From NCBI RefSeq assembly GCF_023343835.1, contig NC_064436.1, positions 70,733,545 through 70,797,544 of the forward strand: 64,000 nucleotides of DNA. Reading direction: 5' to 3'. This stretch comes from Lagopus muta (taxonomy: Eukaryota > Chordata > Aves > Galliformes > Phasianidae). The notes below the pieces were generated by a model. The model was given only the letters and a program-made list of their open reading frames with translations. It ran no database searches and was not told where the DNA came from. Shown piece after piece: positions 1-64,000 of the stretch. Within the stretch, counting starts at the first letter, position 1, and the number at the start of each line of letters is the position of its first letter. Position numbers and translations under genes: made by a program.

Positions 1-1640
1 CACTGAGCAACCATTGGCCAGCCATTGATCAGCAGGTGGTCAACTACTGGCCAATCCATTGAGCAACCATTGGCCAACCATTGATCAGCACATGGTCAAC
101 CATTGGCCAACCATTGATCAGCACATGGTCAACCATTGGCCAACCATTGATCAGCACGTGGTCAAGTCTTGGCCAATCCATTGAGCACCCATGGGTCAAA
201 TGTTGGCCAACCCATTCATCAACTGTTGGTCAACCACTGGCCAACCCACTGATAGTTGATCAACCATTGGCCAACCATTGCTCAGCACGTGGTCAACTAT
301 TGGCCAATCCACTGATCAACCATTGGTCAACTATTGACCAATCCATTGAGCAACCATTGGCCAACCATTGATCAGCACGTGGTCAACTATTGGCCAATCC
401 ATTGAGCAATCATTGGTCAAATGTTGGCCAACCCATTCATCAACCATCGATCAACCATTGGCCAACTCGTTCATTGACTGTTGGCCAACCATTGGCCAAC
501 CCACTGATAGTTGGTCAACCATTGGCCAACCCACTGATCAGCAATTGGTCAACTGTTGGCCAACACATTGATCGACCATTGGCCAACCATTGGCCAACCC
601 ACTGATAGTTGGTCAACCATTGGCCAACCCACTGATCAGGAGTTGGCCAACCCTTTCATCAACTGCTGGCCAACCATTGGCCAACCATCGATCAGCATTG
701 GTCAAACTGCTGGCCAACCACTGGCCAACCACTGATCAGGAGCTGGTCAACTGTTGGCCAACCATTGGTCAACTCATTCATCAACTGCTGGCCAACCATT
801 GGCCACCCACTGATCAGCCATTGGTCAACTGTTGGCCAACCCATTCATTGACAGTCAGTCAACCATTAGCCAACACACTGATAGTTGGTCAACTATTGGC
901 CAACCCACTGAGCAACCATTGGCCAGCTACTGGCCAATCCGTTGATCCACAGCAGGTCAACCATTGGCCAACCCATTCATCAACTGTTGGTCAATCATTG
1001 GCCAACCCACTGAGCAGCAGTCGGTCAGCCATTGGACAACTCATTGATCAACCATTGGTCAACCACTGGCTAAGCCATTCGTCAACCATTGGTCAACTGT
1101 TGGCCAACACATTCATCAACTGTTGGCCCATGCATTGATCAACCATTGGTCTGTTGGCCAATCATTGGCCAACCCACTGATAGTTGGTCAACCATTGGCC
1201 AACCACTGATCAGCAATTGGTCAACTGTTGGTCAACCCATTCATCGACTGCTGGCCAACCATTGGTCAGACCACTGACCAGCAATTGTTCAACTGTTGGC
1301 CCATGCATTGATCAACCATTGGTCTTTTGGCCAATCATTGGCCAACCCACTGATAGTTGGTCAACCATTGGCCAACCCACTGATCAACAGTTGGCCAACC
1401 ATTGGCCAACCTGTTCATCAACTTCTGGCCAACCACTGGCCAACCGCTGATCAGCAATTGGTCAACCATTGGCCAACCCACTGATCAGGAGTTGGTCAAC
1501 TGTTGGTCAACCATTGGCCAACCCCCTGATCAACAGTTGGCCAACCATTGGTCAGCCCATTCATCAACTGCTGGCCAACCATTGGTCGGTCAATCCTTTC
1601 ACCAACTGCTGGCCAACCATTGTGACCCGTTGGCCAACCG
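1..1640. repeat. 11-bp minisatellite, higher order 33 bp
   Basis: Tandem repeat built from 11-base subunits such as CCATTGGCCAA, CCATTGATCAG and CACATGGTCAA, often grouped in threes (33 bp). Most subunits contain a small palindrome (TTGGCCAA or TTGATCAA). Because 33 is divisible by three, several frames stay open over hundreds of bases; these are not genes. It lies in the intron upstream of the last PAIP2B coding exon and runs off the window's left edge. Confidence 0.93.
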
Positions 1641-1663
1641 CCGGCCCCCCCCTTGTCTTCCAG

Positions 1664-1721
1664 ATCAAAAAGCACCTTGAACCCCGACGCCAAGGAGTTT
1701 GTGCCGGGCGTGAAGTACTGA
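1664..1721 (+). CDS. PAIP2B: PAIP2B terminal coding exon (PABP-interacting protein 2B, C-terminus)
   Basis: The last coding exon starts after a good acceptor (TTGTCTTCCAG, ending 1663) with the final base of a split codon. It then reads SKSTLNPDAKEFVPGVKY and stops at TGA 1719-1721. This is a PAM2 motif (LNPxAKEFxPG), the short peptide that binds the MLLE domain of poly(A)-binding protein. PAIP2 and PAIP2B are small translational repressors that displace PABP from mRNA tails. The SKS-LNPDAKEF-PG-KY ending fits PAIP2B better than PAIP2, which ends in GNI after KY. NAGK next door is also its neighbour on human 2p13, which supports the call. All earlier exons lie left of the window, beyond the minisatellite. 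I am confident of family and exon; the paralogue choice rests on 18 residues plus synteny. Confidence 0.85.
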
Positions 1722-2195
1722 GCGCCGCAGCCGAGCTGTGCGCCGCGGGAGGCTTTGCTGCGCAATGGAGTGGCTGCGCTGTGGCCCTTGGTGGGTTTTT
1801 CCTCTGTGATCATGACTTCGATGTCTTTTTCCATCTCCCCTCGTGCCGTCTCTCGGTTTTGGGCAGCTCTCTCGCTTTCTAGGACTCTCGCAGGCCTGAG
1901 CTCCATGCTGGAGCCCCTCTATGAATTTGGGCCGCACCACTGTTCCCTTCCCCTGGGATCCCCTGTAGGCCAGGCTGAGGCCGAGGGCACGGCGACCCCC
2001 AGCCCCAAATTCCTCCCTTGTCAGATAGATGCTGATGGATGGAGGCCAACGTGCTGGGACCCCCCAGGAGGGGTTGGGGGTCCAAAGTTGGGGGCAGGGG
2101 GGTTTATGGGGTTTGGGGGGATGCGCTTTGTGGAATGGGCCCAGCGCCGTCGCTCCGTTCCTTTCTCGGCGCAATAAAACCAAGGAGCTGCGGCC
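1722..2195 (+). other. PAIP2B: PAIP2B 3'UTR with poly(A) signal
   Basis: Non-repetitive sequence follows the PAIP2B stop, with a canonical AATAAA at 2173-2178. Cleavage would fall near 2190-2200. From there to about 2480 is G-rich unique DNA with a weak ATTAAA near 2448 (possible distal site) and no gene that I can recognise. Confidence 0.65.
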
Positions 2196-2489
2196 TCTGT
2201 CTCCCCATAGGGGCTGCAGGGGGGGGCTGGGGGCACCCTGTGCCGTGGGGCCGGGCAGGAGCCCCCCCTCCAACCCGTGGGGATGCAGGGGTTCCCTTCC
2301 ACACAGCGCTTTGGGTGGATGCTGCAGAACGGTGCTCAGCTCCCTGCCACCCCATGGCTGCGGCCCTGGGGGGCTCCCAGAGGGGGGGGGCTGGGCAATG
2401 GCGCAGGGCTGCTGGGGTTCTGCTGGTCCCCCCCCCCATCCCAAATATTAAACTCATTTAGGAGCTGAACAAATCCTCTTTGTCCTGGC

Positions 2490-5340
2490 AGGAAGCGCAG
2501 CCTGCGGCCATCGCCGCTTTCCTCTCCTTCCCTGCTATTTCCTCCCCTTCCCCATCATTTCCTCTCTTTTCCCCCATTATTTCCTCTCCCTCCCCCCATT
2601 ACTTCCTCCCCTTTCCCCATTATTATTTCCTCTCCTTTTCCCCCATTATTTCAACCCCTCTTCCCCCCTTTATTTCCTACCCTTTCCCCATTATTTCCTG
2701 TCCTTCCCCCATTATTTCCTCCCTTTTCCCCATTATTTTCTCCCTTTTCCCCCATTATTTCCTCTCCTTTCCTCTTTATTTCCTCTCTTTTCCTCTTTAT
2801 TTCCTCTCCTTTTCCCCCATTACTTCCTCTCTTTTCCCCATTATTATTTCCATTCCCTCCCCCATTATTTCCTCTCCTTTTCCCCCATTATTTTCCTCCC
2901 CTCTTTCCCCCTTTATTTTCCTCTCCTTTCCTCATTATTATTTCCTGCCCTTTAGCCATTATTATTTCCTTTCCCTCCCTCATTATTTCCTCTTTTCCCC
3001 CCATTATTTCCTCTCTTTTTCCCCATTATTATTTCCTTTCCTTCCTCCATTATTTCCTCTCCTTTTCCCCATTATTTCCTCTCCCTCCCCTATTATTTCC
3101 CCCTTTCCCCATTATTTCCTCTCTTTCCCCCATTATTTCCTCTCTTTTCCCCATTATTATTTCCTTTCCTTCCCCCATTGTTTCCTCTCCTTTTCCCTCA
3201 TTATTTCCTCTTTTCCCCCCATTATTTCCTCCCCTTTCCCATTATTTCCTCTCCCTCCTCCATTATTTCCTCTCTTTTCCCCCATTATTTCCTCTCCTTT
3301 TCCCCCATTATTTCCTCTCCCTCCCCCATTATTTCCTCCCCTTTCCCCATTATTATTTCCTTTCTTTCCTCCATTACTTCCTCCCCTTTTCCCTCATTAT
3401 TTCCTCTTTTCCCCATTATTTCCTTCCCTTTTCCCCTATTATTTCCTCTCCCTCCCCCATTACTTCCTCTGTTTTCCCCATTATTATTTCCTTTCCTTCC
3501 TCCATTATTTCCTCCCCTTTCCCCATTATTTCCTCTCCTTCCCATTATTTCCCCTCCCTTTCCACATTATTTCCTCTCCCTCCTCCATTATTTCCTCTCT
3601 TTTCCCCCATTATTTCCTCCCCTTATCCCCCATTATTTCCTCTCTTTTTCCCCCATTATTTCCTGTCCTTCCCCTGCTATTTCCTCCCTTTCCCCATTAT
3701 TATTTCCTCTCCCTCCCCCATTATTTCCTCTCCTTTTCCCCCATTATTTCCTCCCCTCTTCCCCCCTTTATTTCCTCTCCTTTCCTCATTATTATTTCCT
3801 GCCCTTAGCCATTATTATTTCCTTTCCCTCCCCCATTATTTCCTCCCCTTTCCCCATTATTATTTCCTCTCCTTCCCGTTATTTCCCCTCCTTTCCCCAT
3901 TATTTCCTCTCCCTCCCTCATTATTTCCTCTTTTCCCCCATTATTTCCTCTCATTTTCCCCCATTATTTCCTCACCCTCCCCTATTATTTCCCGCCTTTC
4001 CCCATTATTTCCTCTCCCTCCCCCATTACTTCCTCTCTTTCCCCATTCTTATTTACTTTCCCTCCTCCATTATTTCCTCTCTTTTCCCCCATTATTTCCT
4101 CTCCCTCCTCCATTATTTCCTCTCCTTTTCCCCCATTATTCCTCTCCTCCTCCACTATTTCCTCTCCTTTTCCCCCATTATTTCCTCCCTTTCCCCATTA
4201 TTTCCTCTCTTTCCCATTATTTCCCCTCCTTTCCACATTATTTCTCTCCCTCCTCTATTATTTCCTCTTTTTTTCCCCCATTATTTCCATTTCTTCTCCT
4301 TTTCCCCCATTATTTCCTCTCCCTCCCCCATTATTTCCTCTCTTTTCCCATTATTATTTCTTTTCCTTCCCCCATTATTTCCTCTCCTTCCCCCGTTATT
4401 TCCTCTCCTTTTCCCCTATTATTTCCTCTCCCTCCCCCATTACTTCCTCTGTTTTCCCCATTATTATTTCCTTTCCTTCCTCCATTATTTTCCTCTCCTA
4501 TTCCCCCGTTATTTCCTCTCCTTTCCCCATTATTTCCTCTCATTTTCCCCCATTATTTCCTTTCCCTCCCCCATTATTTCCTCTCCTTTTCCCCATTATT
4601 TCCTCACCCTCCCCTATTATTTCCCCCCATTTCCCCATTATTTCCTCTCCCTCCTCCATTACTTCCTCTCTTTCCCCATTCTTATTTACTTTCCCTCCCC
4701 CACTATTTCCCCTCCTTTCCCCATTATTATTTCCTTTCCTTCCCCCATTATTTCCTCTCCCTCCCCCATTATTTCCTCCCCTTTCCCCATTATTATTTCC
4801 TCTCCTTCCCGTTATTTCCCCTCCTTTCCCCATTATTTCCTCTCCCTCCCTCATTATTTCCTCTTTTCCCCATTATTTCCTCCCCTTTTCCCCCATTATT
4901 TCCTCCCCTTTTCCCCACTGTTTCCCCTCCTTTCCCCATTATTATTTCCTCTCCTTTCCCCATCATTTCCCCCCCTTTTCCCCCCATTATTTCCCCTCCC
5001 CCTCCACCCCCCCTCTTTTTCTATTTTCCTCTCCTCCTTCCTCTTTCCCCCCCCCTTCTGTTTCCCCTCAGCCACATCCCCCCCTCCTCCCCCCATAGCC
5101 CCCCTCACCCCCCCCACCCCCCCCACCCCCCCCAGCCCCACTCCTCCCCCTCCCCTTCCCACCAGCCCCCCCCCCATTTCCCCCCCCCCATCACAAAGCG
5201 CTCACTACAAAATTCCACATTTATGACCCAAACACGACACAATTCAGCCCAAACCACCCCTGGGGGGGCAGCATCCCCCCCTTCCCCCCCATCCCCCCCT
5301 TCCCCCCCCCTTTCCTCCCCCATCCCCCCCTTTCCCCTTC
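2490..5340. repeat. Polypyrimidine minisatellite between convergent genes
   Basis: About 2.5 kb of degenerate tandem units around CCCATTATTTCCTCTCC (roughly 20-24 bp), almost purely C and T on the + strand apart from the ATTATT core. It passes after about 5010 into C-run-rich DNA up to the NAGK stop. Long open frames rich in Phe, Pro, Leu and Ser (+) or Gly, Asn and Glu (-) are repeat artefacts. A run this long could form triplex DNA. Confidence 0.93.
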
Positions 5341-5345
5341 CAGCC

Positions 5346-6032
5346 CTAGAAGCGATGCGTGTAGAAGACATCAGTGTTGCTGCCGTAATCCAGAGGCAAT
5401 TTGTGCCCCACGTGCCGGGCCCCCAGGCTGGCGCCCCCCCAGCGCCGAGGAATGGCGCAGCCGCAGGAGGCTGAAATGGGACAAAGCCGCCATGGATTCC
5501 CCCCCCCGGGCTCCAACCAACGCCTGCACGAAGCCTGGAGCGGAAGGAGGGATGCTGTGTATGGGGAGGGGGCTACAGGGGCCCCCCCAGCCACGCACCC
5601 CCAATCCCCCCCCCCCTCCAGCTCACCTTCTCTCATCAGCTCCCAGCTCTTCCAGACGGAGCCGACGCAGACGATGGGGAGCCCCAGCTCCCCCTGGAAC
5701 AGGCTCTGAATGGGGGGGGATTGAGGGGGGGAAATGGGGCCAAAAGCCTCCCCCCATTCCCCCCCATGTTGGGGGGGTCGAGGGGTGGGAAATGGGGCCA
5801 GAAGCCTCCCCCCCATTCCCCCCCATGTTGGGGGGTCGAGGGGGGGGAAATGGGGCCAGAAGCCTCCCCCCATGGGGGGTGCTGGGTCTGAAGGCAGGAT
5901 GGGGGCTGCCCCCCACCCCCCCAGTGCCACTCACCTCATCCACGCGGGGCAGCACGGCCAGCACATGGCGGGCCAGCAGCTCCCCGGCCTGCAGGAAGAG
6001 GTGGCGGCACAGCGCGTCCCCAGCCTGGGCAC
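5346..6032 (-). CDS. NAGK: NAGK, N-acetylglucosamine kinase, last three exons; one-base frame disagreement
   Basis: Three minus-strand exons with consensus splice sites: 6032-5935 (GAQAGDALCRHLF, AGELLARH), 5705-5627 (FQGELGLPIVCVGSVWKSW) and 5534-5346 (GFVQALVG, LRHSSALGG, ASLGARHVGHKLPLDYGS). They line up with the C-terminal part of mammalian N-acetylglucosamine kinase, the cytosolic ATP-dependent enzyme that salvages GlcNAc to GlcNAc-6-phosphate. The GLPI-CVGSVWKSWEL and LRHSSALGGASLGARH blocks are diagnostic. Oddity: in the last exon the frame is correct up to LRHSSALGG and then shifts by one base, because a homopolymer at 5434-5440 has seven C where six would keep the frame. The exon is 189 nt where 188 fit, with stop TAG at 5348-5346. 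A consensus error is the likeliest cause; a real mutation is possible. The 5' exons should lie at higher coordinates but only minisatellite and the N gap are there. No AATAAA is seen downstream, only a CATAAA variant near 5220. Confidence 0.9.
5725..5875. repeat. Short tandem repeat in a NAGK intron
   Basis: Nearly three copies of a unit of about 57-60 bp carrying AAATGGGGCCA, AGCCTCCCCCCATTC and ATGTTGGGGGGTCGAGG. It lies wholly between NAGK exons 5627-5705 and 5935-6032. Confidence 0.8.
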
Positions 6033-6099
6033 CTGGGGGGGGGGAAGGGGTCCTGAGCAACGGCTGGACCCCCACCATGGACTGAGGGTCACCTGATGG

Positions 6100-9000
6100 C
6101 TGAGGGAGGGATCTGCATCATGGAACGAGGGGCAGCCGTGGGTGCCCAAATAGAATTGCGGGATCAGCGTGGATGGGCAGCAAGAACCAAGGGAGAACTG
6201 GGGATCTGCACTGCAAGGAGCCAAGGAGATCCATGGATCCACACTGAGAGCCAAGGGAAAACCAGGGATCCACACTGAGAACCAAGGACATCGATGGATC
6301 CCCACTGAGAGCCAAGGGATCAGCATGGATGGGCACCAAGAACTAAGGGAGAACTGGGGATCTGCATCGTGAGGAGCCAAGGAGATCCATGGATCCCCAC
6401 TGAGAGCCAAGGGACATCGATGGATCCCAGCATGAGCCAAAGGACAAACCATGGATCCTCACCAAGATCCCCACCACCAGATCCCCATCAAGAGCCAAGG
6501 GACAACTACAGAGCTCCACTGAAAGCCAAGGGACAACTGTGGATCCCCTCTGAGATCCATGGGACGACCACGGATCCCCTTCAAGAATCGAAGGATGGAT
6601 CCCCAGTGAGAACCAAGGGATCAGCATGGATGGGCACGAAGAACCAAGGGAGAACTGGGGATCTGCACTGTGAGGAGCCAAGGAGATCCATGGATCCCCA
6701 CTGAGAGCCAAGGGAAAACCAGGGATCCACACTGAGAACCAAGGGACATCAATGGATCCCCACTGAGAGACAAGGGACAACCATGGATGCCCACCAAGAT
6801 CCCCACTGCTGGATCCCCACCACGAATCAAGGGACAACTGTGGGTCCCAGCCATGAGCCAAGGATAGCCACAGATCCCCACCAAGAGCCACAGGATGACC
6901 AGGGATCCCCTTTGAGAGCCAAAGAATGGATCCCTACTGAGAACCAGGGGACGACCACGGATCCCAGCATGAGCCAAAGGACATCCGTGGATCCTCACCA
7001 AGATCCCCCACCACCAGATCCCCATCAAGAGCCAAAGGACAACAGAGCTCCACTGAAAGCCAAGGGACAACTGTGGATCCCCACTGAGATCCATGGGACG
7101 ACCATGGATCCCCTTCAAGAATCGAAGGATGGATCCGCACCGAGAACCAAGGGATCAGCATGGATGGCACCCAGAACCAAGGAGAACTGGGGATCTGCAC
7201 TGCGAGGAGCCAAGGAGATCCATGGATCCCCACTGAGAGCCAAGGGAAAACCAGGGATCCACACTGAGAACCAAGGGACAACCAGGGATCCACACTGAGA
7301 GACAAGGGACAACCATGGATGCCCACCAAGATCCCCACTGCTGGATCCCCACCACGAATCAAGGGACAACTGTGGATCCCCCCTGAGATCCGACCATGGA
7401 TCCCCTTCAAGAACCAAAGGATGGATCTGCACTGAGAACCAAGGGATCAGCATGGATGGGCACCAAGAACCAAGGGAGAACTGGGGATCTGCACTGTGAG
7501 GAGCCAAGGAGATCCATGGATCCGCACTGAGAGCCAAGGGACAACCAGGGATCCACACTGAGAACCAAGGGACATCGATGGATCCACACTGAGAATCAAG
7601 GGACAACCATGGATCTCCACCATGAGCGAAAGGACAACCATGGATCCTCACCAAGATCCCCACCACCAGATCCCCATCAAGAGCCAAAGGACAGCAGAGC
7701 TCCACTGAAAGCGAAGGAGATCCATGGATCCCCACTGAGATCTATGGGACGACCATGGATCCCCTTCAAGAACCAAAGAATGGATCCCCAGTGAGAACCC
7801 CGGGATCAGTGTGGATGGGCACCAAGAACCAGGGGAGAACTGGAGATCTGCACCATGAGGAACCAAGGAGATGCATGGATCCCCACTGAGAGCCAAGGGA
7901 CATCAATGGATCCACACTGAGAGGGCAAGGGGACAACCATGGATGCCCACCAAGATCCCCACTGCTGGATCCCCACCACGAATCAAGGGACAACTGTGGA
8001 TCCCCACTGAGATCCGACCATGGATCCCCTTCAAGAACCAAAGAATGGATCTGCACTGAGAGCCAAGGATCAGCGTGGATGGGCACCAAGAACCAAGGGA
8101 GAACTGGGGAGCTGCACTGCAAGGAGCCAAGGAGATCCATGGATCCCCACTGAGAACCAAGGGACATCGATGGATCCCCACTGAAAACCAAGGGACATCG
8201 ATGGATCCCCACTGAGAGACAAGGGACAACCATGGATCCCAGCATGAGCCAAAGGACAACCATGGATCGTCACCAAGATCCCCACCACCAGATCCCCATC
8301 AAGAGCCAAAGGACAGCAGAGCTCCACTGAAAGCGAAGGAGATCCATGGATCCCCACTGAGATCCGACCATGGATCCCCTTCAAGAACCAAAGGATGGAT
8401 CTGCACTGAGAACCAAGGGATCAGCGTGGATGGGCACCAAGAACTGAGGGGGAACTGGGGATCTGCACTGCAAGGAGCCAAGGAGATCCATGGATCCCCA
8501 CTGAGAGCCAAGGGAGAACCAGGGATCCCCACTGAGAGCCAAGGGACAACCAGGGATCCCCACCAAGATCCCCACTGCTGGATCCCCACCACGAATCAAG
8601 GGACAACTGTGGGTCCCAGCCATGAGCCAAGGATAGCCACAGATCCCCACCAAGAGCCACAGGATGGCCAGGGATCCCCTTTGAGAGCCAAAGAATGGAT
8701 CCCTACTGAGAACCAGGGGACGACCACGGATCCCAGCATGAGCCAAAGGACAACCATGGATCCTCACCGAGATCCCCACCACCAGATCCCCACCAGGAGC
8801 CAAAGGACAACAGAGCTCCACTGAGAACCAAGGCACAACCAGGGATCCCCACCATGAGCCAAGGGACATCGATGGATCTCCACCAAGATCCCCACTCATT
8901 GCTGGATCCCACCACGAACCAAGGGACAACTGTGGATCCCAGCCATGAGCCAAAGGACATCCGTGGATCCTCACCAAGGTCCCAACCACCAGATCCCCAC

Positions 9001-9180
9001 CAGGAGCCAAAGGACAACTACAGAGCTCCACTAAGAGCCAAGGGACAGCCATGGATCCCCACCATGAGTGAAAGGATGTCCGTGGATCCTCACTGACAAT
9101 CAAGGGACATCCATGGATCTCCACCAAGATCCCCACTACTGGATCCCCACCACGAACCGAGAGACAACTGTGGATCCCAC
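6100..9180. repeat. GGATCC-rich minisatellite with higher-order structure
   Basis: Tandem units of about 30-36 bp around GGATCCCCACTGAGAGCCAA and AGGGACAACCATGGATCC. Blocks of several hundred bases recur: the segment with CACCACCAGATCCCCATCAA and CAGAGCTCCACTGA returns near 6470, 7010, 7660, 8285 and 8775, giving an irregular higher-order period of about 0.5-0.65 kb. Open frames through it are artefacts. It is cut on the right by the N gap. Confidence 0.93.
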
Positions 9181-9680
9181 NNNNNNNNNNNNNNNNNNNN
9201 NNNNNNNNNNNNNNNNNNNNNNNNNNNNNNNNNNNNNNNNNNNNNNNNNNNNNNNNNNNNNNNNNNNNNNNNNNNNNNNNNNNNNNNNNNNNNNNNNNNN
9301 NNNNNNNNNNNNNNNNNNNNNNNNNNNNNNNNNNNNNNNNNNNNNNNNNNNNNNNNNNNNNNNNNNNNNNNNNNNNNNNNNNNNNNNNNNNNNNNNNNNN
9401 NNNNNNNNNNNNNNNNNNNNNNNNNNNNNNNNNNNNNNNNNNNNNNNNNNNNNNNNNNNNNNNNNNNNNNNNNNNNNNNNNNNNNNNNNNNNNNNNNNNN
9501 NNNNNNNNNNNNNNNNNNNNNNNNNNNNNNNNNNNNNNNNNNNNNNNNNNNNNNNNNNNNNNNNNNNNNNNNNNNNNNNNNNNNNNNNNNNNNNNNNNNN
9601 NNNNNNNNNNNNNNNNNNNNNNNNNNNNNNNNNNNNNNNNNNNNNNNNNNNNNNNNNNNNNNNNNNNNNNNNNNNNNNNN
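9181..9680. other. Assembly gap (500 N)
   Basis: Exactly 500 undetermined bases, a round number that suggests a placeholder of unknown true size. The flanking satellites differ (GGATCC-type on the left, G-rich GGGTTTGGG-type on the right). The missing 5' exons of both NAGK (-) and EBF4 (+) should lie here. Confidence 0.99.
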
Positions 9681-10340
9681 CGTGGGGATGGGGTAGGGTT
9701 GGGTTTGGGTTTGGGATGGGGTGCATGGGAACTGGGTAGGGTTGGGGTTTGGGATGGGGTGTATGGGGATGGGGTAGGGTTGGGGTTTGGGTTTGGGACA
9801 GGGTGCATGGGGACAGGGTGCATGGGGATGGGGTAGGGTTGGGGTTTGGGTTTGGGACAGGGTGCATGGGAACTGGGTAGGGTTGGGGTTTGGGATGGGG
9901 TGTATGGGGACGGGATGCATGGGACAGGATAGGGTTTGTGTTTGGGACAGGGTGCATGGGACGGGGTAGAGTTTGAAGACAGGATTTGGGGGCAGGGTGA
10001 ATGAGGACACGGTAGGGTTGGGGTTTGGGGACAGGATTTGTGGGCAGGTTGAATGGGGACGGGGGGTAGGGTTGGGGTTTGGGGGACAAGATGTGGGGGC
10101 AGGGTGTATGGAGGCAGGGTAGGAGTTTAGGGACAGGGTTTGGGGACATGGAAGGATTTGGGGACAAGGTGTGTGTGGGGGACAGGTTGGGGTTGCATTT
10201 GGGGTAGAGGACAGGGGTCTGAGGACTGGGTGTATGGCAGCTGGGTGTGGGGTCAGATAGGGTCTGAGTGTGGGGGGATTGGGAAGGGTGTATGGGGACA
10301 GGATGTGGTTTGGGGGCACAGTAGGGCCGTGTCTCAGGAA
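9681..10340. repeat. G-rich minisatellite (GGGTAGGGTTGGGGTTTGGG type)
   Basis: Tandem units mixing GGGTAGGGTT, GGGGTTTGGG and GACAGGGTGCATGGGG, decaying rightwards. The G strand resembles a degenerate telomere and could form G-quadruplexes, but TTAGGG is not maintained. From about 10340 to 10569 the sequence is unique and leads into EBF4. Confidence 0.9.
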
Positions 10341-10409
10341 GGCCAGCAGGGATGGGCTGGGGGTGGGCTGGGGGTTGTGGGGTCTCAAAATCTCTATGGG
10401 CACCCATAA

Positions 10410-13345
<2,936 letters not shown>

Positions 13346-13790
13346 TGGGGACGGGGCCCAGGAGCACCGTGGTGCCGCAGCCCCCAGCGCCACCATCCCC
13401 CCTCTGTCTCTCACAGCCGTGCCCAGGCTCCTCGTGCCGCCCTGAGCAGCAGCCGTGGATGGGACCGAGCGCAACCCACGCTTGGGGCCGGGGGCTCAGG
13501 GGTCGGGACCCCCGTCTCCAGCTGCCCACAGTGCTATGGGGCAGTGGGGTGATGCTGCATGGGGCAGTGGGAGGGGGCGGCGGGCTCAGATCTCGGCTCT
13601 GCCACATGACTGAACCAAACCCTCCGAGTTCAGCCCCCAAAACGCCCCATAGCCGTGGAGATCTGCGGTGACACTGCCCACAGTGGGACACCACACAGAG
13701 GGGGGCGCCACGGTGGGAAGCTCCGCTGTGGGGCGGTTTGGGGCGGGATGCTCCGCAATGGGGTGTTGTGTGGGGGGACAGCGCATGGCG
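13346..13790. other. Region downstream of the EBF4 stop
   Basis: Unique GC-rich DNA following the EBF4 stop codon. I see no AATAAA and no convincing coding sequence. It is probably EBF4 3'UTR or an intron before an alternative terminal exon. Confidence 0.4.
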
Positions 13791-13794
13791 GGAC

Positions 13795-15265
13795 GCCCCA
13801 TGGCAGGACGTTTCATTATGGGATGCTCCATTTGGGGTTGCTCCATGTTGGGATGCTCCATCATGGGATGTTCCACGTTGGGATGCTCCATGGTGGGATG
13901 CTCCATCATGGGATGCTCCCTTTGGGGACACTTCACATTGGGATGTTCCATCATGGGATGCTTCCTTTGGGGTTGCTCCATGTTGGGACGCTCCATCATG
14001 GGATGCTCCCTTTAGGGATGCTTCACACTGGGATATTCCATCACGGGATGCTCCCTTTGGGGATGCTTCACATTGGGATGCTCCCTTTGGGGTTGCTCCA
14101 CATTGGGATGTTCTGTGTTGAGATATTCTATCATGGAATGCTCCATGTTGGGACGCTCCATCATGGGATGCTGCCTTTGTCGTTGCTCCACATCGGGATG
14201 TTCCATCAAGGGATGTTCCATGTTAGGATGCTCCATGGTGGGATGTTCTGTCATGGGATGCTCCATGTTGGGACGCTCCATCATGGGATGCTCCATCGTG
14301 GGATGCTCCCTTTAGGGTTGCTTCACATTGGGATGTTCCATCATGGGATGCTCCCGTTGGGGATGCTCCATGGTGGGATGCTCCACATTGGGATGCTCCA
14401 TGTCGGGATGCTCCATCAAGGGACGTTCCACATTAGGATGCTCCATGGTGGGATGTTCCATCAAGGGAAGTTCCATGTTGGGATGCTCCATGGTGGGATG
14501 TTCTGTCATGGGATGCTCCATGTTGGGACGCTCCATCATGGGATATTCCCTTTAGGGATGCTTCACATTGGGATGTTCCATTATGGGATGCTCCCTTTGG
14601 GGTTGCTTCACATTGGGACACTCCATCATGCTTCCTTTGTTGTTGCTCCATGTCAGGATGTTCCATCAAGGGACGTTCCACTTTGGGATGCTCCATCATG
14701 GGATGCTCCATCAAGGGATGTTCCCTTTGGGGTTGCTCCATGGTGGGATGTTCCATGTTGGGATGTTCCATCATGGGATGCTTCCTTTGCGGACGCTTCA
14801 CATTGGGGTGTTCCATCACGGGATGCTCCCTTTGTTGTTGCTCCATGTTGGGATGTTCTGTGGTGAGATATTCTATCATGGAATGCTCCATGTTGGGACG
14901 CTCCATCATGGGATATTCCCTTTAGGGATGCTTCACATTGGGATGTTCCATCACGGGATGCTCCCTTTGTTGTTGCTCCATGTCAGGATGTTCCATCAAG
15001 GGACGTTCCATGTTGGGATGTTCTGTGGTGAGATATTCTATCATGGGATGCTCCATGTTGGGACACTCCATCATGGGATGCTCCCTTTGTTGTTGCTCCA
15101 CATCGGGATGTTCCATCAAGGGACTTTCCACATTGGGATGCTCCACGTTGGGATGCTCCATCACGGGATGCTCCCTTTGGGGTTGCTCCACAATGGGATG
15201 CTCCATGTTGGGACGCTCCATTATGGGATGCTCCCTATGGGGATGCTCCACAGCAGGCCGCCCCA
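13795..15265. repeat. 15-bp minisatellite (ATGCTCCATCATGGG type)
   Basis: About 1.47 kb of 15-base units alternating among ATGCTCCATCATGGG, ATGCTCCATGTTGGG and ATGCTCCCTTTGGGG, with longer blocks repeating. Since 15 is a multiple of three, open frames of up to 400 codons exist on both strands (Gly/Met/Leu/His on +, Met/Glu/His/Pro on -); they are repeat artefacts. Confidence 0.93.
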
Positions 15266-15514
15266 TGGCACAGCTCTGCATGGTGGGACGCCCCATCCGG
15301 CCCGGCCCCCCGCTCGCCACCCACACTCGCTCCAGATGTGCATTTCCAGATGTGCAGCCGCCCCCCACAGCTGGCAGGGCCGGCTCCATGCAGGGCCGTG
15401 TTGGGACACCCAGCAGTGGATGCCCCCCACCCCCAGGCAGAGCTCCCCTATGGGGCACGCAGCACTTTGCCCCCACTTCCATCAGCCCCACCAGCAGCCA
15501 GAGCCCCCCGGACG

Positions 15515-15740
15515 CAGCTGCAGCTCTTCTAGCATCATTATTGCTACAATTACTCTTAATAATAATAATATTTTTAGTGACAGGTGAGGGCGGGGGGCTC
15601 CGTTGGGCCCTATGGGAGCCCCCCATCCTGGCGCTACCCCCCCACCCCCCCGCTGTGGGATGATCCAGCACTTCCAGATGGGGGATGCCACATCCATTAA
15701 GGGGGAGCAAGGGAGCAATCACATTTTGTAAATAAAGGAA
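15515..15740 (+). other. EBF4: AT-rich island and poly(A) signal, candidate EBF4 3'UTR end
   Basis: In a very GC-rich setting, 15527-15582 is suddenly AT-rich (TCATTATTGC, AATAATAATAATATTTTTAG), and AATAAA follows at 15731-15736. A second AATAAA lies at 15945-15950. This is where the EBF4 transcript could end, with the 15-bp satellite inside its 3'UTR. That is inference from position and composition only. Confidence 0.4.
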
Positions 15741-16142
15741 ATGAAAAAGAACCTCCCCCGCCTCCCCCCATGCAGGGCACCCCCTCACCACGTGGGTCAG
15801 CCCCCTTCCCCAGCTCCTGCCCTGCCCAGGATGGGGGTCCGGGCTGAAGGACCCCCGGCGCCCATCAGGACAGCGGTGTCCCCATATGGGGTCTGCATCC
15901 CCTGCACGATGGGGGCGTCGGGGGTTGGGGGGGTTGGGGACAGAAATAAAAGGACTTGCAGAAAGGCTGCGTGCGCTGTGGGGCCTGGAGGGGAAACCAC
16001 AGGGGTGTGGGGTGAGTGCAGCTGTGAAAGTGGGGGGGGGGGGGGGGGGGGGGATGGGGGCTGTGCACAGGGCTGCCGTCATGGCATCCATTCCTGAGTG
16101 CTGCCCACACCTGGAACACCACCACAGCGACCCCACAGCCGT

Positions 16143-16298
16143 GGGATGGGATGGGATGGGATGGGATGGGATGGGATGGGATGGGATGGGATGGGATGGG
16201 ATGGGATGGGATGGGGTGGGATGGGATGGGATGGGATGGGGTGGGATGGGATGGGGTGGGATGGATGGGATGGGATGGGATGGGATGGGATGGGCATG
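16143..16298. repeat. (GGGAT)n satellite
   Basis: About 31 near-perfect copies of GGGAT on the + strand with occasional GGGGT. It is preceded at 16032-16053 by a run of G. Confidence 0.95.
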
Positions 16299-16312
16299 AG
16301 GTGGGAATGGGG

Positions 16313-16333
16313 TTAGGGTTAGGGTTAGGGTTA
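16313..16333 (+). repeat. Short interstitial telomere-like repeat
   Basis: Three perfect TTAGGG units and a partial fourth lie directly between the (GGGAT)n and (CCCTT)n arrays. It is too short to be a chromosome end. Confidence 0.75.
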
Positions 16334-16386
16334 TGCACATGAGGGTGGTTCACAGACGGGCCTCATGCCCATCCCCACCCCATCCC

Positions 16387-16605
16387 CTTCCCTTCCCTTC
16401 CCTTCCCTTCCCTTCCCTTCCCTTCCCTTCCCTTCCCTTCCCTTCCCTTCCCTTCCCTTCCCTTCCCTTCCCTTCCCTTCCCTTCCCTTCCCTTCCCTTC
16501 CCTTCCCTTCCCTTCCCTTCCCTTCCATCCCCATCCCCATCCCCATCCCCATCCCCATCCCCATCCCCACCCCCATCCCCATTCCCACCCCATCCCCATC
16601 CCATC
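16387..16605. repeat. (CCCTT)n then (CCCCAT)n satellite
   Basis: About 28 perfect CCCTT units to 16525, then CCCCAT hexamers to about 16605. Strand bias flips relative to the preceding G-rich array. From 16605 to 16795 is unique DNA with no gene seen. Confidence 0.95.
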
Positions 16606-16797
16606 CCATCCCCCTCCATCCCCCACCTACTCCCTGGGGTCCCACCCCCCCTCTATTTCTATGGGTGCTTCCCACCCTTGGGTCCTGGGCAATGTGTGAA
16701 GAAGGGACCCCCACCCAGGGCACAGCCCCATCTCTGCCCTCACAGCCTCTATGGCTGTGCTGCTGCTGCTCCCCCCCGCCCTGCAGAACAGCAGCGT

Positions 16798-16852
16798 TTA
16801 GATTAGAGGATAATGTGCTGGAAATAATTGCCTTAATCAAGAAAGGTTAATG
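16798..16852. other. AT-rich island, possible conserved noncoding element
   Basis: About 55 bases rich in A and T (TTAGATTAGAGGATAATG, GAAATAATTGCCTTAATC, GGTTAATGAG) inside GC-rich repeat DNA. It holds several TAAT cores, the homeodomain half-site. Function is inferred only from the contrast in composition. Confidence 0.3.
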
Positions 16853-16989
16853 AGGCGCCTGTGTGCGCAGCTCACGGCACGGCAGCAGCGGGCGCAGCAC
16901 CCACAGGTGGCACTGGGGACGGTCTGGGGCCACCTCGTCCACAAAGGGGGACAAATCTGGGGCCACCCCGTCCCCATGGGCATCGGGGG

Positions 16990-17830
16990 GCACGGCGTGT
17001 CAGTGGATGTGGGATGTGGGCCATGGGACACAGCATGGGACATGGACACCACGAGGACCTGTGGGGTGCGGACACCATGGGGTATGGGACATCGTGGGAT
17101 ATGGGACATCATGGGATATGGGACATCGTGGGATATGGGACATCGTGGGTCATGGCCTAAAGGGACACGGCTGGACACCATGTCAGCCTGGATGCTGGTG
17201 GGACAGACCCAGGGGACGTGGATGGGCACCATGGAACGTGCACAGCTGGAGCACAATGGCACACGTGGACACCATGGGGCAGGGGGCATTGATGGGACAC
17301 AGGGACACCGATAGGGCATGGACACCATGGGACATGGGGAACCAGGGGGCACGGACCAAGGGGACACGGATGGACAGCATGGAATGGGCTCAGCCAGCAT
17401 AGAAAGGCACACATGGACACCATGGGACATGGGACACCAATGGGACACGGACCAGGGGACACGGATGGGCACCATGGAACGTGCACAGCTGGAGCACAAT
17501 GGCACACGTGGACACCAATGGGACACCAATGGGACACCAATGGGACACCAATGGACAGGGGACACGGCTGGACACGGACTGATGGCCTGAAGGACACAGC
17601 TGGACGCACACAGCTGGCTCACAGGGACACCCCGGGACATGGGACTGCTGGACACGGGGCACCAGTGGGACACGGAGCCAGGGGACACGGATGGACACCA
17701 CGGAACAGCTGGGGCACAATGGCACACGGGGACACCATGGGATACGGGACACCAACGGACACCACGGGACACCAGTGGCACAGGGGACACCAACGGCCCG
17801 AAGGGACACGCCGGACCCCCCGGACCGCAG
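16990..17830. repeat. GGACAC minisatellite (outer part of the left inverted arm)
   Basis: Irregular tandem units around GGGACACGGATGGACACCATGG. From about 17318 rightwards it is copied in reverse complement on the other side of the protamine locus (to about 26795). It lies immediately 3' of the left protamine gene. Confidence 0.85.
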
Positions 17831-17867
17831 ACAGAAGCACGGACACGCGCGCCCGGTGCCACGGCAC

Positions 17868-17873
17868 TTTATT
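17868..17873 (-). terminator. Poly(A) signal of left protamine gene
   Basis: TTTATT on + is AATAAA on -, 51 bases after the protamine stop. The right copy has the same signal at 26241-26246. Confidence 0.85.
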
Positions 17874-17924
17874 GGCGGAGCGGCAGCGCGGGGCCGCGGG
17901 TCGGGCGCGGCGTGGCGGCGGCTC

Positions 17925-18113
17925 TCAGTAGCGGCGGCGGCGGCGGCGGCGGCTCCCGTAGCGGCGGCGCCGTCTCCCCACGGAGCGGGCGGAGCGCCGG
18001 GCGCTCCCGTAGCGGCGGCGTCGGGAGCTGCGGCGGCTGCCGGAGCGGCGGCGGCGGCGGCGGCGGCGGCGGGGGCTGCTGCTGCGGGTCCTGCTGCGCC
18101 GGTAGCGGGCCAT
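17925..18113 (-). CDS. Protamine (galline-type), left copy
   Basis: A 62-residue, single-exon frame beginning MARYRRSRTRSSSPRRRR and ending RRYGSRRRRRRRY. Most residues are Arg, with Ser, Gly and Tyr and no Cys. This matches the avian protamine galline (chicken is 61 residues, same start, the same YGSARRS and YGSRRRR blocks), with several substitutions against the chicken sequence as I remember it. Protamines replace histones in the sperm nucleus and compact DNA. The start is fixed by the conserved MARYRRS and a GCC-ATG context; stop TGA at 17927-17925. A TATA box sits about 80 bases upstream and AATAAA 51 bases downstream, so the gene is compact and intronless, as reported for galline. A second copy lies inverted at 25991-26173; the chicken haploid genome is known to have two protamine genes. 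Confidence 0.95.
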   Translation of the reverse strand: MARYRRSRTRSSSPRRRRRRRRRSGSRRSSRRRRYGSARRSARSVGRRRRRYGSRRRRRRRY

Positions 18114-18193
18114 GCCGGGCTGCGGTGGGACGGCGCCGCGGCGGAGCCGAGCCGGGCGGCACCGGGAAGTGCCGCTCCGCGCCCCGAGCCGCT

Positions 18194-18199
18194 TTTATA
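18194..18199 (-). promoter_or_regulatory. TATA box of left protamine gene
   Basis: TATAAA on the minus strand, about 80 bases before the ATG. Just upstream are a CRE-like half site (CCGTCACAG near 18219-18227) and an AP-1-like GTGACTCGG (near 18235), expected for a spermatid gene driven by CREM-type factors. The right copy is identical. Confidence 0.8.
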
Positions 18200-18239
18200 G
18201 GCGCCCGCGGGCGCGGCCCTCTGTGACGGCCGGCCGAGT

Positions 18240-19040
18240 CACTGAGCAGAACGCGCCCGGTTCGGCTCATGTACGGCGGAATGGGGGGGGATCGAGGAGG
18301 GGGGGTCATGTATGGGGGTCCCGGCAGGGGCGGCGCCGTGGGCGCGGAGCGGGGGGACCGCGTGGCACCGCGGCGACGGGGATGGCGCGGGGCAGCGGCG
18401 ACGGCGCGATTACAAGGCGTCGAAAGGAGCCCGGCCCGCATCGTCGCTGTGCGAGCTCTCGATCGGCCCCTGATGCCCCGCCGCCCCCCACAGCCCCCCT
18501 ATGGTTCAGGCCCGCGGCCATTGCTGGAGACGGGGGACGCGCTGAGGCTCGGGCTGCGCTCAGCACCGAGGCTGGCATTGGCGCTCATTGGACCGCAGGT
18601 GAAATTGACCCCACGGCACCAGGATTGGGAGCTTCTCCCCAAATCCTTTGCGTTGCCCCAGGCGATTCTTTATTTCCCTGGGCACGGGACCCTCCTCCTC
18701 CCCCCCTCATTACTGCAGGCGCCGCCGTCTGCATCCACAGCAGAGCCCTCTCACGTCCTGCGCGGGGTGAGGAAGGAATGAAAAGGCTTCGGGCGATGCC
18801 GCAGCGATCCGGTGCGAACAGCGGGAACTGCAGCGAAAGAAAGCACGAGTCCATCGGAAAGGGAAAGGCTGCTAAAGAAATGCGTGCGGCATTAAATGAG
18901 CGCTCGTCAGCACAGCGGAACGGGAATCCTAACTCAGCAAACGGCGCTCGGTGGCCTTCAGTCCGTTCGTGGTGTGGATTTTCTCTTCGTTAAACACGGA
19001 TCGTGCGATCGTGCGCCCGGAGGGGGGGGGGAACGGGAGG
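18240..19040. other. Upstream flank of left protamine gene
   Basis: GC-rich unique DNA inside the left arm, mirrored at about 25070-25860. Open frames occur on both strands and are duplicated with the arm, but I see no family match, splice pattern or codon signal that would make any a gene. Confidence 0.5.
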
Positions 19041-19904
19041 GGGGCGGCAGGAGGAGCGTCCGCCGGTGCGCTGCGCTTCTCTCCGTCGGCACACGGGGGT
19101 GCGCAGCGGCTGCTATGAGGGACGGGACTTCGCTGCTCCGCCGGGATCTCGGCCGGATGGAAAATGGGGAATTCTGAGCGTTTCCAACACGGGGCGCTGG
19201 GCGGCACAGGGCGCACGGCACAGCGGGGTGGCACCTGGCACGGAGGTGGCACCTGGCACGGGGGGTGGCTCGTGGCACAGGGCGGCACCGCGCACCGGGT
19301 GACGGCACGGCGTGAGGGAGAACGCAGAGGACTTTTCGGAGGCCGGATCTCTGGTGGGAACGCTTTATTTCCCGATTGCAGCGGCGGGATCCGGCAAGCC
19401 GGAACGTACAACGTGGCTGCTTCGTATCCCCCGATGCTAATTACTCCGCCCCGCTCCTCGTTAATTGAGGACTCCGGGTTCACGATCTGACACTTGCTGT
19501 TGTATTTACAGCCACATTCCGTCTACCTTTAATCTTTAACACTTCGTAACCCGACCTCTTAATCTTGCCTGCCCCATCCGCCTCCAGAATCTTGGCAGCG
19601 GAGCTTCCCGCTGTCTGCCTGCCCGTCCCAGCTGGTATTTGAGGGCAGACCAGCGGGGTTTTTCACTCGCAAAGACACTTTTGTTGCTCACACGCGTAAT
19701 TTTGCGGGGCGATGACACAGGGCGACAAAACCACGGGGCTGTGGCACGGGGCGACGGCACAGCGGGGTCTGCGCGCACCCGCACTGCGTCCCTATCAGCA
19801 CTGGGGGCTGGAATGCATGGGAATGAGAAGGGCTCGGCTTCCCATCTGCGCACTGACCCCGTGTCACACGCTGTCCCCATCTGTGTCACACACTGTTCCG
19901 GTGT

Positions 19905-20378
19905 GAGCTGTTGGAGGAGCTGTTGGAGAGGGAGCAGAGGAGCCACAGGGATGATCGGGGGCTGCAGCACTGATTACAAAGGCAGGCTGAGGGAGCTGGG
20001 CTCGTTCAGCACGGAGAAGAGAAGCTGTGGGGTGAGCAAAGTGCAGCCTGCAGTGCCTGAAGGGAGCCTGCAGCCAGGAGGGGAGGCAGCTCTGTGCAAG
20101 GGGAGATGGCAGCAGGACGAGGGGAAACGGCTGGGAGCTGAGGGAGGGCAGATTGGGGTTGGATGTCAGGGGAAGTTGTGTGCTGTGAGAGCGGGGAGGG
20201 GCTGGAACAGCTGCAGAGAGGCTGTGATGCCCCGTCCATCCCTGGAGGTGTTGGAGGTTGGATGGGGCCCTGGGCAGCCTGGTGTAGCCTTGGATATGGA
20301 GGTTGGTGGCCCTGCATTGATGGGGGTTGGAGCTTCGTGATCCTTGAGGTCCCTTCCAACCCAATTCTGTGGCTCTGT
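19905..20378 (+). mobile_element. CR1 LINE fragment, 3' end, + strand
   Basis: Typical CR1 3' sequence: GGCTGAGGGAGCTGGGCTCG, AGGGGAGATGGCAGCAG-like block, GGTTGGATGGGGCCCTGGGC and CCTTCCAACCCAATTCTGTG. It covers the end of ORF2 and the 3'UTR and is 5'-truncated as usual. It sits in the spacer between the protamine arms, just upstream of the two-exon basic gene. Confidence 0.93.
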
Positions 20379-20454
20379 GCTGTCACACAGTGTCCCCGTC
20401 CCACAAACACTCGCACGCCGCTCGGCCCCGCGGTTCTCCGGCACGGTCGGGCCG

Positions 20455-20507
20455 TGACGCACCCCCAGGTTCCCGCGGCGCGCGGTGCGGTTGCCGGGCG
20501 CTGACGG
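20455..20507 (+). promoter_or_regulatory. Candidate promoter of the two-exon basic protein gene
   Basis: Two TGACG cores, TGACGC at 20455-20460 and TGACGG at 20502-20507, lie 60-120 bases before the ATG at 20573. They resemble CRE half sites. There is no TATA box. The assignment is inference from spacing. Confidence 0.35.
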
Positions 20508-20572
20508 CACAAGGTCCCCGAGGCGCCGCGTTCTGTGCCCGCCGCCGCCGTCCCTCCGCGCCCCGCAGCGCC

Positions 20573-20852
20573 ATGTGCGGCCGAGCCCCCCGCTCCCGCT
20601 TCCGCTCCCGTTCCCGGCCCCGCTCCCCGCCCCGGCGCCGTAAGGGCGAAACGCGGCGCGGTCGCCGTCGCGGGCGAAGCCGTATGATGAGGCGGCGCAG
20701 AGGTGCGGGCGCGGCCCGGGGGTCGGGGGGGGGGGCGCCGAGCCGCGAGCCCCGGTCCGAGCGCGGCGCTCCGCTTCTTCTCTCCGTCTCTTCTCTCCGT
20801 AGGCGTCCGCGTCTCGACGGTGTATTACTACCGGAGGGGCCGCTGCGGCTGA
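20573..20852 (+). CDS. Candidate two-exon protamine- or transition-protein-like gene
   Basis: Exon 1 (20573-20702) begins MCGRAPRSRFRSRSRPRS, continues with runs of Arg, and reaches RSRMMRRRR. The donor AGAG/GTGCGG starts a 100-nt intron (20703-20802) that ends in a long pyrimidine tract and CCGTAG. Exon 2 (20803-20852) adds VRVSTVYYYRRGRCG and stops at TGA 20850-20852. The spliced product has 59 residues, about 42% Arg, with RS repeats, two Cys and a YYY cluster. A variant signal CATAAA follows at 20894-20899. One short intron near the 3' end of a tiny Arg-rich frame is the structure of mammalian PRM1 and TNP1, whereas galline is intronless. The gene lies between the two inverted protamine copies, so a role in sperm chromatin is likely. 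Without splicing, the frame runs on into low-complexity sequence, which is less convincing. I know no named avian gene matching it. Confidence 0.6.
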
Positions 20853-21076
20853 GAGCTTTGAGCGCAACCCCGGGGACGCCGCGGCTCCGGTGCCATAAAT
20901 GCCATCTTCACCGCACCGCCCAGCTCCCGTCCTTTCTCGCGCCGTCCGTTCCCCTCCGCTCCCCCCCGGCCCCCGGCGCTGCCCGCACTGCTGCTCCCAG
21001 CCCCGCACGGGGGCACGCGGCCGCTGTCCCCCTGTGATACGTTGTGACAGCGTCCCTCTGCACGAGCACAGGGCGC

Positions 21077-21990
21077 ACGCACGTGGCACAGCGGGATGGC
21101 ACGGGGATGGCACGGGGATGGCACAGGATGGCACGGGGATGGCACGGGGATGGCACGGGGATGACACAGGGATGACACAGGGATGACACAGGGATGACAC
21201 AGGGATGACACAGGATGGCACAGGATGGCACGGGGATGGCACAGGGATGGTACAGAGATGGCACAGAGGCACAGGATGATGTCACAGGGATGACACAGGA
21301 TGGCACAGGGATGGCACAGGATGGCACGGGGATGGCACAGGATGACACAGGATGGCACAGGGATGACACGGGGATGGCACAGGATGGCACGGGGATGGCA
21401 CAGGGATGGCACAGGATGGCACGGGGATGGTACAGAGGTGGCACAGAGGCACAGGATGATGTCACAGGGATGGCACAGGGAGGTGGCACGTGGCACAAGC
21501 GGGTGGCACATGGCGTAGGGGGGTGGCACAGGGGGTGACACACGGATGGCACAGAGGCACAGGATGATGTCACAGAGTTGATACAGGGACGACACAGGGA
21601 TGGCACAGAGGCACAGGGATGGCACAGGGAGGTGGTACAGGGGATGGCACAGGGATGACACAGGATGGCAATGGGATGGCACGGGGATGACACAGGGATG
21701 ACACAGGATGGCACGGGGATGGCACAGGGATGGCACGGGGATGGTACAGGATGGCACGGGGATGGCACGGGGATGACACAGGATGGCACGGGGATGGCAC
21801 AGGGATGACACAGGATGGCACGGGGATGGCACAGGGATGGCACTGGGATGGCACAGGATGGCACAGGGATGGCACAGGGATGGCACAGGGATGGCACGGG
21901 GATGGTACGTGGCACAGGGTGATGTCACAGGGTTGATACAGGGACTGGCACAGCGATGGCACACGGATGGCACAGCGATGGCACACGGAG
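21077..21990. repeat. GGCACAGGGAT minisatellite
   Basis: About 0.9 kb of short units GGCACAGGGAT, GGCACAGGAT and GACACAGGGAT, with an embedded longer block holding GGCACAGAGGCACAGGATGA that recurs three times. It ends just before the promoter at 22029. Confidence 0.92.
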
Positions 21991-22028
21991 CGCACGGCGC
22001 ACACCACGCACACAGCGGAGGCGCAGCG

Positions 22029-22124
22029 CCAATCGCGCAACCAGCCGCGGGGGGCGGGGCTTAATAGTGCTCGACCAATGAGAAGCTGGGACGTGGGTCA
22101 CGTGTTTCGAACGGGCTATATAAG
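22029..22124 (+). promoter_or_regulatory. Strong TATA/CCAAT promoter with no recognised gene
   Basis: Within 100 bases: CCAAT at 22029-22033, a GC box GGGGCGGGGC at 22051-22060, CCAAT at 22075-22079, an E-box CACGTG at 22099-22104 and TATATAAG at 22117-22124. Spacing fits a start near 22147. Downstream are potential donors (CACCG/GTCAGC near 22255, CCCCG/GTAACC near 22300) and an acceptor (CCTTCCCAG ending 22490) but no coding sequence that I can support. It may drive a noncoding or germline transcript. Confidence 0.6.
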
Positions 22125-22149
22125 GGTGCGCGGCTCCGCCGAAGCCCAC

Positions 22150-24215
22150 TCGCCCCGTCGGGGCGGTTGGGTGCGTGGCGGTGGGCGGCTGCCTTGCGGG
22201 GCTACCGGAGCCCGGCGGACGGGAAGCCTTGGATGACTCGCCTCTTCGTCCCACCGGTCAGCGTCCTCCTTCTCACCGCCCCGGTGCTGTCGTGACCCCG
22301 GTAACCACGGAAGAGGAGCCGGTGTGATCGGAGCTTTTTGTGCTGCACCCTGAGCTCAGCTCCGACATCGGTGCCATCCCTGTAAGAGGGACGTCGGCTG
22401 AAGGAGGATCTCGGGCAGTGCCATAAGTGTGTCCTGAATGTCCCCTCACCCGAAATGATCCCTGCTGATGGTTCTGTGTGCCTTCCCAGGGCCGTTCCCG
22501 TGGTGCTGGGGATGTGAGCGCCCCCCTTAGCAGCAGCGAGCAGAGAGGCTTGGAGAAGGGAACGCAGCCCTTGGTGGGGGATCCTACTGGGTTAGCAGAA
22601 CGGTTTGATCAGTTTGGGGACCCCGGTGCTCGTTCCAGGGGTAAGGTGAGGTCTATTGGAATGTGCTGCTTAATGGGAAACAAAAAGGGAGTAGGAGAGA
22701 ATGCATCCACCAGGACCTGGGGTTGTGCTGGCAGGTGAGATAGGACCACCGACAGCCCAGATGGGGCAGAAATAATGGTGGAGGTGGGGGCATATGAAGG
22801 ACTTATGAGAAATAGCGATCCTGGGGTGGAGGGAGCAGCGCTCTGCTCTCAGAACCTTCCTGCATTTGAATGGGAAGATCCAGAAATGGCAAAAGCAGCC
22901 ATAGGGGTGGGATGCCTGGCCCCAAGGTTTGCTGATCGCCTTTATTTGCTTGGAGGGATGCATCTGGATGGCTGCTGGGGTGAAGGTGGGGACAGGAGGG
23001 GCCTTGGGGTGGAAGGGAAACGTTCACACATCATCTGGGGTGAATGGGAGTGATGTGAAGGTGCTGCAGTGATTGGGGGAGCAGAGGGGAAGGCAGAAGT
23101 GGGGGCTGCCCCATAAGTGGAGATCTGAGCCTTGGGAGCTGTGGGGTTTGGGTGTGCGTGGGAATGGAGCCTGGTGTAAACAGGATGGAGCTGGGATGGA
23201 TTGAGGGGAAGAATCTCAGGGGGGGAACAGGAGAAGGAATGCAAGCAGTCACAGGTAAAGCGAGTGCTGTACCAGGACAGAAGGCACAGATTGGCTGCTG
23301 GGTAATTAATGGGTCTGCCTGTTAATAGGAGCTTTGTGGGCTGATGCCGTTAGACCAGCACAGGTATTTCTTTCCAGACCTCCTGCGAAGGAGAGCACTG
23401 AGCTGGCATTTCTGGATGCCATCTGAGGACAAAGAAATGGGGATGGCAGAACTGAGAGCCGGGGGTCCCCAGGGCCTCCGGGGGGCTGTAGGGTCTGTGA
23501 TGGGAAAAGCATCCATTGGGCCTGGGGAAATAAGCAACGAGTTGGGGTCTGTGGGTGCAGGGGTGGGAACTGCCACAATTCGTGGTGATCTGAAGGAACC
23601 CTGGGGCACAAAGGCTGACAGATGAGCTGGGGACAAATGGGCCCCAAATGTGGTTAAAGGTGGGGGTCGGGCACCTCCCAGCCGTGAGGATGGGGGTCCA
23701 TCACCCCAATTCCAGCGTATTGGGAGCAGGGCTGTGTGGGGAAACACAGTGACCACCTGCATGCTGCTGGGTTTGGTTCACAGGGGAAGCAGGCAGTGGA
23801 GTCCCCACGTCCCTCCTTGGGCTCTTTTTGCTTGGAGGGATGCATCTGGATGGCTGCTGGGATGGAGGTGAGGACAGGAGAGGCCTTGGGGTGGAAGGGA
23901 AACGTTGTTCACCTCATCCAGGGTGAACGGGGCTGTGTTGGGCTGCGTGCTTTCACCTGCGTTTTGTCAGCATCCATGACTGAGAAACTGCAGGAAGGGC
24001 AGCTGCTGCCAGCCCTGTGCTGCCGCATTGCTCTGATGCTGCCGTGCGACCGGAGGCGGCGTTTGAAAATGGCTTCCATCAGCTGCACGTTGCACCAGGG
24101 AAAGGCTGGGCTGTGAGCCCCCAGTGGGGCCATCGCATGAATTCCCAGCTGTCAGGTAAAGCTGAGGTGCTGCCCAGTGCTGGTGTAGATGAGATTCGAG
24201 CGTTCCTGGCTCCTA
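22150..24215. other. Unassigned spacer DNA downstream of the orphan promoter
   Basis: About 2 kb of lower-GC DNA without a minisatellite. It contains a direct repeat of about 105 bp (22945-23052 and 23828-23936; shared core GGAGGGATGCATCTGGATGG and GGTGGAAGGGAAACGTT). No gene or known mobile element is recognised. If the promoter at 22.1 kb is active, this would be its transcript. Confidence 0.45.
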
Positions 24216-24224
24216 CAGCACCGA

Positions 24225-24705
24225 AATTGATGACTTAGATGAAGGGATTGAGGGCACCCTGAGTCGGTTTGCAGATGGCACCAAGTTGGGAGGTGGTGTG
24301 GATCTGCCTGAGGGCAGGGAGGCCCTGCAGAGGGATTTAGACAGGCTGGATCGCTGGGCTGAGATGAATGGGATGAGGTTCAACAAGGCCAAGTGTGGGG
24401 TTCTGCACTTTGGCCACAACAACCCCATGCAGCACAAAGGCTTGGGGATGAGAGGTTGGATGATTGTGAAGAGGAAAGGGAGCTGGGGCTGTTGGTTGGT
24501 GCTGGGCTGAACAGGAGCCCACAGGGCGCCCAGGTGGCCAAGAGGACCAACAGCATCCTGGCCTGCATGAGGAATGGCCAGCAGAGCAGGGAGGGGAGCA
24601 TCCCCTGCACTCAGCACTGGGGAGGCCGCACCTCGAGGGCTGGGTTCAGTTTTGGGCCCCTCACTACAAGAAAGACATTGAGGGCCTGGAACGTGTCCAG
24701 TGTCA
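24225..24705 (+). mobile_element. CR1 LINE fragment, ORF2 C-terminal part, + strand
   Basis: Reads a decayed CR1 reverse-transcriptase tail: [10 protein letters not shown]-like start, [36 protein letters not shown], then [11 protein letters not shown] and [13 protein letters not shown] in shifted frames. It is truncated at both ends; similarity fades after about 24705. Confidence 0.9.
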
Positions 24706-25904
24706 GAGAAGCAGTGGCTTCATGTGCTGCACAGCCCAAGGGAGCTGGAGGAATGGAAAGGTGCAACAGGCTTATTGCAAAGGGGGCATTGATCGTGTCT
24801 GTATGGAAACCAGAGCCCCCTTTGGTGCCCGCTCCAGCAATGCATCCCCAGGAACCAGGCTGAGGGGTGCAGAACTGCAGGGGACGAGTCCTGGTGTGGG
24901 TGGAGGTGCCGACTGCCCCCTTTTCCAGACCCAATGGCCGTCAGGAGGGCTGAGCTTCTGCTCTCTGTGTTGCTTTCTGAGCTTAATCTCAATGAACGCC
25001 CTTCAGGTGCGCCCCTGTCCTGGTGTAGGGTGCTGGCTTTGCCTTCCAGGGCAGCACCGTGTGCCTCTGACTCCCGTTCCCCCCCCCCCCCCCGGTCGCA
25101 CGATCCGTGTTTAACGAAGAGAAAATCCACACCACGAACGGACTGAAGGCCACCGAGCGCCGTTTGCTGAGTTAGGATTCCCGTTCCGCTGTGCTGACGA
25201 GCGCTCATTTAATGCCGCACGCATTTCTTTAGCAGCCTTTCCCTTTCCGATGGACTCGTGCTTTCTTTCGCTGCAGTTCCCGCTGTTCGCACCGGATCGC
25301 TGCGGCATCGCCCGAAGCCTTTTCATTCCTTCCTCACCCCGCGCAGGACGTGAGAGGGCTCTGCTGTGGATGCAGACGGCGGCGCCTGCAGTAATGAGGG
25401 GGGGAGGAGGAGGGTCCCGTGCCCAGGGAAATAAAGAATCGCCTGGGGCAACGCAAAGGATTTGGGGAGAAGCTCCCAATCCTGGTGCCGTGGGGTCAAT
25501 TTCACCTGCGGTCCAATGAGCGCCAATGCCAGCCTCGGTGCTGAGCGCAGCCCGAGCCTCAGCGCGTCCCCCGTCTCCAGCAATGGCCGCGGGCCTGAAC
25601 CATAGGGGGGCTGTGGGGGGCGGCGGGGCATCAGGGGCCGATCGAGAGCTCGCACAGCGACGATGCGGGCCGGGCTCCTTTCGACGCCTTGTAATCGCGC
25701 CGTCGCCGCTGCCCCGCGCCATCCCCGTCGCCGCGGTGCCACGCGGTCCCCCCGCTCCGCGCCCACGGCGCCGCCCCTGCCGGGACCCCCATACATGACC
25801 CCCCCTCCTCGATCCCCCCCCATTCCGCCGTACATGAGCCGAACCGGGCGCGTTCTGCTCAGTGACTCGGCCGGCCGTCACAGAGGGCCGCGCCCGCGGG
25901 CGCC

Positions 25905-25910
25905 TATAAA
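25905..25910 (+). promoter_or_regulatory. TATA box of right protamine gene
   Basis: TATAAA 81 bases before the start codon, with the same CRE-like CCGTCACAG (25876-25884) and GTGACTCGG (25862-25870) upstream as in the left copy. Confidence 0.8.
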
Positions 25911-25990
25911 AGCGGCTCGGGGCGCGGAGCGGCACTTCCCGGTGCCGCCCGGCTCGGCTCCGCCGCGGCGCCGTCCCACCGCAGCCCGGC

Positions 25991-26173
25991 ATGGCCCGCT
26001 ACCGGCGCAGCAGGACCCGCAGCAGCAGCCCCCGCCGCCGCCGCCGCCGCCGCCGCCGCTCCGGCAGCCGCCGCAGCTCCCGACGCCGCCGCTACGGGAG
26101 CGCCCGGCGCTCCGCCCGCTCCGTGGGGAGACGGCGCCGCCGCTACGGGAGCCGCCGCCGCCGCCGCTACTGA
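25991..26173 (+). CDS. Protamine (galline-type), right copy
   Basis: A 60-residue, intronless frame, identical to the left copy except that the C-terminal Arg run is two residues shorter (YGSRRRRRY). A 16-base direct duplication spans the stop codon, so a second CTACTGA follows 16 bases later. TATA box at 25905-25910 and AATAAA at 26241-26246 are retained, so it should be expressed. Its orientation is opposite to the left copy: the promoters of the two genes face each other across the spacer. Confidence 0.95.
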   Translation: MARYRRSRTRSSSPRRRRRRRRRSGSRRSSRRRRYGSARRSARSVGRRRRRYGSRRRRRY

Positions 26174-26240
26174 GAGCCGCCGCTACTGAGAGCCGCCGCC
26201 ACGCCGCGCCCGACCCGCGGCCCCGCGCTGCCGCTCCGCC

Positions 26241-26246
26241 AATAAA
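26241..26246 (+). terminator. Poly(A) signal of right protamine gene
   Basis: Canonical AATAAA 67 bases after the stop codon; the counterpart of 17868-17873 on the left. Confidence 0.85.
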
Positions 26247-26259
26247 GTGCCGTGGCACC

Positions 26260-27060
26260 GGGCGCGCGTGTCCGTGCTTCTGTCTGCGGTCCGGGGGGTC
26301 CGGCGTGTCCCTTCGGGCCGTTGGTGTCCCCTGTGCCACTGGTGTCCCGTGGTGCCCGTTGGTGTCCCGTATCCCATGGTGTCCCCGTGTGCCATTGTGC
26401 CCCAGCTGTTCCGTGGTGTCCATCCGTGTCCCCTGGCTCCGTGTCCCACTGGTGCCCCGTGTCCAGCAGTCCCATGTCCCGGGGTGTCCCTGTGAGCCAG
26501 CTGTGTGCGTCCAGCTGTGTCCTTCAGGCCATCAGTCCGTGTCCAGCCGTGTCCCCTGTCCATTGGTGTCCCATTGGTGTCCCATTGGTGTCCCATTGGT
26601 GTCCACGTGTGCCATTGTGCTCCAGCTGTGCACGTTCCATGGTGCCCATCTGTGTCCCCTGGTCCGTGTCCCATTGGTGTCCCATGTCCCATGGTGTCCA
26701 TGTGTGCCTTTCTATGCTGGCTGAGCCCATTCCATGCTGTCCATCCGTGTCCCCTTGGTCCGTGTCCCCTGGTTCCCTATGTCCCACGGTGTCCACACCC
26801 CACTGATGTCCCTTATCACTGTGCACCATCCATGTGTGCCCCGTGGTGTCCATCCATGTGCAATGGCTCCGTGTCCCATGCTGTCCACGTCCATCTCTCT
26901 CACATCCCAGGCTGTTGCTGCACACCGGCTGCGTGCGTCCCATGGTGTCCAGCTGTGTCCCTTCAGCCCACGTCCCACGGTGCCCCAGGTCCCGCAGTGT
27001 CCTTGTCCCACAGTGCCTGTGTTCCATGGTGCCACCGTGCAGGTGTCCCACTGGTGGAAA
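26260..27060. repeat. GTGTCC minisatellite 3' of right protamine gene
   Basis: Reverse-complement counterpart of the left GGACAC repeat up to about 26795, then a more diverged continuation (CCATGGTGTCCATCCATGTG-like units) not shared with the left side. Unique GC-rich DNA without a visible gene follows to about 27630. Confidence 0.85.
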
Positions 27061-27631
27061 AGCACCCACGGCATCCACCCGTGTCCCGCTTCCACGTCCC
27101 CGTGGCGTCGGTGCCACCCGCCGTGTGTTTGCCATGCAGTGCAACCACAGCGTGCATCCCAGCGCTGTGTGCTGCCACATCCAAACCCAGCAGCCACTCA
27201 CCCAGTGCCCACACGTGGAGTTTCCCCACATCCCAGCCCCGCTCCCCCGGGCTCCCCCTTCGGATCTCCCTTTCAGGACCCCAAAGGGCTGCGGGTCCCC
27301 GGGGCATTTGGGGCCGTGCCACGGATGAGGATGGAGCAGCACCGGAGCGGCGCAGCTGAGGGTGGCGCGGCTGCAGGGGCAGAGCGGCTGCACCCACCCG
27401 CACCGTTCTGGGGCTGCTTCCTGCCCCGTGTCCCCGCCCATCCCTACGTCCCAGCCTGTCCCCACCCGTGGTCAGGACCCCGCTCCCGTCCCCATCCCTG
27501 TGCCGGGTGCCCGGGTTCGCAGGGGCGCGCAGCGTGCATCAGGGGCGGCCCTTCCCCACCCCGCAGCCACCAGCACGCAGCACAGACGGGCACGGATCTC
27601 TATTGCTCGGCGAGCGGCGCTGCAGCCGCCC

Positions 27632-27781
27632 TCACATCCCGATGGGCTCCTCGAAGAGGAAGATGAGGGGCAGGAGCAGCAGCAGGTAGAAGAAGAAGAC
27701 GTTGGCGTGGGACAGGTGATAGGCCAGGACGACGCACGCCAGCACCTCCAGCAGCACCTCACTCGCGTGGTTCAGCTCCAT
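27632..27781 (-). CDS. Small membrane protein, 49 residues, function unknown
   Basis: The frame starts MELNHASEVLLEVLACVV and ends YLLLLLPLIFLFEEPIGM, with stop TGA at 27634-27632. Residues about 27-43 form one clear membrane helix (VFFFYLLLLLPLIFLF), preceded by a second, more amphipathic hydrophobic stretch (8-22) and an HLSHAN turn. Gene structure supports it: an acceptor CCCCGCAG (ending 27796) lies 14 bases before the ATG, and a donor GCG/GTGAGTGCC lies at 27904/27903, giving a noncoding first exon and an intron of about 107 nt. Inverted CCAAT boxes (ATTGG) lie in or near that exon. A weak AATAGA follows the stop. An upstream in-frame ATG at 27829 is in the intron and is rejected. No named family is recognised. 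Composition differs sharply from the surrounding low-complexity frames, which argues for selection. Confidence 0.6.
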   Translation of the reverse strand: MELNHASEVLLEVLACVVLAYHLSHANVFFFYLLLLLPLIFLFEEPIGM

Positions 27782-28099
27782 GGTCCTCGTGGGTCCTGCG
27801 GGGATACGGGCCTGTAGGGCATCGCCCACAGCGCTGGTCGGGAGCTGCTCCTGGGGCTCCGACGCCCCCCCGGCACCACAGACCCGCTGGGGCCGGCACT
27901 CACCGCGCTCTGCTCCAATCAGGGCCCCGGCACCAATCCCGTCCCCGGCCGCATCCCTTTCAGCTCAGCGCCCTGACGGGACAAAGCGGGGGCCGATGTC
28001 ACAACGGGGCCGTGCGGGGCGAGCCGCTCCCTGGGAAGGGGCGGCCACGGGGCCTGGATTTCTCGGGACCGGGCTCGCAGCGGGACCCCACGGCTGCGG

Positions 28100-29040
28100 T
28101 CACCTCATGTTAGGACGGCACTTGTGGGGACAGGGGAGGAGCCGCTCAGTCACCGCATAGGATCCTCCGTGGCACCGCCGGCGGTTTGGGCACGAGCCCC
28201 GCGGCCAGCAGGGGCTGCCGAAGTGTTTGCCTTGGCTGGCAGCCCTGAGCTCGGCTGTGGGCTCAGCTCCCAGCTGGGCAGTGCGGGCAGCGGGGACAGC
28301 GAGGGCAGCGGGGACAGGAAGGGCAGCGGGGGCAGCGGGGGCAGCGGGGGCAGCATGCCAGGACACAGGGCACAGCGCACAGGGCACAGCGCACAGGGTG
28401 ATGATGGATGGCGCGTGGCTCCCGGCCATTCCCACACGGAGCTCACTTATGGGGCTCCCCACAGGCACCGGGGCTCCGCAGGGTCTCACCAGCCCCGTGG
28501 GAGCGGCAGACCCCCCCCAGGATCGCTGCCACCTGCGGGTCTGGGACGCGCCATCGGCTCCGACCCACAGCCAAGGTCGGGGCTCGGCCCCGCTCGGGGT
28601 CCCGGCGCCTTTAAGGGCCCAGGCTGGCAGCCGGCGGCGGTGCGGATGCGGCCGCCTGACGGCGGTCCAGCGGCGTGTGGAAATCCATGAAATCCCTGCG
28701 AGCGCCGACTGGGGCGGAACGCGGCTCCGGAGCTGCGCTGCGTGCCGGGCGCTCGGCTCCGGGCCCAACGGCCGTGCCAGGACGGCGCGGAGCGATGCCA
28801 GGGCCGCAGAAACCTCGAAAGTGCCTCCACGTGGGGCTGAGTCACCGCCCTGCCGGCCCTCCGCGCAGCCCGCGGGGCGGGCGCTGCCTCCGAGTGCAGC
28901 GAGCGCTTCCTGCCATCCGGCCCAGATGGACGCGAATAAAGCTGTGCTCCCCCGTGCAGATGTTTCGCTGTTGGGAGGGGGGGGCACCCGGCGAGCCCGG
29001 CTGTGCCCGGCTTTCAGCTTGTGCTGAAGGGGGGGGTGGG
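28100..29040 (+). other. CpG-rich segment ending in a poly(A) signal
   Basis: GC-rich unique DNA with a CCTTTAAGG element near 28609 and AATAAA at 28935-28940. Open frames on both strands cross 28680-28950 but none shows a family motif. A short transcription unit is possible, not shown. Confidence 0.25.
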
Positions 29041-29079
29041 GGTGGGGGGCAGCATCAAACAGTGGGAGCAACACAGCCC

Positions 29080-29340
29080 AACATACCCCAATACATCCCG
29101 ACACAGCCCAACACATCCCAACACACCTCAATACATCCCAACACATTCCAACCCATCCCAACACAGCCCAACCCAACCCAATATATCCCAACCCACCCCA
29201 ACCCATCCCAACACACCTCAACCCATTCCAACCCATCCCAATACACCCCAACCCATTCCAACCCATCCCAATACACCCCAACCCAACCCAATACATCCCA
29301 ACCCATCCCAACCCATCCCAACCCAACCCATCCCAAATAA
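29080..29340. repeat. CCCAAC-type short tandem repeat
   Basis: About 260 bases of 5- and 10-base units (CCCAACACAT, CCCAACCCAT, CCCAATACAC). Confidence 0.92.
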
Positions 29341-29484
29341 TGTCTCTCCCTGTCAATCCAGCCCATGCCAACCCATCCCCACCTGCGCCAACCCTTTCCA
29401 GCCAACCCACCCACCCATGAGCATGGGGCTCTTGGCCACATACACGACCCCATTGCTGCTGGACACGGAGCTCCCACAGCTCTC

Positions 29485-29945
29485 ACAGAACGGCCTGGGT
29501 TGGAAGGGACCTCAAGGATCACAAAGCTCCAACCCCCATCAATGCAGGGCCACCAACCTCCATATCCAAGGCTACACCAGGCTGCCCAGGGCCCCATCCA
29601 ACCTCCAACACCTCCAGGGATGGACGGGGCATCACAGCCTCTCTGCAGCTGTTCCAGCCCCTCACCTCTCTCTCCCTAAAGAACTTCCCCTGACATCCAA
29701 CCTCATTCTGCCCTCCCTCAGCTCCCAGCCGTTTCCCCTCGTCCTGCTGCCATCTCCCCTTGCACAGAGCTGCCTCCCCTCCTGGCTGCAGGCTCCCTTC
29801 AGGCACTGCAGGCTGCACTTTGCTCACCCCGCAGCTTCTCTTTTCTGAGCCCAGCTCCCTCAGCCTGGCTTTGTGATCGATGCTGCAGCCCCAATCATCC
29901 CTGTGGCTCCTCTGCTCCCCCTCCAGCAGCTCTCCTGGCCACCAA
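29485..29945 (-). mobile_element. CR1 LINE fragment, 3' end, - strand
   Basis: Reverse complement of the CR1 3' end: starts at GGGTTGGAAGGGACCTCAAG and continues with CAGGCTGCCCAGGGCCCCAT, CACAGCCTCTCTGCAGCTGT and TTTGTGATCGATGCTGCAGC. It closely resembles the fragments at 19905 and 57715, so the same subfamily. Confidence 0.93.
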
Positions 29946-31410
29946 AGGGTGCTGTTGGCCACGAGGCCAGCATGAGCCCAGCCCTGCCTCCCCCATCGGC
30001 CCAGCCCAGCTGCTGGAGGCTGCAACAGTCCTAATAAACCACAAGAGAAGGTCAGGCCCAGGAATGGCCTTTAGGGGTGGAAAATGAGGTCATGGGCAGA
30101 TGGCAGCAGCGCAGCAGTGGCTCCTCAGAGGATCGTGCGTGGGGGCAGGATGGGGCTGGGGATGACAGGGCTTTGGGGGGGGGGGGGGGAGCTGGGTTGG
30201 GGCAAGGGAAAACAAACGGGGCTGCAGTGAGGCGTTGCAGCAACGCTCAGCTCCCTGCACACACCGAGGGCTGGGGAAGGGTTGTGGGGAGCCCTGGGTA
30301 TCCTCTCACTCCCCCAGACCCACTTGAGGGCACAGGTAGGGGCAGTTTGTGTGCAGGCACCCACCTCAGTGCCCGGCACGTGGGCTCTGCCCCACGTAGC
30401 GCCCAATTCCCCCAGGTTCCCCTCTGCCGCGGCTCTGGGCTCCCCCGGGCACCGTGGTGCCTGGTTCTCACACTGCACCCTGGGTTTGTGCCACGGCACA
30501 CGGGGGTGGCAGCAGGGGATGCAGCCACAGCACGGCACGTCCACAGCCCCCTGGTGGCCACCAATACGGGGGGCACAGCAATGCCCCCACGCTCCAGGGC
30601 ACAACGTGGGGAGGGTCCCCCGCGCTTCCCCCGGTACCCCTCGCTGCCAGGGCCGGGTTGGGGCGGCGGGCGCTCAGGCGGAGCCGGCTGTGGGGCTCGG
30701 CTCCACGCGCGGCCTCGTGGGTGCCCGGGTTCAGCCGGCAGCACCGGCGCGGCGTGGTGAGCGGCCCGTGCTCGGCCGTGGGGCCGGGGCGAGGGGGCTC
30801 GGGGTCTCCGAGTGCAGAGCTGGAGCGATCACCCCGCAGCCGGGGAGGCGACGGGAGAGCGGCGGAGGAACGGCAAAGCACCGACGGCGTCGATCCGGAG
30901 CGGGAAGGGTTGGCCCGCAGAAATGCTGTGTAATCAGAAACAGTTGTGGAAGGGCGGAACGAAACCTCGTGGAGAAAAGGAGCGGGGATGTGGGGCGCAG
31001 CTGGGGACGGGGCGGCCGCAGGAACGGGCATCGCGCTGCCCCGGCAGCCGCACGGAGCGGCGGGGTCCCGGGGAGGGGGGCGGCGGGGGCTCCATCGGCT
31101 CCCCCAGCGCCGAGCGGGCAGGGACGGGAGCAGAGCGCAGGAAAAGGGGTCCCGGGGCGGGGGTCCATCGATGCGCTCCCTGTTTCCCCCCGATCCCCGC
31201 ATTCCCGCATCGCTGCCCCCCTCGATCGCGGTCCGCCGAGCCTCCCTCGCCGCTCCGAGCCCCGCGCAGGGCCGAGTCCCGCAGAGCGCAGCGGGGTGGG
31301 GGGCGAGGAGGGGCGGAGGCGGGGACGGGGCGGGGGGGCCGCGAAGGGAGAGAGGGGAGGGCCGGGGCTGAGCGCTGAGCTGCGCTCCGTTCGTCCCGTC
31401 CCGTCCCGCC
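29946..31410. other. CPXM1 upstream region and CpG-rich promoter
   Basis: About 1.4 kb from the CR1 to the CPXM1 start codon. It is increasingly CpG-rich from 30650, without a TATA box, as expected for a CpG-island promoter. A run of about 16 G lies near 30175. No other gene is supported; the many open frames reflect GC content. Confidence 0.5.
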
Positions 31411-37407
<5,997 letters not shown>

Positions 37408-37439
37408 GCCGCCCGCAGCGGGCATCGAACCCGCGGCCC

Positions 37440-37727
37440 CGCGCTCCCTCGGGCCCCGCCCCTCCGCGCGACACGCCTCCCATTGGCCCCGCCCTCTTCC
37501 TGACGGCCAACGGCGGCTCCGACCGCGCGGGCCCCGCCCCTCCCCCTGCCCTCCCATTCATTCCCCGCTCACGTGACCCGCGTGCCCGCCTCCCTCGCTC
37601 CCCCGCTCGGCGCCGGTTGGCTGTTGGCGGAGGAGGGGCGTGACCGCAGGCAGAGCGGCGGCCAATGGGCAGCGGGCGCCGCAGCGCCGGGCTGGCGATG
37701 GTGGAGGGCGGAGGGCGCGGCGAGGCG
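37440..37727 (+). promoter_or_regulatory. CpG promoter and probable noncoding exon 1 of NAT8-like gene A
   Basis: A CpG-dense stretch with CCAAT boxes in both orientations (CCCATTGGCC near 37478, GGCCAATGGG near 37660) and a CACGTG E-box near 37570. The donor GAGGCG/GTGAGC at 37727/37728 could splice to the acceptor CGCCGCAG ending 38353, 11 bases before the NAT8-like ATG. The ATG inside this exon (37699) is out of frame with the acetyltransferase, so the exon is 5'UTR. CPXM1 ends only about 250 bases upstream. Confidence 0.55.
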
Positions 37728-37729
37728 GT

Positions 37730-38350
37730 GAGCGGGGGGATCGGGGGCACGCGGGGGCGTGGGGTCCGCACGTGGGTGGGAGGACGGGGGGGGGGGGGCA
37801 GGGCTCGGGGGCGCCCAGGGCCGGACCGTGGGCGTCGGGAGGTGTGGGGGGCACTGAGGGGTCGGGGCTCCTCAGGGCGCCGGGGCTGCGTGGAGCGTGG
37901 GGGGCGGTTGGGGTGAGTGGGGCACAGGGGGCTCCATAGGGGCACGGTGGGGGCTCTGCGGGGTTGTGGGGCTCCGTGGGGCACAGGGGGCTCCATGGGG
38001 TGTGAGGGTTTAATAGGGCATGGGGACTCCAGAGGGGGAGTGGAGAGGCTCCGTAGTGGGCTCAGTAGTGTGGGGGGTTCCATAAGGTGAGGGGCTCCGT
38101 AGGTCGTGGGGGCTTTCTGGGTGTGTAGGGGGCATGAGGGGCTCTATGGGGCACGGGGGCTGTATGGGTCATGGGGGCTCCGTGGGGCACGAGGGTCTCC
38201 ATGGGACACGGGGGCTCCTTGGGCTGGGCAGTGCTGGCACTCCTCCCAGCCCACAGTAAGCCGTGCCCTCGCCCCACGGTCACTCAGCATCCGCCCTGCC
38301 GCACACCACGGGATGGGGGGTCGGGGGGGGGGGTCTGACGTCTCCCGCCG
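37730..38350. other. Intron upstream of NAT8-like gene A
   Basis: G-rich intron with degenerate repeats of GGGGCTCCATAGGGG and GGGCACGGGGGCT type around 37930-38220. No coding content is seen. Confidence 0.6.
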
Positions 38351-38364
38351 CAGGGCAGCGCAGC

Positions 38365-39021
38365 ATGGCGGGGTTCCGGATCCGGCCGTACCGCGACGAG
38401 GACTACGAGGCGGCGCGGGAGGTTTTCGCCACCGCCATGAGCGAATACGCGCCGGCGCTGTGCCTGCACGTCCTGCGGCAGCCCTGGGTGCTGCTGGTGC
38501 TGGGCTGCGTCTTCTGCCTGCTGCTGGCCAGCGCCCGCTCCCTGCTGCTGCCCGTGCTGGCGCTGACGCTGCTGCTGGCGCTGGGCCGCCAGGCGTTGGG
38601 CCGCGCGTGGCGCGCCTACATCGAGCGCTGCCTGGCGGCCGACCTGAGCGACATCCGCGGCGCCTACATGGACGAACCCGGCGCCCGCTTCTGGGTGGCG
38701 GAGGCGGACGGCCGCGTGGTGGGCACGGTGGGCGTCCGGCCGGCGGGGGAGGCCGGGCTGCTGGCGCTGAAGCGGATGGCGGTGCGCAAGGATCACCGCG
38801 GCCGGGGCGTCGCGACGGCGCTGGGACGCGCGGCGTTGGGCTTCGCGCGGCAGCAGCGCGGCTGCAGGGCCGTGGTGCTCAACACCATCATGCTGCAGCA
38901 CGAGGCGAGAGCCCTCTACGAACGCCTGGGGTTCCGCCGGCAGAGCCGCTACGTCCTGCCCACCGCCTACGGCCGCCTGGCCAACTGCACCGTCACCACC
39001 TACCGCTATGAGCTGCCCTGA
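38365..39021 (+). CDS. NAT8-family N-acetyltransferase, gene A
   Basis: Single-exon frame of 218 residues beginning MAGFRIRPYRDEDYEAAREV and ending TTYRYELP. The N-terminal RIRPYRDEDY block, a long hydrophobic membrane segment (about residues 33-72), and a GNAT domain with the acetyl-CoA loop RKDHRGRGVATALG and ALYERLGFRR identify the NAT8/camello family. These ER and Golgi membrane enzymes acetylate cysteine conjugates (NAT8) or lysines in the ER lumen (NAT8/NAT8B). The start follows an acceptor by 11 bases and matches gene B. A probable ATTAAA signal is at 39535-39540. It is the first member of a cluster that continues to 47.4 kb; gene B is about half identical by eye. NAT8 genes are expanded in tandem in many vertebrates, so I give no orthologue name. 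Confidence 0.92.
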   Translation: MAGFRIRPYRDEDYEAAREVFATAMSEYAPALCLHVLRQPWVLLVLGCVFCLLLASARSLLLPVLALTLLLALGRQALGRAWRAYIERCLAADLSDIRGAYMDEPGARFWVAEADGRVVGTVGVRPAGEAGLLALKRMAVRKDHRGRGVATALGRAALGFARQQRGCRAVVLNTIMLQHEARALYERLGFRRQSRYVLPTAYGRLANCTVTTYRYELP

Positions 39022-39600
39022 GCTGCTGCCGGAGCGGCGCCGTGGCGAGGAGGAGCTCCGTGCCCAAAAAGCGCCGGGGGTGCTTCGCGGGGATGCGGGG
39101 ACGGCCGTGCCGTGCGGCTGACGCTGCCCAGCGGGGGCCTTCATCCCGCGTGGCTGAGCCGTGCTGGTGACGCCCCTGGGACGCGGGGATCCCTGTGCCG
39201 TGAGGATGAGCCGTGTGAACGGAGCCCGGCGGGGATCCTCGTCCCGTTTGGCTGAGCCATACGAACTGCCCATGGGATCCTCAAGCCGTGTGGACGGTGC
39301 CCCGTGATCCTCATAGCGCGGCTGAGTCATGCTGGCTGGCAATGCCCCGTGGGGGAGCGGGGACCCTCGTGGTGCCAGGCTGGGGCCGTGCCCCCCTCCC
39401 CACCCCCAGCCCCACTGCTCCCTGGGGAACCACGACACCACCGCGCCCCCAGCTGAGCGGGGACCCAAACAGGGACCCCCGGCCGTGTCCCCTCGACGTG
39501 CGGATTCGCGCCTGCCCCCCTTAACGCTGCAGTAATTAAAGAGCATCGGAGCGCTGCCCGCCGGATCGCAGTGTGTGCCTACCCCCCCCACCCCCCGCAC
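39022..39600 (+). other. 3' flank of NAT8-like gene A
   Basis: Contains repeated GGATCCTC and GGCTGAGCCGTG phrases of about 60-70 bp spacing, then ATTAAA at 39535-39540. Diverged copies of this tail occur at about 42030-42570 and 45135-45665, which shows that it belonged to the ancestral duplication unit. Confidence 0.65.
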
Positions 39601-39650
39601 ACGACTCCCACCCCCAGCTCCATTGGGCAGTGACGGCCTTTGCTCGTGGG

Positions 39651-40455
39651 TTTAAAGGTGCTGAGCCCTGTTACGCACGGCGGCCCCGCAGCTCAGCACT
39701 CCCGCAGCTGGGCAAAGCCTCCGGGGGGGCGGACGTGGGGCTGGGGGCTCGCAGCTCCCCGTGGGTTGAATTCCTCCCGCCGCCGAGCATCGCTCGCCGC
39801 TGCCCGGCCCTGCGCACCGGTAAGGGAAGCGGAGGGGTGCGGGATCCGGCGGCGGAGCGGCTGCTGGAGGGGGGAAGGGAAAGGAGAGCGGGGGGCGGTG
39901 CGGGACGGCGCTCGGGCTGCGCGGAGCCACGCACACGTCGTGCGGGGCGCACCGGGGGGCGGCGGAGCTGAGGGAAGCCCGGGTCCGGCTGCGGGGTCTC
40001 CGGTAGGGCAGCGCTGGGCCCCGGCGGGACCCCGGGGCTGCGGCATCCCCGGGCTCGGCCCCGTCGGCGGCTCCCGACCTCGGCACGGGCTCTGAATGCC
40101 GGGCGCTGAAGCGGCTCGGCCCCCCCGCGAGCGCGGGCACAAAGCCCAGCAGTTCCTCGTTGCTTGCAGCGCGTGCTGCCTCTCCCGTGCCCCTTTGCCC
40201 CCGTTGCAATCCTTCGGTGCCCGCTTCCCTCCCCGTGCCCCTTTGCCCCCGCCGTCACCGCCAGCTCCTGTCTGGGCAGCGCTGCTTCCCCCCTCGTCCC
40301 ACCCTGCAGCCCTCAGGGCTTTGGGCACCCCGGGCCCTGCTGCCTCCTCCCGTCTCTGTTCTCCAGCCTCATCTGCTTCTATCTCATCCATTACCGCCTC
40401 GAGCTGCCCGGCTGCCCATAGGGCCTTCCCTGTTCCTTTAGCGCTGAGAAATAAA
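39651..40455 (+). pseudogene. Truncated NAT8-like copy 1 (exon 1 plus last 18 codons)
   Basis: Retains the TTTAAAGG promoter element (39651), noncoding exon 1 with donor CACCG/GTAAGG (39819/39820), intron sequence, then only the end of the coding region: LICFYLIHYRLELPGCP and TAG at 40419-40421, compared with LISFQIFYYRLELPGRP in gene B. AATAAA follows at 40450-40455. About 1 kb, including nearly the whole GNAT domain, is deleted. By chance the deletion leaves an acceptor-like TGTTCTCCAG directly before the remnant, so a short spliced noncoding RNA could still be made. Confidence 0.85.
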
Positions 40456-40496
40456 CAGAGACCATGGGAAGGGTGTGATGAGTGTGCCATGGATGT

Positions 40497-41625
40497 ACAC
40501 AGAATCACAGCATCACAGAATGGCCGGGGCTGGAAGGGACCCCAAGGATCACGAAGCTCCAACCCCCTGCTGCATGCAGGGCCACCAACCTCCACGTTTA
40601 ATGCTGAACCAGGCTGCCCAGGGCCCCATCCAACCTGGCCTTGAACACCTCCAAGGACGGGGCATCACAGCCTCTCTGGCAGCTGTTCCAGCCCCTCACA
40701 GCTCTCTGGGTAAAGAATTTCCCCCTGATGTCCGACCTCAATCTCCCCTCCCTCAACTTCAAGCCATTTCCCCTCATCCTGCAGATATCAACCCTTTCAC
40801 AGAGTTGATTCCCCTCCCCTCTGCAGGCTCCCTTTAGGTATTGAAAGGCTGCACTGAGGTCACCCTGCAGCTTCTCTCCTCCATGCTGAACAGCCCAGCT
40901 CCCTCAGCCTGTCCTCACAGTGGAGCTGCTGCAGCCCCCTGCTCATCTTTGTGGCCCCTCTCCAACAGCCCCCTGTCTTTCTTGTACTGTGGGCTCCAAA
41001 CTTGGACGCAGTGCTGCAGATGGGGCCTCCCAAGAGCAGAGCAGAGGGGGACGATCACCTCCCTGTCCCTGCTGGCCGCCCCTCTGCTGATGGAGCCCAG
41101 GATCCCATTTGCTTTCCGAGCTGCAGGAGCTGCACTGCTGCCTCATAGGAAGTTTTTCATCCATCAGGACCCCCAGGTCCTTCTCTGCAGGGCTGCTTTG
41201 AAGCTCCGCTCCATCCAGCCTGTATGGATGCCTGGGATTCCTCTGGCCCAAGTGCAAAACTCTGCACTTTGCCGTGTTGAACCTCACCAGGTTCACCTGG
41301 TTTCACCTTTCCAGCCTCTCCAGGTCCCTCTGCATGGCATCCCTTCCTTCAACCGTGTCGACTGCACCGCTCAGCTGGGTGTCATCAGCAAATTGCTGAG
41401 GGTGCACTCAATTCCTACATTGCTGTCATTGATAAAGATGTTAAAGAGCACCAACACAGAGCCCTGGGGGACGCCGCTCGTTACCGGCCTCCACCTGGAC
41501 ACAGAGCCATTGCTGAGCACCCTCTGTCTGCGGCCTTTCAACCAGTTTCTTATCCATCGAGTGGTTCCACCCATCAAATCCACATCCCTCCAATTTGGAG
41601 ATGAGGATGTGGTGGGAGACGTGTG
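40497..41625 (-). mobile_element. CR1 LINE fragment, - strand (copy 1)
   Basis: About 1.1 kb of CR1 in antisense: 3' end at ATCACAGAATGGCCGGGGCT, then 3'UTR, and ORF2 reverse-transcriptase stretches [53 protein letters not shown] and RFNTAKCRVLHLGQRN. It is 5'-truncated, with frame breaks between blocks. It is inserted just 3' of the truncated NAT8-like remnant and shared by both tandem copies. Confidence 0.95.
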
Positions 41626-41838
41626 TCCTGGCTGTGCCCATGTGTGGCTTCGTGCCTCCATGTGGCTCATGCCCATGCCGTGAGCTCAGCCCAGCACGGC
41701 TCCTCCGTAGCCCGGCATGGGGTCACCGCACTGCAGCCGCACACTGTCGGTGCTGGGGGGCTTTTGGGGGCCTGCTGGACCTCTTGCTGTGCCCCCACCA
41801 GCACTGCTGTGCTGTGTCAGTGCAGTGTGGGCAGGGGA

Positions 41839-42025
41839 AGGCGGTTGGTGTGCGGGGCAGGAGGACATGGGGCAGTGGCTGGAGGTGGATGAACCTCACC
41901 GACATCCTCGGGGTCATCAGGCAGGGGCTGCAGCCCATCTGGATGCAGGGCAGTGGGTGCGGAGGCTAGAAGGGAGTCAGGCAGGTTTGCAAAGGCACCA
42001 TTTGATTGCAGGATGATGTGCTGGG
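41839..42025 (+). pseudogene. CPXM1 exon fragment (copy 1)
   Basis: GGCGGTTGGTGTGCGGGGCA onward to about 41946 aligns with most of CPXM1 exon 4 (33312-33419): it reads [17 protein letters not shown], then loses frame but keeps CATCCTCGGGGTCATCA and CCCATCTGGATG. A short match to the end of exon 6 (GTGCTGGGCTGTG) lies at about 42018. It is a broken piece of a second CPXM1-like gene, or captured exons. Confidence 0.8.
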
Positions 42026-42649
42026 CTGTGACCCACGGGATCCTCATCCCATGTGGCTGAGCTGTGTGCACGGTGCCCCACGGGGATCCGCATCCCGTTT
42101 GGATGAGCCGTGCTGGTGAACCCCTATGGGGACACGGGGACCCCTGTGCCATGAGGCTGAGCTGTGTGGACCGAGACCCACGGGGATCCTCATCCCATGT
42201 GGGTGAGCCATACGGACGTCCCATGGCACCCTCATCCCATGTAGCTGAGCCCTGTGGGCGATGCCCCACGAGGACCCTCATACCACACGGCTGAGCCTCG
42301 CTGGTGACACCCTATGGGGACACGGGGACCCTTGTGCTGCGTGGTGCCAGGCTGGGGACGTGCCCCCCACCCCCACCCCCAGCCCTGCTGCTTCTCAGTC
42401 CCGGGGGGGGGGGCTCAACCTCCCTGGGGAGCCTCAAAAACCCAACGCCCCCCAGCTGAGCTGGGACCCACACAGGGACCCGGGCCGTGTCCCCTCGCTG
42501 AGCTGGGGTCGGATTCGTGCCTGATCCCCTTAACGCTGCGATGATCAAAGAACATCGGAGCGCTGCCCGCGGGGTCAGTGTCTGCTTACCCATCTCCCCA
42601 CCCCGCCTTCCCCGCTGCTCCTTCGGCAGTGACGGCCTTTGCTCGTCGG

Positions 42650-43560
42650 TTTAAAGGTGCTGAGCCCTGTTACGCACGGCGAACCCGCAGCGCAGCACTC
42701 CCGCAGCTGGGCAAAGCCACCGGGGGGGCGGACGTGGGGCTGGGGGCTCGCAGCTCCCCGTGGGCCGAACTCCCCCCGCCGCCCGAGCATCGCTCGCTGC
42801 GCTGCGCTCGACCCCGGTCCCCACGGGGGCGCTGCGGGATCCCGGCTGCTCGCGGGGCTGCGGGCCCGGCTCGGTGCTGCGGGACCGCCGCTGCCCGTCC
42901 GCCGCTGCCCGGCCCTGCGCACCGGTAAGGGAAGCGGAGGGGTGCGGGATCCGGCGGCGGAGCGGCTGCTGGAGGGGGGAAGGGAAAGGAGAGCGGGGGG
43001 CGGTGCGGGACGGCGCTCGGGCTGCGCGGAGCCACGCACACGTCGTGCGGGGCGCACCGGGGGGCGGCGGAGCTGAGGGAAGCCCGGGTCCGGCTGCGGG
43101 GTCTCCGGTAGGGCAGCGCTGGGCCCCGGCGGGACCCCGGGGCTGCGGCATCCCCGGGCTCGGCCCCGTCGGCGGCTCCCGACCTCGGCACGGGCTCTGA
43201 ATGCCGGGCGCTGAAGCGGCTCGGCCCCCCCGCGAGCGCGGGCACAAAGCCCAGCAGTTCCTCGTTGCTTGCAGCGCGTGCTGCCTCTCCCGTGCCCCTT
43301 TGCCCCCGTTGCAATCCTTCGGTGCCCGCTTCCCTCCCCGTGCCCCTTTGCCCCCGCCGTCACCGCCAGCTCCTGTCTGGGCAGCGCTGCTTCCCCCCTC
43401 GTCCCACCCTGCAGCCCTCAGGGCTTTGGGCACCCCGGGCCCTGCTGCCTCCTCCCGTCTCTGTTCTCCAGCCTCATCTGCTTCTATCTCATCCATTACC
43501 GCCTCGAGCTGCCCGGCTGCCCATAGGGCCTTCCCTGTTCCTTTAGCGCTGAGAAATAAA
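42650..43560 (+). pseudogene. Truncated NAT8-like copy 2
   Basis: Same organisation as copy 1: TTTAAAGG at 42650, exon 1 donor at 42924/42925, remnant LICFYLIHYRLELPGCP with TAG at 43524-43526, AATAAA at 43555-43560. Exon 1 is about 106 bases longer than in copy 1. The extra block is also present in the exon 1 of gene B, so copy 1 probably lost it. Confidence 0.85.
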
Positions 43561-43601
43561 CAGAGACCATGGGAAGGGTGTGATGAGTGTGCCATGGATG
43601 T

Positions 43602-44730
43602 ACACAGAATCACAGCATCACAGAATGGCCGGGGCTGGAAGGGACCCCAAGGATCACGAAGCTCCAACCCCCTGCTGCATGCAGGGCCACCAACCTCCAC
43701 GTTTAATGCTGAACCAGGCTGCCCAGGGCCCCATCCAACCTGGCCTTGAACACCTCCAAGGACGGGGCATCACAGCCTCTCTGGCAGCTGTTCCAGCCCC
43801 TCACAGCTCTCTGGGTAAAGAATTTCCCCCTGATGTCCGACCTCAATCTCCCCTCCCTCAACTTCAAGCCATTTCCCCTCATCCTGCAGATATCAACCCT
43901 TTCACAGAGTTGATTCCCCTCCCCTCTGCAGGCTCCCTTTAGGTATTGAAAGGCTGCACTGAGGTCACCCTGCAGCTTCTCTCCTCCATGCTGAACAGCC
44001 CAGCTCCCTCAGCCTGTCCTCACAGTGGAGCTGCTGCAGCCCCCTGCTCATCTTTGTGGCCCCTCTCCAACAGCCCCCTGTCTTTCTTGTACTGTGGGCT
44101 CCAAACTTGGACGCAGTGCTGCAGATGGGGCCTCCCAAGAGCAGAGCAGAGGGGGACGATCACCTCCCTGTCCCTGCTGGCCGCCCCTCTGCTGATGGAG
44201 CCCAGGATCCCATTTGCTTTCCGAGCTGCAGGAGCTGCACTGCTGCCTCATAGCAAGTTTTTCATCCATCAGGACCCCCAGGTCCTTCTCTGCAGGGCTG
44301 CTTTGAAGCTCCGCTCCATCCAGCCTGTATGGATGCCTGGGATTCCTCTGGCCCAAGTGCAAAACTCTGCACTTTGCCGTGTTGAACCTCACCAGGTTCA
44401 CCTGGTTTCACCTTTCCAGCCTCTCCAGGTCCCTCTGCATGGCATCCCTTCCTTCAACCGTGTCGACTGCACCGCTCAGCTGGGTGTCATCAGCAAATTG
44501 CTGAGGGTGCACTCAATTCCTACATTGCTGTCATTGATAAAGATGTTAAAGAGCACCAACACAGAGCCCTGGGGGACGCCGCTCGTTACCGGCCTCCACC
44601 TGGACACAGAGCCATTGCTGAGCACCCTCTGTCTGCGGCCTTTCAACCAGTTTCTTATCCATCGAGTGGTTCCACCCATCAAATCCACATCCCTCCAATT
44701 TGGAGATGAGGATGTGGTGGGAGACGTGTG
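43602..44730 (-). mobile_element. CR1 LINE fragment, - strand (copy 2)
   Basis: The 3105-bp-offset twin of the CR1 at 40497-41625, with only isolated base differences (one changes P to A in the [10 protein letters not shown] segment). It was therefore inserted before the tandem duplication. Confidence 0.95.
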
Positions 44731-44943
44731 TCCTGGCTGTGCCCATGTGTGGCTTCGTGCCTCCATGTGGCTCATGCCCACGCCGTGAGCTCAGCCCAGC
44801 ACGGCTCCTCCGTAGCCCGGCATGGGGTCACCGCACTGCAGCCGCACACTGTCGGTGCTGGGGGGCTTTTGGGGGCCTGCTGGACCTCTTGCTGTGCCCC
44901 CACCAGCACTGCTGTGCTGTGTCAGTGCAGTGTGGGCAGGGGA

Positions 44944-45130
44944 AGGCGGTTGGTGTGCGGGGCAGGAGGACATGGGGCAGTGGCTGGAGGTGGATGAACC
45001 TCACCGACATCCTCGGGGTCATCAGGCAGGGGCTGCAGCCCATCTGGATGCAGGGCAGTGGGTGCGGAGGCTAGAAGGGAGTCAGGCAGGTTTGCAAAGG
45101 CACCATTTGATTGCAGGATGATGTGCTGGG
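44944..45130 (+). pseudogene. CPXM1 exon fragment (copy 2)
   Basis: Exact-offset duplicate of 41839-42025; same frame loss after [17 protein letters not shown]. Confidence 0.8.
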
Positions 45131-45654
45131 CTGTGACCCACGGGATCCTCATCCCATGTGGCTGAGCTGTGTGCACGGTGCCCCACGGGGATCCGCATCC
45201 CGTTTGGATGAGCCGTGCTGGTGAACCCCTATGGGGACACGGGGACCCCTGTGCCATGAGGCTGAGCTGTGTGGACCGAGACCCACGGGGATCCTCATCC
45301 CATGTGGGTGAGCCATACGGACGTCCCATGGCACCCTCATCCCATGTAGCTGAGCCCTGTGGGCGATGCCCCACGAGGACCCTCATACCACACGGCTGAG
45401 CCTCGCTGGTGACACCCTATGGGGACACGGGGACCCTTGTGCTGCGTGGTGCCAGGCTGGGGACGTGCCCCCCACCCCCACCCCCAGCCCTGCTGCTTCT
45501 CAGTCCCGGGGGGGGGGGCTCAACCTCCCTGGGGAGCCTCAAAAACCCAACGCCCCCCAGCTGAGCTGGGACCCACACAGGGACCCGGGCCGTGTCCCCT
45601 CGCTGAGCTGGGGTCGGATTCGTGCCTGATCCCCTTAACGCTGCGATGATCAAA

Positions 45655-45775
45655 GAACATCGGAGCGCTGCCCGCGGGGGCGCTGCGGGATCCCGGCTGC
45701 TCGCGGGGCTGCGGGCCCGGCTCGGTGCTGCGGGACCGCCGCTGCCCGTCCGCCGCTGCCCGGCCCTGCGCACCG
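45655..45775 (+). other. Probable noncoding exon 1 of NAT8-like gene B
   Basis: Matches exon 1 of the truncated copies, ending at the donor CACCG/GTAAGG (45775/45776). A 254-base segment that holds TTTAAAGG and the first part of exon 1 in copies 1 and 2 is absent here; the sequence jumps from the gene A-type tail (AGAACATCGGAGCGCTGCCC) straight into mid-exon. Confidence 0.55.
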
Positions 45776-46454
45776 GTAAGGGAAGCGGAGGGGTGCGGGA
45801 TCCGGCGGCGGAGCGGCTGCTGGAGGGGGGAAGGGAAAGGAGAGCGGGGGGCGGTGCGGGACGGCGCTCGGGCTGCGCGGAGCCACGCACACGTCGTGCG
45901 GGGCGCACCGGGGGGCGGCGGAGCTGAGGGAAGCCCGGGTCCGGCTGCGGGGTCTCCGGTAGGGCAGCGCTGGGCCCCGGCGGGACCCCGGGGCTGCGGC
46001 ATCCCCGGGCTCGGCCCCGTCGGCGGCTCCCGACCTCGGCGCGGGCTCTGAATGCCGGGCGCTGAAGCGGCTCGGCCCCCCCGCGAGCGCGGGCACAAAG
46101 CCCAGCAGTTCCTCGTTGCTTGCAGCGCGTGCTGCCTCGCCCGTGACCCTTTGCCCCCGTTGCAATCCTTCGGTGCCCGCTTCCCTCCCCGTGCCCCTTT
46201 GCCCCCGCCGTCACCGCCGGCTCCTGTCTGGGCAGCGCTGCTTCTCCCCTCGTCCACCCCGGGCCCTGCTGCCTCCTCCTGTGTCCCGACCAGGGGATGG
46301 CAGAGGGAGCTTCTCCAGAGCCCCCCCGGGAAGGGAGACCTGCAGCCCCCTGCCTGCTGCTCCTCCTTCCTGCCCAGAGACCCCCTGGCACAGCTACACC
46401 TGCAGCCCTGAGCTCACTTGGCTGCTCCAAGTGCTTGGGATTGAGGCACAGATT

Positions 46455-46660
46455 GCTTAGAGAGGTGTTGGGTGCCCCATCCCTGGTGACATTCAGGTCA
46501 GGCTGGAGTGGCTCTGAGCGCCTGATGGAGCTGCGGGTGGCCCTGTTCTTTGGGAGGGGGTTGAACCATCCTCTGGCTTCTGTGAAGGTCCCTTCCAGCT
46601 CAAACCACAATGCGACTCTATGAAGGTTCCCTCCAACCCCAACCATTCTCTGCTTCTGAC
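46455..46660 (+). mobile_element. CR1 LINE 3' end, + strand
   Basis: AGAGGTGTTGGGTGCCCCAT, GTCAGGCTGGAGTGGCTCTG and GGTCCCTTCCAGCTCAAACC are CR1 3'UTR sequence. A second partial 3' end (GAAGGTTCCCTCCAACCCCA) follows from 46621. The gene B acceptor (ending 46666) lies immediately after. Confidence 0.8.
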
Positions 46661-46678
46661 CTGCAGGCCCCAGTGCCC

Positions 46679-47350
46679 ATGGCTCCGTACCGCATCCGGC
46701 TGTACCGCGACGAGGACTACGCTGCCGTGCGCTCCCTGTTTGCCCATGGCATCATCGAGCACGCCCCGGCCATCTACAGGCATATGCTGCGCTCCACGCG
46801 GGTGCAGCTGGGGCTGCTGGCCCTGTTCACGGCCGTGCGTGCCGCAGCTGGCAGCTGGCTGCTGGCACTGGCAGCCGTGGCGCTGGTGCTGGCGGCCGCC
46901 TGGCCCGTGATGCGCTCCTTCAGCACGTCCTACGTGCAGGAGGCGCTGATCACTGATCTGTGCGACATCGACAGCAGCTACATGCGGGCGCCCGACTCCT
47001 GCTTCTGGGTGGTGGAGGCCGACGGGGCGGTGGTGGGAATGGTGGCTGTGGCCCCGCCACAGGACCCGGCTCAGCGCGGGGAGGCCCTGGAGCTGAAGCG
47101 GATGTCGGTCAGCAAGAATCACCGCGGCCACGGCATCTCCAAGGCGCTGTGCGGGGAGGTGCTGCGCTTCGCCCAGGCGCGGGGCTACAGAGCTGTGACG
47201 CTGTACACCTCCATAGTGCAGGTGGTGGCTCAGCGGCTGTACGAGAAGCAGGGCTTCAGGAAGGTGGGTGCCAGCAGCCCCTCGCTGCTTGCCAGCCTGA
47301 TCTCCTTCCAGATCTTCTATTACCGCCTCGAGCTGCCCGGCCGCCCATAG
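46679..47350 (+). CDS. NAT8-family N-acetyltransferase, gene B
   Basis: A 223-residue single-exon frame starting MAPYRIRLYRDEDYAAVRSL and ending YYRLELPGRP. It has the same plan as gene A: RIRLYRDEDY N-terminus, hydrophobic membrane segment (about 38-78), then a GNAT domain with SVSKNHRGHGISKAL (acetyl-CoA loop) and RLYEKQGFRKVG. The start is chosen at 46679, 12 bases after the acceptor CTGACCTGCAG; an in-frame ATG at 46610 lies in the intron inside CR1-derived sequence. AATAAA at 47379-47384. It is the full-length version of the two gutted copies upstream, whose surviving 18 codons match its C-terminus. Likely an ER membrane acetyltransferase; the substrate cannot be told. Confidence 0.92.
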   Translation: MAPYRIRLYRDEDYAAVRSLFAHGIIEHAPAIYRHMLRSTRVQLGLLALFTAVRAAAGSWLLALAAVALVLAAAWPVMRSFSTSYVQEALITDLCDIDSSYMRAPDSCFWVVEADGAVVGMVAVAPPQDPAQRGEALELKRMSVSKNHRGHGISKALCGEVLRFAQARGYRAVTLYTSIVQVVAQRLYEKQGFRKVGASSPSLLASLISFQIFYYRLELPGRP

Positions 47351-47399
47351 CGCCTTCCCTGTTCCTGTAGCACTGAGAAATAAAGAGAGACTGTGGGAA

Positions 47400-47810
47400 G
47401 GGTGTGATGAGCGTGTTGTGGATGCCATGTGGCCGTTCCTGTGTGCAGCGCCGTGCCTCCACGTGGCCCCTCACCGTGAGCTCGGCCCAGCATGGCACTG
47501 TGCTGCTCTGTCCATCCCCAGGGCCTGCCCAGCCCAGCACAGCATCACTGCCCCATGGCTGCCCACAGTCGGTGCTTTTGGGGTCCGCTGGGCCTCACAC
47601 TGTGCCCCCACCAGCAGCGCTGTGGTGTGTCAGTGTGGAGCTGCAGGGCAGGGCCTGTGGGTGGCAGGAACACTGCTGTCCCAGAACGTAGGAACAGATT
47701 CCCACTGAGCTCCGTGCACAGGGGTGTGAGTGGGGACGGGGGGTGTGAGCTGGTGGTTGGGTGAGACCGTCTGCAGGACACGGGCTGGGGACAGGAGGGG
47801 ACGGAGCCTG
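47400..47810. other. Flank shared with the NAT8-like duplications
   Basis: CACAGTCGGTGCTTTTGGGG and TGTGCCCCCACCAGCAGCGC match 41740-41830, so this is the ancestral 3' flank before the CR1 inserted in the upstream copies. No gene is seen before the VPS16 promoter. Confidence 0.6.
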
Positions 47811-47840
47811 CGCTGGGATGGCGGCGGCGACGGCCTTACT

Positions 47841-47981
47841 CAAGATGGCGGCGTTTCCCCTTCCTTCTGGTCTTGCCCTCACTCAAGATGGCGGCGTTTC
47901 CTCTTCCCTCTGGTCCTGCCCTCACTCAAAATGGCGGCGCTTCCCCTTCCCTCTGGTCCTGCCCTCGCTCAAGATGGCGGC
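47841..47981 (+). promoter_or_regulatory. VPS16: VPS16 promoter: four tandem YY1-type sites, 43-bp period
   Basis: CAAGATGGCGGC occurs at 47841-47852, 47884-47895, 47927-47938 (as CAAAATGGCGGC) and 47970-47981, exactly 43 bases apart, separated by pyrimidine-rich TTTCCCCTTCCYTCTGGT. AAGATGGCGGC is the consensus for YY1. The last copy lies 107 bases before the VPS16 ATG. No TATA box is present. Confidence 0.75.
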
Positions 47982-48087
47982 CGCCGTAGCGTCGGTCGTC
48001 ACGGAGAGGGCGGAAGCGCAGCTGAATTGAACCCAGCCGAGCCGAGCTGAGCGGAGTCGCCGGGAGGGCTCGGCCCCGGCCGGCACC

Positions 48088-51000
48088 ATGGACTGCTACA
48101 CGGCCAACTGGAACCCGCTGGGCGAAGAGGCCTTCTACCGGTGAGGGGGGGTTGAGCCTCGTGGGGGCGATCTGGGCCTTGTGAGGCAGGTCTGGGGCCT
48201 GGGCGTGGGGGGTCCCGGGGCCCGGTGCAGGGCTAGGATTTGTTCAGGGCTCCGGGCCCTAGCACTCCCCCTTATTGCTCTGCACTGTCCGTGTGTCTGT
48301 TCGTCTGTCTGCTCACCTGCCCGCAGCAAGTTCGAGCTGTACACCATGGAGTGGGGCCTGAAGGAGGAGCTGCGGGACTGCTTGGTGGCAGCTGCCCCGT
48401 ACGGCGGGCCCATAGGTAGGGCCGGGACCCCGCGGGGCCGGGCGGGACGGTGCGCCTAACAATGGCCGGGGGGCCGCAGCCGGCTCAGGGGCCGCCCCGT
48501 TCCAACCGCAGCTCTGCTGAAGAACAACGCCAGGAAGGAGAAATCCCCCAGCGCCCGCCCGCTGCTGGAGATCTACTCGGCCTCGGGGCTGCTCCTGGCC
48601 AGCGTCCCGGTGAGTGCCTGAGCGGGGCTGGCGGAATCCAGCTGCGCGGGGTCTGCTGCCACCCCGTCCCCAAGGCTGTGCCCCGTGCCCTTCCTAGAGG
48701 TGCGCGATGTTCATTGAGATGGCCCTGCCCTGGCCGTGGCCCTTGGAGGATGCTGAGCTGAGCCCCTGGTGGCACTGAGCCTTGGGTGGGAGGGTGGCTG
48801 TGGAGCTCTGTGTGCCCAGAGTTTCCACCTGGTGCTGCAGGTTCGTGGCTGGGCTGTGAGACCGGCCGCCACCTCAGCCTGTGTGCCTTGGGGCAGCTCC
48901 TCTGGGCTGTCTGCAGGGATGCACAGTGCTGCCATGCGTCCTCAGCACCTCCAGCTTTCAGGAGTCACCACTGTGCAGTTCTTGCAGCCCCTGAAAGCTT
49001 CGGTTCGGCAGCTGCTCAAAAGCAGCGCTGCGTTGCAAGGGTGCTGGGAGTCTGCAGGGAGAGGGAGGCACCCAGACTGGGAAGAAGAGCACGGGGTGGG
49101 GATGGGGAAAGCAGCGCTGGAGCTGTGGGAGTGTCCTCCCTTACCAATGTCTAGAGCTGGGGAAGATACAGGAGGGGTAACCCTTGGCGGCCAGGAGGTG
49201 AGCAGCAGACACTGATCAGTTTCCTGCTTGCAGTGGAAGAGCGGCCAGCTGGTGCAGCTGGGCTGGACAGCCAGCGAGGACCTGCTGTGCATCCAGGAGG
49301 ATGGCACTGTTCTCATCTACAACCTCTTCTGCGAGTTCAAGCGTCACTTCAGCATGGGCAATGTGAGTGGGGCAGGGAAAGAAGGGCTGGGGACTCGTCA
49401 CCGTGAGGTCCACACAGTTGGATTTGTGCGTTGGAGAAGTGCTGCAAGGCCTCCCTGAATGATGCCAACCCAGTAGGGCCGAGAGCTCCCCCAGCCTCTC
49501 TGCAGAGCTCTTCCTTTGGGTGTGAGCTGTGTCCCACAAGCACAGGCGCACGACCTTTATCTGCTGGGATGCTGCTGGCTGCACGGCACAGGGCTGGGCC
49601 GTCCTCCCTGGGACAGTTTTGCCCCCAGAGCCCCGGTGCCTCTCTCCCAGCAGCATGGTGCCGTGCCCTGATGCCCCAACCTGGGCCCTTCTTCCCCATG
49701 GCACAGGAGGTGCTGCAGAACCACGTGCTGGAGGCGAAGGTCTTCCACACGGAGTACGGCACCGGCGTGGCCATCCTCACTGGAGCGCACCGCTTCTCGT
49801 TGACCACCAACATCGACGACCTGAAGCTGCGCAGGATGCCCGAGGTGCCAGGTGCGTCTCCTCCCCCGCTGCTCCTCGCTCTGCCTGGCACGGGGTCCTG
49901 ACGTTGGTCCCTGCAGGTCTGCAGAAGCCACCCTCCTGCTGGGCTGTGCTGACCCAGGACAGAGTGACCGTCGTCCTGCTGGCGGTCGGTCCAGACCTGT
50001 ACCTGCTGGACAACACCTCCTGCTCTGTGGTGGTGAGTGAAGCCACGGCAGCATCGATGGGGAGCGGGGCGATCTGCAGCTTCCAGTGCTTCCTGGTGGC
50101 TCCTTTCCCCACACCCTGGACAAAGCCATGGAGATGAGGCAGATGGAGCACAGCAGGGGACGGCCACGCTCTGCGCAGCTCTCAGCCCCTTTGTGCTGTG
50201 TCCCTGACCATCCCTGTCCTTTTCCTCACCCCAGACACCCCCTGGCATGAGCCCCTCCGCAGGGGCCTACCTGCAGATGGCCGTGTCCTTCAACTACCGC
50301 TGCCTGGCGCTCTTCACTGACACTGGCTACCTGTGGATGGGGTTGGCCACGCTCAAGGTGAGCGCCCCTTTCCCTCCCTGCCGCTTGGTGTCGGTGGGAG
50401 CCCGCCCTGCTCTGCGCTCCCCCACTGCCTCTCACAGACCTGATGGCATCCCAGCAGTTTCTCCTTACTTACCTGTGGATGCTGCAGCCCCATCCTGCTG
50501 CTGTTCACAGGCACCTGTGCTCTGCCATCAGAAAACCCACTCTTTTTGCACCCAGTTTTATACAACACTGCTCACTTTTTCCAAATCCACATTTTACTGG
50601 CCTTGTGTCTTCCGTTCTATGTCCAAATACCTCCCAAATAAACAGGCTGCTCCTAATTACTCTTTCCACACCAGATTCTGTTGCATCCATGCCTGAACTT
50701 GGTGGTTCTGATATTGTTTTGTAGCAGGCTCAGCCATATTACTGTAGCTGGCGTGGCCGCTCAGGTACAAGTGGTCCATTGTGGTTCACACTGGTGATGT
50801 GCTTGGTTGCCTTCCGTACTCTTTGAAGCACATCAACGTTCTTTGGACTTTGTTCATTATTTTGGTCTCAGTTGAGCACAAGCAACTTGCTTTATGTACC
50901 GGTGGGCTGCTTGCCAGAGCGGTGGCTGAAAGTTTACAATGACTGTTTGCATGAGTTGATAGTGATAGAACAAGGGGGAAACAGGGGAGGTTTAGGTTGG

Positions 51001-54000
51001 ATGTTAGGAGGAAGGTTATTGCACAGGGAGGTGAGGCACTGGCACAGGTTGCCCAAGGAGGCTGTGATGCCCCAGCCCTGCAGGCATTGGAGGCCAGGCT
51101 GGATGTGGCTCTGGGCAGCCTGGGCTGCTGGTTGGTGACCCTGCACATAACAGGGGGTTGGAGCTGGGTGAGCGCTGTGCTCCTTTGCAACCCAGGCCAT
51201 GCTGGGATTATGAAAGTTTCTCATGCTCAGTCTAACTACTGCACGACATCCTCGACCTTTGTCTGCAGCAGCCACAGCGCTGGCTCCCTCTGGGGCTGCA
51301 GAAGCGGCCAGGTGCTTCTGCAGGACGCCTGTGCAGCTTGCTGCCTCCTCAGTGCATGGCTCCTCCTTCTCCTCCTCAACTCTTCTCTTTCCTTCTGCAG
51401 GACAAGCTCTGCGAGTTCAACAGCACCATCCGCTCCGCACCCAAGCAGATGGTTTGGTGAGCATCTTCCTGACCTTCCCCCCCTCTGCTTTGGGCCATGC
51501 CTTCACTGCACACCTCCATGTGCTCAGCCCTTTGCAGGCCCCGTTTGGCTCCGTGGCTGTGCTGGGGGTCATCCCTCAGGTCCCCACTCCAGGTGCAGGG
51601 CTGGGTGGGCTCTCCCTGACCGCGCTGGGGCTCCCTGCAGGTGCACGCGTCCCCGCAGCCGGCAGCGCGCCGTGGTGCTGGCCTGGGACCGGCAGCTGAT
51701 GGTGGCTGGGAATTCCACGGAGTGCATCCGGTATCCTTTGGGGAGGACGGGCCGTCGCTCCTGCTGGGCGCCTCCTTGGGCCACCGCTGGTGGAAACCAC
51801 TCCTCTGTCGGGGCCTCCAGACCCTTGGTTCTCTTCTCTGACTTTCCTGGTGGAGAGCAACCCGCCTCCCTCCCAGCTCTGAGAGCAGAGCTTGGCCACA
51901 AGAGCCCCTGCGGCTGGTAGGGCTGTGCCAGAGCCCCCCGCTGAGTGCCCAGGGCTGAGAGCCGTCACAGTGGGACAAAAGTTCCTCCAAAGTGGCTGGA
52001 AAGAAGGGTCACGATGCGCGGCCCTTTGGGGATGGGCGATCAGGGGTTTGTTCTGTGCCATCCCTGTGGCTGACCTGCTGCTGGTAGAGCTGGGCTGCAG
52101 CAGCAGCTGCTTTCTTCCCACGAGCCCTTAGCGAGAGGCACAGATTTGTCCTGGATGAAGACTCCTACCTGGTGCCGGAGCCAGATGGGGTCCGGATCTT
52201 ATCCCGCACCTCCCATGAGTTCCTGCATGAAATCCCAGGTGAGGCCATCCCAGCCCTGCAGAGGGAGGGCACTGGCACAGGGTCTTGGTTCCCAGATCTT
52301 ACAGAAGGGTTGGGTGGGAGCAGCGCCCGGCTGGGTGCATCTGGGCTGGGGCAGCCTCTCGTGCTGGCTTTTATTTTTTAACCCCTTTTCTGCAGAAGCC
52401 AGCCAGGAAATCTTCAAAATCGCTTCCATGGCACCAGGAGCACTCCTGCTGGAGGCACAGAAGGAGTACGAGGTTTGGCACCCCGTTCTGCTGCACACCT
52501 GCCTCCTCCCTTGGGCTGCCCCAATGCAAACCCAGCATTACATGCAGTGTGATGGGAAGGGGGTGGCCTGGAGGTCCCTGCGGGGGCACAGTGCTGCTGT
52601 GCAGGCAGTGCAGGCAGCCCCTGCTGTCCCTGGGTTGCTGAGGCTCCAGGCGCCCATCGCTCACCCTGGCTGCAGTGTCCCATGTCCCACAGCTCACCTA
52701 GAGGCTGTGCTTCCCTGCAGAAGGAGAGCCAAAAGGCAGATGAGTACCTGAGGGAGATCAAGGACCAGAAACTGCTCCCAGAAGCAGTGAGCCAGTGCAT
52801 CGAGGCAGCCGGCTATGAGCATGAGCCGGAGACCCAGAAGTCCCTGCTGCGGGTGAGTGAAAAGGGCACGGGGGCTCTGGGTGAGGCTGAAGCTGTTCCC
52901 CTCCTGCTGGAGGCTCTCCCAGGGCCCGTCTCATCCCCAGATCCCACACTGGTCTCCTCTTGCAGGCAGCCTCCTTTGGGAAGTGCTTCATCGACAAGTT
53001 CCCCCCAGAGAGCTTCGTGCGCATGTGCCAGGACCTGCGGGTGCTCAACTCCATCCGGGACTACCAGATCGGCATCCCCCTCACCTTCACCCAGTATCCT
53101 CCGTGGGGCAGGCAGGAGGGCCAACTGTGGAGTCTGGCAGGCAGTGCAAATCTCCTGCCATCAGTGCCAGCCTTGGCCGGGGAGCTGGGATGTAATGGGA
53201 TGGGGAGGGGTGGCCTCAGATCAGCCGGCCTCAGATCAGCCGGCCCTGCGGTGCTCAGCTGCAGCTTGCACCCTGGGCCCCAGAGCAGGGTCAGCCTCTT
53301 GCACTCACTGCACGCTGCTGTGCCCAGCCCCCTGCCTGTGATGCTGAGCCAGCCCTGCACTCAAGTGCCAGCCCTGGAGATGCTGCCACGAGGGGGTGGG
53401 CACCCAGCACGCGTTGCCTGCACTCTGCAGGGTCTGAGATGCCCTTGACTGTTGTGCAGATACAAACGACTCACCATCGAGGTCTTGCTGGACAGGTAAG
53501 GTTTGCTCCAAACCGGGTTTGATAGCCCTGTCCCTGAGCAGCCCAGGCCGTGCCCAGCCCTGCTGCGGTATCTGTGCAGTCTCTGCTCCCCCAGCCGGTG
53601 GCTGAGTGAGCTCTGAGAGCTTGGGACCCCCCTGAAGCCAGCTGAGCTGCACGGCTGCTCGCACAGCACGCTGCTGAGCCCCCCTGTGCCCTCCAGGCTG
53701 GTCCTGCGGCGGCTCTACCCCCTGGCCATCCGGATCTGTGAGTACCTGCGCCTCCCAGAGATCCAGGGCGTCAGCCGCATCCTGGCCCACTGGGCCTGCT
53801 ACAAGGCAAGGAGGGAAGGCTTTGGGGGGTCCTGTGCCGTGTGGGGCCGTGCTGACTGCTCCGCTCCGCTCTAGGTGCAGCAGAAGGACAAGTCTGACGA
53901 GGAGGTGGCTTATGCCATCAACCAGAAGCTGGGTGACACGCCAGGCATCTCCTACTCTGAGATCGCCGCCCGAGCGTACGACTGCGGCAGGACAGAGCTG

Positions 54001-56748
54001 GCCATCAAGGTCTGTGGCACGTCCCGGGGTGGTGGCACCAAGGGCTCAGGGTGATCCTGGCTGTGTGCTGACACCCTCTGTGGTGGCCTCAGCTGCTGGA
54101 GTACGAGCCACGCTCCGGGGAGCAGGTCCCACTGCTGCTGAAGATGAAGCGGAGCAAGCTGGCCCTGAGCAAAGCCATCGAGAGCGGGGACACAGACCTG
54201 GGTGAGGGGCAGGGCTGCGGCTCCTGCACACACAGAGGGGTCCTGAGGCAGGAGGGACCCCGCAGAACCCAACACTGAGGGGTCTGCCTGCATCCAGGCA
54301 GCAAATCTCTCTTGGGAGGGACTTGGAATCCGGGGGAGCCCATTCATGGCTTTGTACTGATGGGGCGGTGGGAGCTTGAGCCCTGCAGGGCAAGGGGGGA
54401 GCAATGGGCTCTGCCCTGCACATGGATGCACGCTCACAACCCTTGCAGAGCTGAGGACTGGCTGAGTGTCCCAGCAGTGCTGCCCTGGGCAACTGTGCTG
54501 GGGAAGTGTCCTCATCCCCTGTCCTAAAATGCTCCTTCTGCCCCAGTCTACACCGTCGTGCTGCACCTGAAGAACGAGCTGAACCGTGGCACCTTCTTCA
54601 TGACGCTGCAGAACCAGCCGGTGGCTCTGAGCCTCTACCGCCAGGTGAGGGCTGCCAGCCGTGTGCAACCTGGCTGAGGGCATCCCACAGAATGGCTGGG
54701 GTTGGAAGGGACCTCAAGGATCACGAAGCTCCAACCCCCTGCCACAGGCAGGGCCACCAACCTGCCCATTTAATACTACACCAGGCTGCCCAGGGCCCCA
54801 TCCAGCCTGGCCTTGAACACCTCCAGGGATGGACGGGGCATCACAGCCTCTCTGGGCAGCTGCCCCAGCACCTCACCTCTCTCTGTCAAGAACTTCCCCT
54901 GACATCCAGCCTAAATCTTCCCTCCCCAACCCCTGTGTGCTCTGCCCACAGTCCCCACTTCCTTGGCTGGGGACCTGGGAGCCGTGTGATGCAGCAGATG
55001 CAGCTCACTGTACCTGCAAGCCCTCACCTCCACCTATTGCTTCCCAGTTTTGCAAGCACCAGGAGCGAGAGACACTGAAGGACTTGTACAACCAGGACGA
55101 CAACCACCAGGAGCTCGGCAACTTCCATGTCCACTCCAGCTACTCGGAGAAGGTCTGTGTCTGGCAGCATGGGAGGAGCGTAGTGAAAGAGCTGGGGCTT
55201 GTTGCCCTGGGGCCCTGTGTTGGAAGTCATCAGCCCCTCCTGTATGCGATGGAGAGCTCCAGCTCCCCCCAGGGTGAGGAGGGGTCCAGCCCTCTGCCCA
55301 TCTTGTGTGACGATCACGGCAGGGCATCATCGAGCCCCTCAGCCCAGTGGAAGTCCTGCCCTGTGCCCTTGCAGTGCAGCATCTGCATTGCCATGGGGTG
55401 ATGTGTCTGTTTTCTGTCTCCAGCGCATCGAAGGGCGGGTGGGAGCCCTGCAGAATGCTGTGGATGAGTACTACAAGGCCAAGAACGAGTTTGCTGCCAA
55501 GGTGAGCGTGACCAGGGCTGCGAAGAGCAGCTCCCCTGCTCTCAGTGCAGCTGGGCAGCTCTGGGTTCATTGGGGTCACAGCTGCTGTATGGGTTACCGG
55601 GTGGAACAGTGCTGTCATTTGCTGGGTCAGAGACCCTTCAGTCTGGTGCTTTACTCCACAGGCCACAGAGGATCAGATCAAGCTCCTGCGGCTCCAGCGA
55701 CACCTCCAGGAGGACTTTGACAAGCCCTACCTCGACCTCTCTCTGCACAACACTGTCTCCACTCTGATCCAGGACGGTCACCACAAGAAAGCTGAGCAGC
55801 TGTACAGGGAGTTCAAGATCCCCGACAAGCGGTGGGTCTGGAATGAGGGCAGTGCTGGACTGCAGCTATGGGTCACAGCTTTGGGGGCACAGTTGGTTTT
55901 TCCTGGTGCCACACATGGGCCTTAAGGCGGGGGCTGCAGTGTGCTGGCAGCCATAGGAGCTGTTCTCCTGGTGTCCCCAGGTACTGGTGGCTGAAGATCA
56001 GTGCCCTGGCCACCCGCGGGGACTGGGAGGAGATGGAGAAGTTCTCCAAGAGCAAGAAGTCGCCCATTGGGTACCTGGTAAGAGCTTTCCTCACTGGAGG
56101 AGGACCTGTCCACGCTCCCTGCCAGCCCTTCTCTCTGTCCACACTCAGTGCTGTCCTGGAGGAGGCTGTGGGCTGCACCGCGCTGTGGGGCTGAGCTGCC
56201 CTGGGGGGAGTCTGGTGTGGGACAGCAGGCTCCCTTCACCCCACTGCTCTCCTCCTCAGCCCTTTGTGGAGATTGCTGTGAAGCACCACAACCGCTATGA
56301 GGCCAAGAAGTACGCGCCCCGTGTCACCCCTGAGCAGCGGGTCAAGGCCTTCATCCTCGTGGGGTACGTTGGCTGTCTGAGCCTGGGGGGGCAGGAAGAA
56401 GCCAGAGGGATGGCTGGGGCTCATGGCAGCAGGGGGATCGTGGTGCAGCAGCACTCCCAGGGCTGTGGGCTTAGGGATAAGGAAACTCTCATCCTTCCGC
56501 TGCCAGTGGGGGCAGCCCTGCACCCACAGCCCTGTTTTCTCCCCCTAACCTTATCTCACTGCGGGGTGGGAAATGGTGCCTTCAGCCCCCGTTTTGCCCC
56601 CAGGGACCTGGAGCAGGCGGCTGACGCTGCCATCGAGCACAAGAACGAGGCTGAGATGAACCTCGTCCTATCCAAGTGCTCTGCCGCCACTGACAGCGCC
56701 GTGATGGAGAAGCTGAACCGGGCTCGTGCTCAGCTCCTGAAGAAGTGA
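48088..56748 (+). CDS. VPS16: VPS16, HOPS/CORVET core subunit
   Basis: Twenty-four exons join in frame to 838 residues (human 839): 48088-48140, 48327-48415, 48512-48609, 49234-49362, 49707-49851, 49917-50032, 50235-50357, 51401-51456, 51641-51730, 52144-52238, 52396-52472, 52721-52852, 52966-53093, 53460-53495, 53697-53805, 53875-54009, 54093-54201, 54547-54644, 55048-55152, 55424-55501, 55662-55831, 55981-56077, 56260-56363, 56604-56748. It starts [20 protein letters not shown]. The N-terminal half is a beta-propeller; the C-terminal half is an alpha-solenoid ([32 protein letters not shown]) that binds VPS33A. VPS16 works in tethering endosomes, lysosomes and autophagosomes before fusion. 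Introns 9 and 13 look U12-type (donors GTATCCTTT and GTATCCTCC); intron 15 has a GC donor (AAG/GCAAGG). AATAAA at 56932-56937. Confidence 0.97.
50940..51215 (+). mobile_element. CR1 LINE fragment in VPS16 intron 7
   Basis: GATAGAACAAGGGGGAAAC, GGTTGGATGTTAGGAGGAAG and GCCCAAGGAGGCTGTGATGC are CR1 3' sequence, ending near CATGCTGGGATTATGAAAG. The intron part before it (50500-50940) is unusually AT-rich and unidentified. Confidence 0.88.
51731..52143 (+). other. VPS16: U12-type intron 9 of VPS16
   Basis: Donor CG/GTATCCTTTG matches the minor-spliceosome consensus. A branch-like GCCCTTAGC lies about 15 bases before the acceptor GGCACAG. Joining gives [16 protein letters not shown], the conserved VPS16 reading. 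Confidence 0.8.
53094..53459 (+). other. VPS16: U12-type intron 13 of VPS16
   Basis: Donor CA/GTATCCTCC; branch-like GCCCTTGAC ends 9 bases before the acceptor TTGTGCAG. The join gives [14 protein letters not shown], as in other VPS16 proteins; the following exon is only 36 nt. Confidence 0.8.
54688..54935 (-). mobile_element. CR1 LINE fragment in VPS16 intron 18
   Basis: Antisense CR1 3' end starting at CAGAATGGCTGGGGTTGGAA and running through ACCAGGCTGCCCAGGGCCCC to CCAGCCTAAATCTTCCCTCC. Confidence 0.92.
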
Positions 56749-56931
56749 GCCCCAGTGCTCCCCTCCTTGTGGGGGACAGGAGCTCAGCTCCCCCTGTCCT
56801 GAGCTCAGGCCGCTCGCTGAGAGCACGTTGCTGCAAGGAGCGGTCCGTGGCTGGGGGCACTGCGGCAGCGCTGTGCTGTGGCTGCCGGCAGCTCCCTGCC
56901 CTCTCCTGCTGTCCCCCCTCAATTCTTGGTC

Positions 56932-56937
56932 AATAAA
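56932..56937 (+). terminator. VPS16: Poly(A) signal of VPS16
   Basis: AATAAA 184 bases after the stop and about 270 bases before the IDH3B start codon, so the two genes are tightly packed head to tail. Confidence 0.85.
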
Positions 56938-57205
56938 GAGCGAGAGCCTGCTGTGCTGCGTCCTGGTGCGGAAACGACCCCCGGGAGGGGGGGGGGCCCT
57001 GGGGGTCAGGGAGCGATGTGGCGTGGAGCTGTGCTGGGGGGGGGGGGGGGTCCCGTGGGCTCCCAGGGAGCTCTGGGGCGCCTCGCGGCAGATAACTGCC
57101 CTGCGTCCTCCTGGCCGCCAGGGGGCGCTCTGCACGGGACGGAGCCGCTGTAACCTCCACCTCCACCCGCCTTGCCGCAGGCGCGGGGCGTTGTGGGGCG
57201 GCAAG

Positions 57206-60200
57206 ATGGCGGTGCTCAGCGCAGGGCGGACTGCGGTCACGGTGAGGGGCTGCGGGGGGCGGTGCGGGGCGCGGCGTGGCGGTGCGGGACCGGGTTTGGA
57301 TGCGGGCTCCGGGGTCGGCCGGGAGGAGCGCGGTGCGCTGGGGTCGCTCCGCCGCCGTTTAACCGCCGCTCTCCCCGCAGGGCCTCCTGCGCGCCCCGCG
57401 CGGCTTCTGCCGGCCTCTGGGCGCCTCCGCCGCGCTGCAGCAGATCCCGCGGGCCAAGGTGAGTGCGCGGCCGGATCTGCGGCCCGGAACGCCGTCGTTC
57501 ACCGTCTGACGGCCTCAGCGACTTCTGCTTTTGTGTCCCATTGTAACAACTGGGGGGTCGTTAGCGTAGAGCGATAGGAGATCATGCACCGCCGTTACCA
57601 TTAGGCGTTGAGGGAGGAGCGCAGTGCGGGTGGCTCACAGCGATATGAGGCACAGGGTCAGCACTGAGATTGCTTTCCCCTGCACTGCAGCTCGGGCTGT
57701 GCTCCCTCGTTTGGTGACCACAGAGATGATCGGGGCTGCAGCATTGATCACAAAGGCAGGCTGAGGGAGCTGGGCTCGTTCAGCACGGAGAAGAGAAGCT
57801 GCGGGGTGACCTCAGTGCAGCCTGCAGTGCCTGAAGGGAGCCTGCAGCCAGGAGGGGAGGCAGCTCTGTGCAAGGGGAGATGGCAGCAGGACGAGGGGAA
57901 ACAGCTGGGAGCGAGGGAGAGCAGCTTGGGGTTGGGTGTCAGGGGAAGTTGTGTGCTGTGAGAGCGGGGAGGGGCTGGAACAGCTGCAGAGAGGCTGTGA
58001 TGCCCCGTCCATCCCTGGAGGTGTTGGAGGTTGGATGGGGCCCTGGGCAGCCTGGGCTGCTGTGCAATGGGGAGGTTGGTGGCCCTGCATTGATGGGGGT
58101 TGGAGCTTCGTGATCCCTGCTGTCCCTTCCAACCCGGGCCATTCTCTGATTCTGTGTCTCTGTGTGACTTTGTCCCTTCCCATCACCATCCATGCTCTGC
58201 AGTCAGTTCTGTGAGGTCACTGCTGGCTCTGCAGGGAATTAGGAGCTAAAGAAGCATGGATTAGTAGAAGCACTGTGTAAAAATAGGTGCCAGCTGAGTG
58301 GGAGGGCGATGGTGGTGGTGGGGAGTGGCTCAGGAATCACCTCTGAGACAAACTCTGCTTCATACATTCAGGCTTGGTTTTCAGCACAGAAGGGTGGATG
58401 GTGATGGGACAAGGGGGAATGGCTTTAAACTGAGCCAGGGGGGGTTTGGGTTGGATGTTAGGAGGAAGTTTTTTGCACAGGGTGGTGAGGCAGTGGAACA
58501 GGTTGCCCAAGGAGGCTGTGGATGCCCCAGGATTCAAGGCAGGCTGGATGTGGCTCTGGGCAGCCTGGGCTGCTGGTTGACCTGCACACAGCAGGGGGTT
58601 GGAGCTGGATGAACACTGTGCTCCTTGTCAACCCAGGCCATTCTGTGATTCTGCAATAAGCTTGGGGTGCTTTAATGAGGTGTGCAATTAGCAAAAAGCA
58701 TCAGGGCAGCGTCAGCACACAGCAGGACGGGGCTCCACATGGGAACATGAGGTGATCCTGCAGACGAAAGTAGAGGTGAAGGAACACTTAGTAAAGCAGC
58801 AGTGCACTGTGAGCTGCAGCAGCGAGTGCTCCTGTGTGTGCAGAGGGGCAGCAGAGCAGGGGATGCTGTGTGAGGAAGGGTCTGGGATGGCAGTGGGGCA
58901 GGGGCTGTGTAATGAATGACAGCGCGAAGGGTGCAGACGTCCTGCGTGCTGTCAGCGACCTTCCTCTGCCTTCCTGCATGCGGGCTGGGGATGGCATGGC
59001 ATTACCTGGGAGTGTTGTTTTCTCTCCTTGCAGTCAGAAAATGCAAAGTCAGAGAGCACCTTCCAGGTCACCATGCTGCCTGGGGACGGCGTGGGCCCGG
59101 AGCTGATGCACGCCGTCAAGGAGGTGTTCAAGGTAACGTCTGCCACCTCTTGGAGCCCCGGGGCCAAGGGTGGCAGCTGCAGAACTGCTTAGAGGTGCTG
59201 CTGAGCCGGGGGGGCAGCCTGCCTGCATCCTGCAGCCTGGGCTGTGAGCAGCCTGAGGTCTTTCCCTTGCCCAGAAAGGTTCAGCTTCTTGCAAACGGTT
59301 CGTTCTCCATGGCGAAGGCATTGCCAGCTGTGAGTCAGGGCAGGAGCGAGAATTGAGCAGCGTTCTGCTGCAGAGTGGGTTGGTCACAGAATGGAGAACA
59401 AACAGTGCTGTCTGCTGTGTTAGAAAACCAAAATGACCCCGAGGGCAGGGAGTGCTGATGTGAGAGGTGGCAGAAACACCACTGTGCCGCCATTTCAGTC
59501 CCAGCTGAGATGCAGGCAGTGAGCTGAGGTGCAGCACGTTGCCTTCGGTTCGCTCTCCTCCCCCAGGAGCTTCTGCCTGGTGGAATTTCGTGCCTCAATG
59601 CTTTGAGCCCCGCGGTCGTTTGCCTCCTGCAGTGTGTTGGAAAGGACCCTGCTGAGGCTGTTGCCCTTTGTGTGTGGTGCAGGCTGCCAGCGTGCCCGTG
59701 GTCTTCGATGAGCACCACCTGAGCGAGGTGCAGAACATGGCCTCGGAGGAGAAGCTGGACGAGGTGGTGGACTCCATGAAGGAGAGCAAAGTGGCCCTTA
59801 TAGGTGAGGACCTGCACTCACTGCCTGTCCAGCAAGGAGAGCTGCACCAATCTCAGAAGCTGTAGGTGCTTTCAGAGGGCAGAAGTGAAGAAATGCTTCT
59901 CTTTAACAAAGAAGCAGTTTGCCTCTTCTTGTGTGGCTCATCAATGCAGAGGTTATATCCAACTTCTGCTTCTGAAAGGAGACCTGGCGTGGCCTGCAGA
60001 AACAAAGGGCCTCATCTGGGTCTGTGTAATGCAACTGCATCTTTGTCCTGTTCTGGGCTTTGTGGAAAGCCTCCCTTCCCTGCTGCCCTCTCACCCGGGT
60101 TCGGATTTGTCCTGAGCAGCTGTCAGTGCACTCTGTGTTCTTACTGCTCGCTGTTGTCCCTGCAGGCAAGATCCACACCCCCATGGAGTACAAGGGAGAG

Positions 60201-63200
60201 CTGGCTTCTTACGACATGAGACTGAGGTGAGCCCAGCACCTTGGCTGCCAGGGCTGGGAAGGGACACAGCACCAAGAAATGGCTTTGCACCGGTCCTGGC
60301 GCTGTGGCACTGAAGCGGGGCTGAAGGAGAGTGCAGGGCAGATGGGTCCACGTGTCACCGGGGAGCCAGAGATCCTGAGGAGCTGCGGCTGGGAGCTGCC
60401 TCTTCTGAGTGCCACCCCACTGCCTGGGGGCCTTCGGAGGGGAGGGAGGTGGCAGAGCAGTGGGTGCAGAGAGCCAGCTCTGCGTCCTTGAGATCAAGGG
60501 TAGCTGGAGCAGTGGCTATGTGACACCCCAGGGGACAGCTTGCAGTTTGCACCGTGCCCTGCTGGCACCCCCAGCGCCTGCCAGGAGCAGCCCCTGCTCC
60601 AGGAATAGCTTGTGGTCAAGTGCTGACTGCTGCTCTCCTGTTGCAGGCGCAAATTGGACTTGTTTGCAAACGTCGTCCACGTGAAGAGCCTGCCGGGCTA
60701 TAAAACACGTCACAACAACCTGGACCTCGTCATCATCCGTGAGCAGACGGAGGGGGAGTACAGCTCTCTGGAGCACGAGGTACGAGAGCCACCTTGAGCT
60801 GCTGCTGGCCTCACAGGGGGGGGATCTGGTGGGCTGTGGGCCTCTCCTCAGTGCCTGGGCACACAGGGCTTCCCACATTGCTCAGTAACACCCAGCAACG
60901 CCCAGCAATGCCCAGCAGTGTCCAGCAGTGCCCAGTAACACCCAGCAATGCCCAGCACTGCCCAGCAATGCCCAGCAATGCCCAGCAACGCCCAGCAATG
61001 CCCAGCAACGCCCAGCAACGCCCAGCAATGCCCAGCAATGCCCAGCAGTGCCCAGCAGTGCCCAGCAACACCTAGCACTGCCCAGCACTGCCCAGCACTG
61101 CCCAGCACTGCCCAGCACTGCCCAGCAACACCTAGCACTGCCCAGCAACACCCAGCAGTGCCCAGCAACACCTAGCACTGCCCAGCACTGCCCAGCAACA
61201 CCCAGCAGTGCCCAGCAATGCCCAGCAGTGCCCAGCAATGCCCAGCAGTGCCCAGCAATGCCCAGCAGTGCCCAGCAATGCCCAGCACTGCCCAGCAGTG
61301 CCCAGCAACGCCCAGCAACGCCCAGCACTGCCCAGCAACGCCCAGCAATGCCCAGCAATGCCCAGCAATGCCCAGCAGTGCCCAGCAGTGCCCAGCAACA
61401 CCTAGCAACGCCCAGCAGTGCCCAGCAGTGCCCAGCAGTGGCAGATGGGTGCAAGCAGTTGGTGATCTGGGCGCACGCAGACAGCGGCAGGCACACTGGT
61501 GGGCTGCAGGAGGGGTCAGGCCTGAAAAAAGGCCCTGTGGAAGTTGAGGGAGCTCTCGCTGAGCGATCCAGCAGCAGGCAGAGGCTCCTGGTTGGTGCCA
61601 CAGGGCACCGGGCTGCCGGCAGTGCAGCTGGGTGAGGCAGGGCTGCAGGATGTGTTCAGCTGCTCACAGCTCCAGCTGCTCACAGCTCCCTTCACGTGCA
61701 GAGCGCCAAGGGGGTCATCGAGTGCCTGAAGATCATCACCAGGGCCAAGTCGCAGCGCATCGCCAAGTTCGCCTTTGACTACGCCACCAAAAAGGGCCGC
61801 TCCAAGGTGACGGCTGTGCACAAAGCCAACATCATGTGAGTGCTGTGGGGCCGCTGTGGGGCACGGCTGCCTGCAGGCCTTGCTGCTCTCAGCTCTTGGT
61901 CCCCTTGCAGTGATGCCAGATGCTGGTGTGGCTCCAGAGAGGCCGGGCATTTCCTGGCAGCTGCTCTTCCCCTCTGCACGGCCTCATGGCTGGCACAGGC
62001 CTTACTGAGGCCTGAAAGCTGTCAGCTGAGCAGGAAAAAGCTCCTGCATGAGAGGCAGCTCTGTGTGCTCCCCTGGGCTGTGACTTCACTGCTTTGTTTC
62101 TGCAGCACGAGCTGCCCTGGGGCTGCCTGCCCCCCTCCCTGCCCCCCTCCCTGCTGTGCTGGGACGCCGACTGCTGTTGGATGCTCACTTTGTAGTGATT
62201 TCAGTGCTGTCCTGCAGAACCCTCACGGTGTGTCCTCTGTCTCTCAGGAAATTGGGTGACGGGCTCTTCCTGCAGTGCTGTGAGGAAGTGGCAGAGCTCT
62301 ACCCCAAGATCAAGTTTGACACCATGATAATTGACAACTGCTGCATGCAGGTGAGGATCCCGCTTCCTTACCCAGAGCCGTTCTGCACCTCCAGCTGCTG
62401 CTCTGCCTGCTGGGCCAAGGGATAAAAAGCTGACACCTGAGGAGTGCTGCTGCTGTCAGCTGCCAGGTCTGGGTGCTTCCCCGTGTCCTGGCCCGAGGTC
62501 TGCTGCTTGCAGGAGGGAGCACAAACTGGGCTCCCTGGGCCTTTCCCTGCTCTCCACCAGCTGAGGGCAGGAGCTGCAGGGCTGATGTCTGGGGCCTGCA
62601 GCTGATGCCTGGGCTGGGCCCACAGCATCTGATCTGTCTCAGCAGTGCTCCCCACCGTTACTGAGCGCATTTCAGGCTGTCCCTGTGGTTCTGCTGTTGC
62701 ACAACTCGCAGCCCCTGCCTTCCTGCTGTCGGCGCTGAGCGCTGCGCAGGGCTCACATCTTCCCTTCCCTCCGCGCAGCTGGTGCAGAACCCCTACCAGT
62801 TCGACGTCCTGGTGATGCCAAACCTCTACGGGAACATCATCGACAACCTGGCGGCCGGTTTGGTGGGCGGTGCAGGCGTGGTGCCCGGGGAAAGCTACAG
62901 CGCCGAGTACGCCGTCTTCGAGATGGTGAGGAGGCGGCCGCGCTGCCGGCGGCGCTGGAGCCGCTCTCTCTCGGCGGCGCTGGGGCCGCTCCGTCACCCG
63001 CTTGTCCTCCCGCAGGGCGCCCGGCACCCCTTTGCCCAGGCCGTGGGCAGGAACATCGCCAACCCCACGGCCATGCTGCTGTCGGCTGCCAACATGCTGC
63101 GGCACCTCAAGTACGGCCGGGGGCGGGGAGGGGGGCGGCGCTGCGTGCGGGGCCGGGAGCCGGGCTGGGAGCGGGGCCGGGAGCCGGGCTGGGAGCGGGG

Positions 63201-63799
63201 CTGGCGCTGAGCCGCGGCCGCCGTTCTCTCCGCAGCTTGGAATTCCACTCCAACTTGATCTCGGACGCGGTGAAGAAGGTGATCAAACTCGGAAAAGTGA
63301 GTGTTGGGTGAGCCGTGCGCGTGCCGCGTCCTGTGCGGGAGAGCTGGTGGTGCAGCGCGGCGCCGCGTTGTCCCTTAGGGACGGCGCCAACCTCTCGCCT
63401 CCCCTTCTTCACCCGAGGGACCGAATCAAACCCCTGCGTGTGTAGCTGTCGTGTAGAGCTGTAGTGAGCTGTAGCCAGCTGCAGTCAGCCCCTCTGCTTG
63501 GCTGGGTCTGCTGCCTTGGGATGCTCTAGCAGGGCTGGGGGACATCAGGTGGCCTCTTCGCGGCTTGCCCCCCTCTGGGCTCTGGCAGGGCGCACCGAGG
63601 GAAGCTGCTCTCCTCTCCTCTCCTGTCCTCTCCTTTCTCTCAGTGATTTCGCTCAGTTCACAATCACGTTTCTCCCTTGTTTTTCCCCTTCCCTGTGTTG
63701 GATTTTTAGGTTCGGACGCGAGACTTGGGAGGTTACTGCACCACTTCTGACTTCGTCAAGTCTGTGATTGACAACCTGCACCCCCACTATGGTGCCTAG
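57206..63799 (+). CDS. IDH3B: IDH3B, NAD-dependent isocitrate dehydrogenase beta subunit
   Basis: Twelve exons join in frame to 385 residues, the human length: 57206-57241, 57381-57458, 59034-59132, 59683-59803, 60166-60226, 60647-60779, 61702-61835, 62248-62350, 62779-62925, 63016-63110, 63236-63296, 63710-63799. [18 protein letters not shown] is a mitochondrial presequence rich in Arg. The mature part begins near [19 protein letters not shown] and has the decarboxylating dehydrogenase core ([53 protein letters not shown]). IDH3B is the structural subunit that pairs with the catalytic alpha subunit in the matrix heterotetramer, oxidising isocitrate to 2-oxoglutarate in the TCA cycle. The start codon lies in GCAAGATGGCGG, itself a YY1-type site. 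The last exon ([20 protein letters not shown]) gives one C-terminus; mammals use alternatives here. No AATAAA is seen up to the window's end. Confidence 0.97.
57715..58160 (+). mobile_element. CR1 LINE fragment in IDH3B intron 2 (first)
   Basis: Same subfamily as 19905-20378: GAGATGATCGGGGCTGCAGC, GGGGCTGGAACAGCTGCAGA, ending CCATTCTCTGATTCTGTGTC. Confidence 0.93.
58385..58655 (+). mobile_element. CR1 LINE fragment in IDH3B intron 2 (second)
   Basis: GATGGTGATGGGACAAGGGG, GGTTGGATGTTAGGAGGAAG and GGCCATTCTGTGATTCTGCA. It resembles the VPS16 intron 7 fragment rather than its neighbour, so it is a separate insertion. Confidence 0.92.
60885..61442. repeat. 10-bp minisatellite CCCAGCAATG in IDH3B intron 6
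   Basis: About 55 copies of CCCAGCAATG, CCCAGCAGTG, CCCAGCACTG and CCCAGCAACA in shifting order, strictly 10 bases long. Open frames on both strands ([20 protein letters not shown]) are artefacts. Confidence 0.95.
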
Positions 63800-64000
63800 G
63801 AGCCCCACTCGCCCGCGGCGAGCCCTGGGACCTCACTGCGCCCTGCAGCGGCCTCCCCCACCGTAGTTTAAAGCCCCGCAGCCATTCCTTCCCCTGCCCT
63901 CGCCCTGGGCCTCGGGGGAGGAGGGGGTTCTCCTCTTCCCCAGCCCAGTGCCCACCCGGAGCCCCGGTGGCCGCATCTCCCTTCTCCCCACAGCCGAGCG

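Follow-up and report, generated by a model that had tools for sequence, protein, structure and literature searches.

A candidate two-exon gene for an arginine-rich, protamine-like protein between the inverted galline copies of Lagopus muta

Results

The window, by which we mean the whole 64,000-nucleotide stretch of Lagopus muta DNA analysed here, contains two copies of a small arginine-rich gene, which we take to be the avian protamine galline. One copy is two codons longer than the other, and each lies in one arm of an inverted duplication whose arms are 98–99% complementary (Table 1). The candidate, at 20573–20852, lies in the 6-kb spacer between these arms, just as the original prediction had placed it between inverted protamine copies. 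At 26158–26189, the 3' end of the + strand galline copy is partly repeated directly past its stop codon (GCCGCCGCTACTGA recurs).

Within the spacer, the candidate occupies a CpG-rich island (observed/expected CpG of 1.14–1.15 at 20501–21000) that is bounded on the left by the 3' end of what is presumably a CR1-like repeat, reaching to about 20385, and on the right by an 11-bp minisatellite at 21084–21997. A second CpG-rich, promoter-like stretch of the spacer at 22040–22300 carries CCAAT, CACGTG and CTATATAAGG on the + strand; it is followed by no evident long open reading frame and perhaps gives rise to a noncoding transcript. A search of 19000–26500 against Rfam returned no match, and an ARAGORN scan of the window for tRNAs was negative.

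The wider surroundings agree with the predicted position between EBF4 and CPXM1, as judged from sequence motifs. Pieces that we take to be EBF-type C termini lie to the left at 10867 and 12437, and presumed CPXM1-like exons lie to the right at about 33–36 kb; a separate search with 21 EBF motifs found no EBF. A run of 500 N at 9181–9680, presumably an assembly gap, is located to the left of the EBF-like exons. On the other side, 40448–44785 contains a direct repeat with an offset of 3105 (40448–41680 and 43553–44785, 99.8% identical), and a CPXM1-like fragment is present twice, at 41870 and again at 44975. Downstream of the CPXM1-like exons, the open reading frame at 46586–47347 presumably encodes a NAT8-type N-acetyltransferase, and exons that we assume to be VPS16-like and IDH3B-like follow at about 49–62 kb.

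Table 1. Coordinates of the candidate gene and of neighbouring features in the window.
Feature	Position	Strand	Description
Left arm, inverted duplication	17301..19032		holds galline copy 1; two adjoining pieces
Galline-like protamine copy 1	17925..18113	-	single open frame, 62 aa; TATAAAA upstream, AATAAA downstream
CpG-rich island with candidate	20401..21050	+	between CR1-like 3' end and minisatellite
CRE half-sites TGACG (20455, 20502) and RFX half-site GTTGCC (20490)	20455..20506	+	upstream of candidate
Predicted coding exon 1	20573..20702	+	ATG to donor, 130 nt, 43 codons + 1 base
Predicted intron	20703..20802	+	100 nt, phase 1, GTGCGG...CTCCGTAG, 79% GC
Predicted coding exon 2	20803..20852	+	50 nt with TGA stop
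CATAAA	20894..20899	+	41 nt past stop; only CATAAA on the window + strand
Right arm, inverted duplication	25072..26813		holds galline copy 2
Galline-like protamine copy 2	25991..26173	+	single open frame, 60 aa; TATAAAA upstream, AATAAA downstream

The coordinates and reading frame of the gene model are as originally described: two frames joined over a 100-nt GT–AG intron encode 59 residues with about 42% Arg. The second exon completes the codon of Gly44 and then encodes residues 45–59 (VRVSTVYYYRRGRCG), and the joined exons give the product MCGRAPRSRFRSRSRPRSPPRRRKGETRRGRRRGRSRMMRRRRGVRVSTVYYYRRGRCG. This predicted protein starts with MCGRAPRS and contains 25 Arg in 59 residues (42%), together with 6 Ser, 3 Tyr, 2 Cys and a single Lys (2%). 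Its phase-1 intron would split a Gly codon directly after RRRR, in codon 44 of 59. The 222 nt preceding the start codon contain no ATG. Counting back from the ATG, the frame of exon 1 continues for 75 codons without a stop, into the CR1-like repeat. The unspliced frame is also open to 21037 (154 aa), so that splicing is not needed to avoid a stop; the splice is predicted because the Arg-rich run ceases at the donor and because the splice sites are good. Splice-site matrices placed the donor within the best 3.0% of the 5857 GTs, and the acceptor within the best 0.09% of the 8104 AGs, that occur on the two strands of the window, and each is the best site locally. The long pyrimidine tract that had been noted before the AG is confirmed, with pyrimidines at 27 of the 30 positions from −33 through −4. 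No match to the branch-point consensus yTnAy was found in the 100-nt intron, in which the A's apart from the final AG are only three, all in CGAGC contexts. A weaker acceptor (score 7.3) is located at 20567–20568, directly before the ATG.

The arginine content of exon 1 exceeds what the local composition yields. Codons 2–43 contain 21 Arg in 42, compared with 9.0 ± 2.5 in 20,000 dinucleotide shuffles, one of which reached 21 and none of which both reached 21 and stayed open. The other two forward frames of exon 1 encode 3 and 4 Arg and both contain stops; one reverse-strand frame over the exon lacks stops, and 19 of its 41 codons encode Arg. A (CCCGCT)n-like repeat lies within exon 1 at 20589–20627. 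Enrichment is moderate in codons 2–20, which lie on this repeat (7 of 19 Arg, P = 0.011), and strong in codons 21–43, which are mostly outside it (14 of 23, P = 0.00015). Exon 2 alone is weak, at least 5 Arg in 16 open codons being obtained in 14% of random draws; a sum of Arg, Tyr and Cys of at least 9 occurred in 0.2% of draws, by a measure that was picked after the peptide had been seen. Six kinds of Arg codon are used (CGC 11, CGG 5, CGT 4, CGA 2, AGG 2 and AGA 1), which we count in favour of a gene because a pure repeat would not give them. Varied codons are nevertheless no mark of a true protamine, since CGC makes up 29 of the 35 Arg codons of galline in this window.

We then scanned both strands for two-exon chains of the form ATG–GT–AG–stop encoding 45–80 aa. 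The candidate is the only chain in the window, on either strand, with at least 36% Arg. Across 264 kb, comprising the window and 20 stretches of 10 kb, four chains had at least 20% Arg, and the next best after the candidate had 24%. In 83.05 Mb of simulated CpG-island-like DNA, generated by a third-order Markov model that was trained on 32,750 CpG-rich bases and does not reproduce simple repeats, 21 chains reached at least 30% Arg and none reached 36%. The 421 bp around the candidate have one full match in the 1.03-Gb genome, at their own locus on contig C7, in a search that skipped simple repeats and scored only the best candidates. The sole other hit, a weak match on contig C59, is a GC-rich repeat; it reads RSRPRSRSRPRPR, rich in RS and RP like part of exon 1.

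These data bear on the most serious rival to the gene reading, a chance or mutational open reading frame that is Arg-rich by virtue of (CCCGCT)n in a CpG island, with coincidental splice sites, the island being regulatory DNA of the protamine cluster. Such an origin would fit the repeat tract in exon 1 and the similar GC-rich repeat on C59, as well as the lack of a branch point, the weakness of exon 2 and the open Arg-rich antisense frame. We consider it unlikely, though the least so of the alternatives, because Arg enrichment is stronger in that half of exon 1 which lies largely beyond the repeat, the acceptor is among the best in the window, the next best chain in 264 kb has 24% Arg, and the simulation, within its limit regarding simple repeats, produced no chain of comparable Arg content.

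Neither a TATA box nor AATAAA is present near the candidate, unlike at the galline copies. The CATAAA past the stop codon, the closest poly(A)-like sequence, is presumably a variant poly(A) signal. Upstream lie what we take to be CRE and RFX half-sites, which are suggestive only because the + strand of the window holds 26 TGACG and 10 GTTGCC. A decayed gene, formerly encoding a second sperm nuclear basic protein and now untranscribed in this lineage, would account for the missing TATA box, AATAAA and branch-point consensus and for the low-complexity surroundings; against this, the reading frame is intact, as are its start and stop codons and the two splice sites, and we regard decay as quite improbable. 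Least probable is that exon 1 belongs to another transcript, as an internal exon or as an unspliced 154-aa open reading frame, since for all that the frame is open 75 codons upstream and through the intron to 21037, and the weaker acceptor directly precedes the ATG, Arg density drops at the donor and any use of CATAAA would terminate the transcript ahead of the 154-aa stop.

Searches of the candidate against a protein database, Pfam, PDB sequences and viral contigs returned no match. Galline, used as a positive control against the protein database, Pfam and the viral contigs, was likewise unmatched, so the nulls from these three collections are not evidence of absence. In particular, Pfam assigned 0 families to the candidate and 0 to both galline copies, showing that it is insensitive to such sequences. 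The TP1 profile PF02079 matched neither the candidate nor anything in the whole genome, and it matched none of 14 control genomes either.

Discussion

We propose that 20573–20852 is a gene of two exons, so far unannotated, whose 59-residue product is a protamine-like sperm nuclear basic protein, and we assign this reading a probability of about 0.6. In its favour we count the Arg enrichment, the splice sites, the uniqueness in the genome and the CpG island, as well as the CATAAA, the absence of an upstream ATG and the position between the protamine copies. Against it we count the missing branch point, TATA box and AATAAA, the (CCCGCT)n repeat in exon 1 with its counterpart on C59, the open Arg-rich reverse frame, the weakness of exon 2 alone and the exon 1 frame that is open upstream into the CR1-like repeat. 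The original prediction is partly supported: the model of an intron-containing basic-protein gene beside galline stands well above chance, while its further labels, a transition protein or the progenitor of galline, are not supported.

From the sequence, the gene model, its statistics and its location we infer how such a protein might be expressed and act. Transcription would take place in spermatids, starting from the CpG island in which the candidate lies, and the transcript would be spliced once. Its Arg clusters could neutralise the DNA backbone and thereby bind and condense DNA as galline replaces histones. The N-terminal RS-rich segment RSRFRSRSRPRSPPRRR may be phosphorylated by SR-type kinases, which would delay tight DNA binding. 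Two Cys placed at the ends of the protein and a YYY run could permit cross-links that are impossible for the Cys-free galline. Tyr–Tyr and Cys–Tyr cross-links have been proposed in mammalian protamines, according to PMC7126135; carrying this chemistry over to the candidate is our own extension by analogy.

Should the candidate truly be expressed in testis, the packing of bird sperm DNA would involve more than the one protamine that birds are credited with. According to PMC9258737, protamines replace histones in a single direct step in some birds, and the paper raises the question of whether analogous proteins 'have not yet been identified'. The present gene model, a second and spliced one for a basic protein in the protamine locus, offers a concrete candidate here. 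Among the open-licence papers that our searches listed, no title or abstract opening names a second or intron-containing bird protamine or a bird transition protein. More tentatively, and with odds that we put below even, galliforms may possess a third sperm nuclear basic protein gene that is spliced, bears Cys and Tyr and lies outside the galline family. Its product might serve as the missing avian intermediate, or as a partner, when protamines take the place of histones, and its Cys- and Tyr-bearing ends might cross-link chromatin that is thought to be disulfide-free.

In our comparison with known sperm nuclear proteins, the candidate was not assigned to the TP1, galline or mammalian P1 family, and composition may account for whatever likeness it has to galline, PRM1 and TNP1. 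TNP1 has a short second exon, and the gene model of the candidate shares this feature as well as a similar length. Against human TNP1 the candidate scored 46, compared with 38.0 ± 6.8 in composition shuffles, a score reached by 56 of 500. Transition proteins contain about 19% Lys and 21% Arg, according to PMC9258737. The 59 residues of the candidate include one Lys (2%) and 25 Arg (42%), so that it is rejected as TP1 on composition, and the proposal of a transition protein falls with it.

Mammalian protamines sit between SOCS1 and RMI2. In the present genome SOCS1 (identified by motif) and RMI2 (identified by Pfam) are about 25 kb apart on contig C18 (C18:6385960-6411292), and the 39 kb read here, which cover this interval up to its last 292 bases, contain no one- or two-exon open reading frame with at least 28% Arg. 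The candidate is located on C7 and not in this interval as mammalian PRM1 is; its neighbours are EBF- and CPXM1-like. The coding region of PRM1 is interrupted by a single short intron near its 3' end; in the candidate, the 100 nt predicted as an intron would interrupt codon 44 of 59, a similar placement if spliced out. The two have in common that they are tiny and Arg-rich with Cys and Tyr. A MARYR-type N-terminus is a trait of PRM1 that the candidate does not have, and human PRM1 contains 47% Arg, compared with 42% in the candidate. The range of 50–70% Arg reported for protamine P1 in PMC8812575 is therefore a soft cut. Alignment scores against PRM1 did not exceed those of shuffles, at 54 versus 54.5 for human PRM1 (reached by 265 of 500) and 51 versus 56.7 for bull PRM1 (392 of 500). 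As a mammalian P1 the candidate fails on its N-terminus, on its location and, softly, on its Arg content.

Each galline copy in this window consists of one open frame flanked by a TATA box and AATAAA; galline lacks Cys and has 56% Arg in its 62-aa copy, whereas the candidate has a two-exon model, two Cys and 42% Arg. The similarity score between the two is 72, compared with 72.3 in composition shuffles (reached by 235 of 500), and no DNA match connects 20385–21050 with the galline loci, the short matches lying elsewhere in the window. On the two-exon model, the Cys, the shuffle-level similarity and the missing DNA match, we do not count the candidate as a galline, and on the last two of these findings we reject a common origin with galline and find no support for the idea that it was the progenitor of galline. 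What the two proteins do have in common is their small size, their abundance of Arg, their RS motifs, their Tyr residues and the locus at which both are encoded.
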